Part shown: positions 1 to 64,000 of the stretch, piece by piece
How the letters are laid out: each line of letters opens with the position of its first letter
Numbering within the stretch: position 1 is the first letter of the stretch
Assembly: GCF_947648125.1 (NCBI RefSeq)
Contig: NZ_CANSMR010000029.1
Span: 23,653 to 87,652, forward strand
Source: an uncultured Bradyrhizobium sp.
GTDB lineage: Bacteria; Pseudomonadota; Alphaproteobacteria; Rhizobiales; Xanthobacteraceae
Direction: 5' to 3'
DNA: 64,000 nucleotides
The notes under the pieces: generated by a model
Databases searched by the model: none
Told to the model about the DNA's origin: nothing
What the model saw: only the letters and a program-made list of their open reading frames with translations
Made by a program: the position numbers and the translations under genes

Positions 1-2
1 AC

Positions 3-92
3 GTGAAGGCGCGCGCCACGCATGTCACCGAAACCAACGAGCACGACGGTTTCGCTCGCGCGATGGACACGGTGTTGACGATGGGCCGTTAG
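3..92 (+). CDS. HAD-IIB (Cof-type) hydrolase, 3' end only
   Basis: Only the last 29 codons lie in the window, ending in TAG. The visible tail reads VKARATHVTETNEHDGFARA and then a short hydrophobic helix. This resembles the end of Cof-type HAD phosphatases, where a 'VKA.A..VT.sN..DG.A.A' motif follows the last catalytic loop. It converges on the GH15 gene, and HAD sugar phosphatases are common beside trehalose and glucan genes. The family call is an inference from a short tail; the substrate cannot be told. Confidence 0.5.
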   Translation: MKARATHVTETNEHDGFARAMDTVLTMGR

Positions 93-134
93 GGCGGCGT
101 TCTAGAAAGATCGTGCGCAAAGCAAACGCTACGA

Positions 135-1943
135 TCAAGTCGACCGCTGCACCGCGGGCTTCTCGGCGTCGGCCCTGGCGGCGCTGAGATTGTGCGCCGT
201 GTTGATCAGCGCGATATGGGTCAGCGCCTGCGGAAAGTTGCCGGTCTGCCGGCCGGCACCGGAGTCGAACTCCTCCGCCAGAAGCCCGAGATCGTTGGCG
301 ACCGCCACCACGCGGTCGAACATGGTTTGCGCCTTGTCGACATCTCCCGCCAGCACATGGGCGTCGGCGAGCCACAGGCTGCAGGCCAGGAACGCACCCT
401 CGATCGGCTGGATTTCGTCGGACACCTCGCGCGGATCGTGCCGCAGCACGAACCCGTCGCGCATCATGTGCCGGTCGACCGCGGCGATCGTGCCGCGGAT
501 GCGCGGATCGGACGGCGGCAGGAAGCCGACCGACGGCAGCAGCAGCAGGCTGGCGTCGAGCAGCTTTGAACCATAGCTCTCGACGAAGCTGTCGAGATCG
601 GGATCGAAGCCCCGCTGGCAGACGTCGCGATGGATGGCCTCGCGCAGCACCCGCCATTTGACCAGCGGTCCCTTGAAGCCGAACCGCTCCGCGCTCTTGA
701 TGGCGCGGTCGAAGGCGACCCAGCACATCACCTTGGAAAACACGTAGTGTCTCGGCGTGTCGCGGCGCTCCCAGATGCCGTGATCCGGCTGGTCCCAGAC
801 GTCGGCGAGATGACTAACGACGGTGCATTCGAGCGACCAGTTCTCCTCATCGAGCTTCAGCTTCGCCATACGGGACTGGTGGAAGGCGTCGATCAGCTCG
901 CCATAGACGTCGAGCTGCAGCTGCGCATGTGCGGCATTGCCGACGCGGACCGGTTGCGCCCCTTCATACCCGGGCAGCCATCCGGCTTCCCATTCCAAGA
1001 GGCGCCGCTGCCCGAGGATGCCGTACATAATCTGCATGTTGGCGGGAGCGCCGGCTGCGGCCCGCAGCAGCCAGTTGTGCCAGGCGGCCGCCTCCTCGGT
1101 GTAGCCCGAATTCATCAGCGCCAGCAGCGTGAAGGTGGCGTCGCGCAGCCAGCAGAACCGGTAGTCCCAGTTGCGCGCGCCGCCGAGCTTTTCCGGCAAT
1201 GACGTGGTCGGTGCCGCGACGATGCCGCCGGTCGGCCTGAAGGTCAGCGCCTTCAGCGTGATCAGCGAACGCATCACGAGATCGCGCTGATAGCTGTCGT
1301 CATAGGTCGAGCGGCTGCACCATTCCTTCCAGTAGTCCTCGGTATCCTTCAGCGCGGCCTCGGGATCGATCGGCTCCGGCACCGGCTGATACGACGCGCC
1401 GTAGGTCAGGACGAACGGCACGGTCTCACCCTCGCCGATCTCGAAATCGGCGATCGTGGTCAGGTCCTTGCCTGATGTCTTAACTGGGGTGCGCAGCACG
1501 GTCATGTCCCGCCCGCTGATCGCCAGCAGCCCCTCGCCGTCCGGGTTCTTTTTCACCCAGGGGACATCGACCCCGAAGCCGAACCGGATCACCAGCTCCA
1601 TGTGCATCTTGACGCGGCCGCTGATGCCACGAACCAGGCGGACCACGTCGGAGGCATTGCCGCGCGGCGGCATGAAGTCGATCAGCGCGACTACGCCGCC
1701 TTCGGTCTCGAACCGCGTCTCGAGGATGAGCGTATCGTCCCAGTAGCGGCGGGAGGCCTGCCTGATCTCCTGGGCGGGGGCCAGCAGCCAGCGGCCATTC
1801 CGCGATGTGCCAAGCAGCGCCGCGAAGCAGGCGTCGGAATCGAACGCCGGCCAGCACAGCCAGTCGATCGAGCCGTCACGGCCGACCAGCGCTGCGGTCT
1901 CGCAATCGCCGATCAGTCCATAGTCTTCGATGCGAGAGGCCAC
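135..1943 (-). CDS. Glycoside hydrolase family 15 (glucoamylase/trehalase-like)
   Basis: This 602-residue protein has the bacterial GH15 layout: an N-terminal beta-sandwich (about residues 1-230) and an (alpha/alpha)6 barrel. It begins IEDYGLIGDCETAALVGRDG, the standard start of this family. GH15 signatures visible are WLRDATFTL (about 265), WLPGYEGA with a QLDVYGE segment (about 322-350), the general-acid region DHGIWERR with Glu near 392, and the C-terminal LAEEFDSG..GNFPQALTH that carries the catalytic base. Members release glucose from alpha-glucans or hydrolyse trehalose; the sequence does not settle which. There is no signal peptide, so it should be cytoplasmic. It follows malQ by 15 bp on the same strand, which suggests co-transcription and a role in glucan or trehalose breakdown. 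Confidence 0.9.
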   Translation of the reverse strand: MASRIEDYGLIGDCETAALVGRDGSIDWLCWPAFDSDACFAALLGTSRNGRWLLAPAQEIRQASRRYWDDTLILETRFETEGGVVALIDFMPPRGNASDVVRLVRGISGRVKMHMELVIRFGFGVDVPWVKKNPDGEGLLAISGRDMTVLRTPVKTSGKDLTTIADFEIGEGETVPFVLTYGASYQPVPEPIDPEAALKDTEDYWKEWCSRSTYDDSYQRDLVMRSLITLKALTFRPTGGIVAAPTTSLPEKLGGARNWDYRFCWLRDATFTLLALMNSGYTEEAAAWHNWLLRAAAGAPANMQIMYGILGQRRLLEWEAGWLPGYEGAQPVRVGNAAHAQLQLDVYGELIDAFHQSRMAKLKLDEENWSLECTVVSHLADVWDQPDHGIWERRDTPRHYVFSKVMCWVAFDRAIKSAERFGFKGPLVKWRVLREAIHRDVCQRGFDPDLDSFVESYGSKLLDASLLLLPSVGFLPPSDPRIRGTIAAVDRHMMRDGFVLRHDPREVSDEIQPIEGAFLACSLWLADAHVLAGDVDKAQTMFDRVVAVANDLGLLAEEFDSGAGRQTGNFPQALTHIALINTAHNLSAARADAEKPAVQRST

Positions 1944-1958
1944 GCGCCATGCTCCGCG

Positions 1959-3908
1959 TTAACCCGCGTGCGACCGCTCGCGGGTTGCACGCTTGAGCGC
2001 ATCGATGTCGATCGCCGACGCGAGATGCTCGATCGAGACCGGCAACCGCCGTTTCCAGTTCGGATGCTCGTAGACGGTGCCGGGGATGTTCGGCTGCTCG
2101 ACAATGCCGAGCAGGTCCTCCATCGAAACCGCCATCATCCGCGACCGCGTCCGTGCCATGAAGCTCACCACCGAATAGAAATCATTGTGGTGAATGTCGT
2201 GACGGCGCAGCACGTCGTCGAGATGGCCGAGCGCATCCCAGCGCCCCTGGTCGGTCTCGCCGGGATCGATCCCGAGCGCGCGCTTGGTCTTGAGATCGCT
2301 GAACGAGCGCCAGCCGGCATAGGTCGACAGGTCGTGGGTGTTGAACGTCACCAGCGCGTTCGGCAGATAATGGTCGGCGCTGCGGAACACGCCCTGGTCG
2401 TCGGTCTCGAACATCATCACGAGATAGGACCAGATGCCCCAACCGTTCATCTGCTCGCGGAAGCCCGGAGGCACGGTGCCTAGGTCCTCGCCGATCACGA
2501 CGCAGCGGCTCGCGACGCTTTCCTGCGCGGTCGCCGCCAGCAGCGCCTCGAACGGCATCAGCACATAGGCGCCATTGGCCGGACCGAAGCCGCGCGGCAC
2601 GAGATAGAGCCGCTTCAGCCCGAAGGCGTGGTCGAGCCTGATCGCGCCGGCATGGTGCATCGAGGCGCGCAGCATCTGCCTGAACGGCTCGAACAAGCGC
2701 TGCTCGAGGCCCGCGGCATTGAAGCCGGCAAGCCCCCAGTCCTGGCCCGCGGTGTTGAGCGGATCCGGCGGCGCGCCGACGCCGAGATGGCGCGAGATCG
2801 CGGTCTGCTCATTCCAGGCGTCGAAGCCATCCGACTGCACGCCGACGGCAACGTCGAGATAGAGCCCGACCCGCATGCCGAGCTTGTGCGCGAGCGCCTG
2901 GCAGGCGCCGAGCTGCCGGTCCGCAGTCCATTGCACGAATTCGACGAACTCGACCTCGGCGGCGGTGTCGCGCGCCCTGCGCAATTTCGTGCACGCCGCA
3001 TCATCGGGCTGCCGCCAGTCGTCCGGCCATTCCCACCACGGCGTGTTGAATTTGTGCCGCATCACCTCGAAGCAGGCGAAGCGCGACAGCAGCACGCCCT
3101 GCTCCTTGCGATAAGCTTCGAAATCCTGCCAGCGGCCGAGGCCGGGATTGGCCTTGAAGGCCGCGAAGGCCGCACGCAGCGCGGGCCATTTCAGCGCCGC
3201 GGCACCGACATAGTCGACCATGTCACGGCTGCGGAGTTGTGCCAGCGCGGCTTGCGCCTCGGCATCGATGTGGAATTCGGGAATCTTCGCGACGTCGATA
3301 TAGAGCGCGTTGAGGAACAGCCGGCTGTTCGGCGAGTATGGACTGCAATCGCCGGGCCGGTCATCGAACAGCGCGTGCAACGGATTGAGCCCGATGCCGT
3401 CGGCGCCGAGCCGATGGGCGAATTCGAGCAGACCCTGCAGATCGGTGAAGTCGCCGATGCCCCAGTTGCGCGCGGACCGTACGCCATAGAGCTGGACCGC
3501 GATCACCCAGCAGCGGTCGAACGCGCCGCCGAACGCCGCTTCCGGCGCCGCCAGGAACGGCAGCTCCTCGCTGCCCGATGCGTCCTTGAGCTGCAAGCGG
3601 TGCACGCCCTCGGGCAGGCCGGACGGCCACGTCACGCTCCGCTCATGCGCCTCGCCCTGTGCGAGCACCGCAGTGCCGTTCATGATCTTCCATTGCACCG
3701 GAAGCTGGGTCGTTTCCGAGAGCTGCGTCTGTCCGCCATGGCGGCCTCTGACGACCACGGGATCGGCGATGATCCGGCGCGGCGTCTGGGGCGGCAGCGC
3801 CGCGAGGATCGCCGTCAGCGCCTCGGGGGTTGTCACACGGCGGTGACCGCTCCCATCGATATACTCGGTCTGGATTCCCAGGGTCTGGGCTTTGGCGTAA
3901 AGATCCAT
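1959..3908 (-). CDS. malQ: 4-alpha-glucanotransferase (amylomaltase)
   Basis: MalQ (GH77) moves alpha-1,4-glucan segments between chains and frees glucose, working on malto-oligosaccharides in the cytoplasm. The 649-residue protein fits the longer bacterial form that has an N-terminal extension. Catalytic signatures are visible: IRLDHAFGLKRLY with the nucleophile Asp, VIGEDLGTVP with the acid/base Glu, and TFNTHDLSTYAGW with the third acidic residue. The ATG at 3908 gives the usual MDLYAKAQTLGI start. It is the first gene of a two-gene minus-strand unit with the GH15 gene and is divergent from glgE, with about 200 bp between them. It probably trims the short chains left when GlgX debranches glycogen. 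Confidence 0.93.
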   Translation of the reverse strand: MDLYAKAQTLGIQTEYIDGSGHRRVTTPEALTAILAALPPQTPRRIIADPVVVRGRHGGQTQLSETTQLPVQWKIMNGTAVLAQGEAHERSVTWPSGLPEGVHRLQLKDASGSEELPFLAAPEAAFGGAFDRCWVIAVQLYGVRSARNWGIGDFTDLQGLLEFAHRLGADGIGLNPLHALFDDRPGDCSPYSPNSRLFLNALYIDVAKIPEFHIDAEAQAALAQLRSRDMVDYVGAAALKWPALRAAFAAFKANPGLGRWQDFEAYRKEQGVLLSRFACFEVMRHKFNTPWWEWPDDWRQPDDAACTKLRRARDTAAEVEFVEFVQWTADRQLGACQALAHKLGMRVGLYLDVAVGVQSDGFDAWNEQTAISRHLGVGAPPDPLNTAGQDWGLAGFNAAGLEQRLFEPFRQMLRASMHHAGAIRLDHAFGLKRLYLVPRGFGPANGAYVLMPFEALLAATAQESVASRCVVIGEDLGTVPPGFREQMNGWGIWSYLVMMFETDDQGVFRSADHYLPNALVTFNTHDLSTYAGWRSFSDLKTKRALGIDPGETDQGRWDALGHLDDVLRRHDIHHNDFYSVVSFMARTRSRMMAVSMEDLLGIVEQPNIPGTVYEHPNWKRRLPVSIEHLASAIDIDALKRATRERSHAG

Positions 3909-4111
3909 TCGGCACGCTGCCTGCTCGCAACGGTATTGGGATCGTTGCTAAATTGTACAGATACGGGAAAGGGATAGTTGATGTTCAACGCTCTACCCTA
4001 TCCAGCGTTCCCACCGGGAACCATTGCCCGGCGAGCGGCTTTCTATATGGGTCTGGCGTGCCTCCTTCCCGGCGCCGGGACTTCATTTGCCTATTCAATG
4101 GCGGCATCACC

Positions 4112-6061
4112 GTGAACAAAACCGCCCGGCCTGTCGAGAGTGCCAACGGCACTTTTCATATCACCGATGTCTATCCGTCGGTTGATGGCGGCCGTTTTGC
4201 AGTCAAGCGCATCGCGGGCGAACCTGTCGAGGTGTGGGCCGACGTCTACCGTGACGGCCATGATGTGATCGCAGCAGCATTGGTGTGGCGACATGAGGGC
4301 GACGGCGAATGGCAACACGCGCCGATGGCGCTGCACAGCGACGACCGCTGGGGCGGCGCCTTCGTGCCCGACCGGCCCGGCCGCTACAGCTTCGCGATCG
4401 AGGCCTGGACCGACGAATTCGCCAGCTGGCGGCAACGCTTCGAGCAGAAGCAGCGCGATGGCGGCGACCACACGCTGGATGCGATCGAAGGCGCGGGCAT
4501 GCTGACCCGGGCGCAAGCCGGCGGCCCGGCCGCGGCCGCAATCATCATCAGGCAGTGCGAAATCTTCCTGCAGACCGGCGAGCCGGGCGCGCTGCTCGCG
4601 CCCGAGTTGCGTGAGGCGATGGCCGGCAGCCAGTTTCGCCGCGACCTGATGCGATCGCAGCTTTATCCCCTGACTGCCGACCGGCCGCGGGCGCGTAGCG
4701 GCGCCTGGTACCAGATGTTTCCGCGCAGCCAGGGCAAGACGCCGGGCGTTCACGCGACCTTCAACGACTGCATCGCGCGGCTGCCCGATATCGCGGCGAT
4801 GGGCTTCGACGTCGTGCTGCTGGCGCCGATCCACCCGATCGGGCGGACCCATCGCAAGGGCCGCAACAATGCCGCCATCGCGCAGCCAGGCGATCCCGGC
4901 AGCCCCTACGCGATCGGCGCGGCGGAGGGCGGCCACGATGCCGTGCATCCGGAGCTCGGCACGCTCGACGACTTCCGCGCCTTCGTGGCGGCATGCCAGG
5001 CCCACGGCCTCGAGGTCGCGCTCGATTTCGTCGTGCAATGCTCGCCCGATCATCCCTGGCTGACCGCGCATCCGGAATGGTTCAAGCGGCGTCCGGACGG
5101 ATCGATGCGCACGGCCGAACATCCGCCGCAGCGCTGGGACGATGTCGTCAATCCGGATTTCGGATCCGAAGATGCCGCCGCGCTGTGGCGCGCGCTGCGC
5201 GATGTCGTGCTGTTCTGGGTCGAGCAGGGCGTGAAAATCTTCCGGGTCGACAATCCGCACACCAAGCCGCTGGCATTCTGGGAATGGCTGATCCGCGAGG
5301 TGCAGGATCGCGATCCGGACGTGCTGTTCCTCTCGGAAGCCTTCGCCCGGCCGAAATTGATGAAGGGTCTCGCCAAGCTCGGCTTCACGCAATCCTATAG
5401 TTACTTCACCTGGCGTACGCAGCGTTCCGAGCTCGAACAGTATCTCGGCGAGTTGATATCCTATCCCGATCGCGACTTCTTTCGGCCGAATTTCTTCGTC
5501 AACACACCCGACATCCTGCCCTTCCACCTGCAAAGCGGCGAATCCTGGATGTTCAAGTCGCGTCTCGCGCTGGCCGCGACGCTTTCAAGCAGCTACGGCA
5601 TCACTAGCGGCTTCGAACTGCTCGAGCACACGCCGGTGCCCGGCCGCGAGGCCTATCTCAACTCCGAGAAATACGAGATCAGGGTTCGCGACTGGGATCA
5701 GGTCGGGAACATCAAGCCCTATATCGCAGCCCTCAACCAAATCAGGCGCGGCAATCCGGCCCTGCAACAATTCGCCGATCTGCGCTTTATCAATATCGAT
5801 GACGGCGGCGTGATCGGATTCGTCAAGGAGGCGGCCGATCAGGGCAATGTGATCGCGGCCGCGATTGCATTGTCGCTCGAGCCGCGAGAGGTCTGGCTTC
5901 CGCTCGGCGACGTTGTGGCCGGCCGCGGCGATGCCCGCCGCCCCGTCACCGCCGTGGAAGACCTTGTCACCGGCGAGCGTCATGCGCTCGAATGGGGAGG
6001 CATCCGCCTACGTCTAGATCCTGCGCGCGATCCCGCGTTGCTGCTGCGCTGTGTCGCCTGA
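4112..6061 (+). CDS. glgE: Alpha-1,4-glucan:maltose-1-phosphate maltosyltransferase
   Basis: GlgE extends alpha-1,4-glucan by two glucose units from maltose 1-phosphate, the product of the maltokinase encoded just downstream. The GTG at 4112 gives a 649-residue protein, normal for the family. The order is an N-terminal beta domain (1-110), a helical insertion, and a GH13_3 barrel. Catalytic candidates are Asp380 in FRVDNPHTKP, Glu409 in FLSEAFARP and Asp467 in NTPDILPF. I see no good ribosome-binding site for this GTG. The frame stays open upstream to 3830, but that extension has no family likeness. Ten bases separate its stop from treS-mak, so it opens a tightly packed plus-strand operon. 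Confidence 0.95.
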   Translation: MNKTARPVESANGTFHITDVYPSVDGGRFAVKRIAGEPVEVWADVYRDGHDVIAAALVWRHEGDGEWQHAPMALHSDDRWGGAFVPDRPGRYSFAIEAWTDEFASWRQRFEQKQRDGGDHTLDAIEGAGMLTRAQAGGPAAAAIIIRQCEIFLQTGEPGALLAPELREAMAGSQFRRDLMRSQLYPLTADRPRARSGAWYQMFPRSQGKTPGVHATFNDCIARLPDIAAMGFDVVLLAPIHPIGRTHRKGRNNAAIAQPGDPGSPYAIGAAEGGHDAVHPELGTLDDFRAFVAACQAHGLEVALDFVVQCSPDHPWLTAHPEWFKRRPDGSMRTAEHPPQRWDDVVNPDFGSEDAAALWRALRDVVLFWVEQGVKIFRVDNPHTKPLAFWEWLIREVQDRDPDVLFLSEAFARPKLMKGLAKLGFTQSYSYFTWRTQRSELEQYLGELISYPDRDFFRPNFFVNTPDILPFHLQSGESWMFKSRLALAATLSSSYGITSGFELLEHTPVPGREAYLNSEKYEIRVRDWDQVGNIKPYIAALNQIRRGNPALQQFADLRFINIDDGGVIGFVKEAADQGNVIAAAIALSLEPREVWLPLGDVVAGRGDARRPVTAVEDLVTGERHALEWGGIRLRLDPARDPALLLRCVA

Positions 6062-6071
6062 AGGAGCCGTC

Positions 6072-9373
<3,302 letters not shown>

Positions 9374-9377
<4 letters not shown>

Positions 9378-11521
9378 CCAAACTGCCCGCCGAGGCCTAT
9401 GCCATCATCGAGGGCCGCCACTCCGATCCGTTCCACTATCTCGGCCTCCACGCCGAGGGGGATCGCAAAGTCGTGCGCGCCTTCCTGCCCGATGCCAGCA
9501 ATGTCGAGGCGATCGGGGAGCATGGCGAGGCGGCGCCGCTGGCCAAGATCCATGACGCCGGCCTGTTCGCAGGTCCCTTGCCGAACGGCTCGACGCGCTA
9601 CCAGCTCCGCGCCCGCTTCGGCGACAACGTCGTCGAACTGGAGGATGCCTACCGCTTTCCGCCGATCCTGAGCGATTTCGATCTCTATCTGCTCGGCGAA
9701 GGCACGCATCTGCGCGTCTACGACACGCTCGGCGCCCATCCGATGACGCTCGACGGCGTCGACGGCATCGGCTTCGTGGTGCTGGCGCCGAATGCGCGGC
9801 GGGTCAGCGTGGTCGGCGACTTCAATTTCTGGGACGGCAGGCGTCATCCGATGCGGGTGCGCGGCCCGGGCTATTGGGAGCTGTTCATCCCGCGCGCACG
9901 CGTCGGCGACCACTACAAGTTCGAGATCATCGGGCGCAACGGCCAGCATCTGCCGCTGAAGTCCGATCCGCTGGCGTTCGCCGCCGAGGTGCGTCCGAAG
10001 ACCGCTTCGATCGTGATCGACGAGCGCAAGATCCCGCATCCGCGCCCGGCGCCCGATCGCGTCAACGCGCTGAGCTCGCCGATGTCGATCTACGAGGTTC
10101 ACCTCGGCTCGTGGCGCCGCAAAGGCCGCAATGAGTGGCTGACCTATCGCGAGATGGCGGAGCAGCTTCCGGCCTACGCCAGCGACATGGGCTTCACCCA
10201 TATCGAATTCCTGCCCATCACCGAGCATCCGTTCGACGGCTCCTGGGGCTATCAGCCGACCGGCATGTTCGCGCCGACCAGCCGCTTCGGCTCGCCCGAT
10301 GATTTCGCCGCCTTGATCGACGCCTGCCACGGCGCCGGGCTCGCCGTGCTGCTCGACTGGGTCCCCGGACATTTCCCCGACGATCCGCATGGTCTCGGCA
10401 ATTTCGATGGCACCGCGCTCTACGAGCACGCCAACCCGTTGCAGGGCCGCCACCTCGACTGGGGCACGCTGATCTACAATTACGGGCGCACCGAGGTCAC
10501 CAACTTCCTGGTGTCGAACGCGCTGTTCTGGCTCGATCGCTACGGCATCGACGGGCTGCGCGTCGATGCCGTCGCCTCGATGCTCTATCTCGACTACAGC
10601 CGCCCCGCCGGCGGCTGGATCCCGAACAAATATGGCGGCCGGGAGAACATCGAGGCGATCGACTTCCTGCGCCGCTTCAACACCGAGCTGTTCGCGCATT
10701 TTCCGCAGGCGACGACGGCGGCGGAGGAATCCACGGCGTGGCCGCAAGTATCGCGGCCGGTCGAATATGGCGGGCTCGGCTTCGGCTACAAGTGGAATAT
10801 GGGCTGGATGCACGACACGCTGAAATACATCGGCAAGGATCCCATCCACCGCAAATTCCATCACGGCGACATCCTGTTCGGCCTGCACTACGCCTTCTCG
10901 GAGAACTTCATCCTGCCGCTGTCCCACGACGAGGTCGTGCACGGCAAGCGCTCGATCCTCGGCCGCATGCCCGGCGACGACTGGCAGCGCTTCGCCAATC
11001 TGCGCGCCTATTACAGCTTCTTGTTCGGGCATCCCGGCAAGAAGCTGATGTTCATGGGCTGCGAGTTCGGCCAGGAGCGCGAATGGAATCACGACCACTC
11101 GATCGATTGGCATTTGCTGCAACAGCCGAGGCACAGCGGCATCCAGAATCTGGTCCGCGACCTCAACCGGCTCTATCGCGCGCTGCCGGCGCTGCACGAG
11201 CTCGACTGCGAGCAGGCCGGCTTCGAATGGGTCATCACCAACGACGCCAACAACAATGTGTTCGGCTGGATCCGCAAGGGCAATGATGCGCGCGGCCGCT
11301 GCCTCGTGGTCCTGAACTTCTCGCCCAACGTCTATCGCAACTATCGCGTCCGCGTACCGTTCGCGGGCAAGTGGCACGAGGTGTTCAACTCGGATTCCTC
11401 GCATTACGGCGGCACCAATGTCGGCAATATCGGCGAGGTCCGCGCCTCGGAGGGCGCCACGCCCGAGCTAAGCCTGACCATTCCGCCGCTGGCAGCGATC
11501 TTCCTCGTACCGGAAAGCTGA
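9374..11521 (+). CDS. glgB: 1,4-alpha-glucan branching enzyme
   Basis: GlgB introduces alpha-1,6 branches into the glucan made by GlgE. The 715-residue protein has the long-form architecture: an N1 domain (about 1-110), a CBM48 beta domain (about 115-215), a GH13_9 barrel and a C-terminal beta domain. Catalytic candidates are Asp398 in [15 protein letters not shown] and Glu451 in the AAEESTAWP loop, with [12 protein letters not shown] carrying the third Asp. Its ATG overlaps the stop of treS-mak by 4 bp, so it is translationally coupled. Three bases separate its stop from glgX. The GlgE, TreS, maltokinase and GlgB association is the recognised gene set of the GlgE glycogen pathway. Confidence 0.96.
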
Positions 11522-11524
11522 TTC

Positions 11525-13593
<2,069 letters not shown>

Positions 13594-13597
<4 letters not shown>

Positions 13598-15348
13598 GCA
13601 GCGCGCAGCACTTCGGACCCGAACTGACCGCTGACGGCGCGCGCTTCCGGCTCTGGGCGCCGGCGGCCAAGCGCGTCGACCTCCTGCTCGACAAGCCGCA
13701 TGTGCTCACGCGCGATGCCGCCGGCTGGTACGTCGGCGAGATTGCCGGCGCGCGCGCGGGCACGCGCTACCAATTCCGCATCGACGACGACGTCGATGTG
13801 CCGGATCCAGCCTCCGCGTTCCAGCCGGACGACGTGTTCGGCCCTAGCGAGGTGATCGATCACGCAGCGTTCAAATGGCGCGCGACCGACTGGCGCGGCC
13901 GTCCCTGGCATGAGGCCGTCATTCTCGAGGCCCATGTCGGGACCTTCACGCCGGAGGGCACCTACCGCGCCATGATCGACAAGCTCGATCATCTGGTGGC
14001 AACCGGCATCACCGCGCTCGAGCTGATGCCGCTGGCGGACTTCGCAGGCAAGCGCAACTGGGGTTATGACGGCGTGCTGTGGTACGCGCCCGACAGCGCC
14101 TATGGCCGCCCCGAAGACCTCAAGGCCCTGATCGACGAGGCGCATCTGCGCGGGCTGATGGTGATGCTCGACGTGGTCTACAACCATTTCGGACCCGAGG
14201 GGAATTACCTCGGCCGCTATGCGCCCACCTTCTTCAGCGACGCGCATACGCCATGGGGCAGCGCGATCGATTATCGCGTGCCCGAGGTGCGCGCGTTTGC
14301 GATCGGCAGCGTGGTCAGCTGGCTGCGCGACTATCGTTTCGACGGGCTGCGGTTCGACGCGGTCAACACCATCGTCGAAGCCGGCGAAATCTCCATCCTG
14401 CATGACTTCAGCAAGGCTGCCGGCAAGCTCGCCATGGAGACCGGCCGGCAGATCAACCTCGTGCTCGAGAACGGCGACAACATTGCAAGCCTGCTCGATG
14501 CCGCCGAAGACCCGCCGCGCGGCAAATTCCGCGGCCAGTGGAACGACGACTATCATCACGCCTGGCATGTGCTGCTGACCGGAGAAACCCAGGGCTACTA
14601 CGGCGACTACCGCGCGCCGAAGCAGGACCTCGCACGAGCGCTGTCGTCTGGCTACATCTACCAGGGCGAAGTCTCGGCGTTTTGGGGCGGCAAGGCCCGC
14701 GGCGAGCCGAGCGGCGCGCTGTCGCCAACCTGCTTCATCAACTTCCTGCAGAACCACGACCAGATCGGCAACCGGCCGCTCGGCGATCGTCTCGAGAGCG
14801 TTGCAAAGCCGGAGGCGATCGAGGCGACGCTGGCGGTCACGCTGATCGCGCCGACCACGCCGTTGCTGTTCATGGGCGAGGAATGGGGCGCGACGACGCC
14901 CTTCCCGTTCTTCTGCGATTTCAAGGGCGACCTCGCCAACGCCGTCCGCGCCGGGCGACGCAAGGAATTCGCCTGGGCCTATGCCAAATATGGCGACGAC
15001 ATTCCCGACCCGCTTGCCGAGGCGACGGCACGATCGGCCGTGCTCGACTGGGCGGCGCTTGGCCACGATCCCGCCCGCGCACGACTCGCGCTGGTGCGCG
15101 ACCTGCTCGCCGTGCGCCAGCGCGAGATCACGCCGCACCTCATCGGGGCACGCTTCGGAGGTGACCGCGTCACGGGCGATCTCTTGACCGCGCATTGGCG
15201 GATGGGCGACGGCCGCACGCTGTGGCTGGCGGCCAATCTGTCGGATCGGGATATCACCGGCGCAACGGAAGCGAAGGGAACTGCGATCTGGGGCGCCGCG
15301 TTGTCGAGCGACCTCCCCGGCTGGGCGGTGCGCTGGCACATCGGATAG
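13594..15348 (+). CDS. treZ: Malto-oligosyltrehalose trehalohydrolase
   Basis: TreZ releases free trehalose from the reducing end of maltooligosyl-trehalose made by TreY. The protein is 584 residues, typical for the family. It has an N-terminal CBM48-like domain (HFGPELTADGARFRLWAP) and a GH13_10 barrel. Asp255 in GLRFDAVNTI and Glu292 in LVLENGDN are the likely nucleophile and acid, and FLQNHDQIGNR carries the third acidic residue. The ATG overlaps the glgX stop. treY begins four bases after its stop, so glgX, treZ and treY are read as one block. Confidence 0.95.
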
Positions 15349-15352
15349 CACA

Positions 15353-18136
15353 ATGCCTCCGGCGATCCCGATCGCGACCTACCGACTGCAACTCACTGCC
15401 GATTTCGACTTCGATGCCGCCGCCGCCGTGGCTCCGTATCTGAAGGCGCTCGGCATCAGTCATGTCTATGCCTCGCCGTTCATGAAGGCGCGCAAGGGCT
15501 CGACCCACGGCTATGACGTCGTCGACCACACCGAATTCAATCCGGAACTCGGCGGCGAAGAAGGCTTTGCGCGGTTCAGCAATGCGCTGAAGCAGAGCGA
15601 CCTTGGCCTGATCCTGGATTTCGTGCCGAACCATGTCGGCGTGCATTTTGCTGACAATCCGTGGTGGCTCGACGTGCTGGAATGGGGACCGGTCTCACCG
15701 CACGCGGTCTCCTTCGATATCGACTGGGACCTCTTGCCCTATCGCGCGCGCGGCGGCGTGCTGCTGCCGATCCTCGGCTCGTCCTACGGTCAGGCGCTGG
15801 AGCGCGGCGAGATCGAGCTGCGCTACGACGCGAGCGAAGGCAGCTTCTCCGCCTGGTATTTCGAGCACCGCCTGCCGATCGCGCCGGAGCGCTATGGCGA
15901 GGTGCTGCGGACCATCGTCCGTGAGGCCGGTGCGGACAACAGCACTGCCGGACGGGCGATGCTCGAACTCGCCGCCAGGTATCGCGGGCTACGTCACCCG
16001 AACCGCAACGAAGCGCCGGCCCTGAAGGCCGCGATCCAGGCGATCGAGGGCAGTGCCGAGATCATCGCGCGCGGGCTCGATGCCTATCGCACCAGTGAGG
16101 ACCGGCCCACCCAGACGCTGGCGCTGCATCATCTTCTGGAACGCCAGCACTACAAGCTCGGCCACTGGCGGCTTGCTTCCAGCGACATCAACTATCGTCG
16201 CTTCTTCGACGTCAACACCCTGGCCGGCCTCAGGGTCGAGGACGCCGCCACGTTCGAGGCGAGCCACAGTCTCGTGAAGCGGCTGATCGCGGAAGACCGG
16301 CTGCAGGGCCTGCGGCTCGACCATATCGACGGCCTGCGCGATCCCGCCCAATACTTCCAGCGCCTACGCCGCCTGATCCGTATCGCGCAGGGCGCCACGG
16401 CAAAGCCGTTCTACATGGTGATCGAGAAGATCCTCGGCGAGGACGAGAGGCTGACGAAATTCAGCGGCGTCCACGGCACCACCGGCTATGAATGGATGAA
16501 CACGATCAGCCAGCTGCTGGTCGACGGCAGTGGGCTCGATCCGCTCAACGAGATCTGGCGCCAGATCAGCAACCAGTCGCCGAACTTGACGCCGGTGCTG
16601 CGCGAGGCCAAGCGTCGTGTGCTGGAGACCTTGCTGACCAGCGAATTCACCGTGCTGGCGCGGCTGCTCGCCCGCATTGCCAGCGGGCACTATTCGACCC
16701 GCGACTTCTCCGCCGACAGCCTGCGGCAGGCGCTTGAGCTCTATGTGCTGCACTTCCCGGTCTATCGCACCTATCTCACCGCCTCGGGACCAGCCGCGCA
16801 TGACCGCGCGCTGATCAGCGTGACCATCGAGCGCGCCCGCGCCGACTGGTTCGCCGCCGACGAAGGCATCTTCGACTTCCTGCGCGATGCCCTGACTATG
16901 GACCTCCTGAAGCCCGGCCGGCCGCCGCACAGTGCGCCGCGGGTCCGGCGCTTCGCGCTGAAGGTGCAGCAATTCACCGGGCCGATGATGGCAAAGTCGC
17001 TGGAGGATACGACCTTCTATCGCTATCACCGCCTGCTCGCGCTGAACGAGGTCGGCGGCGATCCGGCGGCGAGCGCAATCGCGCCCGAGACCTTCCATAC
17101 CATGATGCAGACCCGCGTCCGTGAATGGCCGCACGGCATGACGGCGACCGCGACCCACGACACCAAGCGCGGCGAGGACGCCCGCGCCCGGATCATGGCG
17201 CTTGCGGAGATCCCCGGCGAATGGACCAGCGCAGTGGCGCGCTGGAAGGTTCTGAACGCGCCGCATCTGGAGCTCGACGGCGAGACGCGCGCCCCGTCGG
17301 CGACATTCGAATACATGCTGTACCAGGCCCTGCTCGGCGCCTGGGATCCGGATGACAAATCGCTGGTCGGGCGCATCCAGGCCTTTGCCCTGAAGGCCGC
17401 GCGCGAGGGCAAGCAGGAAACGAGCTGGCTCAATCCGCACGAGCCTTACGAGGCGGGCGTGAAAACCTTCATCGCGCGGATCCTCGATCGCAAGGCCTCG
17501 CCGGAATTCCTCGATGCGCTGGAGACGCTGGCAGAGCGCACCGCGCTGATCGGCGCGCTGAACTCGCTGAGCCAGATCACCCTGAAGGCGACGATGCCGG
17601 GCGTGCCGGACTTCTACCAGGGCACCGAAAGCTGGGATCTATCGCTGGTCGACCCCGACAACCGTCGTCCGGTCGACTTTGCCGCACGCGCGGAACTGCT
17701 CACCGCGCTGGAGGCGCCGGATTGGGAGGCACTGGCGCAGAGCTGGCGCGATGGCCGCCTGAAGTTCGCATGGACGCGGCATCTGCTGCGGCTGCGCAAC
17801 GAGCTGCCCGAGGTCTTCACCAGCGGCGACTACCAGCCGCTCACGGTCAGCGGCCCACATCGCGATCATGTCATCACCTTCGCGCGGCGCCACGGCCGCG
17901 AGGCGATCATCGTCGCGGTGGCGAAATCATTTGCCCCGTTCACGCAGGGCGGACGGCACTGGCCGCGCGCTGAGGCGTTTGAAGGCGAGATCGACCTGAC
18001 CGGATATGCACTCCCGGGTGGCGACAGCCGGATTCAGCTCTCGACGCTGTTCGCCAGACTGCCGGTCGCGGTGCTGAAGGCGAAGACCACGGCGGGCGCC
18101 AAGCACGCCGCTAGGCGTGTGCGCGCACACGGTTAG
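15353..18136 (+). CDS. treY: Malto-oligosyltrehalose synthase
   Basis: TreY turns the reducing-end alpha-1,4 bond of a maltodextrin into a trehalose-type alpha,alpha-1,1 bond. The 927-residue protein fits the upper size range of GH13_26. Signatures include IATYRLQL at the start, YASPFMKARKGSTHGYDVVDH, Asp323 in GLRLDHIDGLRDP, Glu358 in YMVIEKILGEDERL, GTTGYEW and TATHDTKRGEDARAR. It is the last gene of the plus-strand glucan/trehalose run and converges on the polyhydroxyalkanoate-system gene with only 9 bp between the two stops. No hairpin terminator is visible in that short gap. Confidence 0.95.
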   Translation: MPPAIPIATYRLQLTADFDFDAAAAVAPYLKALGISHVYASPFMKARKGSTHGYDVVDHTEFNPELGGEEGFARFSNALKQSDLGLILDFVPNHVGVHFADNPWWLDVLEWGPVSPHAVSFDIDWDLLPYRARGGVLLPILGSSYGQALERGEIELRYDASEGSFSAWYFEHRLPIAPERYGEVLRTIVREAGADNSTAGRAMLELAARYRGLRHPNRNEAPALKAAIQAIEGSAEIIARGLDAYRTSEDRPTQTLALHHLLERQHYKLGHWRLASSDINYRRFFDVNTLAGLRVEDAATFEASHSLVKRLIAEDRLQGLRLDHIDGLRDPAQYFQRLRRLIRIAQGATAKPFYMVIEKILGEDERLTKFSGVHGTTGYEWMNTISQLLVDGSGLDPLNEIWRQISNQSPNLTPVLREAKRRVLETLLTSEFTVLARLLARIASGHYSTRDFSADSLRQALELYVLHFPVYRTYLTASGPAAHDRALISVTIERARADWFAADEGIFDFLRDALTMDLLKPGRPPHSAPRVRRFALKVQQFTGPMMAKSLEDTTFYRYHRLLALNEVGGDPAASAIAPETFHTMMQTRVREWPHGMTATATHDTKRGEDARARIMALAEIPGEWTSAVARWKVLNAPHLELDGETRAPSATFEYMLYQALLGAWDPDDKSLVGRIQAFALKAAREGKQETSWLNPHEPYEAGVKTFIARILDRKASPEFLDALETLAERTALIGALNSLSQITLKATMPGVPDFYQGTESWDLSLVDPDNRRPVDFAARAELLTALEAPDWEALAQSWRDGRLKFAWTRHLLRLRNELPEVFTSGDYQPLTVSGPHRDHVITFARRHGREAIIVAVAKSFAPFTQGGRHWPRAEAFEGEIDLTGYALPGGDSRIQLSTLFARLPVAVLKAKTTAGAKHAARRVRAHG

Positions 18137-18145
18137 CGTCGCGCG

Positions 18146-18454
18146 TCAGCGCTTGGTCAGCAGCAACTGCCCGCTCTTCTGAATGGCTACCTGCGCGACT
18201 TCGGCGAAGCGTTGCAGCAGCCACGGCAGCGTCACCTCCAGGCGCACATGGCTATCCTCGACATCGAGATGTCCGGCCGCGACCTGCCCCAGCGCGCGGA
18301 CGCGGAAGCTCATGCGGTTATTCTCCCAGCGCTCTTCGTCGACGCTCATGACAGGCACGTTCGCCGCTGCGCGCGACAGGCCTGTTTTCAGGCGGCGCAT
18401 CGCTTCGTCGCGGCCGAGGCTGTGGGGAATCGAGACAATCAGCGGAGCCGACAT
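18146..18454 (-). CDS. Polyhydroxyalkanoic-acid-system family protein
   Basis: This 102-residue protein begins MSAPLIVSIPHSLGRDEAMR and has the SIPH.LG..EA..R pattern of the PHA_gran_rgn family (PF09650, recognised from memory). It continues with a predicted beta-rich half and the segment LEVTLPWLLQRFAEVAQVAI. Members are small cytosolic proteins found with polyhydroxyalkanoate storage genes and in unrelated places; their biochemical role is not established. I chose the ATG at 18454, because GGAGGAG lies nine bases upstream, over an in-frame ATG at 18472. It stands alone, with no PHA synthase or phasin gene in the window. Confidence 0.75.
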   Translation of the reverse strand: MSAPLIVSIPHSLGRDEAMRRLKTGLSRAAANVPVMSVDEERWENNRMSFRVRALGQVAAGHLDVEDSHVRLEVTLPWLLQRFAEVAQVAIQKSGQLLLTKR

Positions 18455-18618
18455 CGCGGTGCACTCCTCCATGGATTCCGCTCATGTAGTTCTGTTCCAC
18501 CGCAAATGGAAGATCACACAGTTTTATCGCGCCGCTCAAACCGGAACCTTCATAGTTGCGGGTGGTTTCCTCCCCCGAAGGGCAGAGACGACAGGCCCAC
18601 GGGTTGAGGAGGACTGAG

Positions 18619-18783
18619 ATGTCACTTGGAACGATCATTCTTATCATTCTGGTCATTGCGCTGCTTGGCGGCTTCAGCGGCGTTGGCGGCGGACCGTTCT
18701 ACGGCACCGGCTACTACGGCGGCGGCGGCCTCGGCCTCGTGATCGTGATCCTGCTGATCCTGCTGCTGCTGGGACGCCTGTAG
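18619..18783 (+). CDS. DUF3309-family small membrane protein
   Basis: A 54-residue peptide starting MSLGTIILIILVIALLGGFS. It has two hydrophobic segments (about 4-20 and 38-53) around a Gly/Tyr-rich linker (GGGPFYGTGYYGGGG) and ends LLLGRL. This is the usual DUF3309 pattern, found as tiny inner-membrane proteins of unknown function in alpha- and betaproteobacteria. GGAGGACTGAG precedes the ATG at good spacing. It is divergent from the PHA-system gene and stands alone. The function is unknown; a stress-response role is often guessed for such peptides but nothing here shows it. Confidence 0.8.
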   Translation: MSLGTIILIILVIALLGGFSGVGGGPFYGTGYYGGGGLGLVIVILLILLLLGRL

Positions 18784-18825
18784 CGCCGGGGCGTGGTGTA
18801 GCGCGCCATCACCGCCGCTACGAAC

Positions 18826-18926
18826 GTCATCGCCCGCGAAAGCGGGCGATCCAGTATTCCAGAGGCGCCGATGATTGAACCGATAGGCCGCGGCGTACTG
18901 GATACCCCGCTTTCGCGGGGTATGAC
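18826..18926. repeat. Palindromic intergenic repeat, family A copy 1
   Basis: About 100 bp with a hairpin at each end: CGCCCGCGAAAGCGGGCG near the left and CCCCGCTTTCGCGGGG near the right. The centre holds CGATCCAGTATTCCAGAG and GGCCGCGGCGT. It matches 21701-21802 over its whole length in the same orientation, at about four-fifths identity by eye. It sits between the DUF3309 gene and the 3' end of ligD and is non-coding. Confidence 0.85.
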
Positions 18927-18951
18927 GGGGAGAACGCTCTCCTGACGCTTC

Positions 18952-21582
18952 TCACTGCGCCGCGAGCTTCTTGATCGCCGCCTTGATCGACGAGGCCGCA
19001 TCCTCATAGCCGCCCCACGCCTTGCTCTTCGCGAGCAGCGCCGGCACCGACCGCACCGTATATTTCTTCGGATCGAGGTCGCCGCGCACCTGGCTCCAGG
19101 TCAGCGGCATCGACACCGTCGCGCCCGAACGCGCCCGCGGCGACAGCACCGCGACCGCGGTCGAGAGCCGGTCGTTGCGCAGATAGTCGAGGAAGATCTT
19201 TCCGGTGCGCTTGGCCTTGGACATGTTGATCAGATAGCGCTCGGGGTCATCCTGCACCATCCACTGGCAGATCGCTTGCGCGAACGCCTTGGCCTCCTTC
19301 CAGGTCACCTTGTCCCTGCTGCCTGCGAGCAGCGGCGCCACGACATGAAGGCCCTTGCCGCCGGTGGTCTTGCAGAAGCTCTCGAGACCGACCGCAGTCA
19401 GCCGCTGGCGCATGTCCTTGGCCGCGTCGATCACGTCGGAGAACGCGACGTCGGGCGCGGGATCGAGATCGAACACCAGCCGGCCCGGCGTGTCATAGGC
19501 ATCCGGCGCGCAATTCCAGGGATGCAGCTCGAGGCCACCGAGCTGCGCGACCGCGGCCAGGCCCTCGACCTGGTCGATCTGCAGATAGGGCTTGCGGTCG
19601 CCGGAGACCTTGGCGAGCTTGAGGAGCTTCGACGTGCCGGCCATCGCGTGGCGCTGGAAGAAGGTCTCGCCCTTGATCCCATCAGGCGCACGCACGATCG
19701 AGCATGGCCGGCCCTTGAGGTAGCCGATCATCCATGCGCCGACCGCCTCGAAATAGTTGGCGAGATCGAGCTTGGTCACCGGCGCGCCGTCGCCGGCGTC
19801 GGGCCACAATGCCTTGTCGGCATGCGAGATGGCGACGCCCATCACCTCGCTGGACTTTCCTTTCGCCATCGGCTTCACCACTCTGGTTACGACCGGCCGC
19901 TCGGCCTCGACCTCATGCGCCGGCTTGTCCTGACGCAGGCCCTTGAACGCCGCCTGGCGGATGTTGCCGGCGTCAGTCCAGCCGGCGAACTCGATCTCGG
20001 CGATGAGTTCGGGCTTCAGCCAGTGCACATCGCGGGTCTTCTTGGGCGCGTCCTTGCCGCCGAACGGACTGGTGTCGGACGCCGCAGCCTTCAGCGCCGG
20101 CATGATGCGGCGGACGGTGTCCTGGCCGAAGCCGGTGCCGACAATGCCGACAAACTCGAGTTGGTCGCCGCGATAAACGCCGGCCATCAGCGAGCGGAAT
20201 TTGCCGTTGGTGGTCTTCCAGCCGCCGATCACCACCTCGTGGCCGGCGCGGATCTTTGCCTTGGTCCAGTCGTCCGAGCGGCCGGAGCGGTAGGCGCCGT
20301 CGAGACGTTTGGAGACGATGCCTTCCAGCCCGAGCTTGCGCGCGGAATCCAGCACGGCGTCGCCGCGCTCCTCGAAATGCTCGACATAGCGGATCAGCGG
20401 ATTCTTGCCCTTGCGCGCCGCGAGCAGCGCCTGCAGCCGCGCCTTGCGCTCGGCGAGCGGCAACGGGCGGAGATCCTCATTGCCGGCAAACAGCAGATCG
20501 AACGCATAGAAGATCAGCTGGTCGGTCTTGCCGTCGGAGAGCGCGGCCTGCAACGTCGAGAAATGCGGCATGCCGCCCTCGCCGAGCGCGACGATCTCGC
20601 CGTCGATCAGCGCATCCGGCAGCTTGCCGGCCTCCTTCACGATCGCACCGAACTTGTCGGACCAGTCGAGCCCCTTGCGGGTCTTCACCACGGCCTCGCC
20701 ATCCTGAATGCGGAGCTGCACGCGATAGCCGTCGAACTTGATCTCGTGGCACCAGCCCGCGCCATTCGGCGGGCTCTCGACCGCGGCACAGAGCTGCGGG
20801 GTGACGAAGTCCGGCATCTCCGTCACCTGCTTCGGTTGCGCCTTCGGCCTCGACTTCAATTGCGCCTTCAATTTTTCTTGGAGCGCCGGCGCCTTGGTCC
20901 TGGCGCGCGCATCCGCGGCCATGCCGTGATTGGACTGCCAGACCGCATCTGCTTTGGCCTTGCCGTTGCCCTTGGCCAGCATGAACGGCTTCGGTGCGCG
21001 GCCCTTGCCGGCTGCGATCTCTGCCATCGAACGGCCGGAGGCGACCGAGCGGTCCTCGTTCAGGATCGCTTCGCCGTTGCCATCAACGGCATATTCATCG
21101 CGGTGCTTGATCAACAGCCAGTTGGTGCGCTTGCCGCCGAAGCGGTCGTTCTTCATCCGCACCAGCACCCAGCTGCCATGCAGCTTGTCGCCATGCAGCG
21201 TGAATTTCAGATCGCCCTTCTTGAAGCCACGCTCGGGATCGTCCGATTCCCAGGTGCCGCGATCCCAGAGCTGCACCGTGCCGCCGCCATATTGGCCCGC
21301 CGGAATCGTGCCTTCGAAATCGCCATAGTCGAGCGGATGATCCTCGACCTCGACCGCGAGCCGCTTGTCATGCGGGTCGAGCGAAGGCCCGCGGGTCACC
21401 GCCCAGGACTTGAAAACGCCGTCGAACTCCAGCCTGAAATCATAGTGCAGCCGCGTCGCGTCATGCTTCTGGATCACGAAGCGCCGCTGCTTGCCGGGCG
21501 CCACCTTGATGTCGCCCGCCGGCTCATTGGTCTTCTCGAAGTCGCGCTTCTTGCGATAGGTGGTGAGATTTCTCAGCGACAC
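18952..21582 (-). CDS. ligD: ATP-dependent DNA ligase D (phosphoesterase-ligase-polymerase)
   Basis: LigD is the multifunctional enzyme of bacterial non-homologous end joining. The order seen is a 3'-phosphoesterase domain (about 20-190: [18 protein letters not shown], the [13 protein letters not shown] region), the ATP-dependent ligase core (about 250-560: [13 protein letters not shown] with the adenylated Lys, then DGEIVAL), and a C-terminal primase-polymerase domain (about 590-870: [39 protein letters not shown]). All three activities look intact. The GTG at 21582 gives [15 protein letters not shown], the usual family start; a TTG at 21600 would add six residues. No Ku gene is in the window. 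The gene is bracketed by two copies of repeat family A. Confidence 0.93.
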
Positions 21583-21700
21583 GTCCAGGCCTCGGCGCAA
21601 ACCACGGCCGCCGCGAGCCTGCGGCCATCAGGAACCAAAACCTACGGTATCCGTTCAAGTTCCAAACTCAAGCTGTTTGGTTGTGAAGGTTCAGTTCACT

Positions 21701-21802
21701 GTCGTCGCCCGGCTTGACCGGGCGATCCAGTATTCCAGAGATCGTAGTGGTTGAGCCGAGAGGCCGCGGCGTGCTGGATGCCCCGCCTTCGCGGGGCATG
21801 AC
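21701..21802. repeat. Palindromic intergenic repeat, family A copy 2
   Basis: Second copy of the repeat at 18826-18926, in the same orientation. It runs GTCGTCGCCCGG..CCGGGCG, then CGATCCAGTATTCCAGAG, AGGCCGCGGCGTGCTGGATG and a CCCCGCCTTCGCGGGG hairpin ending ATGAC. It fills the gap between the 5' side of ligD and the stop of kdpE, where the right-hand hairpin may also act as a transcription stop for the kdp operon. Confidence 0.85.
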
Positions 21803-21813
21803 AGCGGAGAGCG

Positions 21814-22503
21814 CTAGTCCGCCGCGCGCAGCCGATAGCCGATACCGGTCTCGGTCAGCACGAATTGCGGACGCTCGGGATCGGCTTCGATCTTCTGCCG
21901 GAGCTGGCGCACATAGACGCGCAGATATTGCGCATCGGTCAATTCGTCCCACAATTCCTTCAGCAGGAAGCGGTGGGTCAGCACCTTGCCGGCATGCTGA
22001 ACCAGTACGCGCAACAGGTCATACTCCTTCGGCGACAGCTTGATCTCCTTGTCGCCGACCTTGACGATCCGGCGCACCAGGTCGACCGAGAGATCGCCGG
22101 AGCGGAACACCGGGCGCTCGCCCTGCACCTGCAGCTGGTGGCGCAATGCGGCGCGCAGCCGCGCCAGCAATTCGTCCATGCCGAACGGCTTGGTCAGGTA
22201 ATCGTCGGCGCCGAGGTCGAGCGCCTGCACCTTGCCGGCCTCGTCGCCGCGGCTCGACAGCACCACGACCGGGACGCTCTCGTTGCGGCCGCGGATCATG
22301 CGCAAGAGGTCGTGGCCCTGGATATCGGGCAATCCGAGATCAAGGATGATCAACGCCGGCCCCTCGCCCAGCATTTCCAGCGCGATCTTGCCGTTGGAAG
22401 CCTCGAGAATGTCGTAGCCCTGCGTGCTCAGGCCCATCCGTAGCAACTTGCGGATCGGCGGCTCGTCGTCGATGACCAGGACTTTGATCGGCGTGGCGTT
22501 CAT
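21814..22503 (-). CDS. kdpE: Response regulator of the kdp operon
   Basis: KdpE is the OmpR/PhoB-type response regulator that activates the kdp operon at low potassium or high osmolarity. The 229-residue protein has a receiver domain (VLVIDDEPPIRKLLRMGL; phospho-acceptor Asp in IILDLGLPDIQGHDLL; Lys in LTKPFGMDELLARL). A winged-helix DNA-binding domain follows (EIKLSPKEYDLLRVLVQHAG, TDAQYLRVYVRQLRQKIE). Its ATG overlaps the end of kdpD by 4 bp, so the pair is translationally coupled. It is the last gene of the operon. Confidence 0.95.
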   Translation of the reverse strand: MNATPIKVLVIDDEPPIRKLLRMGLSTQGYDILEASNGKIALEMLGEGPALIILDLGLPDIQGHDLLRMIRGRNESVPVVVLSSRGDEAGKVQALDLGADDYLTKPFGMDELLARLRAALRHQLQVQGERPVFRSGDLSVDLVRRIVKVGDKEIKLSPKEYDLLRVLVQHAGKVLTHRFLLKELWDELTDAQYLRVYVRQLRQKIEADPERPQFVLTETGIGYRLRAAD

Positions 22504-25211
22504 GCAGCAGTGTCCAGCGCGTTGGTGTCGGCCGGGATCGGCAGGCGGATGGTGAGGACGGCGCCGCTCCGGTCGGAGCGGTTGGCCGCCGCGATCGTGC
22601 CGCGCATCGCCTCGACGAAGCCGCGCGAGATCGCAAGGCCAAGACCCGTGCCGGGGCGGACATGGTCGCCCTTCTCGGCGCGATAGAACTTGTCGAACAC
22701 ACTCTCGAGCTCGGCGGCCGGAATGCCGTTGCCTTCATCGAGGATCTGCAACGCGATGGTGTCGCGGTCGCGCACGCCGCGGATCGAGATCGTGGTGTCC
22801 GAGGGGGCGTATTTGGCGGCGTTGTCGAGCAAATTGAACAGCACCTGCTCAAACAGCACGGCGTCGAGCTCCAGCATCGGCAGGTCGGCCGCAAGCTCCA
22901 GCGACACCCGGTGATGCACCAGGATCTTGGCGGCGCGGCGTAGCGCGCTGCCGACGATCTCGCCGACATCGTGCCGCGCGGTGTTCGGCACGATCGCGCC
23001 GGATTCCAGCTTGGTCATGTCCAAGAGATTGGCGATGAAACGATTGAGCCGCTCGGATTCGTCGATCACGGTCGCGAGCAGATCATGCTTCTGGGCATCG
23101 CTCAGGCTGGCGCCGAGATCGCGCAGCGCCGAGGCCGAGCCGAGCACCGAGGCGAGCGGCGTCTTGAGGTCGTGCGAGATCGAGGTCAAGAGCGCGCCGC
23201 GCAGCCGATCGGACTCGACCGTGCGCTTGACGCGATCCATGTCCTCGACCAGCAGCACGCGTTCGATCGCAAGCGCGCCCTGGTCGACCAGCGCATCGAG
23301 CAGCCGGCGCTGGTCCGGCGTCAACAGCGGCCCGGTGCGGTCGTCGTCGATGCCGATCACGCCGATCGGGCCGCGGCCGGTGCGCATCGGCAAGAACAAT
23401 CGCTTGCCGCCCGGCAGCGTGTCCGAGCCGCGGCCGGCCGGGCGATCGTTGCCCCAGGCCCAGTTGGCGGCGGCCAGATCGGCCTGATCGAGCTGGTCTT
23501 CGGGCGGATAGCCGCTCTTGACGGTCAGCATCCCGCCCTCCGGCAACAGCAGCACCACGCGCACCTTCAGCATCAGGGCGATCTGGTAGGCGGTCGCCCA
23601 CAACACGTCGTCGAGCGTCGCGGTGCCGGCGAGCTTGCGGCTGAACGCATAGAGCGACTCGGTGGTGCGGACGCGGCCGATCGCGGTGTCGGCCTGGGTG
23701 CGCACCCGCGCCGCGACGTTGGAGACCAAGAGCGCGATCAGCATGAAGAAGAAAAACGCCGCGACGTTGGTCGGATCGGTGATGGTGAAAGTATAGACCG
23801 GTGGCAGGAAGAAGAAGTTGTAGCACAGCGAGGCAGCGACGCTCGCCAGCAGCGACGGCCACAGGCCATAGCGCGCCGCGGCGCCGACCACCGCGGTGAT
23901 GAACACGAGGTCGACATTCTCGATGCCGAAGAACGGCTGGATCAGCTTGGCCGCGCCGAGCCCGACGGCAGTCAGCAGCAGCGCCATCAGATACGGCCGC
24001 GGGTTGAACGGCTCCTGCCGCTGCGCGGTCTGCACCGCAGCCTTGCCGACCGGCAGCTCGTCGCCGGCGATCACGTTGACGCTGATATTGCCGGCACGGC
24101 GCACCAGATCGTGCACCACCGATCCGCGCGTCAGCTCGAACCAGCGCGAGCGCGTCGACTTGCCGATGATGATCTGGGTGACGTTGTTGGCCTGGGCGAA
24201 ATTGATGACGTCGTCGGCGATGCGGCGGCCGACGCCGGGAAGGGTCAGCGCCTCGCCACCGAGCGATTCCGCAAGCCGCATGGTGTCGGCAAGCCGGTCG
24301 CGCTGCTCGTCGCTCAGTTGCAGGCTGCGCCGCGTCTCGATGCTGACCGCGGTCCATTGCGCATGCAGCCGGTCGGCCAGGCGCTTGGTGTAGCGCACGA
24401 GGCCGGCCGCGCGCGGATCCTCGCTCAGGCAAACCAGAATGCGCTCACCGGCGGCCCAAGGCCCCTGGATCGCATTGGCCTGCATGTGGGTGAGCAGCTG
24501 CTCGTCGACTCGCTCGGCAGTGCGGCGCAGCGCCAGCTCGCGCAGTGCGGTCAGATTGCCCGGCGAGAAATAGTGCTCCAGCGCCCGTTCGGCCTGCCGG
24601 GGCACATAGACCTTGCCCTCCTTCAGGCGCTGGATCAGGTCGTCGGGCGTGAGGTCGATCAGCTCGATCGCATCGGCGCGATCGACCACCGAGTCGGGCA
24701 CCGTCTCGCGCACCCGCACATGGGTGATCTGCGCGACGACATCGTTGAGGCTCTCGATGTGCTGGATGTTGATCGCGGTGTAGACGTCGATGCCGTGCGA
24801 CAACAATTCCTCGACGTCGAGATAACGCTTGGGATGCCGGCTGCCCGGGGCATTGGTATGGGCGAGCTCGTCGACCAGCGCGAGTTGCGGCCGCCGCGCG
24901 ATCAGGGCGTCGAGGTCCATCTCCTCGAGCGTCTGGTCGCGATAGGCCAGCCGCTTCCGCGGTATCACCTCGAGACCCCTGAGCAGCGCCTCGGTCTCCA
25001 CCCGTCCGTGGGTTTCGACGACACCGACCACGACGTCGACGCCCGCCTTGAGGCGGGCGTGGGCGCTCTGCAACATCTCGTAGGTCTTGCCGACGCCGGG
25101 CGCGGCGCCGATGAAGATCTTCAGCCGCCCCGATCGATCGGTCTCCCGGCGCGCCGCCTCGAGCAGCGCATCCGGCGAGGGTCGTTTGTTGGGGTCACGC
25201 TGATTGGCCAT
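22500..25211 (-). CDS. kdpD: Potassium/turgor sensor histidine kinase
   Basis: KdpD is the membrane sensor kinase partner of KdpE. The 903-residue protein has the complete layout: the N-terminal KdpD domain with Walker A GAAPGVGKT and DELAHTNAPGSRHPKR (about 30-240), a universal-stress-like domain (about 250-375), four closely spaced membrane helices (about 400-500, DUF4118), a GAF region, then HisKA with the phospho-acceptor His in SISHDLKTPLASVLG. The ATPase end has GTGLGLAISRGFVEA. kdpC lies 39 bp upstream and kdpE overlaps downstream. Nothing looks truncated. Confidence 0.95.
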   Translation of the reverse strand: MANQRDPNKRPSPDALLEAARRETDRSGRLKIFIGAAPGVGKTYEMLQSAHARLKAGVDVVVGVVETHGRVETEALLRGLEVIPRKRLAYRDQTLEEMDLDALIARRPQLALVDELAHTNAPGSRHPKRYLDVEELLSHGIDVYTAINIQHIESLNDVVAQITHVRVRETVPDSVVDRADAIELIDLTPDDLIQRLKEGKVYVPRQAERALEHYFSPGNLTALRELALRRTAERVDEQLLTHMQANAIQGPWAAGERILVCLSEDPRAAGLVRYTKRLADRLHAQWTAVSIETRRSLQLSDEQRDRLADTMRLAESLGGEALTLPGVGRRIADDVINFAQANNVTQIIIGKSTRSRWFELTRGSVVHDLVRRAGNISVNVIAGDELPVGKAAVQTAQRQEPFNPRPYLMALLLTAVGLGAAKLIQPFFGIENVDLVFITAVVGAAARYGLWPSLLASVAASLCYNFFFLPPVYTFTITDPTNVAAFFFFMLIALLVSNVAARVRTQADTAIGRVRTTESLYAFSRKLAGTATLDDVLWATAYQIALMLKVRVVLLLPEGGMLTVKSGYPPEDQLDQADLAAANWAWGNDRPAGRGSDTLPGGKRLFLPMRTGRGPIGVIGIDDDRTGPLLTPDQRRLLDALVDQGALAIERVLLVEDMDRVKRTVESDRLRGALLTSISHDLKTPLASVLGSASALRDLGASLSDAQKHDLLATVIDESERLNRFIANLLDMTKLESGAIVPNTARHDVGEIVGSALRRAAKILVHHRVSLELAADLPMLELDAVLFEQVLFNLLDNAAKYAPSDTTISIRGVRDRDTIALQILDEGNGIPAAELESVFDKFYRAEKGDHVRPGTGLGLAISRGFVEAMRGTIAAANRSDRSGAVLTIRLPIPADTNALDTAA

Positions 25212-25250
25212 ACCGCAATATAGTCATCCTGCGAGAGCGGGCCTACTCCC

Positions 25251-25856
25251 CTATTTCGCCTTTGCCGCGTCGAGCGCCAGGTTGAGCGCAAGAACGTTAA
25301 CGCGGGGCTCACCGATCACGCCGGCGAAGCGGCCCTGCGTGTTCTGCGTCACCAGCTCGCGCACCGCGTCCTCGGACATGCTGCGCGCCTTGGCCACCCG
25401 CGGCACCTGGAACAGCGCGGCGTCCGGCGAGATGTCGGGATCGAGGCCGCTGGCGGACGTGGTCACGAGATCGACCGGCACGCTGGCAGTTGGATTCTCC
25501 GCCTTCAGCTTCTCGACATCTTCCTTGACCCGGTCGTTGAGCGCCTTGCTGGTCGGGCCGAGGTTGGAGCCGCCGGAATTGGCCGCGTTGTAAGGCGCCG
25601 GCACGGTCTTGGAGGCATCATTCGGATCCGGCGCGACCGTCGCCGACGGCCGGCCGTGGAAGTACTTGTCCTCCTTGAACTCCTGCCCGATCAGGGCAGA
25701 GCCGATCACCTTGCCGTCCTTCTCGATCAGGCTGCCTTGCGCCTGTCGCGGAAAGATGACGCCGGCGATTCCGGTGATGGCAAGCGGATAGGCCAGTCCC
25801 GTGATCGCGGTCAAAAGGACCAGCACGAGGATGGCGGGGCGGATTTCTCTCAACAT
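25251..25856 (-). CDS. kdpC: Potassium-transporting ATPase subunit C
   Basis: KdpC is the single-span periplasmic-facing subunit that stabilises the KdpFABC pump and aids its ATP-dependent transport. The protein is 201 residues. It has one N-terminal membrane helix ([20 protein letters not shown]) and the conserved block [17 protein letters not shown], then [22 protein letters not shown] and [11 protein letters not shown] near the end. It is separated from kdpB by a 112-bp gap that contains a long palindromic repeat. The other gaps in the operon are 4-40 bp. Confidence 0.95.
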
Positions 25857-25878
25857 GATAGGTCTCCGAATTCTAGGT

Positions 25879-25961
25879 CGTCATTGCGAGGAGCGAAGCG
25901 ACGAAGCAATCCACACTTTCTTCGCGGACAGATGGATTGCTTCGCTCCGCTCGCAATGACG
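25879..25961. repeat. Long palindromic repeat inside the kdp operon (family B)
   Basis: An imperfect palindrome of about 83 bp. The outer arms CGTCATTGCGAG and CTCGCAATGACG are perfect complements. Inner arms GGAGCGAAGC..GAAGCAATCCA and TGGATTGCTTCGCTCC pair again, leaving a short centre around TTTCTTCGCGGACAG. It fills the gap between kdpB and kdpC. Similar 'GTCATTGCGAGGAGCGAAGCG' elements are very common between genes in many Gram-negative genomes. Confidence 0.9.
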
Positions 25962-25968
25962 GTTCTGG

Positions 25969-28080
<2,112 letters not shown>

Positions 28081-28104
28081 GGAGGTCACTCCGGTCCAAT
28101 TCGA

Positions 28105-29808
28105 TCAGAACAGGGTATTGGCGTTCATTGCGAGGTGCTCGACGATCGGTCCGAGCGCCAGCGCCGGGAAGAAGGTGAGGCCGCCGATGATCAGGATGAC
28201 GCCGACGACGAGGCCGACGAACAGCCCGCCGGTCGTCGGGAACGTGCCGGCAGACGGCGGGTGCGACTTCTTCTCCGCGAGCGAGCCTGCGATAGCCATC
28301 GCCGGCACGATCATGAAGAAGCGGCCGACGAACATCGCGCAGGCGAGCGTCAGGTTGTAGAAGAAGGTGTTGCCGGTGAGGCCCGCGAACGCCGAGCCGT
28401 TATTGCCGGTCGCGGACGTGTAGGCATACAGCACCTCGGTGAAGCCGTGCGGGCCGGCATTGGCCATCGACGCCACCGCCGACGGCAACACCACGCCGAC
28501 CGCGGTCCAGCCGAGATACATCAGCGGCAGCACCAGGATCGCAAGCATCGCCATCTTGACCTCGCGCGCCTCGATCTTCTTGCCGACATATTCCGGCGTG
28601 CGGCCAACCATCAGGCCTGCAACGAAGATCGAGATGATCACGAAGATGAGCATACCGTAGAGACCGGCGCCGACGCCGCCGACGATGATCTCGCCGAGCT
28701 GCATGTTGATCAGCGGGATCATGCCGCCGAGTGCGGTGAAACTGTCATGCATGGCATTGACCGCGCCGCACGACGCGGCAGTGGTGACCACGGCGAACAG
28801 CGAGGATGCAACGATGCCGAAGCGCACCTCCTTGCCCTCCATGTTGCCGCCGGTCAGGCCGAGCGCCTGCAACATCGAGGTGCCGTTGGCTTCTGACCAG
28901 TACGCTACGGTGACACCTGCGAGGAACAGGACACCCATCACCGCGAGGATGGCCCAGCCCTGGCGCTCATTGCCGACCATGCGGCCGAACACGTTGGTCA
29001 GCGCGGCGCCGAGCGCAAAGATCGAGACCATCTGGATGAGGTTCGACAGCGCGGTCGGGTTCTCGAACGGATGCGCGGCATTGGCGTTGAAGAAGCCACC
29101 GCCATTGGTGCCGAGCATCTTGATCGCAACCTGCGATGCCACCGGCCCGAGCGCGATGGTCTGCTTGCCGCCTTCCAGCGTGGTGGCGTCGACATAGGCG
29201 CCGAGCGTCTGCGGCATGCCCTGCGAGACCAGGAACAGCGCATAGACGATGCAGATCGGCAGCAGGACGTAGAGCGTGCAGCGCGTGACGTCGACCCAGA
29301 AATTGCCGACCGTGCGCATCGACGAACGAGTGAAGCCGCGGATCAGCGCCATCGCCAGCGCGATGCCGGTCGCCGCCGACAGGAAGTTCTGGTGGGTCAG
29401 GCCCAGCATCTGGACCAGATAGGACAGCGTGCTCTCGCCGCCGTAGTTCTGCCAGTTGGTGTTGGTGATGAAGGAGATCGCGGTGTTGAAGGAGAGATCC
29501 TCTGATACCGCGGTCTGGCCGGCCGGGTTGAACGGCAGCACCGCCTGCAGCCGCATCAGGCCGTAAATGAGGGCGAAGCCGCCGACATGGAACAGGAGCA
29601 TGGCAACCGTATAGGTCAGCCAGTGCTGCTCGCGCCGCTCGTCGACGCCGCCGACCCAGTAGATGCCGCGCTCGACCGGGCGCAGCACGGGCGAGAGGAA
29701 GGTGTGCTCGCCGTTGAACACGCGGGTCATGTACCAGCCGAGCGGCTTGACCAGCGCGACCACGATCGCGCAAAACAGAATAATTTGAATCCAGCCGATG
29801 ACGGTCAT
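28105..29808 (-). CDS. kdpA: Potassium-transporting ATPase subunit A
   Basis: KdpA is the channel-like, potassium-binding subunit. The 567-residue polytopic protein begins [20 protein letters not shown]. Selectivity-filter-type loops of the Trk/Ktr/KdpA superfamily are visible: [31 protein letters not shown] and [16 protein letters not shown]. The ATG at 29808 lies four bases after the stop of a 34-codon reading frame that separates it from kdpF, an unusual insertion in this operon. Confidence 0.96.
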
Positions 29809-29812
29809 TGCG

Positions 29813-29917
29813 TCATACCTTTCGAATGGGTGCGAAGCGCAGCAGCGACGCGAGCATCCCGAGCAACAGCCCGGTCAGCACCGCGTCGGCGAACAGAATT
29901 GTGCAAAGCGCGAGCAT
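29813..29917 (-). CDS. 34-residue hydrophobic small protein between kdpF and kdpA
   Basis: An uninterrupted 34-codon frame fits exactly between the kdpF stop (9 bp upstream) and the kdpA start (4 bp downstream). It encodes [20 protein letters not shown] followed by [14 protein letters not shown]. That gives one or two hydrophobic helices ending in a positively charged tail, as expected of a small inner-membrane protein with its C-terminus inside. The ribosome-binding site is weak (GGCGGCTCGG before ATG), so coupling to kdpF termination is likely if it is translated. I do not recognise the family. It could be chance, but its fit between two coding genes argues for translation. Confidence 0.5.
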
Positions 29918-29926
29918 CCGAGCCGC

Positions 29927-30016
29927 CTAGAAGCGTTCGGGCCGCAGCAATGCGTAGGTGAGGTAGAACAGCAGGCCGAGCGAGACGAGGCCAGCGAGCG
30001 AGTAATCGAAGATCAT
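29927..30016 (-). CDS. kdpF: Potassium-transporting ATPase subunit F
   Basis: A 29-residue single-helix peptide, MIFDYSLAGLVSLGLLFYLT followed by YALLRPERF. It ends in the YALLRPERF signature that defines KdpF. KdpF stabilises the KdpFABC complex in the membrane. GGGAGGCGGCG precedes the ATG at 30016 at normal spacing. It sits 11 bp after another tiny open frame and 9 bp before a 34-codon frame. Confidence 0.93.
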   Translation of the reverse strand: MIFDYSLAGLVSLGLLFYLTYALLRPERF

Positions 30017-30027
30017 CGCCGCCTCCC

Positions 30028-30108
30028 TTACAGCCGTTCGCAGGCGTAGGCGTAGCCGATGCCGGCCGCGAAGAAGCCGATCGCGAGCGCCGCCATGAGA
30101 ATGTCCAT
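30028..30108 (-). CDS. 26-residue small membrane protein leading the kdp operon
   Basis: The first reading frame of the kdp transcript encodes MDILMAALAIGFFAAGIGYA then YACERL. It is a single membrane helix ending in CERL. Short frames with a similar 'GFF....Y...CERL' ending precede kdpF in other bacteria as I recall, usually annotated hypothetical; that recollection needs a search. TAGGAG lies just upstream of two tandem ATGs (30111 and 30108). The stop is 11 bp before the kdpF start. The function is unknown; a structural partner of the pump or a leader peptide are both possible. Confidence 0.6.
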   Translation of the reverse strand: MDILMAALAIGFFAAGIGYAYACERL

Positions 30109-30262
30109 CATGAGAGACTCCTATGCATCCGAGGGGCGCGGGACGACCGTATAAGGGCGCCGCGCCGGATGACGGGTGAGGTGCCATCCGAGGCATAGGT
30201 TTTCGAGAGGTGGCGCATAAGGACGTTATAGGAATCCTATAAGTGGCGATCCGGTCTCCGCC

Positions 30263-30379
30263 GTCGTCCTGGCGAAAGCCAGGACCCGTACGCCGCGGCT
30301 TCAGGAAACGGCACGCGGATAGACATTGAGCCTGCAATCGACGGCAGTGGTAATGGGTCCTGGCTTTCGCCAGGACGAC
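30263..30379. repeat. Inverted-terminal palindromic repeat, family C copy 1
   Basis: GTCGTCCTGGCGAAAGCCAG (continuing GACCC) at the left is the inverse complement of the right end, GGGTCC then TGGCTTTCGCCAGGACGAC at 30361-30379. Each end also forms its own CCTGGC..GCCAGG hairpin. The roughly 70-bp centre is unlike that of the second copy at 44988-45109. It lies in the 395-bp gap between the kdp leader frame and the gene at 30504. The rest of that gap (30109-30262 and 30380-30503) shows no other feature I can name; the kdp promoter must lie in its left part. Confidence 0.88.
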
Positions 30380-30503
30380 AGGTGTTCCATCCTTATGGAA
30401 TCCCTATATCTCCACCCCTCGCCTCATCTCGTTTTCAAATGGCGGTCCGGCCATTTTGAGCCTGCGGCCAATACCTTGGGCCGTGCTTCGACGAGACGAC
30501 GTC

Positions 30504-30968
30504 ATGTCAGTGCTATCCCAACACACCTCCGGCGACCTGGGCGACCGGCTGCGCGACGCCTACACTGTCACCGCCGAGTTCATGGCCGACATCATCAGCC
30601 AGACCTGCCGGCGTTTTCCCTCGACTGGACAGAGCGGCAAGAGCGCCCGTGTCGAGCGCCTGATCCAGTCCGGCGCCTGGACTGATGCAGCGATCGCGCT
30701 GCTTGACCTCGAGCTGCCGCAATGGCAGATCCGCCGCCTGGTCTATGACGAGGGCGAGTGGTACTGCGCGCTGTCGCGCGAACGCGAGTTGCCCGACTGG
30801 CTCGACCAGTCGATCGAAACCCGCCATGTGGATCTCGCGCTCGCGATTCTTAGCGGCTTCGTCGAGGCGCAGCGGATCTCGACGCCCGAGAACCGCACCA
30901 GCGTCCCGACCGTCCGTCGCAACGCCAGCCCGCTCTACGAGCCGCTGTTCGTCGACAATATCGGCTGA
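30504..30968 (+). CDS. Conserved hypothetical protein, 154 aa
   Basis: I do not recognise a named family. The protein (MSVLSQHTSGDLGDRLRDAY at the start) is soluble and helical. It has a middle segment with alternating hydrophobics (AAIALLDLELPQWQIRRLVY) followed by DEGEWYCALSRERELPDWLD, and a low-complexity polar tail. It looks like a cytosolic accessory protein. The ATG at 30504 was preferred over an in-frame start at 30456, whose extension is arginine-rich and looks non-coding. It is followed after 13 bp by a small membrane protein on the same strand. Confidence 0.6.
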   Translation: MSVLSQHTSGDLGDRLRDAYTVTAEFMADIISQTCRRFPSTGQSGKSARVERLIQSGAWTDAAIALLDLELPQWQIRRLVYDEGEWYCALSRERELPDWLDQSIETRHVDLALAILSGFVEAQRISTPENRTSVPTVRRNASPLYEPLFVDNIG

Positions 30969-30981
30969 TGGCGGCGCCGTC

Positions 30982-31257
30982 GTGAACGCGAAACAACTGC
31001 CGCAGCAGCTGCAGTCGGTCCAGGTCATGGTCCGGTTCGGTTTCCGGCTTGCCATCATGATCGGCTTTGCCATGTTCGCCGGCGCAGGCTTTGGCAGGGG
31101 CCTCGTCACGCTATTGTGGATGTCGGCCGTGATCTGCGCGTTCGTCGGGATCGCCAAACGCGAGATGCCGTTCGCCGCAAATCTCAATCACTGGGACGAG
31201 ATGACCGCCTACGTCGCGCTGTGTGCGCTCGGGACCGGCATCGTCCAGCACATCTGA
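30982..31257 (+). CDS. Small two-helix membrane protein, 91 aa
   Basis: The GTG at 30982 (VNAKQLPQQLQSVQVMVRFG) opens a 91-residue protein. Hydrophobic segments lie at about residues 22-40 (LAIMIGFAMFAGAGFGRG), 42-55 (VTLLWMSAVICAFVG) and 74-88 (MTAYVALCALGTGIVQ). The family is not recognised. It begins 13 bp after the preceding gene and ends 116 bp before the next. The GTG start has no strong ribosome-binding site, so the exact start is uncertain. The three small genes from 30504 to 31628 may form one unit. Confidence 0.5.
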   Translation: MNAKQLPQQLQSVQVMVRFGFRLAIMIGFAMFAGAGFGRGLVTLLWMSAVICAFVGIAKREMPFAANLNHWDEMTAYVALCALGTGIVQHI

Positions 31258-31373
31258 AATCATCCCTGAAAAATCCTATGCCGCTCCTATGAAGTCGGCC
31301 GTCCGCCGCGCTCGATTTCATATCCGGCAAGACAGACATTGAACGCGTGACTTCCATCTTAAGGACTGCAATC

Positions 31374-31628
31374 GTGAAACTCGTCGAACCTCCCTCGTGT
31401 AGCGCAGCGTCCACCATTGTCTTCATCGGCCGCAACCAGCGCGGCCAGTGGGTCGCCCAGCAGCAGAACGGCCTCTATGGCGGCCTGTTCGTCAACCGCG
31501 CCCAGGCCGTCAAATACGCGCTGTTCGAGAACGGCCAGCACCCCGAAATGATCGTCGAGCTGTCGCGCGAGCTCGAGCTCGATATGCGCGGCGAGACCGC
31601 GCCCCTCCCCGCAAGCCGCGTGGCCTGA
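31374..31628 (+). CDS. Conserved hypothetical protein, 84 aa
   Basis: The GTG at 31374 is preceded by TTAAGGACTGCAATC, a good ribosome-binding site. It gives a small soluble protein containing STIVFIGRNQRGQWVAQQQN and GLFVNRAQAVKYALFENG. A beta-hairpin followed by a helix is suggested, ending in an acidic helix (IVELSRELELDM). The pattern recalls small rhizobial proteins of unknown function. It ends eight bases before the DapA-like gene, so the two are probably co-transcribed and the small protein may serve with it. Confidence 0.6.
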   Translation: MKLVEPPSCSAASTIVFIGRNQRGQWVAQQQNGLYGGLFVNRAQAVKYALFENGQHPEMIVELSRELELDMRGETAPLPASRVA

Positions 31629-31636
31629 GCCACCCC

Positions 31637-32578
31637 ATGACTGCGAAAGTCACTTTGGAAACGGCTGCGAAGGCGGATTCGGCGGCATGGCTGTCGGGCT
31701 TCATCCCCGATCTTCCGACCCCCTTCAGCCACCTGGACGAGATCGACACTGATGCGTTCGGCCGGCTGTGCGAGCGTCAGATCGCGGCCGGCGCTTCGGC
31801 GCTGGTGGTCGGCGAGACCGCAGGTGAAAGCTCGACGCTCGAGCCATCCGAGCGCGCGCAGCTGGTTCACATCGCAGCCCACGTCGCGCGCAAGCGGGTC
31901 CGCATCATCGCCGGCGCCGGGTCGAACGCGACGGATCGCGCCGTTACGTTCACGCGCGCGGCGGAAGCGGCCGGCGCCGATGCCATCATCTCGGTCGTGC
32001 CGTATTACAACAAGCCGATGCCGCGGGGCATGGCGGCGCATTTCCGCGCCGTCGCCGCGGCCACGACATTGCCCGTGATCCTGCACGATATTCCCGCGCG
32101 GACGGTGAAAGGCCTCGCGGACGAGACGCTCGTTGAGCTCGCAGCATCGCCGCGCATCATTGGACTGCGAGATGGCAGCAGCGATGTCGCCCGCCTCAGG
32201 CGCCTGCGTCCACGCCTGCCGGCAACATTCCGGATGCTGACCGGCGACGACACCGTGTCGCTCGCCTATATGGCCGCCGGCGGTGACGGCTGCATCTCGT
32301 CGGTCTCGAACGTCGCGCCCGATTTGTGCGTGGCGGTGGCCCGGCATCTGCGTGAGGGCCGCCTGTATCAGGCGCGCGAGCTGCATCGGCGGCTGGTCCC
32401 GCTCGCGACGCTGCTCGAGCGCGAGCACCCCGCCGCCCTGAAATTCGTACTGGCGCTGTTGGGGTTCATGCAGCCGGCGACGCGGCTGCCGATCGTTCAG
32501 CTCAACGGACCGGCGAAGGCCGAGATCGCGCAGGCGATGACTGAAATCGCCGACGAATATCTGGCCGTCGCGCACTGA
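31637..32578 (+). CDS. DapA/NAL-family protein lacking the Schiff-base lysine
   Basis: The 313-residue TIM-barrel protein belongs to the dihydrodipicolinate synthase/N-acetylneuraminate lyase family. It shows PDLPTPF, ETAGESSTLEPSERAQL, GAGSNATDRAV and VVPYYNKPMPRG. In the family a Lys in 'IIGiKe' forms a Schiff base with pyruvate; here the segment reads RIIGLRDGSS, with Arg178 in its place. The catalytic Tyr of 'YNVPSRTG' is also changed, reading HDIPARTV (His150). So it is unlikely to make tetrahydrodipicolinate by the known mechanism. The true dapA is presumably elsewhere. The ATG at 31637 follows the preceding small gene by 8 bp. Confidence 0.8.
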   Translation: MTAKVTLETAAKADSAAWLSGFIPDLPTPFSHLDEIDTDAFGRLCERQIAAGASALVVGETAGESSTLEPSERAQLVHIAAHVARKRVRIIAGAGSNATDRAVTFTRAAEAAGADAIISVVPYYNKPMPRGMAAHFRAVAAATTLPVILHDIPARTVKGLADETLVELAASPRIIGLRDGSSDVARLRRLRPRLPATFRMLTGDDTVSLAYMAAGGDGCISSVSNVAPDLCVAVARHLREGRLYQARELHRRLVPLATLLEREHPAALKFVLALLGFMQPATRLPIVQLNGPAKAEIAQAMTEIADEYLAVAH

Positions 32579-32697
32579 GCATGCCGCAACGCAGGCCATC
32601 GCAATGCACAATGGGACCTGCGCACGGCGTCGGTGACACCGCGCCATATTGAGGTTCCGGAACGGCGCCCCATATCCACGGCAAGGGAGTGCTTGCC

Positions 32698-34095
32698 GTG
32701 CAGACCTTCAAGGCGGCTCTCGTTGTGGCGATCGCCCTGGTCGCTCTGGTTGTTTCCATTGGTCCCGGTACGGCCGCGGACAACAACCGTCTTGCCCTGA
32801 CCATTTCAATCGATGGCGCGATCGGGCCGGCATCGGCCAGCTACGTCAAGGATGGCCTGGCGAAGGCCGCCGAGCGGCACGCCGAGATCGTCATTCTGCG
32901 CCTGAATACGCCGGGCGGTCTCAGCACCAGCATGCGCGAGATCATCACCGACGTGCTGGCCTCGCCCGTTCCCGTCGTCGGCTATGTTGCGCCCTCCGGC
33001 GCCCATGCCGCGAGCGCCGGGACCTACATTCTCTATGCGACCCATCTCGCGGCGATGGCGCCCGGCACCAATATCGGCGCCGCGACGCCGGTGCAGATCG
33101 GTGGCCCGATGCCGGGTCTGCCTGGCAGCACCCCGGACAAGGACGGCAAGGACCAGAAGGACGGCGGCAACCCGTCCACGGCCAAAGATACCATGACGGC
33201 GAAGGTGACGAACGATGCCGTTGCCTTCATCCGCAGCCTCGCCGAACTGCGTGGCCGCAATGCCGACTGGGCCGAGAAGGCGGTCCGCGATGCCGCCACC
33301 CTCTCCACCAGCGCCGCGTTGCAGGCCCATGTCATCGAGTTCACCGCGCATGATCCGACCGACCTGCTCAGGCAAATCGACGGCCGGACGGTGGAGCTCG
33401 CCGGCGGCAAGACCCAACGCCTGGCGACGAAGGACGCCGTGATCGAAGCCATCGATCCGACCTGGATCTCGCGCGTGCTTGCGGTGATCACCGACCCCAA
33501 CATCGCATTCGTTCTCCTGATGGTCGGCGTCTACGGCCTGATCTTCGAATTCATGTCCCCCGGCGCCGTGGCGCCCGGAGTTGTCGGCACGATCTGCCTG
33601 CTGCTCGGGCTCTACGCGCTCAACATGCTGCCGATCAACTACGCCGGCTTCGCCCTGATGCTGGTCGGGATGGCGCTGCTCGCGATCGAAGCCTTCAACC
33701 CGACCGTCGTGATCGGCCTCGGAGGAATAGTTGCCTTTGTCCTCGGAGCCGCCATGCTGTTTCGGATCGAGGCGCCCGGATATCGGCTGTCATGGCCGCT
33801 GGTCGGCATCGTGGCGGCGATGTTTGCTGGCCTCATCCTGGTCGTGCTCGGGGCACTGCGCCGCGCGCGCAACGGTCCGCTGCGGACAGGTGCGCAAGCC
33901 ATGCGCGGGCTACCGGCCGAGGTGCTCGACTGGTCCGAGACCACGGGTCACGTCTTCACCAATGGAGAACGCTGGCAGGCGCGTGGCACCGAGGCGTTCA
34001 AGACCGGAGAGACGGTCGAGGTGGCCAACATCGTCGATTTGACGCTGGTGGTGCGGCGTGCGCCGGCTTCCGCCGGCGAAGGAGGTACAGCATGA
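32698..34095 (+). CDS. nfeD: NfeD-family membrane serine protease (long form)
   Basis: The long-form NfeD protein has a signal/anchor segment (about 5-28), a ClpP-like serine-protease domain (about 35-230) with [14 protein letters not shown] and [11 protein letters not shown] carrying the nucleophile Ser, then four or five membrane helices (about 262-390), and a C-terminal OB-fold NfeD domain. Such proteins partner stomatin/slipin proteins and cleave them or other membrane targets. The GTG at 32698 was chosen because GGGAG lies nine bases upstream; an in-frame GTG at 32689 would overlap that site. Its stop overlaps the slipin start, the classic nfeD-slipin pair. Confidence 0.9.
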
Positions 34096-34853
34096 TGCTT
34101 GATTATTTCACCTATGCGGCGGTCGTACTGCTTGTCATTATCTTCCTGACCCAGGCCGTGCGCGTCCTGCGCGAATACGAGCGCGGCGTCATCTTCACGC
34201 TCGGCCGCTTTACCGGGGTGAAGGGCCCGGGGCTCATCATCCTGATTCCGGTGGTGCAGCAGCTCGTGAAGGTCGATCTCAGGGTGATGGTGCAGGTGGT
34301 GCCGCCGCAGGACGTGATTTCCCGCGACAACGTCTCGGTCAAGGTCAACGCCGTCCTCTACTTCCGCATCGTCGATCCCGAGCGCGCCATCATCAAGGTC
34401 GGCGACTACATGGCTGCGACCAGCCAGCTTGCCCAGACCACGCTGCGCTCGGTGCTCGGCAAGCACGAGCTCGACGAGATGCTGGCGGAACGCGACAAGT
34501 TGAACGCCGATATCCAGGAGACCCTCGACAAGCAGACCGACGTCTGGGGCATCAAGGTCACCGCGGTCGAGATCAAGGATATCGATATCAACGAGACCAT
34601 GGTGCGGGCGATCGCCAAGCAGGCCGAGGCGGAACGGTTGCGGCGCGCCAAGGTGATCAATGCGATGGGCGAGCAGCAGGCCGCCGAGAAGCTCGTCGAG
34701 GCCGGCCGGATCCTCGCCCAGGAGCCGCAGGCGATGCAGCTCCGCTATTTCGCCGCGCTGCATGACATCGCCGGCGAACGCTCATCGACCGTGGTCTTCC
34801 CGCTCCCGATGAATCTGCTCGATCACCTGACGCGGCGAAGCGAAGCCACCTGA
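34092..34853 (+). CDS. Slipin (stomatin/prohibitin-type SPFH protein)
   Basis: This 253-residue protein has an N-terminal hairpin anchor (about 2-22) and an SPFH domain (about 25-180): [38 protein letters not shown] and [15 protein letters not shown] coiled coil follows (about 175-220: [20 protein letters not shown]). Slipins form membrane-scaffold oligomers and are cleaved by, or act with, NfeD proteases. GGAGGTACAGC precedes the ATG at 34092, which overlaps the nfeD stop. Its last 31 bp overlap the 3' end of a small minus-strand frame. Confidence 0.93.
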
Positions 34854-35014
34854 CCCGGCTGATGCTTGGCCCGCCACGCCGGTCCCGGGCCGCGCATGTA
34901 ATGCGCCTCGGGCCGGTAGCCGCTGATCGGCTCCTCGCCGATCCAGGCGAGGAATTTGAGCATGCCCTCCGCGGCGCGACGCAGCAGGGCAGCGATCAAT
35001 GAAGCCGCGCGCAT
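34823..35014 (-). CDS. Small basic hypothetical protein, 63 aa
   Basis: A 63-codon frame starts with ATG one base beyond the stop of the next minus-strand gene (TGAGATG). It encodes [20 protein letters not shown] followed by [20 protein letters not shown] and a basic tail. The N-terminal half is an amphipathic helix; no family is recognised. The tight coupling to the upstream 91-residue gene supports it. Against it, its last 31 bp overlap the end of the slipin gene on the other strand, so the true stop or the gene itself could be wrong. Confidence 0.45.
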
Positions 35015-35015
35015 C

Positions 35016-35291
35016 TCAGTAGTCCCACTTCTCGCCGAGCACGACCGGCGGGCGCGGATATTTCTCGGCATCGCCGCCGAGCAGGCCGACATGGAGATGG
35101 GTGCGCGCCCAATCCTCATGGCCGCGATGCAGCAGCAGCTCGTTGCGCAGCCGATGGATCTTGGCGGCGGCGATGGCGCGGTGGATGGTTCTGAAAGCGA
35201 GCCCGATCCGCCGGATCGTCCGCCGCAGCGTCGCCGGCATGGCGCCGGCCGAACCATGCGGCCGGGCATCGTGGTAATGGAGCAAGGTCAT
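35016..35291 (-). CDS. Conserved small basic protein, 91 aa
   Basis: The protein starts MTLLHYHDARPHGSAGAMPA. It has a central basic helix rich in Arg/His (TLRRTIRRIGLAFRTIHRAI) followed by LRNELLLHRGHEDWAR and a C-terminal PRPPVVLGEKWDY. No named family is recognised; short proteins of this kind occur in Bradyrhizobium genomes as I recall. AAGGTGGGAC precedes the ATG at 35291. The 260-bp gap between it and the divergent hsp20 gene must hold both promoters. Being divergent from the chaperone/protease pair suggests, but does not show, a stress role. Confidence 0.6.
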   Translation of the reverse strand: MTLLHYHDARPHGSAGAMPATLRRTIRRIGLAFRTIHRAIAAAKIHRLRNELLLHRGHEDWARTHLHVGLLGGDAEKYPRPPVVLGEKWDY

Positions 35292-35552
35292 GTCCCACCT
35301 TCCAGTCGGCGGCGCGCGCGAGCGCACCGCGTCACGGCAAAGATGCTGGGAAGGCCGTAGGAATTCGAGAGGGCCGGCAACCCTGTCACATAGCCGCGGC
35401 ATAAGCGGCCGGACGCGCCGGGCGGATCGCGGCCATGCCGCAAATCGCGAGATTTCGGACATTTTTAGCCTCGATCGGCGGCGCGAGGGGCCGGTTTACG
35501 GTCGGCAGCAAGACCGGTAACCTCGCCTGCCAATACGACGTGGAGACTTCCC

Positions 35553-35960
35553 ATGCGGCCCAAGGATCAGATCAACTGGATGCTGACGGATGCGATCGAG
35601 GCGCTCGCCCGCGCCGAACGGTTGCACCAGAGCTTCCTCAATTTGCACCCGCGCGGGGGCGGCAGCGAGCCGAGCTGGGAACCGCCGATGGACGTGATCG
35701 AGACCGAGGAGGAAATCCTGATCCTGGTCGCGCTGCCGGGGGTCGACCCCGACGAGGTCGAGGCCGCGCTCGACGGCGGCACGCTGGTGATTTCCGGCCG
35801 CCGCACCCTGCCCGCTGAGCTGCGCAACGCCCGCATCCTGCGCCTCGAGCTGCCGCAAGGCCGCTTCGAGCGCCGCATCACGCTGCCGACCGGGCGCTAC
35901 ACCATCAGCCGCTTTGCCGCGCATGGCTGCGTCGGCCTGCGGCTCGGAAAATCGAGCTGA
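35553..35960 (+). CDS. Hsp20/alpha-crystallin small heat-shock protein
   Basis: A 135-residue small heat-shock protein. The alpha-crystallin domain (about 45-130) shows the beta strands PMDVIETEEEILILVALPGV, DGGTLVISGRRTL and the LELPQGRFERRITLP segment, which matches the conserved 'P.G.FER.I.LP' region. Such chaperones bind unfolding proteins without ATP. The gene is followed after 11 bp by lon, so the holdase and the protease are probably co-expressed. The C-terminal IxI motif of many small heat-shock proteins is not obvious. Confidence 0.9.
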   Translation: MRPKDQINWMLTDAIEALARAERLHQSFLNLHPRGGGSEPSWEPPMDVIETEEEILILVALPGVDPDEVEAALDGGTLVISGRRTLPAELRNARILRLELPQGRFERRITLPTGRYTISRFAAHGCVGLRLGKSS

Positions 35961-35971
35961 GGGATTTCGAC

Positions 35972-38347
<2,376 letters not shown>

Positions 38348-38364
38348 CCGCTTCCCAATAGCAA

Positions 38365-38397
38365 AAGGGGCGTGCAGCGACCGCTGTCACGCCCCTT
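38365..38397. terminator. Hairpin terminator after lon
   Basis: AAGGGGCGTG (38365-38374) pairs perfectly with CACGCCCCTT (38388-38397) around a 13-base loop, and AAAA precedes it. There is no long T run on the plus strand, but the reverse complement would end in TTTT after the stem, so it may also serve the minus-strand gene that ends at 38438. Confidence 0.8.
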
Positions 38398-38437
38398 GAA
38401 CCCAGCGCATTCCGGAGCGGCCGATTCTCAGGTTTTC

Positions 38438-38716
38438 TCAGCTCTTGGCCATGCAGTCCGAGATATAGAACCAGCGGTCGTCGCCGGTCAGGCCCTTCTG
38501 CTTCACCTCTTTGCGGCAGGCCTTGAGCTTGGGCTTGTTGGCGCGCCACTGCTCCTTCATGGCCTTCAATTTCTCCATCGTGAGCTTGATCTTCGACGGC
38601 TTGGCGGTGGTGGTGGCCGCCGGTGCTGGTGTTGCCGGCGCCGCGGTCTGGGCCGACGCGGCATGAAGCCCGAGGGCGAGCAGCGCGGCGGCAAGGCAAA
38701 TCCGGGTGCGAAACAT
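38438..38716 (-). CDS. PsiF-like small secreted protein
   Basis: The 92-residue protein has a clear signal peptide (MFRTRICLAAALLALGLHAA, cleavage after SAQ) and then an Ala/Pro/Thr linker. Its C-terminal helix pair contains LKACRKEVKQKGLTGDDRWF and ends YISDCMAKS. The two Cys with 'C....K.KGL.GD.R..f...C' fit the PsiF repeat (PF07769), here once instead of the usual two. PsiF was named for phosphate-starvation induction in E. coli; its job is unknown. It stands alone between two terminal regions and is predicted periplasmic. Confidence 0.72.
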   Translation of the reverse strand: MFRTRICLAAALLALGLHAASAQTAAPATPAPAATTTAKPSKIKLTMEKLKAMKEQWRANKPKLKACRKEVKQKGLTGDDRWFYISDCMAKS

Positions 38717-38805
38717 TGAAATCCCCCAATCCGATTTCTGTTCATGAAATAGAGCGAATACCGCGGGCGCCGGGAATCGGCGGCCCGCGGCGATGATGGT
38801 CGCGA

Positions 38806-40461
38806 TCAGAGGATTTTGACCGCGCTGAGCAGCGTCATGTAGATGCCCCAGGCCAGCGGAATGCCGACGAACAGCCAGAACAGGGCCGCCTTGGCGTCGA
38901 GCCCGCCAAACCCGATCCCGTAGGAACCGTGCGGTCCGGCCGCAGCGGCGCTGGCGCTCGCATCCTGCAGCTTGGCGACCTCGGCGTCGCTCATGTGCCA
39001 CTTCGAATCGACCGGCTTGATCAGGTAGTTGCAGATCAGTCCCGCGATCAGCATGGCGCACAGGATGTACATCGTCGTGTTGTAGAGCTGGTCGCGCGGC
39101 ACGCCGGCGGCAAGCTGGAATTCACGGATGTAGTTCACCACGACCGGGCCGATGATGCCGGCGGTCGACCACGCCGTCAGCAGGCGGCCATGGATCGCGC
39201 CGACGAACTGGGTGCCGAACATGTCGGCCAGATAGGCCGGCACGGTGGCGAAGCCGCCGCCATACATCGACAGGATGATGCCGAAGCCGAGCACAAACAG
39301 GAGCTTCGAGCCCATCGCGGCAAAGGTCGGCGCCAGCGCGTAGAGCGCGATGCCGAGGATGAAGAACGTGTAGTATGTGTTCTTGCGGCCGATCTTGTCC
39401 GACAGCGACGCCCAGAAGAAACGGCCGCCGATGTTGAACAGCGACAGCAATCCGGCAAAGCCGGCGGCGATCGCCGCGATCTGCGCCTTCTGTCCAGCAT
39501 CGAGCGCGTTGAAGCCGACATTGGGCAGGCCGATCAGCTTGCCCGCAAAGATCTCTTGCAGCATCGGCGAGGCCATGCCGATCACGCCAATGCCGGCCGA
39601 CACGTTGAGGCAGAGTACCCCCCAGATCAGCCAGAACTGCGGCGTCTTGTGCGCATCCTTCAGATGGACGTTCTTGGTCGAGATCATCGCGTTGGCCTTG
39701 GCCGGCGGTGTCCAGCCCTCGGGCTGCCAGCCGGCCGGCGGAATGCGATAGCGGAAGGCACCAATCATCATGAACACGAAATAGATCGCGCCCATGGCGA
39801 GGAAGGTTTCCCAGACGCCGACCGAGGTCGGGGTCTTGAAATAGTTCATCAGCTTGTCGGCCAGCGGGGCGCCGATCATCGCGCCGCCGCCGAAGCCCAT
39901 GATCGCCATGCCGGTCGCCATGCCGCGACGATCGGGGAACCATTTCACCAGCGTCGACACCGGTGAGATGTAACCGAGGCCGAGGCCGACACCGCCGATC
40001 ACGCCGGATCCAAGCCACATCAGCCAGAGCTGATGCGTGTAGACGCCCAGCGCGCCGATCACGAGGCCTCCGGCCCAGCACAGCGCCGCGACGAAGCCGG
40101 CCTTGCGCGGACCGACCTTCTCAAGCCAGCCGCCCCAGATCGCGGCTGAGACGCCGAGCAGCACGAAGAAAAGCGTATACATCCACCCGAGGCTCGCGAC
40201 CTTCCAGTCGCAAGTGGTCGTGAACAATTCCTGGACCAGCGAAATGTCCGGGCAGGCTTTCGGCGCAGTCAGGCCGATCGCGCGCGACAGCGGCAGCCAG
40301 AACACCGAGAAGCCATAGGCCATGCCGATGCACAGATGGATGCACAGCGCCGCCGGCGGCACCAGCCAGCGGTTGAAGCCGGCGGTCGCGATCGTGTGGT
40401 CCTTGTCGAGGAAACCTGCACCTGCCGCGGATACGCGTCCGGCGCTGCTCATTGTGGTCAT
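38806..40461 (-). CDS. OFA-family MFS transporter (oxalate/formate antiporter-like)
   Basis: A 551-residue major-facilitator protein, with about twelve membrane helices plus extra hydrophilic loops. Features of the OFA family are PPAALCIHLCIGMAYGFSVF in helix 1, FWLPLSRAIGL, the GLGLGYISPVSTLVKWFPDR loop and GMATGMAIMGFGGGAMIGAP. OFA proteins exchange or symport small carboxylates; the type example exchanges oxalate for formate. The real substrate here is unknown. GGGGAGGAGTCA precedes the ATG at 40461. No oxalate-degrading gene (frc/oxc) lies nearby, so oxalate is not specifically supported. Confidence 0.88.
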   Translation of the reverse strand: MTTMSSAGRVSAAGAGFLDKDHTIATAGFNRWLVPPAALCIHLCIGMAYGFSVFWLPLSRAIGLTAPKACPDISLVQELFTTTCDWKVASLGWMYTLFFVLLGVSAAIWGGWLEKVGPRKAGFVAALCWAGGLVIGALGVYTHQLWLMWLGSGVIGGVGLGLGYISPVSTLVKWFPDRRGMATGMAIMGFGGGAMIGAPLADKLMNYFKTPTSVGVWETFLAMGAIYFVFMMIGAFRYRIPPAGWQPEGWTPPAKANAMISTKNVHLKDAHKTPQFWLIWGVLCLNVSAGIGVIGMASPMLQEIFAGKLIGLPNVGFNALDAGQKAQIAAIAAGFAGLLSLFNIGGRFFWASLSDKIGRKNTYYTFFILGIALYALAPTFAAMGSKLLFVLGFGIILSMYGGGFATVPAYLADMFGTQFVGAIHGRLLTAWSTAGIIGPVVVNYIREFQLAAGVPRDQLYNTTMYILCAMLIAGLICNYLIKPVDSKWHMSDAEVAKLQDASASAAAAGPHGSYGIGFGGLDAKAALFWLFVGIPLAWGIYMTLLSAVKIL

Positions 40462-40785
40462 TGACTCCTCCCCTGCAGCCGCCGTTACGTCAGGCGCATC
40501 TGCGTCTTCGATCCCGTCTCAACCCTTTGCGGCCACCGTCAGGCGACTGCTCCGCACATTTCCTCGATGCGCCGGGACCAACCACGCGCATTCCGCAAAT
40601 GCTAACCCCCAATACGACCGGATATGCCCAGCAGTACAGCCCGTGATCTGGACGCAGGCCGGCCGTCGTCCGTCGCTGTGCCCAATCCGGGTCCACAGCT
40701 CGTCTTCGCAACCCTGCGGAGATTATCAATTCGCGCAGAATGGAAAATAGGTGTCGATTGGCAAAAGGTAGATATCTAGCCAGAT
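40462..40785. other. Intergenic region upstream of the OFA transporter
   Basis: 324 bp between the OFA transporter start and the tusA stop. I see no convincing gene. Near its right end AGATATCT and AGATCT palindromes lie four bases apart (about 40769-40786). The ribosome-binding site GGGGAGGAG lies just at its left edge, so the transporter promoter should lie within it. Confidence 0.5.
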
Positions 40786-41055
40786 CTAGCGCGTACGCGG
40801 CGCTGCAGCATTTGAATTGTCTATCGTTCCATTCGCCTTTTCGATCAGGAAAATGATCCGGGTATCGCTTCGTTCGGTGATCTCGACCTTGTCGCCGGTC
40901 TCCTGGATGAGGGCCGGGATATCGATCACCGAAAGCGGATCGGTGCAGTGCACTTCGAGGAAATCTCCCGCCGTCACGCTCTTCAGCGCCTTGCGCGTCT
41001 TCAGCGCAGGCAGCGGGCATTTCAGGCCGGTGAGATCGAGCTTCATCGTGGTCAT
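40786..41055 (-). CDS. TusA/SirA-family sulfur-carrier protein
   Basis: The 89-residue protein has the family signature LDLTGLKCPLPALKTRKALK, with the single catalytic Cys in KCPLP, and then the two-layer alpha/beta fold: DFLEVHCTDPLSVIDIPALI. TusA-like proteins carry persulfide sulfur for tRNA thiolation, molybdenum cofactor or sulfur oxidation. It has a longer C-terminal tail than E. coli TusA, ending in polar low-complexity residues. An in-frame ATG at 41046 is an equally possible start. The adjacent gene (56 bp upstream on the same strand) is mobB, which fits a molybdenum-cofactor link. Confidence 0.85.
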   Translation of the reverse strand: MTTMKLDLTGLKCPLPALKTRKALKSVTAGDFLEVHCTDPLSVIDIPALIQETGDKVEITERSDTRIIFLIEKANGTIDNSNAAAPRTR

Positions 41056-41111
41056 GGTTCGACCATGGCGAAGCCGTCATGCATCGTCAACGGCGGCACC
41101 TTCTCACCCTG

Positions 41112-41639
41112 TCAGCTTTCCGCCGCGGCCGAAGCGAGCACATCGTCGACCGGAATAGCGGAGCGCAGCATCAATTCGGCGACGTCCTCGATGTCGTCGA
41201 GATGCGCGACCGGCAGCCTGGTTTCGACCGCGACGTCGCTGGCGATCCCGACCACGCGCGGGTCGTCCGGAAACAGCAGCGGCTTGCCGTTGGCGGCGCG
41301 ATACACCTCGATCTTGTTGACCGGCTCGCGCTTGAATCCCTCGACCACGACCAGATCGACTTGCGCCATCTTGGCGAGCAGTTCCGGCAGCCGCGGCTCG
41401 CTCGCGCCGCGCAGTTCGTGCATCAGCGCCCAGCGCCGGGTCGAGGACACCAGCACCTCGGTCGCGCCGGCCTGCCGGTGCACCCAGGAGTCCTTGCCGG
41501 GAACGTCGACATCGAATTCGTGATGGGCGTGCTTGATCACGGAGACGCGCAAGGCCCGGCCAAGCAGATAGGGGATCACCCGCGACAGCAGGGTGGTCTT
41601 GCCGGCTCCGCTCCAGCCCGCGAGGCCTATCACTTTCAT
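41112..41639 (-). CDS. mobB: Molybdopterin-guanine dinucleotide biosynthesis accessory protein
   Basis: MobB is a P-loop GTPase that helps MobA attach GMP to molybdopterin. The 175-residue protein starts MKVIGLAGWSGAGKTTLLSR, with the Walker A motif GWSGAGKTT. It has VSVIKHAHHEFDVDVPGKDS (the KHAHH.FD..GKDS signature of MobB), SWVHRQAGA and VDLVVVEGFK for GTP binding. I chose the ATG at 41639, which gives the family N-terminus; an in-frame ATG at 41669 would add ten residues. Two MoeA-type genes lie about 5 kb further on. Confidence 0.92.
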   Translation of the reverse strand: MKVIGLAGWSGAGKTTLLSRVIPYLLGRALRVSVIKHAHHEFDVDVPGKDSWVHRQAGATEVLVSSTRRWALMHELRGASEPRLPELLAKMAQVDLVVVEGFKREPVNKIEVYRAANGKPLLFPDDPRVVGIASDVAVETRLPVAHLDDIEDVAELMLRSAIPVDDVLASAAAES

Positions 41640-41864
41640 ACGCAATCTCCGCAGACATATAACGTCCAATGCTGCTTATATCAGCCTTGACGCAATGTCA
41701 TGCCAGCCCCGCCAGCGGATGGCGATCGATCAGGCTCCCGGGAGGATCGCCTTAGGAAGCTCCTGGACCAGCTGCAGCAGTGCAAATGCGAGCAGACCGC
41801 CCATAAGGGCAATATTAACGGCATTTGCCGTACCAGTTCTCCCGATCAATGGGAGGCCTGTCCA

Positions 41865-44426
41865 GTGCCCAATCGTGATGGTGTTCGAGACGCCATAAGC
41901 CTGAAGAACAGGGTTCTGGTCACCGCGATCTTTCTGGCATCGGGCGCGGCATCCCTGATCCTCCAGGTTCTCTGGTTCAAGCAACTGCAATTCGTGCTGG
42001 GAAGCGCGACCGTCTCCGTAAGCGTTACGGTGGCGAGCTTCTTTTTCGGGCTCTCCCTGGGCAGCGCTTTCGGGGGCCGGATCGCCGACACCGTCAGCCG
42101 CCCCCTGAGAATCTATGGCTTTCTCGAACTCGCGCTCGCGGTCGTTTCCCTGGCGGTGACCGCGTTCCTGTCGCATTGGTCGACATGGGTGGGCTGGCTG
42201 TCGCCCATGCTGGACCTCGAGTCTCCACTCCGGTTGCCGCTCATGGTCGCGCTGTCGCTCGCCATCCTGTCGCTGCCGACGATGCTGATGGGCGCGACCC
42301 TGCCCTTCCTCGTGAAATTCCTGACCCGCACGCAAACCGATCTCGCCAATCGCATCGGCCTGCTCTACGGGTTCAACACCCTGGGCGCCGCGATCGGCAC
42401 CCTGGCCGTCGGCTTTGTCCTGATGGGCGTCTGGGGGATCACAGGATCGGGCCTCGTCGCGGCAGGCCTGTATGTCTGCGTCAGCGGCGTGGCCCTGCTC
42501 CTCGCGCGCGGCGCAAGCCCCCTGTCGCCGGTCGCCGCGGAAGCGCCGGCGCAAACCGCCGGACCGGGGCATCGCGGGACGTCCATGCTCATCGCGATCT
42601 TCGCGTGCTCCGGATTCGTGTCCATCGCCTATGAAGTCGTCTGGTTCCGCTTCCTGACCAATGTCAGCACCTCGAGTGTTTACGCCTTCTCCGGCATGCT
42701 CGGCGTTTACCTGCTGGGCTTGGTGATCGGCGCCCTGATCTGCGCGAGGCTGCTCGCACCGCGCAAGGATCAACTGCTGCGATACTTCGCCGTCACGCAG
42801 CTGCTCATCGCGGTTGCGGCCACGCTGACCGTCGGAATACTCGGCAAGGCGCGCACGGTGGAAGCAGCGCTGTCTCCCATCGTATCGGGCCTAGTTCCAG
42901 TCCCGGCGCAGGCGCTCTTGGGAGGTGACGTTTCATTCTTCCTGATCTGTGCCGTTGCCCTGTTGTTGCCGACCACGCTTATCGGCATCAGCTTTCCCCT
43001 GGCCAGCGAATTGACCGTGATGCAGATGAGCGCACTGGGCAGCCGGATCGGCACGCTCTACGCCTTGAACACGATTGGCGGCGTGGTGGGCTCCCTGTCG
43101 GCAGGGTTTCTTCTGATCCCCTATCTGGGCAGCCAAGGGGCGCTCACCGCCCTGATTGTTCTGAACGTGCTGCTCTTTGTCGCGACCACCGTATCGCAAC
43201 CGGGTCTTGTGAAAGAAAGCAGCCTGTGGCGGCAAGGGGCAGTCGCAGCAAGCATCATCACCGCAGCGCTCCTGCTCTTCACCCCACATTATCTGGAACG
43301 GGTCCTGACCGCGATCGAAGGCGGCAATGTCCTCGAACTGCGCGAAACCAAACAAGCAACATTTGCGGTGGTCGAGTATCGCGAGAAGGCGGCGGGCACC
43401 TATCAGCAGCTGGTGGTGAATTCGAAGAGCTATGCCAACAACCGTCCCGAGGGCCGACGCTACATGGCCGCGATGGGGCACTATCCCATTCTGCTGCACC
43501 CGGGCCCGGTTGAAACGGCTGTTGTGATTTGCATCGGGACCGGAACCACGGTGGGTGCGGTCAGCACCCATCAGGAACTAAAATCCATCGACGCGGTCGA
43601 TCTGGCTCCGACGGTTTTCGAGTTTGCGCCCCACTTCGTGCCGATCAACAAGCAGTTCTATCAAAATCCCAAGGTCCATCAGATCGTCGCGGACGGGCGC
43701 CACTTCCTGCTGGGAACCAACGAGACATTCGACGTCATCACCCTCGAGCCCCCGCCGCCCCATGACGCCGGCGTCATCAACCTCTACACAGAGGAATTCT
43801 ATGCGCTGGCAAAGCAGAAGATGCGCCCCGGCGCCGTTCTCGCGCAGTGGGTGCCGCTGGATTTCAACCGCGGCATTCTTCCGAAGATGATCCTCAAGGC
43901 CATGATGGGCCAGTTCAAGCACGTCTCCCTGTGGCTGCCGTCCAGAATGGAAGGCGTGGCCATCGCCTCCGATGAACCGCTGACAATCGATCCTCGCGTG
44001 CTCGCCACGCGCATGTCGAAGCCGGGGGTGGCTGAAGACCTGACAGCCAACGGCCTGCGCTCGCCCGAGGATTTCCTGGCGACGTTCATCGCCGCTGATG
44101 AAAAGCTCGCGGCCTTTGTCAAGGATGTGCCTAGCCTCACGGATGATCGGCCGCGCCTCGAATATTACAACTGGTATCCGCTCAGTTCGGTCAGCGTGGA
44201 CGAACTGAAGCGCCTCCGCGAGCCCGTCGAAACTTATCTTGCCGACAAATCCATCGACGAGGCCCGTCTCGACACCGCGCGCACGGTGGCCAATGCGATT
44301 CTGGATGAGCACCAGGCCACGGCTGAGGGCGACAAGTCCGCGGCCCGCGCCGCGCTTCGCCTGGCCGTCAAACTGGATCCGGATAACTCCTACGTCGGCT
44401 TCCTGGACCGCAAGCTGCGCGAGTGA
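41865..44426 (+). CDS. Membrane-anchored spermidine-synthase-like protein (fused MFS/SpeE)
   Basis: This 853-residue protein joins about 12-14 membrane helices (about 15-490) to a soluble Rossmann domain (about 510-780). The soluble part has VICIGTGTTVGAVSTHQELK, the aminopropyltransferase-like nucleotide loop, then SIDAVDLAPTVFEFAPHFVP and VIVTLEPPPPHDAGV-like residues where synthases have the acidic catalytic loop. A C-terminal helical region follows. Such 'fused MFS/spermidine synthase' proteins are widespread; their substrate is not known. The GTG at 41865 is chosen because GGGAGG lies eight bases upstream. An ATG at 41700 would add 55 residues with no family likeness. Confidence 0.78.
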   Translation: MPNRDGVRDAISLKNRVLVTAIFLASGAASLILQVLWFKQLQFVLGSATVSVSVTVASFFFGLSLGSAFGGRIADTVSRPLRIYGFLELALAVVSLAVTAFLSHWSTWVGWLSPMLDLESPLRLPLMVALSLAILSLPTMLMGATLPFLVKFLTRTQTDLANRIGLLYGFNTLGAAIGTLAVGFVLMGVWGITGSGLVAAGLYVCVSGVALLLARGASPLSPVAAEAPAQTAGPGHRGTSMLIAIFACSGFVSIAYEVVWFRFLTNVSTSSVYAFSGMLGVYLLGLVIGALICARLLAPRKDQLLRYFAVTQLLIAVAATLTVGILGKARTVEAALSPIVSGLVPVPAQALLGGDVSFFLICAVALLLPTTLIGISFPLASELTVMQMSALGSRIGTLYALNTIGGVVGSLSAGFLLIPYLGSQGALTALIVLNVLLFVATTVSQPGLVKESSLWRQGAVAASIITAALLLFTPHYLERVLTAIEGGNVLELRETKQATFAVVEYREKAAGTYQQLVVNSKSYANNRPEGRRYMAAMGHYPILLHPGPVETAVVICIGTGTTVGAVSTHQELKSIDAVDLAPTVFEFAPHFVPINKQFYQNPKVHQIVADGRHFLLGTNETFDVITLEPPPPHDAGVINLYTEEFYALAKQKMRPGAVLAQWVPLDFNRGILPKMILKAMMGQFKHVSLWLPSRMEGVAIASDEPLTIDPRVLATRMSKPGVAEDLTANGLRSPEDFLATFIAADEKLAAFVKDVPSLTDDRPRLEYYNWYPLSSVSVDELKRLREPVETYLADKSIDEARLDTARTVANAILDEHQATAEGDKSAARAALRLAVKLDPDNSYVGFLDRKLRE

Positions 44427-44539
44427 TCGGGCAACCTCCTGGAGGATCGCCTTCGGAGACTATCCAGCGGATATACCTCGAAGTTTCCAATGCACCGGTC
44501 GACCGGAACACGATATTGTGGCGTACCGGAGCACCACCT

Positions 44540-44851
44540 ATGCCTCGCTCGCCTTCGATCGTGCCGCACCAAATCGACCACGACACCTATCTGGTGCTGA
44601 ACGATTTCGGCCGGCTCGGCCGCGCCTGGTGCGAGACCGACGAGGAAGGCACCGACCGGAAGACGCTGATCCGTCGCCTCCTCGATGACCAGTACAGCCA
44701 TCCGGTCCGCATCATAGCCTTCAATACCAGCGAAGGATGGTCGCGCGACGTCACGACCGATATTGCCGACGAGCTGCGGCGCCGTTTCGTCGAATACGAT
44801 GAGATCCCGCGCTCCGTGCTGGAGTTCGTCGAGATGGCCATGCGGCACTGA
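44540..44851 (+). CDS. Conserved small acidic protein, 103 aa
   Basis: The protein runs MPRSPSIVPHQIDHDTYLVL, NDFGRLGRAWCETDEEGTDR, then RLLDDQYSHPVRIIAFNTSE and GWSRDVTTDIADELRRRFVE. It is a compact soluble protein. I recall close relatives in Bradyrhizobium as hypothetical proteins, but no function is assigned. The ATG at 44540 is the natural start; the frame is open to 44423, but the extra residues lack this character. It follows the spermidine-synthase-like gene by about 110 bp and is followed by a repeat-rich stretch. Confidence 0.65.
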   Translation: MPRSPSIVPHQIDHDTYLVLNDFGRLGRAWCETDEEGTDRKTLIRRLLDDQYSHPVRIIAFNTSEGWSRDVTTDIADELRRRFVEYDEIPRSVLEFVEMAMRH

Positions 44852-44907
44852 GCTGGATCCGCCACCGCGCCGAGACGTGCGGCAAAACAACCCGACGGGC
44901 AACTCTC

Positions 44908-44957
44908 TTCAGCAACAACACCTTGTGGTTATGAGTCCCTGCTTTCGCAGGGACGAT
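44908..44957. repeat. Half copy of repeat family C
   Basis: The 50 bp CTTCAGCAACAACACCTTGT.. ending in the hairpin GTCCCTGCTTTCGCAGGGAC (44935-44954) match, with changes, the right half of the element at 45058-45108 (CTTCAACAACACGAACCTGT.., GGGTCC TGGCTTTCGCCAGGACGA). It lies 30 bp left of that complete copy. The 280-bp gap 44852-45131 is made of these two elements and holds no gene that I can support. Confidence 0.75.
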
Positions 44958-44987
44958 GATTGAGGTGGGCAATACCACACGTTCACC

Positions 44988-45109
44988 GTCGTCCTGGCGA
45001 AAGCCAGGACCCATTACCCCAAATCTCAATTGGTGCGCGACGCTGGGGCCACAGCCCTCTTCAACAACACGAACCTGTGGTTATGGGTCCTGGCTTTCGC
45101 CAGGACGAC
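44988..45109. repeat. Inverted-terminal palindromic repeat, family C copy 2
   Basis: The ends GTCGTCCTGGCGAAAGCCAG (44988) and TGGCTTTCGCCAGGACGAC (ending 45109) are the same as those of the element at 30263-30379; the centre differs. The right half is repeated in a degraded form at 44908-44957. It ends just before the stop of the molybdopterin gene at 45132 and may end transcription from either side. Confidence 0.88.
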
Positions 45110-45131
45110 GGCGGTGAATGTCGTGGATCGC

Positions 45132-47081
45132 CTACGCCGGCCTGAACCCCGCCGCTGTCAATGCAGCCCGTCGCTCATCCGATGCCAGCGCGTCGAGAAA
45201 TGCCTGCACCGCAGGCCGCTGCTTGCGCACTGTGACCAGCGCGAAGTCGTAGTGCTCTTCGGCAAGCGGAATGAAACCGAGCCCGGACGCACGGGCGACC
45301 GGCGCGATGGTCATGCCCCAGTCCGCGCGATGCTGCGCCACCGCGGCTGCAACCGCGTTGTGCGAGCGCGGCTGATTCCAGTAGCCGTCGGGCCGGCCGC
45401 CCGCCAGCAGGCGATCGATCAGGATGCGCGTGCCGGCGCCCTGGTTGCGATTGACCATGATGCAGGCGGGATCCGCCAGCGCGGCGCGAACCGCCTCTTC
45501 TGCGCTCAAGCCGGCAAAACGTGTATCGTCCTTGCGGAACACGATGCCCTGCATGCGCCGCCAGCCCGGCACGAGCTCGAGGCCATCGGCCAGATACGGC
45601 GTGTTGTAGGTCTCGGTCTTGTCGTCGAACAGATGGATCGGAGCGAGATCGCATTCGCCGCGCTTGGCGGCGGCCAGCCCACCGAGACTGCCGACCGCGA
45701 TCGAACGCACCACAAGGCCGGCCTGCGCCAGCGGTGCGGTGACGAGATCGAGCCCGGTACAATGGCTGCCGACGATGACCAGATCAGGCACCCGCACATG
45801 CGGCGTGAACAGCGTCACCTCGGCGTCGCTGCCGGCCGGCAGCTGGTCGGCAAGCGCCTCGATCTTCAGGAAGCCGTCGGCCTGCGCGAACGAAGTGATC
45901 GCCCCCGAGCCCTTGCCGCTGGGATAGGCGATCAGGCCGTCGGCGCCTTCGACCAGCGACACCATCACGAACTCGGTACGCCCGAGCTCGGAGGCGATCC
46001 GCACCGGCACCTTCGCCGCCACCTTGGCATCCGGCCGCGGCGGCAGGCCGGCCATTCGCCGCAGCACCGGCACAATCATGTCGTGGAAGGTGAACATCGC
46101 CGAGGTCGGAAAGCCCGGCAGGATGATTACCGGCTTGCCGTCGCAGACCGCAAGGCACAGCGGCTTGCCCGGCTTCAGCGCCACGCCATGCGCGATGATG
46201 CCGGGCTTGCCGAGCCTGCCGATGATCCGGTGCGAGACGTCGCCCGCGCCCTTGGAAGTGCCGCCCGACAGCACCAGCATGTCGCTGTCCGCCAGCGCCT
46301 TGCGCATCGCGGCTTCGAGCATCGCCTCATCGTCCGCGATCGCGCCAAGGAACGCTGCGTCACCGCCGTTCTCGGCAATCGCCGCGGTGACGATCGCGCC
46401 ATTGGTGTCGTAGATCGCGGCCGGCCGCAGCGTCTCACCGGGCTGCACCAGTTCGTCGCCGGTCGAGAGGATCGCGACGCGCGGCCGGCACGTCACGACG
46501 ACTTCGGCGATGCCGCAGGCCGCGAGCATACCGATCTCGCGCGAGCCAATGATCGTGCCCGCGCGCAACAGCGCCTCGCCGCGCGCGATGTCGGAGCCGG
46601 CATAGGACACGAACTGCCCCGGCGACACCGCGCGCCGGACCTCGATGGCACCATTGCCAGCGGGTTGGGTGTGCTCGACCATCACGATCGCATCCGCACC
46701 GCGCGGCACCGGACCGCCGGTCGCAATCGCAGTCGCGGTGCCCGGGAGCACCGGCCGGGTCGGCGCGGTGCCGCACGAAATGGTCTCGTCGTTCAGCGCG
46801 AGTTGCACCGCCGCGCTCTCGCCTGCGCTTGCGAGATCGGCGGAGCGCACGGCAAAGCCGTCGACATTGGAGCGATCGAACGGCGGCACGTCGATCGGCG
46901 CCACCACGTCCTCCGCCAGCGCGCGGCCGAGCGCGTCAGCGAGCAGCCGCGTCTCGGATGGCAATTGGCGCGGGAACAGCGCCGCCTCGAAGCGCGAGAT
47001 CGCCTCCTCGCGCGACAGGATGGTCAGGAACTGGTCCTGCTCGACGGATGGGCTGGGTTTCGGCGTGAAAATATTGGTCAT
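45132..47081 (-). CDS. MoeA-type molybdopterin protein fused to a substrate-binding-like domain
   Basis: The first about 420 residues are MoeA-like (molybdenum insertion into molybdopterin): PPFDRSNVDGFAVRSADL, VMVEHTQPAG, ILSTGDELVQPGE, VLSGGTSKGAGDVSHRII and PGFPTSAMFTFHDM. The remaining about 210 residues form a PBP-like domain (PF12727 type, from memory): VPDLVIVGSHCTGLDLVTAP, GLAAAKRGECDLAPIHLFD, NRNQGAGTRILIDRLLAGG. This combination is known in MoeA/LysR-type proteins, where the second domain probably senses molybdate or molybdopterin. The next MoeA-type gene is 9 bp upstream. Total length 649. Confidence 0.85.
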   Translation of the reverse strand: MTNIFTPKPSPSVEQDQFLTILSREEAISRFEAALFPRQLPSETRLLADALGRALAEDVVAPIDVPPFDRSNVDGFAVRSADLASAGESAAVQLALNDETISCGTAPTRPVLPGTATAIATGGPVPRGADAIVMVEHTQPAGNGAIEVRRAVSPGQFVSYAGSDIARGEALLRAGTIIGSREIGMLAACGIAEVVVTCRPRVAILSTGDELVQPGETLRPAAIYDTNGAIVTAAIAENGGDAAFLGAIADDEAMLEAAMRKALADSDMLVLSGGTSKGAGDVSHRIIGRLGKPGIIAHGVALKPGKPLCLAVCDGKPVIILPGFPTSAMFTFHDMIVPVLRRMAGLPPRPDAKVAAKVPVRIASELGRTEFVMVSLVEGADGLIAYPSGKGSGAITSFAQADGFLKIEALADQLPAGSDAEVTLFTPHVRVPDLVIVGSHCTGLDLVTAPLAQAGLVVRSIAVGSLGGLAAAKRGECDLAPIHLFDDKTETYNTPYLADGLELVPGWRRMQGIVFRKDDTRFAGLSAEEAVRAALADPACIMVNRNQGAGTRILIDRLLAGGRPDGYWNQPRSHNAVAAAVAQHRADWGMTIAPVARASGLGFIPLAEEHYDFALVTVRKQRPAVQAFLDALASDERRAALTAAGFRPA

Positions 47082-47090
47082 TTCGGGAAC

Positions 47091-48212
47091 TCACTCCCGC
47101 AACATATAGGCATCGACAACCGTGCCCGCAGCGAAGCCCTCCGCGGCGCCGGGCACGATCAGCAGGCCTTCGGCACGCGCGATGGCATCGAGCGACAGGT
47201 CCCCGATCGCAAGCGCCGCCCAAAAACCTTGCTGAGAGCCTTGCCGACGCGTCAGCAGCACGACCTCCGCTATGCCGACGCCGGAGGCGATCTTGCGTTC
47301 CAGCGGCAGGGCAAGCGATTTGCGCGGGCGTCGGCCCGACAGGCGGTCGAGCAGTGGAAGCGCAATCGCCCACCAGGCTGCGAAAGCCTGATCCGGCGCG
47401 CCCGGCAAGGCGACGACCGGCGTTGCGTCGATCCGGCCGACCGCTGCGGTGCGCCCCGGCTGCAACGCAATGCCGTGCGCGATCAGCGTGCCGCACCTCG
47501 CCAGCGCATTCACCGCCGCATCGGTGTGGCCAACGCCGGTGCCACCGATCGCGACGATCAGGTCGCAGCCGGCGGTCTCAAGTGCGTTTGCAATTGCCGT
47601 CACGTCGGGCGCCGCCTCGGCATAGACGATCTCAGCGCCCGCGAGGCGCGCGGTGTCGGCGATCAGTTGCGCGGTCAGCTGGCCGTTGCAGATGTTGACG
47701 ATGCGAAGCCGGGGCCGCCGGACGCGCAACAGGTCCAGTCCGGCCGCGCGTGCGAGCAGCAGACCGCGCGGCAGCAGCGGCTCTCCCGCCGTGATCACGG
47801 CACGCCCAACCGCGATGTCGCTGCCGGCACGCCGGACGCCCTGCCCCGGGATGGCTTCGGCGAGCACCTGCGGAAGCGGACCGGAGGTGTCGACGGCATC
47901 GGCATCGACCACGCAGTCGGTGCCGTCGGGCATCGCCGCGCCGGCCGCCACCCAGACCGGCGGTCCGGCCAGCGGCAGCGGCGCATAGGAGGACGCACCG
48001 ACCAGATCATTGGCGCGCATCGCCCAGCCGTCACCAACGGCGATGTCATGCAACGGGTATGCGCGCAGGGCCGGCATCTCGGCTGCAACGCAGCGCAAGG
48101 CGTCGGCCGGCGGCAGCTCGATCGGCTGGACCGGCGCGAGGTCGCGCAGCACGGCGGCCAGCGCCGCATCGAGCGGGGTGAGCGAAGCCGGAAGGCGCTG
48201 GGCGGTGACCAT
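47091..48212 (-). CDS. MoeA-like molybdopterin-binding protein
   Basis: A 373-residue MoeA-family protein. It keeps MPALRAYPLHDIAVGDGWAM and VDADAVDTSGPLPQVLAEAI, the molybdopterin-binding GGTGVGHTDAA loop, HGIALQPGRTAAVGRIDATP and VVALPGAPDQAFAAWWAI. Its motifs are looser than those of the adjacent gene: the usual DG.A. motif reads VGDGWAM. It might carry out the adenylated-molybdopterin step with its neighbour or have a specialised role. It is the first gene of this two-gene minus-strand unit and is divergent from the SBP at 48396. Confidence 0.8.
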   Translation of the reverse strand: MVTAQRLPASLTPLDAALAAVLRDLAPVQPIELPPADALRCVAAEMPALRAYPLHDIAVGDGWAMRANDLVGASSYAPLPLAGPPVWVAAGAAMPDGTDCVVDADAVDTSGPLPQVLAEAIPGQGVRRAGSDIAVGRAVITAGEPLLPRGLLLARAAGLDLLRVRRPRLRIVNICNGQLTAQLIADTARLAGAEIVYAEAAPDVTAIANALETAGCDLIVAIGGTGVGHTDAAVNALARCGTLIAHGIALQPGRTAAVGRIDATPVVALPGAPDQAFAAWWAIALPLLDRLSGRRPRKSLALPLERKIASGVGIAEVVLLTRRQGSQQGFWAALAIGDLSLDAIARAEGLLIVPGAAEGFAAGTVVDAYMLRE

Positions 48213-48395
48213 GGCCCGCTATGGACTGAATCGGCCGCGAAGGAAACCGCCTCGGGCCGGTCCCGACCTTCGTCATTAGACCGATGGCGCGTTGACGCGG
48301 ACCCCAAACTAGTTGCAAAAGAAACCAATATGACCGGGTCCCGGAGGCCCGGCACAACCATAATGGCCAATGCGCCAATTCAGGAGGGAGACAGA

Positions 48396-49607
48396 ATGAT
48401 CGCCACCAGACTAGCCATGTTCGGGACGCTCGCAGCCGCACTGCTGGCCTCCTCGGCCGTATCGGCACAGGTATCCGACGACATCGTCAAGATCGGCGTG
48501 CTGACCGACATGAACGGCCCGGCCTCGACGCCGACCGGACAGGGCTCGGTCACCGCCGCGCAGATGGCGGTCGAAGATTTCGGCGGCAAGGTGCTCGGCA
48601 AGCCGATCTCGGTGATCGTCGGCGATCACCAGCTCAAGCCCGACATCGGCGCGACCATCGCGCGACGCTGGTATGACGTCGATCAGGTCGACCTCATCGT
48701 CGACGTGCCGGTCTCGGCGGTCGGGCTCGCGGTGCAGAACATCGCCAACGAGAAGAAGAAGCTGTTCATCACGCATTCGACCGGCGCGACCGATTTCCAC
48801 GGCAAGTTCTGCTCGCCCTATGCGATGCAGTGGGTGTTCGACACTCGCGCGCTCGCGGTCGGCACCGCGCAGGAGGTGGTGAAGCGCGGCGGCGACAGCT
48901 GGTTCTTCATCACCGACGACTACGCCTTCGGGCACTCGCTGGAGAAAGACGCCTCCGCGATCGTGACCAAGAACGGCGGCAAGGTGCTCGGCGCGGTGCG
49001 GCCGCCGTTTGCGACGCCCGATCTGTCGTCCTTCATCCTCCAGGCGCAGGCCTCGAAGGCCAAGATCATCGGCATTGCCGGCGGACCGCCCAACAACACC
49101 AACGAGATCAAGACCGCCGCCGAGTTCGGTGTCTTCGCCGGCGGGCAGCAGATGGCCGCGCTGCTGGCCTTGATCACCGACGTCCACTCGATCGGGCTGT
49201 CGGCCGCGCAGGGCCTGTTGCTGACCACCTCGTTCTACTGGGACATGGACGACAAGACGAGGGAATGGTCGAAGCGCTATTTCGCCAAGATGAACCGGAT
49301 GCCGACGATGTGGCAGGCCGGCGTCTATTCCTCCGTGACCGCCTATCTGAACGCAATCAAGGACAGCGGCACCGACGATCCGCTCAAGGTTGCGGCCAAG
49401 ATGCGCGAGAAGCCGGTCGAGGATTTCTTCGTCCGCAACGGCAAACTGCGCGAGGACAATCTGATGGTGCACGATCTCTGGCTGGTGCAGGTCAGGACCC
49501 CGGCCGAGTCGAAGTATCCGTGGGACTACTACAAGATCCTGGCCAAGATCTCCGGCGAAGACGCGTTCGGTCCGCCGGACCCGGCGTGTGCGTTGGTGAA
49601 GAAATGA
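48396..49607 (+). CDS. ABC-type branched-chain-amino-acid-like solute-binding protein
   Basis: A 403-residue periplasmic binding protein of the LivJ type (periplasmic-binding fold I). It has a signal peptide MIATRLAMFGTLAAALLASS.. cut after VSAQ, then IVKIGVLTDMNGPASTPTGQ, DHQLKPDIGATIARRWYDVD and WFFITDDYAFGHSLEKDASA. AGGAGGGAGACAGA precedes the ATG at 48396. No permease or ATPase lies nearby, so it is an orphan binding protein whose membrane partner is elsewhere. It resembles the protein at 56200-57405 in the middle of the sequence. It is divergent from the MoeA-type genes. The ligand is unknown. Confidence 0.9.
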   Translation: MIATRLAMFGTLAAALLASSAVSAQVSDDIVKIGVLTDMNGPASTPTGQGSVTAAQMAVEDFGGKVLGKPISVIVGDHQLKPDIGATIARRWYDVDQVDLIVDVPVSAVGLAVQNIANEKKKLFITHSTGATDFHGKFCSPYAMQWVFDTRALAVGTAQEVVKRGGDSWFFITDDYAFGHSLEKDASAIVTKNGGKVLGAVRPPFATPDLSSFILQAQASKAKIIGIAGGPPNNTNEIKTAAEFGVFAGGQQMAALLALITDVHSIGLSAAQGLLLTTSFYWDMDDKTREWSKRYFAKMNRMPTMWQAGVYSSVTAYLNAIKDSGTDDPLKVAAKMREKPVEDFFVRNGKLREDNLMVHDLWLVQVRTPAESKYPWDYYKILAKISGEDAFGPPDPACALVKK

Positions 49608-49633
49608 GATAGGCGAACAGCTGATGGGGAGTA

Positions 49634-49662
49634 GCGAATAGATGGGGTCATTCGCTATTCGC
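49634..49662. terminator. Hairpin between convergent binding-protein genes
   Basis: GCGAATAG (49634-49641) pairs with CTATTCGC (49655-49662) around a 13-base loop. The flanking bases repeat GCGAA/ATTCGCC fragments several times. It sits in the 73-bp gap between the stops of two converging binding-protein genes and probably ends both transcripts. Confidence 0.55.
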
Positions 49663-49680
49663 CACTCACCATTCGCCGCG

Positions 49681-50649
49681 CTATCTCGCCACCCCGATCT
49701 CGCGAAAATATCTGAGCACGCCGGGGTGGATCAGATTGATATCGGGCGCGGCGCCGACGGTGTTCGCTGCCGTGGTCTCGCAAGCCTGAGCGAGCTTCTT
49801 GCAGAAGGACGCTTCGACACTGTGCAGCGTCTTCGCCAGCCGGTAGGCGACGTCGTCGGGCAGGCTCTCGCGCACCAGGATGTAGCTCCAGGAGCCGACC
49901 GACGAAATCGCCGCGATCTGCTTCGGATAGCTGCCGGCCGGGATCGTCAGCGGCTTCAGGAACGTGTGCTTGGCGCGGATGCGGGCGATCTCGTCCGCGG
50001 TCGGCGCGATGAATCGCGCGCCGCTTGCGCTGTCGGCCATCTTGCTGAAGCCGGGCCAGCCGATGCCGGCGCCCCACAGCGCCGCGGCGCGGCCGTCCTC
50101 GACCATGGCAGGCCCGTCGCCGGCGCGATCGAGATAGATCGACTTGAAGTCTTCGTCCTGCTTCAGCCCGATGCCGTCGAGGATGTAGCGCGACAGGATC
50201 GGCAGGCCGGAGCCCTTGGCACCGAACGCGACCGGCTGGCCGACCAGATCCTGGATCGTCTTGTAGGGGCTGTCGGCACGTACGACGAACATGCCCGGGC
50301 TCGAATACATCGCGGTGAGGATCTTCAGCCTGGTCGCCTTCGGCCGGCCGATGCCCATGAAGGCCTCGTAGGACGGCTCGCCCGCAACGGTTGCGATGTC
50401 GACGCTGCCGGCCTCGAGCAGCGGAATGTTCTCGTTGGAGCCCTTGGTGTTGCGCGGCTCGATCGACAGCGTCGCATCGGCCGCGTTCATCACCTCGGCG
50501 AAGGCATTGCCATAAAGCGGAAAGCCGCCACCCGGCGTTGCCGTGGCGAAGCTGATCGTGGTTTTGGAAATGGTCTTGCCCCCCTCTTGCGCCGCCGCGC
50601 CGCCCGCGAGCAGCAGCGCGCCGGCGCAAATCATAGCAGCGAATTTCAT
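49681..50649 (-). CDS. TAXI-family TRAP transporter solute-binding protein
   Basis: A 322-residue secreted binding protein. The signal peptide is MKFAAMICAGALLLAGGAAA, cut after AQ. The mature part contains TISFATATPGGGFPLYGNAF, GSNENIPLLEAGSVDIATVA, GQPVAFGAKGSGLPILSRYI and VEDGRAAALWGAGIGWPGF. This matches TAXI proteins (TRAP-associated extracytoplasmic immunogenic). They deliver ligands such as glutamate to a TRAP permease, but no DctQM-type permease gene is in the window. I chose the ATG at 50649, giving a standard signal peptide; the frame is open further upstream without one. It converges on the binding protein at 48396. Confidence 0.85.
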   Translation of the reverse strand: MKFAAMICAGALLLAGGAAAQEGGKTISKTTISFATATPGGGFPLYGNAFAEVMNAADATLSIEPRNTKGSNENIPLLEAGSVDIATVAGEPSYEAFMGIGRPKATRLKILTAMYSSPGMFVVRADSPYKTIQDLVGQPVAFGAKGSGLPILSRYILDGIGLKQDEDFKSIYLDRAGDGPAMVEDGRAAALWGAGIGWPGFSKMADSASGARFIAPTADEIARIRAKHTFLKPLTIPAGSYPKQIAAISSVGSWSYILVRESLPDDVAYRLAKTLHSVEASFCKKLAQACETTAANTVGAAPDINLIHPGVLRYFREIGVAR

Positions 50650-50768
50650 CCCGAGCCTCAAGCATTGCACATGAGCGCGACTATCGTCGCACGGGCGGCG
50701 ACGTAGGCAAAGCCAGCGTTTTGTGAAACCATGACGGCAACAGTCACAAGAAAATGACGGGAGAGACG

Positions 50769-51737
50769 ATGTTCCGGTTCGCACGTGCCACGTTGCTTGG
50801 TTTGATCTGCTGCCTTGCCTTCGTTGCCCCCTCATCCGCATCCGACTATCCGAACCGTCCGGTGCGCTGGCTGATCGGCTTTGCCGCCGGCGGGCCGGTC
50901 GACATCGTGGCGCGCATCATGAGCCAATGGCTCTCGGATCACCTCGGCCAGCAATTCGTGGTCGAGAACCGCGCCGGCTCCGGCGGCAACATCGCAGCCG
51001 CCGCCGCGATCAACTCGACGGCGGATGGCTATACGCTCTTGTTCGTCGCACCCAACAACGCGATCTCGACCTCGCTCTACAAGAAGCTGCCCTACGACTT
51101 CCTGCGCGACACCACTCCGGTCGCCAGCATCATGCAGCTCACCAACATGCTGGTGGTCTCGAACGCGATGCCGGTGAAGACCGTTCAGGAGTTCATCGAC
51201 TACTGCAAGGCCAACCCGGGCAAGATCGCCTACGCCTCGTCCGGCAACGGCACCTCGGTGCATATGTCGGCCGAGCTGTTCAAGGCGATGACCAAGTGCG
51301 ACATGCAGCACGTGCCGTATCGCGGATCCGCGATCGCCTTCCCCGACATCATCTCCAACAAGGTGCAGCTGATCTTCGACAATCTGCCGTCGGCGCTGGA
51401 GCAATCGCGCGGCGGCAGCGTCCGCGCGCTCGGCGTCACCTCGCCGCAGCGCTGGCCGGGCGTACCCGACGTGCCGGCGATCGCCGAGACCGTGCCGGGC
51501 TTCGAGTCGGTCGGCTTCTACGGCATCTCAGCGCCGAAGGGCACGCCGCCGGAGATCGTCGATATCCTCAACAAGGCGGTCGGCGAGGCCCTGAAGGACC
51601 CCAAGCTCGTGGCGCGCCTCGCCGAGGTCGGCGGCATCCCGAAGCCGATGACCCCGGCCGAATTCGGAAGGTTGGTCTCCGACGAGACCGAGAAATGGCG
51701 CAAGGTCGTGGAGTTCGCCGGCGTCTCGGTGGATTGA
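50769..51737 (+). CDS. Bug-family (tripartite tricarboxylate) solute-binding protein
   Basis: A 322-residue periplasmic binding protein of the Bug/TctC family. The signal peptide is MFRFARATLLGLICCLAFVA, with SSA-S cleavage. Then come YPNRPVRWLIGFAAGGPVDI (the 'YP.kPi..vvpf..GG..D' family start), FVVENRAGSGGNIAAAAAIN, DGYTLLFVAPNNAIS and VPYRGSAIAFPDI. Bug proteins bind carboxylates and related solutes for TctAB permeases, which are absent here. GGGAGAGACG precedes the ATG at 50769. It is divergent from the TAXI gene with about 120 bp between, so the two may be controlled together. The tRNA follows at 51853. Confidence 0.9.
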   Translation: MFRFARATLLGLICCLAFVAPSSASDYPNRPVRWLIGFAAGGPVDIVARIMSQWLSDHLGQQFVVENRAGSGGNIAAAAAINSTADGYTLLFVAPNNAISTSLYKKLPYDFLRDTTPVASIMQLTNMLVVSNAMPVKTVQEFIDYCKANPGKIAYASSGNGTSVHMSAELFKAMTKCDMQHVPYRGSAIAFPDIISNKVQLIFDNLPSALEQSRGGSVRALGVTSPQRWPGVPDVPAIAETVPGFESVGFYGISAPKGTPPEIVDILNKAVGEALKDPKLVARLAEVGGIPKPMTPAEFGRLVSDETEKWRKVVEFAGVSVD

Positions 51738-51852
51738 GCGGCCGATGGTGCGGCGGCGCTGGGGCCTCGCGGCGGCATTGCCGAAACCCCACGCACCCTG
51801 TAAACGGAGCCCGCACCGTTGCCGGCCGCGCCCCGCGGCCCGCAAGGCGGCG

Positions 51853-51928
51853 GGGCCTGTAGCTCAATGGTTAGAGCCGGCCGCTCATAACGGTCTGGTT
51901 GCAGGTTCGAGTCCTGCCGGGCCCACCA
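51853..51928 (+). tRNA. tRNA with CAU anticodon, probably Ile (lysidine type)
   Basis: A complete cloverleaf: acceptor GGGCCTG with CGGGCCC-A-CCA, D arm GCTC/GAGC, anticodon stem GGCCG/CGGTC with loop CTCATAA (anticodon CAT), and T arm GCAGG-TTCGAGT-CCTGC. CCA is encoded. CAT could be elongator Met, initiator Met or the lysidine-modified Ile. The short D loop AATGGTTA and the variable region TGGTT are closer to tRNA-Ile2 (ileX-like) than to elongator Met; the paired C-G start and the absence of GGG before the anticodon argue against the initiator. So Ile(CAU) is preferred, not proven. Its 3' 47 bp are duplicated downstream. Confidence 0.95.
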
Positions 51929-52020
51929 ATGAATTCAGAGGCTTGTCGATCTTGATATTTTCTACGCCGTCAGAAATTCCGACAGGATCAGGAACGATCT
52001 CGGCGCAAATAACCAAGTCA

Positions 52021-52114
52021 TCTCAATGGCACCTACGACAAGCCGGCCGTGCGTTACGGTCTGCTTGCAGGTTGGTGGCAATGACTCCAAGGTCGAGTCC
52101 GGTTCACATCAATG
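52021..52114 (+). pseudogene. Decayed copy of the tRNA(CAU) gene
   Basis: The segment contains, in order, CTCAATGG (D loop), an 11-base insertion, then AGCCGGCCG with TGCGTTACGGTCTGCTTGCA and GGTT. It corresponds to the D stem, anticodon arm and T stem of the tRNA at 51853, with about five mismatches over 33 bases. Farther on, GGTCGAGTCC and CATCAATGA match the T loop and the sequence after CCA. The anticodon loop is changed (TGCGTTA instead of CTCATAA) and the T arm interrupted, so it cannot fold as a tRNA. Confidence 0.65.
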
Positions 52115-52375
52115 AACGGACATGCGTTGGCAACATCGGCTAGTCCGAAAAGTGCCAAAAGCCGACATCCTCCTTAGCTGACGGGCACGCGACAGGCAGC
52201 TTGCTCCCCTAGCCCACAAGTCTCCATGGGTGTGTGTGAGCAATGCAATTTGCTCGAAAAAAGCGCAGCCCTTGGCTGCTCTCGCGCATATCGGCATCCG
52301 CCAGGCCGTGGTAGTATCGATGCAATCTATGCTTGTGGGTTCCGAAATGCCGATCAAGCTACCCATCGTTTGGAG

Positions 52376-52537
52376 ATGGACCTCCTAGGGGCTCGTCAGA
52401 TCGTCCGTTCACTGGCGCCACTCAAGGGCCTCACTGGCGACGACGCAGAAATTGTTGCCAGGATTATCGCACAGAGCTTCGCGGAGGGGCACCAACGAGT
52501 GGCGGCAAGTCCGAGCGAGGGGTGGCGCAATGAATAG
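52376..52537 (+). CDS. Doubtful small reading frame, 53 aa
   Basis: The ATG at 52376 gives MDLLGARQIVRSLAPLKGLT then GDDAEIVARIIAQSFAEGHQ and a short tail. The helical composition is plausible for a small protein or a fragment of a larger one. GGAG is immediately upstream of the ATG, too close to be a good ribosome-binding site. The frame is open to 52226 but the upstream residues look random. It ends 29 bp before the methyltransferase gene. It may be a decayed remnant. Confidence 0.3.
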   Translation: MDLLGARQIVRSLAPLKGLTGDDAEIVARIIAQSFAEGHQRVAASPSEGWRNE

Positions 52538-52566
52538 GGCTTGCGGGCGATTAGCAGGAGTGAGCG

Positions 52567-53364
52567 ATGAGCTTTGACCCTTATCGAGCGTTTCGGTCGC
52601 AGTTCGAGAGCAAGGCCGTCCGCTCGGCGTGGACAAAGAGCTACGGAGATCAATTCTGGGAGGAGTCGGCCCCACCTCTCTCCCAAGTTACTATCGACGA
52701 TATTGCGTTTCTGAAGCAACGATTGCGTCCAAGCTCGGAATCCAAACTCGCGGATCTTGGCTGTGGAATCGGCTGCGTCGGGAGATATTTGGCCAAGGAG
52801 TTCGATGCCGACGTTGAAGGCATAGACTCCAATCCTCTCGCCATCCGCATGGCGGATGAAGTTACGGTAACGTCCCGAATGGCACAGCGCCTGCGGTTCA
52901 AGACCGGCGACATCGCGAAGACGGGATGGATTGATCACTCCTTTGATGGCGCCTTCAGCATGGATGTGCTGCTATTCGTGCCCGATAAATTAGCTGCATT
53001 GCAGGAAATCGCCCGAATATTGAAACCCGGCGGCCGCTTTGTTGGCACGACCTGGGAGCTGCGCACCGACAGCAGCGCGCTGTCGGGGGGCAATTCGAGC
53101 GCTCGGCCGCTTTCGGCGTTCCACGAATATCCTAGCGCATTCAGGAGCGTTGGATTCAACGTCGAAGTCTATGAAGAGACCAGAAACTGGAGAAGCCTGC
53201 TAACAAACGCGCTTGGCGCGTTAGTGGCTTCGGAGGAAGCGATACGAAACGAGGTTGAAGGTTCCAAGGCTGACTGGCTTCTGTCTTGGGCTCGCGCACG
53301 GCCTGCGGAACTCGAACATAGTCGAAGAGTTCGTTTCTGCGTCCAGCGAAGCTCTGAACACTGA
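52567..53364 (+). CDS. Class I SAM-dependent methyltransferase
   Basis: A 265-residue methyltransferase with motif I LADLGCGIGCVGRYLA (about 61-76), an acidic post-I residue (DVEGIDSNPLAIRMA), FKTGDIAKTGWIDHSFDGAF with the motif II region, and the ILKPGGRFVGTTWE strand. It fits the small-molecule ubiE-like Methyltransf_11/25 type. Motif I ends in -CVGRYLA, typical of the fold. CAGGAGTGAGCG precedes the ATG at 52567. It is the only clear gene of the tRNA-bounded element. The substrate is unknown. Confidence 0.82.
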   Translation: MSFDPYRAFRSQFESKAVRSAWTKSYGDQFWEESAPPLSQVTIDDIAFLKQRLRPSSESKLADLGCGIGCVGRYLAKEFDADVEGIDSNPLAIRMADEVTVTSRMAQRLRFKTGDIAKTGWIDHSFDGAFSMDVLLFVPDKLAALQEIARILKPGGRFVGTTWELRTDSSALSGGNSSARPLSAFHEYPSAFRSVGFNVEVYEETRNWRSLLTNALGALVASEEAIRNEVEGSKADWLLSWARARPAELEHSRRVRFCVQRSSEH

Positions 53365-53623
53365 TAGCTCCGCAGCGGAGCTGCGGGAGTCCGCTAGGGG
53401 TCAATCGCGTCGGGTTGACCCTCCGCCGGTCACTTCCGGTCCACCACGAACAACGGACATCAACAGACTGGCCCCATTGGTCCGGTCGAGGCCTGTTGGC
53501 GGTTCGTGGCGGTCTCCCATGCCGCCAGTTATCCGGCAGAAACCCCGTGAACAAACGCGCATAGACGTGAATGATCTTGATCAAGAATCGCTGATTTTGC
53601 TTAAAATTCCTGACAAAGTCCTG
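53365..53623. other. Non-coding tail of the tRNA-bounded segment
   Basis: No convincing gene lies in this 259-bp stretch; the open frames in it have no recognisable composition. Right after the methyltransferase stop there is a palindrome, AGCTCCGcagCGGAGCT (53366-53382), which could be a weak terminator for that gene. It runs into the duplicated tRNA end at 53624. Confidence 0.5.
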
Positions 53624-53670
53624 CGCTCATAACGGTCTGGTTGCAGGTTCGAGTCCTGCCGGGCCCACCA
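53624..53670 (+). repeat. Direct repeat of the tRNA 3' end (right attachment site)
   Basis: 47 bp identical to 51882-51928, beginning CGCTCATAACGGTCTGGTTG and ending CCGGGCCCACCA. The D arm and 5' acceptor are missing, so it is a tail fragment and not a tRNA gene. It would be the distal attachment site left by integration at the tRNA. Confidence 0.9.
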
Positions 53671-53760
53671 TTCGATCAAAGCCTTGGCTCCGGCACCCGC
53701 GTGCGGCGTCGATCGAGCCGTTCGGCATCGCGCTCGCCGCATCATCTCGCTGCGGTCAAC

Positions 53761-54888
53761 TCACTCCCAGGCGGCCTGGAAAATGGCGCGGTAGCCGTCG
53801 GCATCCACCGGACGCGGATTGGTGGCGGTGGAATGATCCCTCGCCGCCTTCTCCGCCATGTCGTCCAGCACCGAGGCCGGCACACCCATGGCGCGCAGGC
53901 CACGCGGCAGATTGAGCTCGGCATTGAGGGCATCGAAGAACGCTGCGATGTCGGCACCTTCGGGCAGACCGAGCGCCAGCCTCAGCCGCGGCAGCTTGGC
54001 CGCGATCGCCGGACCATTGTAGCGCATCACTGCAGGCATCAGCACCGCATTGAGCGTGCCGTGATGCAGGCTCGGCGACGCGAGGCTGCCGAGCGCGTGC
54101 GACAACCCGTGCACCGCGCCAAGGCCCTTCTGGAAGCACAGACCGCCCTGCAGCGCGCCCATCATCACTTCGGCGCGGGCGTGGCGGTCATCGCCCGCTA
54201 TCACCGCCTGCTTGAGATGGCCGACAATGCGCGCTGCGCCATCGAGGGCGATCGCATCCGCCGGTGGATTGAAGCGCGGCGACAGAAAAGTCTCGACGCA
54301 ATGCGACAGTGCGTCCATGCCGGTGGCGGCCGTCAACGCCGGCGGCAGGCCGAGCGTCAGCAGCGGATCGCAGATGGCCCGTGCCGGAATAAGATGCGGA
54401 CTGATCAGGCCGACCTTGCGGCCGTCCTCGAGCGTGATGAGGGCAGCGCGGCCAACTTCGCTTCCGGTGCCGGCGGTGGTCGGAATCGCGATCACCGGCG
54501 CGACGGTGGCGGTGATCCGCGCGACGCCGCCATCGATCGCGGCATATTGCGCCAGCGGGCCTTCATGGCTGGCGAGCAGCGCCACCGCCTTGGCGAGATC
54601 GATCGGCGAGCCGCCGCCGAGCGCGACGAGGCCGTCGCATCCGGCCTCGCGATAGCGTGCGAGCGCCTGCAGCGTCGCACGCTCGGTCGGATTCGGCGGC
54701 GTCGCGTCGAACACCACCGGCGCAGTGCCGAGCGGAGCAGTCACGCGCTCCGCCAGGCCAGCCGCGACAATGCCGCGGTCGATGACAAGCATCGGCCGAC
54801 GGATACCGAGCGCTGCGATCTCATCGCCGAGCGTGTCCGCCTCGCCGAAGCCGAAGCGAATGGTGGTGAGATAGGTGATCAGCGCCAT
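53761..54888 (-). CDS. Iron-containing (group III) alcohol dehydrogenase
   Basis: A 375-residue NAD(P)-dependent, Fe-type alcohol dehydrogenase. The Rossmann part has LVIDRGIVAAGL and DGLVALGGGSPIDLAKAVAL (the GGGS.ID..K nucleotide motif). Metal ligands appear as Asp and His in ATGMDALSHCVETFLSP and the two His in GAVHGLSHALGSLASPSLHH. PTTAGTGSEVGRAALI is also typical. Such enzymes reduce aldehydes or oxidise alcohols, and maleylacetate reductases share this fold. It is likely followed in transcription by nothing further; the cupin gene lies 26 bp upstream. Confidence 0.9.
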   Translation of the reverse strand: MALITYLTTIRFGFGEADTLGDEIAALGIRRPMLVIDRGIVAAGLAERVTAPLGTAPVVFDATPPNPTERATLQALARYREAGCDGLVALGGGSPIDLAKAVALLASHEGPLAQYAAIDGGVARITATVAPVIAIPTTAGTGSEVGRAALITLEDGRKVGLISPHLIPARAICDPLLTLGLPPALTAATGMDALSHCVETFLSPRFNPPADAIALDGAARIVGHLKQAVIAGDDRHARAEVMMGALQGGLCFQKGLGAVHGLSHALGSLASPSLHHGTLNAVLMPAVMRYNGPAIAAKLPRLRLALGLPEGADIAAFFDALNAELNLPRGLRAMGVPASVLDDMAEKAARDHSTATNPRPVDADGYRAIFQAAWE

Positions 54889-54914
54889 GGCCCGTCGTCC
54901 GTTGCGTCGATCGA

Positions 54915-55352
54915 TCAGAGATCGGTGCGTTCTTGGGCGATGTCGCGACGCTGCTCCATGTTGAAGCGCCCCGCGTAGATCGGCCGCCCGCCGGTGGTCG
55001 GACCGGGATATTGCACGATCAGGATATCGCCGCCGGTCGCGGTCTCGAACTTGCCTTCGAAATGCGGGTCCGGATGGAAGATCATCGTGCCCGGCGTGTA
55101 GACATTATCGTCGATCCTGAATTCGCCGCTGAGGATGTACCAGACCTGCGCGAACTCGTGATTGTGGATCGGATGATGCGCGCCCGGATCCAGCCGCAGG
55201 ATGCCCGCGTTCGGCTCGGTCGGCCGCTCCGGCCGCGGGTGGAACAGCATCTTGCCGGTCTCGCCAGGCCAGCGGATGGTCTCCCACTCCACATCGTCGA
55301 TGTGCTTCGCCTCATACGGCAGGTGCCTGCCGGTCGCGGTTGCGGTCTGCAT
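54915..55352 (-). CDS. Cupin-domain protein, 145 aa
   Basis: A single-domain cupin. The metal motif reads HHPIHNHEFAQVWYILSGEF with GEFRID-type spacing, and the second motif PGTMIFHPDPHFEGKF lies about 20 residues on. The His and Glu metal ligands look present. Small cupins can be sugar-acid isomerases, dioxygenases, or sensors; no reaction can be named. It sits three bases after the end of the XRE-cupin regulator and before the alcohol dehydrogenase, so it is the middle gene of this minus-strand operon and may act on the same substrate. Confidence 0.85.
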   Translation of the reverse strand: MQTATATGRHLPYEAKHIDDVEWETIRWPGETGKMLFHPRPERPTEPNAGILRLDPGAHHPIHNHEFAQVWYILSGEFRIDDNVYTPGTMIFHPDPHFEGKFETATGGDILIVQYPGPTTGGRPIYAGRFNMEQRRDIAQERTDL

Positions 55353-55355
55353 GGA

Positions 55356-56015
55356 TCAGTCTCCTTGGGGCTTGCTCTTGGGTGATCGAGGTGGGGCGGC
55401 GGCGCTCGGCACGCGCCACCAGTCGAAATGCTCGACCTTCTGCGGCGACTTCGCGACCACCATCAGGATGCGCGCTTCGTCCTCGCTGATGTTGTCTGCG
55501 CGGTGCGGCAGCTCGGAATTGAGGAAAATGCCCTCACCGGGCGAAAGATCGAACACCTCGGCGCCGACGTGGAAGCGGATGCGACCGCTGATCACGTAGC
55601 AGTATTCCTGTCCCGGATGCGAAACCATGAGGTCCATCCGGTTCTTGCGCGGGAACGAGAGGTGAAACACCTCCAGATCATCGTTCGGCATGCCGCCCGC
55701 GAACAATCGCCAGCGATAGCCGGTGCTCGGGATGCTCTGGTCCTCACCATCGTCGCCATGGCGATGCAGCGTGACGTGGCTGCGCGACTGGTCCTGCGGC
55801 GCGGCGAACAATTCGCTGACGCCAATGTCGAGCGCCTGCGCGATCTGGATCAGATTGGCAACGGAGCTCGACACCTGGCCGCGTTCGAGGCGCGACACGA
55901 AAGCGTCGGACAGCCCGGTGGTGTCGGCCAGATCCTTCAGCTTCATACCACGCTCCTCCCGCAGCGAGCGAATGCGTGCTCCAAGCCTCGCCAGCGTCTC
56001 GTCCTGCGTTTTCAT
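55356..56015 (-). CDS. XRE-family regulator with C-terminal cupin sensor
   Basis: A 219-residue two-domain regulator. Residues about 8-65 form an XRE helix-turn-helix (LGARIRSLREERGMKLKDLA, TGLSDAFVSRLERGQVSSSV). Residues about 110-190 form a cupin sensor (HPGQEYCYVISGRIRFHVGA and SPGEGIFLNSELPHRADN). This is the MerR-unrelated XRE-cupin type that often represses catabolic operons. The ATG at 56015 is preceded by GGGTCGGAGCA. It leads the operon with the cupin and dehydrogenase genes, and is divergent from the binding protein at 56200. A 7-bp inverted repeat lies 40 bp upstream of its start. Confidence 0.9.
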   Translation of the reverse strand: MKTQDETLARLGARIRSLREERGMKLKDLADTTGLSDAFVSRLERGQVSSSVANLIQIAQALDIGVSELFAAPQDQSRSHVTLHRHGDDGEDQSIPSTGYRWRLFAGGMPNDDLEVFHLSFPRKNRMDLMVSHPGQEYCYVISGRIRFHVGAEVFDLSPGEGIFLNSELPHRADNISEDEARILMVVAKSPQKVEHFDWWRVPSAAAPPRSPKSKPQGD

Positions 56016-56054
56016 TGCTCCGACCCTCTCCAGAATTTGCTTCCCTGTCAATCA

Positions 56055-56075
56055 AAATTGCTCTACAAGCAATTT
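56055..56075. promoter_or_regulatory. Inverted repeat, candidate operator of the XRE-cupin regulator
   Basis: AAATTGC (56055-56061), seven bases TCTACAA, then GCAATTT (56069-56075): a perfect dyad in the 184-bp divergent region, 40 bp from the regulator start and 125 bp from the binding-protein start. XRE regulators typically bind such palindromes. A binding assay is needed; the placement is the only evidence. Confidence 0.5.
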
Positions 56076-56199
56076 CTATTGCGCCCGATGTTGAAATGAT
56101 GGGAAATCCCGTTGGTCTCCGCATCGATGCACAAGCGAATTGCGTACCACGCAACAAAGCCAAACAGCAAACAACACGCCCCCGGGGGAGCACCCGACC

Positions 56200-57405
56200 A
56201 TGACGACCACTCTCAGAATGCTATGCGCGGCGATGACCGCGACGCTGCTGCACATTCACGTTGCGCACGCCGCGATGTCCGACAATGTGATCCGCATCGG
56301 GATCCTCAACGACCGCTCCGGCGCCTATGCCGACCTCGGCGGCGAAGGCTCGGTCGTCGCGGCGAAGATGGCGGCGGAGGAATTCGGCAACGCGATCGGT
56401 GCCGTGCCGATCGAGATCGTCTCGGCCGATCACCAGAACAAGCCGGACATCGGACTTGGCATCGTGCGGCGCTGGTTCGACACGGAGAAAGTCGATGCCG
56501 TTGCCGACATTTCCAATTCCGGCGTCGGTTTCGCGGTGACCGCTCTCGCCAAGGAACGCAACAAGATCGTGCTGAACGCGTCGGCCTCCTCCGACTTCAC
56601 CGGCAAGGCCTGCACCCGGACCTCGTTCCAGTGGGTCTACACGAGCTATACCAACGGCTACGGTCTCGCGCGGGCGCTGACGGCGCAGAAGCTCGACAGC
56701 TGGTTCCTGATCACGGTGGATTATTCGTTCGGCCACGCCTTCGCCGCCGACATGCGCCGCGCGGTCGAGAGCGGCGGCGGCAAGGTGATCGGTGAGGTGC
56801 GCCACCCGCTCAACACCGCCGACTTCAGTTCGGTGCTGCTGCAGGCGCAGGCGTCCGGCGCCAAGGTGATCGCGCTGGCCAACGCCGGCGCCGACATGAC
56901 CAACTCGGTAAAGCAGGCCGCCGAGTTCGGCATCACCCGCGGGCAGGCATTGGTGGCACCGACCGTATTCCTCACCGACGTCGACGCGATGGGCCTCGCG
57001 GCCGCGCAGAACCTGCAGTTCGTCACCGCGTATTACTGGGACCGCGATGCCGAGTCGCGGGCGTGGGCCAACAAGTTCTTTGAGAAGGTTGGGCGGATGC
57101 CGACCATGACCCAGGCCGGTGTCTATTCAGCCGTGCGTCACTACTTGCGTGCGGTGCAGGCCGCAAATTCCGACGATGGCCTCGCTGTCGCAGCCAAGAT
57201 ACGCGAATTGCCGGTTGCCGACGCGTTCGCTCGCGGCACGGTCCGCACCGACGGCCAGTTCGTGCACGACATGTACCTGGCGCGCGTCAAGACACCGGCG
57301 GCTTCGAGCCGACGATGGGACTACTACGACATCGTCGCGACGATTCCCGCCGAGCAGGCCTTCCGGCCGCTCGGCGAGGGTGGCTGCGAGTTGGTCTCGC
57401 AGTAA
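56200..57405 (+). CDS. ABC-type branched-chain-amino-acid-like solute-binding protein
   Basis: A 401-residue LivJ-type periplasmic binding protein. The signal peptide is MTTTLRMLCAAMTATLLHIH.. ending AHA-A. The mature part runs DNVIRIGILNDRSGAYADLG, DHQNKPDIGLGIVRRWFDTE, WFLITVDYSFGHAFAADMRR, VLLQAQASGAKVIALANAGA. It resembles the protein at 48396 (about 45 percent by eye). GGGGGAGCACCCGACC precedes the ATG at 56200. No ABC permease or ATPase is adjacent on this strand; it is divergent from the regulator/cupin/dehydrogenase operon. So it may carry the substrate of that operon into the cell through a distant permease. Confidence 0.88.
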   Translation: MTTTLRMLCAAMTATLLHIHVAHAAMSDNVIRIGILNDRSGAYADLGGEGSVVAAKMAAEEFGNAIGAVPIEIVSADHQNKPDIGLGIVRRWFDTEKVDAVADISNSGVGFAVTALAKERNKIVLNASASSDFTGKACTRTSFQWVYTSYTNGYGLARALTAQKLDSWFLITVDYSFGHAFAADMRRAVESGGGKVIGEVRHPLNTADFSSVLLQAQASGAKVIALANAGADMTNSVKQAAEFGITRGQALVAPTVFLTDVDAMGLAAAQNLQFVTAYYWDRDAESRAWANKFFEKVGRMPTMTQAGVYSAVRHYLRAVQAANSDDGLAVAAKIRELPVADAFARGTVRTDGQFVHDMYLARVKTPAASSRRWDYYDIVATIPAEQAFRPLGEGGCELVSQ

Positions 57406-57412
57406 CGACGCA

Positions 57413-57442
57413 GGCGGACGGTGGCCGACACCATCGTCCGCC
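57413..57442. terminator. Hairpin after the binding-protein gene
   Basis: GGCGGACGGTGG (57413-57424) pairs with CCATCGTCCGCC (57431-57442) around a 6-base loop, with one G-T pair in 12. It starts eight bases after the stop. There is no T run. It could be a bidirectional stop between this gene and the convergent NTF2-like gene. Confidence 0.75.
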
Positions 57443-57491
57443 ATCGAAGCCTGAATTCGATAGACCGCCGTCCAGCGCTCAACTGCCGAAG

Positions 57492-58052
57492 TCAGTTGCC
57501 GGCCTCGCGTCGAAGAAATTGAGCAATCGGCGTCAAAGCGTCGATCGAAGGCAAGCCTGCGCGCGCCTCGCTGTATGACGACCAGGGATAGGGGATGGCC
57601 GAAAGCCACTGCAGGACAGGCGTCTGATAGCTGGCTGGCAGCACGCACATGAACTCAATCTTGATGAACAGCCGTTTGACGCGACCGTCTCCGGCGGTAT
57701 CAAAATCCCAGGTGTACTCACCGCAACCGACACGTACGTCGCCATCGGACTTGTTTGACATTCCCACCAGCCAGTCGCATTGAAACCGTGGAAGGCGATT
57801 GGACTCAGGGCGCGAGAGGCAGAAAGTGCGCACATTCTCATACTGCAATCCAAAGTTTCGCACGAGAACATCGGTCACGCTCTCCAATCCGTGAGCGGAG
57901 CTTGGAAAAGAGATTGCGTCGGTCAGGAGCTGCATCTGGAGCTCACAATCCGGCACGAACGCACGTTTCATGAGCTGGGGCAGGTTTCGGTCCTTTGCCT
58001 CGATATACGTGCTGATCGCCTCGGTCGCCGTGATCGATTGGGGTTGACTCAA
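57492..58052 (-). CDS. NTF2/SnoaL-like fold protein, 186 aa
   Basis: The TTG at 58052 is preceded by GTGGAGAGAATAC, a good ribosome-binding site. It gives a start LSQPQSITATEAISTYIEAK, typical of NTF2-like proteins ('AI..Y..A...'). The rest, with FVPDCELQMQLLTDAISFPS and GLESVTDVLVRNFGLQYENV, then a beta-rich half ending in a basic helix, fits a SnoaL-like ketosteroid-isomerase fold. The open frame continues to 58232, but those residues are hydrophobic and irregular. It is downstream of the ABC ATPase gene on the same strand with about 155 bp between, so it is only loosely linked. The ligand or reaction is unknown. Confidence 0.65.
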   Translation of the reverse strand: MSQPQSITATEAISTYIEAKDRNLPQLMKRAFVPDCELQMQLLTDAISFPSSAHGLESVTDVLVRNFGLQYENVRTFCLSRPESNRLPRFQCDWLVGMSNKSDGDVRVGCGEYTWDFDTAGDGRVKRLFIKIEFMCVLPASYQTPVLQWLSAIPYPWSSYSEARAGLPSIDALTPIAQFLRREAGN

Positions 58053-58207
58053 GTATTCTCTCCACAGGTACGCGACCAGATGCCAGGTGACAGCGGCGCC
58101 AACGACATCGCAGGAAACAACAAGATGGGCGCCGCTAAACCCAAGCCTCACAATATACCGCAAGCTTGATTCCTTCACCCTCACGCCTCTGCGAAAGACG
58201 ATCGCAA

Positions 58208-59317
58208 TCAGGCTGCCGGAAATGCCGAGCACCGATCTGCCTGAATGGCAATGCCGACAGGTGCCCCCATTGGCCAGCGGAGAACAGCCTGCTCACCCGG
58301 GGATCGCACCAGCAACCGCTCCCCGGCGCTTCCAGAGCACTCGATCTGAAGATCGACGTGGCCACCCTGGTAGATCTGGGCAACAACGCTGCCCTTGATG
58401 GCGCACGGCTCCTCGGGCGCCACAACATTGAACTGCTCGGGGCGGACGAACAGGTCAACGGCCGCGGACTTCTCCAATCCGGACAGGCTCTCGCCCGGCA
58501 CGTTCACCAGGGCATCGCCAAGCGCGACGATCGCTTGCTTCGCGTGCACACTCACAAGCTGGCCGCGCAGCCTGTTGTTGTCGCCGACAAAGCCGGCCAC
58601 GAACGGGTCCGCCGGGCTGCGATAGACGTCGACAGGGCTACCGAGTTGCCTGATACGGCCCTCGGACATCACAGCCACGCGGTCGGACATGCTCAAGGCC
58701 TCGCCTTGGTCGTGCGTCACGAAGATCGTGGTCAGACCCAGCTTGCGCTGAATTTCCCGCAGCTCCACCTGCATCGAGGTCCGCAGGCTCTTATCGAGCG
58801 CCGAGAACGGCTCGTCGAGCAGCAGGACGGTCGGATTGATGACGAGGGCGCGCGCGAGCGCGACGCGCTGCTGCTGACCGCCGGACAATTGCCGGGGCTT
58901 GCGGCTCTCCATGCCCTTCAGCTTGACCAGCGCCAGCGCATCGGCGACGCGCTTGTCCCTCGCAGCCCTGGGGACGCGCCGCGTCGTCAGGCCGTAAGCG
59001 ACGTTCTCCGCCACACTCATATGCGGAAACAGCGCGTAGTTCTGAAACATCATGCCGATGCCGCGCTGGTAGGTCGGAATGTCATTCACCCGCTTGCCTT
59101 CGATCGAAATCGAACCGCCGTCCGGGCCCAGAAAGCCCGCAGCCAGCTTGAGCAGCGTGGTCTTGCCGCATCCCGATGGACCAAGCAGCGTCAGGAACTC
59201 GCTGCGGCCAACGCCGAGCGTAACGGCATTTAAGGCGACGACGTCATCAAATCGCTTGGTCACGGCGTCGAAATGGACCGCCGCTTGTTCCCCTTCAACG
59301 TTCGCAGACGGCTTCAC
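58208..59317 (-). CDS. PotA-type ABC transporter ATP-binding protein
   Basis: A 369-residue ABC ATPase of the spermidine/putrescine/iron/phosphonate group. Walker A GPSGCGKTT, Q-loop FQNYALFPHMSVAENVAYGL, signature LSGGQQQRVALARALV and Walker B VLLLDEPFSALD are seen, followed by IFVTHDQGEALSMSDRVAVM and a C-terminal TOBE domain (FVAGFVGDNNRLRGQLVSVH onward). It energises the importer encoded by the three genes upstream (12 bp to the second permease). The substrate is not decided by the ATPase. Confidence 0.93.
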   Translation of the reverse strand: MKPSANVEGEQAAVHFDAVTKRFDDVVALNAVTLGVGRSEFLTLLGPSGCGKTTLLKLAAGFLGPDGGSISIEGKRVNDIPTYQRGIGMMFQNYALFPHMSVAENVAYGLTTRRVPRAARDKRVADALALVKLKGMESRKPRQLSGGQQQRVALARALVINPTVLLLDEPFSALDKSLRTSMQVELREIQRKLGLTTIFVTHDQGEALSMSDRVAVMSEGRIRQLGSPVDVYRSPADPFVAGFVGDNNRLRGQLVSVHAKQAIVALGDALVNVPGESLSGLEKSAAVDLFVRPEQFNVVAPEEPCAIKGSVVAQIYQGGHVDLQIECSGSAGERLLVRSPGEQAVLRWPMGAPVGIAIQADRCSAFPAA

Positions 59318-59329
59318 GATCCGTGCTCC

Positions 59330-60151
59330 CTAGTGAGACTGCTCGATATTGAGGACCTTGCCGAGCCCCAGGAACGCATTGGCAAAGGCGATCAAGGCGG
59401 CGGTGCCGACGATATACATGACCGATAATGCCGCCATTGACGGATCGGCAAACTCGCGCACGTAATTGTACATCGCGACAGGAAGCGTTTGGGTACGTTG
59501 CGAGGTCACGAACAGCGAGGCCGTGAACTCGTTGAACGAGAGGATCGCCGCGAACAGCCAACCGCTGACGAGCCCGGGCAGCAACAGCGGCAGGGTAACG
59601 GTGGTCAGGACACGAAGCGGTCCGGCGCCGAGGCTCGCTGCAGCGTGTTCGTAGCTCTGATCGAGATTTCTTAGCGACACATACACGCTGCGCAGCACAA
59701 ACGGCAGCACCAGGACGACGTGACAGATCACGACGACCGCAAAACCGCGGCTCAGGCCGACTTGCGCCGCGAGGATGAGAAAGCCGAGCCCTACCGTGAA
59801 GTGCGGAATCACCAAGGGCGAGATGAGGATTCCCTCGATGGCGGACTTGAGCGGAAACTTGTAGCGGTCGATGACAAAAGCGAACATGCCGCCAACGCAC
59901 AGCGCGATCGTCGAACTCCAGGCCGTGACGATCAGGCCGTTGAAGAACCCTTGCCGGAAGTCTTCGTAGGCGAGGGCTCGACCGAACCATCGCCACGACC
60001 AGGTCTGCGGCGGGAATGACAGGATAGGCTTGTCGTTGAACGCCGCGATCGTCACGACCGCTGCCGGCAAGACGAGAAACGCGACGATGACGAGCACCGT
60101 CAGCAATCCGATCCAGCCGAGCACTCTTTGATAGGTCGAGCGCGGGATCAT
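59330..60151 (-). CDS. ABC transporter permease (PotC-type)
   Basis: A 273-residue polytopic permease with six membrane segments. It begins MIPRSTYQRVLGWIGLLTVL and ends FLGLGKVLNIEQSH. The EAA-type coupling loop is SYEHAAASLGAGPLRVLTTV-TLP, matching the 'EAA...G' consensus. It is the second inner-membrane subunit of the importer. Its ATG at 60151 overlaps the stop of the first permease in ATGA. A longer frame to 60238 exists, but it overlaps the upstream gene and lacks a membrane-protein start. Confidence 0.92.
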   Translation of the reverse strand: MIPRSTYQRVLGWIGLLTVLVIVAFLVLPAAVVTIAAFNDKPILSFPPQTWSWRWFGRALAYEDFRQGFFNGLIVTAWSSTIALCVGGMFAFVIDRYKFPLKSAIEGILISPLVIPHFTVGLGFLILAAQVGLSRGFAVVVICHVVLVLPFVLRSVYVSLRNLDQSYEHAAASLGAGPLRVLTTVTLPLLLPGLVSGWLFAAILSFNEFTASLFVTSQRTQTLPVAMYNYVREFADPSMAALSVMYIVGTAALIAFANAFLGLGKVLNIEQSH

Positions 60152-61002
60152 CAATGCACCTCGATCTTCCGAAATGGTCGGGAGGCCAGTTGAAGAAGTC
60201 CAAGCACCAGGGCCGTCAAAGCCAGGCCGGCCACGCACAATGTCGCCGCGAAGGGAAAGTTGAAGCTCGAAAACCCAAGCTGGTAGACCAGATTGGAGAT
60301 CATATTGACCCGGCCGCCGCCGATGAGTTGCGGCGTGGCGAATGCCGAGAATGTCCAGGCGAATGCCGTCGTGGTGCCGGCGACCACTCCGGGCAAGGAC
60401 AGCGGCAATGTCACGGTCAGGAACACGCGAATCGGACCGGCGCCCAGGCTTTCAGCCGCTCGGGAATAGTCGCGGTTTATGTGCGATAATCCAGCAGCCA
60501 GCATGATGACCATGACCGGCAGCGTGACGTGCACGAGAGCAACCACAACGCCGAATGGCGTGAACATTAGCTGGAGCGGCTTGCCGATGAGGCCGAGCGA
60601 CATCAGCAACGAATTGATGAAGCCGTTGTTGCCAAGGACGATGATCCACGCATAGGTGCGAACGACCTCGCCCAGAAACAGCGGCGTCACGACAATCACG
60701 AGGAGAATGGAGCGCAGGATCGGCTGCTCGACGCGCACAAGCGCATAGGCCAGCGGATATCCGACGATCAACGTCACGACCGCGGTCATCGCGCACACGA
60801 TGACGGTATCGAGAAACACGCGCGCATAGAGGGGTTTCAGGAGGTCGGCGAAATTCGCCAGGGTAAATCCGCCGGGATCGAGCGATCCCGGCACGTAGGC
60901 CCTGAGGCTGTACTGCAGAACCGCAACCATCGCCGCGAGGAATCCGATGGCACAGAGCGTCGCCGGCGCCGTAAAGATGCGCAGAAATGGCTGCTGATTC
61001 AT
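60151..61002 (-). CDS. ABC transporter permease (PotB-type)
   Basis: A 283-residue permease of the importer: MNQQPFLRIFTAPATLCAIG at the start, then six helices and the coupling loop YSRAAESLGAGPIRVFLTVT-LPLSLPG. I start at the ATG at 61002. A TTG at 61023, four bases after the binding-protein stop, would add seven residues; neither has a clear ribosome-binding site. The gene is between the solute-binding protein and PotC-type permease genes in the usual order of binding protein, permeases and ATPase. Confidence 0.92.
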   Translation of the reverse strand: MNQQPFLRIFTAPATLCAIGFLAAMVAVLQYSLRAYVPGSLDPGGFTLANFADLLKPLYARVFLDTVIVCAMTAVVTLIVGYPLAYALVRVEQPILRSILLVIVVTPLFLGEVVRTYAWIIVLGNNGFINSLLMSLGLIGKPLQLMFTPFGVVVALVHVTLPVMVIMLAAGLSHINRDYSRAAESLGAGPIRVFLTVTLPLSLPGVVAGTTTAFAWTFSAFATPQLIGGGRVNMISNLVYQLGFSSFNFPFAATLCVAGLALTALVLGLLQLASRPFRKIEVH

Positions 61003-61027
61003 GATGCGGAGCCGATCGGGCAACGGA

Positions 61028-62041
61028 TCAGTTCATGATGTTTTCGGCGAACCATTTGCGCCATTCCGCCGTCTTGCTGGCGCGCAGCTTGGCGTCGATG
61101 TTGATCTGCTGCTTCCATTGCTCCGCCGACGTAAAAACGCCCGGAAGCTTGGCGATTTCAGGATCGATCTTCGCGTTGAGGACCGCCGGGCTCCCCTTCT
61201 TCTGCTTCGAGATCTCGGCCTGGATATCGGGGTCGTAGAGCGTGTTGATGAACTTGTATGCGAGGTCGACCTTCTTCGACCCCTTCATGATCGCGACGGT
61301 GTCGATTCCCAGCACCGCGCCCTCTTTCGGCATCGCGAGCGCAATCGGAATGCCCTGCCCGATCATGTAGTAGGCGTTCATCGAAAGCACGATCTGCACC
61401 GGCGTCTCGCCGCTCGCGAGCAGTTGCTGGCTGTTGGCGTCATTGGTGTAGAACGCCTTGAAGTTTGGCTTGAGCGCCTTGAGCTTCTCCTCGCCCTTTT
61501 CCCAATGGGCCGGGTCGGCGCCGGCAAGAATGGCGGCGACCGCAATGATGTGACCGGGATCGAAATCCGGAGCGGCGAGCTTGTCCTTCAGCTCCGGCTT
61601 CCAGAGATCATTCCAGCTCTCGAACTTGGTATCCTTGATGAGATCGGGGCGGTAGCCGATCGTGTAGACGTAGGCCCAGGCGCCGAGGTGGTAGGGACTG
61701 ATCCGCGCCTCGTCCGCGAGATTCTTCGCATTGGGGATCTTCGAGGTATCGATCGTCTCGAACAACCCGTCATTGGCATAGAGCCACCCGACATGCGACG
61801 TCGTGAACGTCACGTCGCTTTCGGGATTTCCCTTGGCGAGCTTTTCCTTGTTCAGCCGATCGATGGTGCCGCCGGTGATGAATTCGACGGGGACGCCGGT
61901 TTCGGCGGTGAATTTCCTGGCAACCGTCTCGGCCACCAGATCACGCCAACTGCCGCCCCAGATACTGACAACGAGTTTGTCTTGTGCGTGAGCCGGCAAT
62001 GCAATCAGAACAGCGATCAACACAGACCAAAGGCGAAGCAT
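61028..62041 (-). CDS. PotD-like ABC transporter solute-binding protein
   Basis: A 337-residue extracellular binding protein (type II fold). The signal peptide is MLRLWSVLIAVLIALPAHAQ; the mature protein opens DKLVVSIWGGSWRDLVAETV. It continues GVPVEFITGGTIDRLNKEKL, SDVTFTTSHVGWLYANDGLF and DKLAAPDFDPGHIIAVAAIL. It belongs to the COG0687-like polyamine group, which also serves phosphonates and other small ligands. Its position beside a 2-oxoacid decarboxylase points to an anionic or sulfonate/phosphonate substrate; that is inference. It leads the importer operon. Confidence 0.9.
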   Translation of the reverse strand: MLRLWSVLIAVLIALPAHAQDKLVVSIWGGSWRDLVAETVARKFTAETGVPVEFITGGTIDRLNKEKLAKGNPESDVTFTTSHVGWLYANDGLFETIDTSKIPNAKNLADEARISPYHLGAWAYVYTIGYRPDLIKDTKFESWNDLWKPELKDKLAAPDFDPGHIIAVAAILAGADPAHWEKGEEKLKALKPNFKAFYTNDANSQQLLASGETPVQIVLSMNAYYMIGQGIPIALAMPKEGAVLGIDTVAIMKGSKKVDLAYKFINTLYDPDIQAEISKQKKGSPAVLNAKIDPEIAKLPGVFTSAEQWKQQINIDAKLRASKTAEWRKWFAENIMN

Positions 62042-62125
62042 AGGTGCAGTCTCCCTCCAGCGACGGAATGCAGCGCCGGCTCCAGCTGCAATCCTCGGTC
62101 ATGAAATTAAACTCATCATCCGCTT

Positions 62126-62193
62126 AATAGTACCTTTTATCAGGCGCCTTATCGACCCGCAATAGGTTTGTCTTATCGACAATAGTACCTTTT
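62126..62193. promoter_or_regulatory. Paired 13-bp direct repeat in a divergent promoter region
   Basis: AATAGTACCTTTT occurs at 62126-62138 and again at 62181-62193, 55 bp apart (about five helical turns). CTTATCGAC occurs twice between them (62149 and 62172). All lie in the 199-bp divergent region between the importer operon and the decarboxylase genes. The spacing is what a dimeric regulator or two operators would use. The regulator is not in the window. Confidence 0.6.
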
Positions 62194-62240
62194 GCGATTA
62201 GCCTGCGCCGCACGTTGGTTTGAAATCACGGAGGCAGTCG

Positions 62241-62765
62241 ATGACGACATCGACGGAAGCTCTAGAGGCCCATCGGCCGTCTGCCGTTCTCAATACGCTC
62301 AAGCGTCTTGGTTTCGGCACCGTCGTCTCCGTACCCGACAGCTGGCTGGGCGAAATCCTCATTCGCATCGACCGGGAGCCGGGCATGACGCTGGTGCGCG
62401 CAACCCATGAAGAGGAGGCGCTCGCAATCGCTTGTGGAAGCCGGCTCGGTGGCGTGCGCACCGCCCTGCTTGTGCAGAATGCCGGCGTGCTCAGCATGGG
62501 TGCGGGCATGGTATCGCTCGCACAGCGTTATCAATTCCCGCTTCTGATGTTGGTTTCCTACCGAGGAACGCCCGATGATCCGGTCTTCTATCATGTGCCG
62601 AAGGGCCGAGCGACGGAGCCGGTCTTCCGCGGCATCGGCCTCGCCCATGCCTGCACCGATCGATACCGCCCGATTGGTCCCCAGGTCGAACAGGCCGCAA
62701 CCTATGCGGAAGAAGCTTCGTGTCCGTTTGCCCTGCTGATGGGTCGGGAGGATATCCAGTGGTGA
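62241..62765 (+). CDS. Thiamine-diphosphate decarboxylase, PYR subunit (ComD-like)
   Basis: A 174-residue protein equal to the pyrimidine-binding half of a thiamine-diphosphate decarboxylase. It shows FGTVVSVPDSWLGEILIRID, VRATHEEEALAIACGSRLGG (the conserved Glu that activates the cofactor), LLVQNAGVLSMGAGMVSLAQ and YQFPLLMLVSYRGTPDDPVF. This layout, split into two small subunits, is that of sulfopyruvate decarboxylase (ComDE). Phosphonopyruvate decarboxylases are related. GGAGGCAGTCG precedes the ATG at 62241. Its stop overlaps the start of the second subunit by 4 bp (GTGA). Confidence 0.85.
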   Translation: MTTSTEALEAHRPSAVLNTLKRLGFGTVVSVPDSWLGEILIRIDREPGMTLVRATHEEEALAIACGSRLGGVRTALLVQNAGVLSMGAGMVSLAQRYQFPLLMLVSYRGTPDDPVFYHVPKGRATEPVFRGIGLAHACTDRYRPIGPQVEQAATYAEEASCPFALLMGREDIQW

Positions 62766-63388
62766 CCAATGCACGACCGACCCGGGCGGATTACTACAAG
62801 GCGCTTGCCGGCAGTCTGCCTTCCCGCACGCTCGTCGTGACGTCGCTCGGCAATGCCTCGTATTTGTGGGCATCGCTGCATCACGCGCCGGAGAACTTCT
62901 ACTTCGAAGACGCCATGGGACTGACACTCCCCCTGGCGCTGGGCCTCGCCATCGCTCAACCGGACCGCCCCGTCATCGCGGTCGAAGGCGACGGCGCCCT
63001 GCTCATGCATATGGGCGCGCTCGTCACGATTGGCGCGATGAACCCGTCAAATCTCACCATCCTCCTGATCCAGAACGGCGTTCACGCAGCTTCAGGCGGC
63101 CAAGCCTTGACCAACGCGACGCTCGATCTGGCACAGCTGGCGCGCGCCTCGGGAATCAAGCACGCCGAAAACCTGAATGCGCCGAGTGCACTCGCCGCCC
63201 GCATCGCCTCAGCCGAAAAGCGCAACGGAGTCGGAGCCCTGGTTCTGGCGACGGAGCCCGACGTCGAAGTCGTACGGCCGCCGATCTCGCTCGATCCGGT
63301 CGCGACAAAACATCGCTTCATGGCTGCGATTGAGGCGCCACGTTACATCCCGACAATGTTCGGCGGCGGGATGCTCGAGCGGCCCTAG
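62762..63388 (+). CDS. Thiamine-diphosphate decarboxylase, PP subunit (ComE-like)
   Basis: A 208-residue protein equal to the diphosphate-binding half. It contains GNASYLWASLHHAPENFYFE, GLTLPLALGLAIAQPDRPVI and the cofactor/magnesium motif EGDGALLMHMGALVTIGAMN..LLIQN (the GDG-X25-N signature). It pairs with the PYR subunit to convert sulfopyruvate to sulfoacetaldehyde or phosphonopyruvate to phosphonoacetaldehyde; which one is not decided. The GTG at 62762 overlaps the preceding stop. A strong rho-independent terminator follows after about 30 bp, so this is a two-gene operon. Confidence 0.88.
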   Translation: MTNARPTRADYYKALAGSLPSRTLVVTSLGNASYLWASLHHAPENFYFEDAMGLTLPLALGLAIAQPDRPVIAVEGDGALLMHMGALVTIGAMNPSNLTILLIQNGVHAASGGQALTNATLDLAQLARASGIKHAENLNAPSALAARIASAEKRNGVGALVLATEPDVEVVRPPISLDPVATKHRFMAAIEAPRYIPTMFGGGMLERP

Positions 63389-63419
63389 CCGACCAGCATT
63401 TGCATTGTGCAAATCCATG

Positions 63420-63456
63420 GCGGTCCGCTTCGTTACCGAAGCGGGCCGCTTTTTTT
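63420..63456 (+). terminator. Rho-independent terminator
   Basis: GCGGTCCGCTTCG (63420-63432) pairs with CGAAGCGGGCCGC (63437-63449) around a TTAC loop with one G-T pair, and seven T residues follow (63450-63456). It closes the two-gene decarboxylase operon. Confidence 0.93.
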
Positions 63457-63603
63457 ACGCGCTCCCACATACCACCGGAAGGCGCTGCCATCTTAGGCAG
63501 AGGACGTCGAAATTTTGAACTTGTCCGTCGTCCATCACATAGTACGATGTATGGGACGATGGATTATTCGCTGGTTCGCTCGCTCTTGATGAGGACGACA
63601 ACG

Positions 63604-63885
63604 ATGCACAGCACCCAGGAAGCCTTGCGGATTGATGTGGCCGCGTCGATATCCGTCGGCATGCCGGTTATTCACTTCAATGACGGCGGCTCCCCGGTTC
63701 AGACGAATGAGTTAGGTGAGACGGCGGGTGCGGGTCATCCGCAACACGGCGAGCGTCGAATGCCGGTGCCTCAGGCCTTGCTGATGTGGATTTGCTCGTC
63801 CTCCGGTGAGGCATGGCCTGCCCTCGAGCTCATCCTGGGCCGCACTCTGTCGCCGCGGGACCCGATCGGATCCGGCGCTTCATAG
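63604..63885 (+). CDS. Doubtful hypothetical protein, 93 aa
   Basis: The ATG at 63604 has AGGA about eight bases upstream. It gives MHSTQEALRIDVAASISVGM followed by PVIHFNDGGSPVQTNELGET and a GC-rich tail. The family is not recognised and composition is only partly coding-like. The frame is open from 63400 through the terminator, which cannot be coding. In the remaining parts of 63389-63948 I see only the terminator and no other feature. Confidence 0.3.
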   Translation: MHSTQEALRIDVAASISVGMPVIHFNDGGSPVQTNELGETAGAGHPQHGERRMPVPQALLMWICSSSGEAWPALELILGRTLSPRDPIGSGAS

Positions 63886-63948
63886 CCCTGCTTCCGGCTT
63901 GGCCAATCGCAAAGCCCTGGTACAGGCGAGCGCCGTTCGCCGCCTGCC

Positions 63949-64000
63949 CTACATCGCCTTGACGATGTTCTCGGTGACCTTCTTGGCGTCGCCGAGCAGC
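63949..64000 (-). CDS. pntB: NAD(P) transhydrogenase beta subunit, 3' end only
   Basis: The last 16 codons, LLGDAKKVTENIVKAM and a TAG stop, are in the window. They match the end of PntB, where 'FGDAK....AI..AL' closes the NADP-binding domain. PntB is the membrane proton-translocating subunit that makes NADPH from NADH. The call rests on a short tail but the family ending is distinctive. Confidence 0.7.
   Translation of the reverse strand, partial: LLGDAKKVTENIVKAM

Follow-up and report, generated by a model that had tools for sequence, protein, structure and literature searches.

trnI-CAT is already known as a possible genomic-island hotspot in Bradyrhizobium japonicum USDA6 and USDA110, with duplications of 47-49 bp, and so is an integrase-less island at this gene. 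In the sections of that study used here (PMC3927601), BJ6TGI13, an island of 6,478 bp at the backbone trnI-CAT with a 48-bp duplication, appears with no integrase listed. The same sections describe the USDA6 backbone trnI-CAU as an island target of 76 bases, the length of the gene treated below, and report identical extra copies of it inside USDA6 islands. Bradyrhizobium symICEs integrate at a tRNA-Ile gene as well, according to the parts of two further papers drawn on here (PMC9239051, PMC9174649). The excerpted definition of a CIME is that of an element which keeps attL and attR, with integration and transfer genes absent (PMC5704250). Finally, the Dehalococcoides ssrA islands include 15 without an integration module, for which the authors, in the sections used, suggest cis-mobilizable elements (PMC3146451).

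Here we describe a further case from an uncultured Bradyrhizobium sp., found in a window of 64,000 nucleotides (the whole stretch of DNA that was analysed). It is very likely the remnant of an integrative element that came in through a tyrosine integrase at the 3' end of tRNA-Ile2(CAU), lost the integrase later and kept its attachment ends, in the layout of a CIME. What makes it modestly interesting is the pair of ends it shares with other islands, around different cargo. Its features are collected in Table 1.

Table 1 Features of the element and its surroundings, in window coordinates.
Feature	Position	Strand	Basis
Gene for a TctC-type receptor, left of the tRNA and conserved there	50754..51737	+	Family match; shared in relatives
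tRNA-Ile2(CAU) gene (probable identity), integration target	51853..51928	+	ARAGORN (labelled Met-CAU); identical copy in 32 relative loci
attL-side core: 3' 47 bp of the tRNA, anticodon stem to CCA	51882..51928	+	Exact repeat; relative loci
LE, conserved left end of the element	51929..52169	+	G232 alike at 81% along some 240 bp
CAG repeat pair of LE, 12 bp apart, arm-type-like	51971..51988	+	Sequence compared with int-proximal arms; function inferred
tRNA-like relic within LE	52041..52073	+	Similarity compared with shuffles
ORF of 103 aa; may not be a gene	52226..52537	+	Low codon adaptation; without a match in Pfam or PHROG
Cargo gene: class I SAM-dependent methyltransferase (Methyltransf_11)	52567..53364	+	Pfam E 4.2e-18
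RE, conserved right end contiguous with the repeat; may be the 3' end, now degenerate, of an integrase gene that was lost	53480..53623	+	
Paired CAG repeats 11 bp apart in RE, arm-type-like	53526..53543	+	Scan of island ends; function inferred
attR-side core, repeating the 47 bp of the attL side exactly	53624..53670	+	Sequence match
Second variable segment, with genes for Fe-ADH, cupin, XRE-type regulator and solute-binding protein	53671..57434		Absent here in nearest relative G004

As the original prediction held, the 3'-terminal 47 bp of the CAU tRNA gene occur a second time, unchanged, on the far side of the element (47/47 positions identical). The repeat's last 22 bases occur with three mismatches or fewer at two places only in the window, and 0 times in 100 shuffles. 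The predicted drop in GC content is there too: the 1,695 bases between the two cores (51929-53623) have a GC fraction of 0.563, where the mean is 0.649 (sd 0.023), and none of 590 sliding windows of the same length taken outside them is equally low. Codon use proved foreign as well. The methyltransferase has a CAI of 0.418, compared with 0.542-0.771 in nine neighbouring reference genes; a further neighbour gene, 57492-58232, is also low at 0.489. Three marks of a tRNA island are present here: the tRNA 3' end repeated at the far boundary, a foreign composition, and content specific to the strain.

The methyltransferase is the sole gene of the element with a family match, and no tyrosine integrase was found in the element or on its contig, which bears out the earlier description of a cargo reduced to one methyltransferase with the integrase gone. 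Whether the integrase was lost or never there, this makes it at most a remnant or a dependent element. The genome has ten Phage_integrase matches, none of them on the window's contig. An integrase pseudogene inside the element was considered and rejected, since tblastn with four integrases returned chance matches (best E 0.066), none within 51929-53670. No integration or transfer genes were found in the element, and the conjugation and symbiosis genes that mark the tRNA-Ile symICEs did not turn up in it. At E 1e-25, one of 195 same-genus genomes carries the methyltransferase, namely its own, and the scan of genome contigs confirmed no relatives. Among plasmids, 45 records match it, none of them reaching 60% identity; the eight in the list are all Streptomyces records, with 28-30%. 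A phage origin was set aside, with two weak matches to Listeria phages (29%). Separately, 53389-53460 looks like a dispersed intergenic repeat, with several matches at 70-76% in the same genome, and a stretch at about 52100-52175 gives a similar impression by eye.

The target is the single tRNA that ARAGORN detects in the window. An Rfam tRNA search of the genome gave 48 matches, 47 of them above the cut-off, and on the loci of the 46 full-length matches ARAGORN finds three tRNAs with a CAU anticodon in this draft genome. Because the two others carry what we take to be the features of initiator and elongator tRNA-Met, we reject the program's Met label by elimination: the window's gene is probably tRNA-Ile2, the decoder of AUA. 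The draft's tRNA list is incomplete, as tRNA-Ile(GAT) was not found in it.

We then compared the locus with its counterparts. At E 1e-12 the region search matched 55 of 60 genomes, the window's own included, and of the 35 other genomes of the same genus, 32 supplied a locus; that all of these hold a complete tRNA identical to ours reflects their selection, as they were picked because the search had placed tRNA-Ile2 there. Nine of the 32 have the tRNA once more, in full or in part, at a distance of 1.5 to 13 kb downstream; this copy ends at CCA in every case and starts at tRNA position 28-30 in seven. Pairwise comparison covered 36 loci, that is, those of the relatives minus one (its contig ends 0.9 kb past the tRNA), plus the window and four genomes that share the element's ends. 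Within 2 kb upstream of the tRNA, 150 bp or more are common to both loci in 455 of 630 pairs; within 3 kb downstream this holds for 9 of 630, six of these being the LE and RE ends described below.

Genomes G259 and G012, 94-95% alike in their flanks, form a base-precise occupied and empty pair: G259 has 10,420 bp more, with the tRNA's last base as the precise insertion point, and beyond its LE/RE island a second small segment closes with a 15-base copy of the tRNA end. The comparison of occupied and empty sites proposed with the original prediction thus gave such a pair for this sister island, and relatives differ in their occupants. For the window's own element no clean empty site was found among the 35 relatives; in the nearest of them, G004 (96% in TctC), 16.9 kb of other DNA occupies the tRNA site. 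The tRNA-Ile2 gene of Bradyrhizobium is an integration hotspot at which many strains carry different inserts, confirmed to the base by G259 and G012, and the larger or different islands suggested for relatives are indeed there.

As for the limits of the element, the repeat ending at 53670 stands, but the variable region continues past it, and the backbone common to the window and G004 resumes only at 57435. The segment in between, in which the XRE-type regulator and the solute-binding protein were named from sequence and not by family search, has a host-like GC fraction of 0.654. It finds matches of 66-79% elsewhere in some of the 35 relatives, with no close copy among them. This segment may be a second element, or may have been lost in G004.

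A family of integrases adjacent to the same tRNA, sought in line with the original prediction, was found in relatives. In G006 an integrase gene, whose protein belongs to Pfam Phage_integrase, ends 18 bp from the tRNA; in G018 another ends 18 bp from the repeat copy, and a third occurs in G002. At E 1e-40, 84 of 195 same-genus genomes contain relatives of these integrases. Of 30 loci, 9 have a complete tRNA-Ile2 (at least 98.7% identical) no more than about 65 bp from where the aligned integrase ends; in six more the 3' part lies about 115-135 bp beyond that end, in the same sense, and one has it 385 bp away. The other 14 loci have no tRNA-Ile2 sequence at the integrase end, so the family also uses other sites. 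Together with the G259/G012 pair and the foreign GC and codon content, this adjacent family supports the view that the tRNA repeats are tyrosine-integrase attachment sites. The window's genome has no member of the family at E 1e-40, and for this reason the element is most likely stationary in its strain. In G017 (L116) and G024 (L131), an integrase of another type, which we take to be P4-like, starts about 100 and 460 bp past the repeat copy, respectively, and points away from it; this is a second integrase family at the hotspot.

Further copies and fragments of the tRNA-Ile2 gene deserve a separate word. In the window's own genome, four 3' fragments stand without the rest of the gene (L060:9172-9220, L061:7449-7496, L046:9549-9590 and L062:8370-8406, on contigs C1 and C19), and the neighbours of those at C1:339 kb and C1:387 kb resemble, by eye, the tRNA-adjacent island arms of relatives. 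They are perhaps att sites within larger islands, or secondary insertions. G009 (L140:9988-10063) and G027 (L142:10193-10268) have extra copies in which the T-stem is different yet paired (CCTGG/CCAGG), a variant also seen in the G232 tRNA; it is as if the other 3' half came from an island. G032 holds two identical complete genes 7.4 kb apart (L126:1122-1197 and 8517-8592), by which some elements may carry the whole gene, beyond its 3' part alone. The best 20 plasmid records listed carry the gene at 95.9-100% identity, 13 of them from Bradyrhizobium and 7 from Methylobacterium. The presence of tRNA-Ile2 on plasmids of two genera may merit attention, whether for AUA decoding or as extra docking sites. 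Such plasmid-borne copies were considered as a source of the island and rejected, as LE had no match on plasmids.

The two ends of the element recur in other genomes. LE was found in 6 of 265 genomes, the window's own included (the others being G232, G151, G259, G270 and G263), at 74-95% identity to the window, and each time it comes after tRNA-Ile2 or its 3' part. In G263 that 3' part is decayed, and no RE lies within about 18 kb. A 201-base RE query matched 21 of 265 genomes, again counting our own; in 11 the match reaches the part beside the repeat, while in the other 10 it covers 35-54 bases only. In 8 of 10 loci checked, the window among them, tRNA 3' sequence follows RE, once for 25 bases only.

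In the window's RE, the CAG repeats lie 98 and 87 bp before the core. We scanned 19 ends of islands with and without an integrase (those of L117, L126, L150, G100, G162, G028 and G127 were left out). From the start of the inner repeat to the core it is 85-87 bp in 18 of them (72 bp in L129), and in 18 the outer repeat is 11 bp more distant (it was not recognised in L103). On the left, a pair like that of LE occurs in 5 of the 9 int-proximal arms listed, and different repeats in the other 4. The CAG pairs of LE and RE are putative arm-type integrase sites, and the element has two conserved ends with paired repeats placed as in integrase-bearing islands.

Within LE, the tRNA-like relic matches the tRNA at 28 of 33 positions (score 41) and may be an older att site. 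Scores as high arose in 0 of 500 shuffles for the window and for G232, in 4 of 500 for G263, and in 20 to 48 of 500 for G270, G259 and G151. Read as a peptide, RE resembles the tail of an integrase in three of five versions (1, 3 and 1 of 200 shuffles as good) but not in the window's own (33 of 200) or that of G006 (143 of 200); the integrases whose last codons it resembles sit at the distal end. LE read as a peptide on both strands gave nothing recognisable.

Four genomes, chosen for sharing the element's ends, have both LE and RE at tRNA-Ile2. The ends bracket 3,867 bp in G232, 5,575 bp in G151, 9,242 bp in G259 and 5,951 bp in G270, and RE is 77-88% identical to that of the window. The cargos are all different: dienelactone hydrolase with a TPR protein, subtilase, autotransporters with DUF4915, and an IclR regulator with an aminotransferase and an ABC transporter. 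Using the integrases in hand, tblastn found none in the four stretches, and there was none among 15 proteins chosen from selected ORFs of these islands. Several of the long ORFs have a high, host-like GC3 of 0.7-0.87. The TctC gene is 84-87% identical to that of the window in three of the four genomes.

We now propose a history for the element. It would have entered at the 3' end of tRNA-Ile2(CAU) in a Bradyrhizobium-like genome, by tyrosine-integrase recombination inside the anticodon-to-CCA half of the gene. The tRNA would have stayed whole through the incoming copy of the 3' half, and the displaced 47 bp would mark the far end. The integrase may have been lost later, or the element may descend from one already without it, and core and arm sites would have been retained at both ends. 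On this view an integrase would once have been part of the element, and one arriving from outside might still act on it.

The same origin may have been followed by another course of events, which we regard as possible if rather doubtful: one ancient integration, with the ends inherited vertically, the interior replaced repeatedly by homologous recombination or insertion, and no recent site-specific movement. LE and RE differ from genome to genome, and from the window, about as much as the flanking TctC gene does, and old ends may therefore have descended vertically. This account is harder to reconcile with the occupied site of G259, since at the same base the tRNA end of its relative G012 is clean, though G012 may have lost the element by excision. 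The sparse distribution of LE also speaks against it: the four of its six genomes that a one-gene tree of 28 loci includes fall on separate branches, one poorly supported.

It seems unlikely that these are a live family of Bradyrhizobium satellite islands without integrase, mobilized in trans by resident or incoming, unrelated tRNA-Ile2 integrases via a shared arm-site geometry, with whole cargos exchanged between fixed ends. Such a family would account for the unrelated cargos between shared ends in five islands, for repeats positioned as in integrase-bearing islands, and for presence in some relatives and absence in others (G259/G012). Yet no movement was seen; the window's genome lacks the family integrase at the threshold used, and host-like GC3 in several long ORFs of the sister islands does not favour it.

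Lastly, segmental duplication of part of the tRNA gene with no integrated element, named with the original prediction as the competing account, is hardly credible: some relatives do have extra full copies, but the downstream copies of the nine relatives share their CCA end and, in seven, their start, continue into conserved arms and delimit an insertion to the base, and for the sister island the G259/G012 pair contradicts it.

With the remnant of a tyrosine-integrase element as the preferred reading, what stands out at this hotspot are small islands in which both attachment ends are kept, no integrase is recognised and the cargo is completely different. If it is true that the integrases of other elements use such ends, small cargos could spread without a mobility gene of their own.

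How does the element compare with known systems? Like the trnI-CAT islands of USDA6 and USDA110, it combines the same kind of tRNA, a duplication of the 3' part and a lower GC content; unlike them, it is smaller (1.7 kb) and carries other cargo, and ends of the LE/RE type go unmentioned in the sections of that study used here (PMC3927601). The tRNA-Ile symICEs share the genus and integration at a tRNA-Ile gene, the excerpts leaving unstated which one; they are about 0.63 Mb, conjugative and symbiotic, and the window's element is none of these (PMC9239051, PMC9174649). The element would fit a decayed cis-mobilizable element (CIME), as defined in the excerpt cited (PMC5704250): both att ends are kept, with identical cores and arm-like repeats (putative sites) on both sides, integration and transfer genes are missing, and the site is open to tandem stacking. 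Mobilization in cis, the property that gives CIMEs their name, is only putative for our element. With the Dehalococcoides ssrA islands, as far as the sections used describe them (PMC3146451), it has in common a single-copy RNA gene as target, tandem islands and a short 3' repeat; there, a serine recombinase works with ssrA, and here tyrosine integrases would work with tRNA-Ile2.
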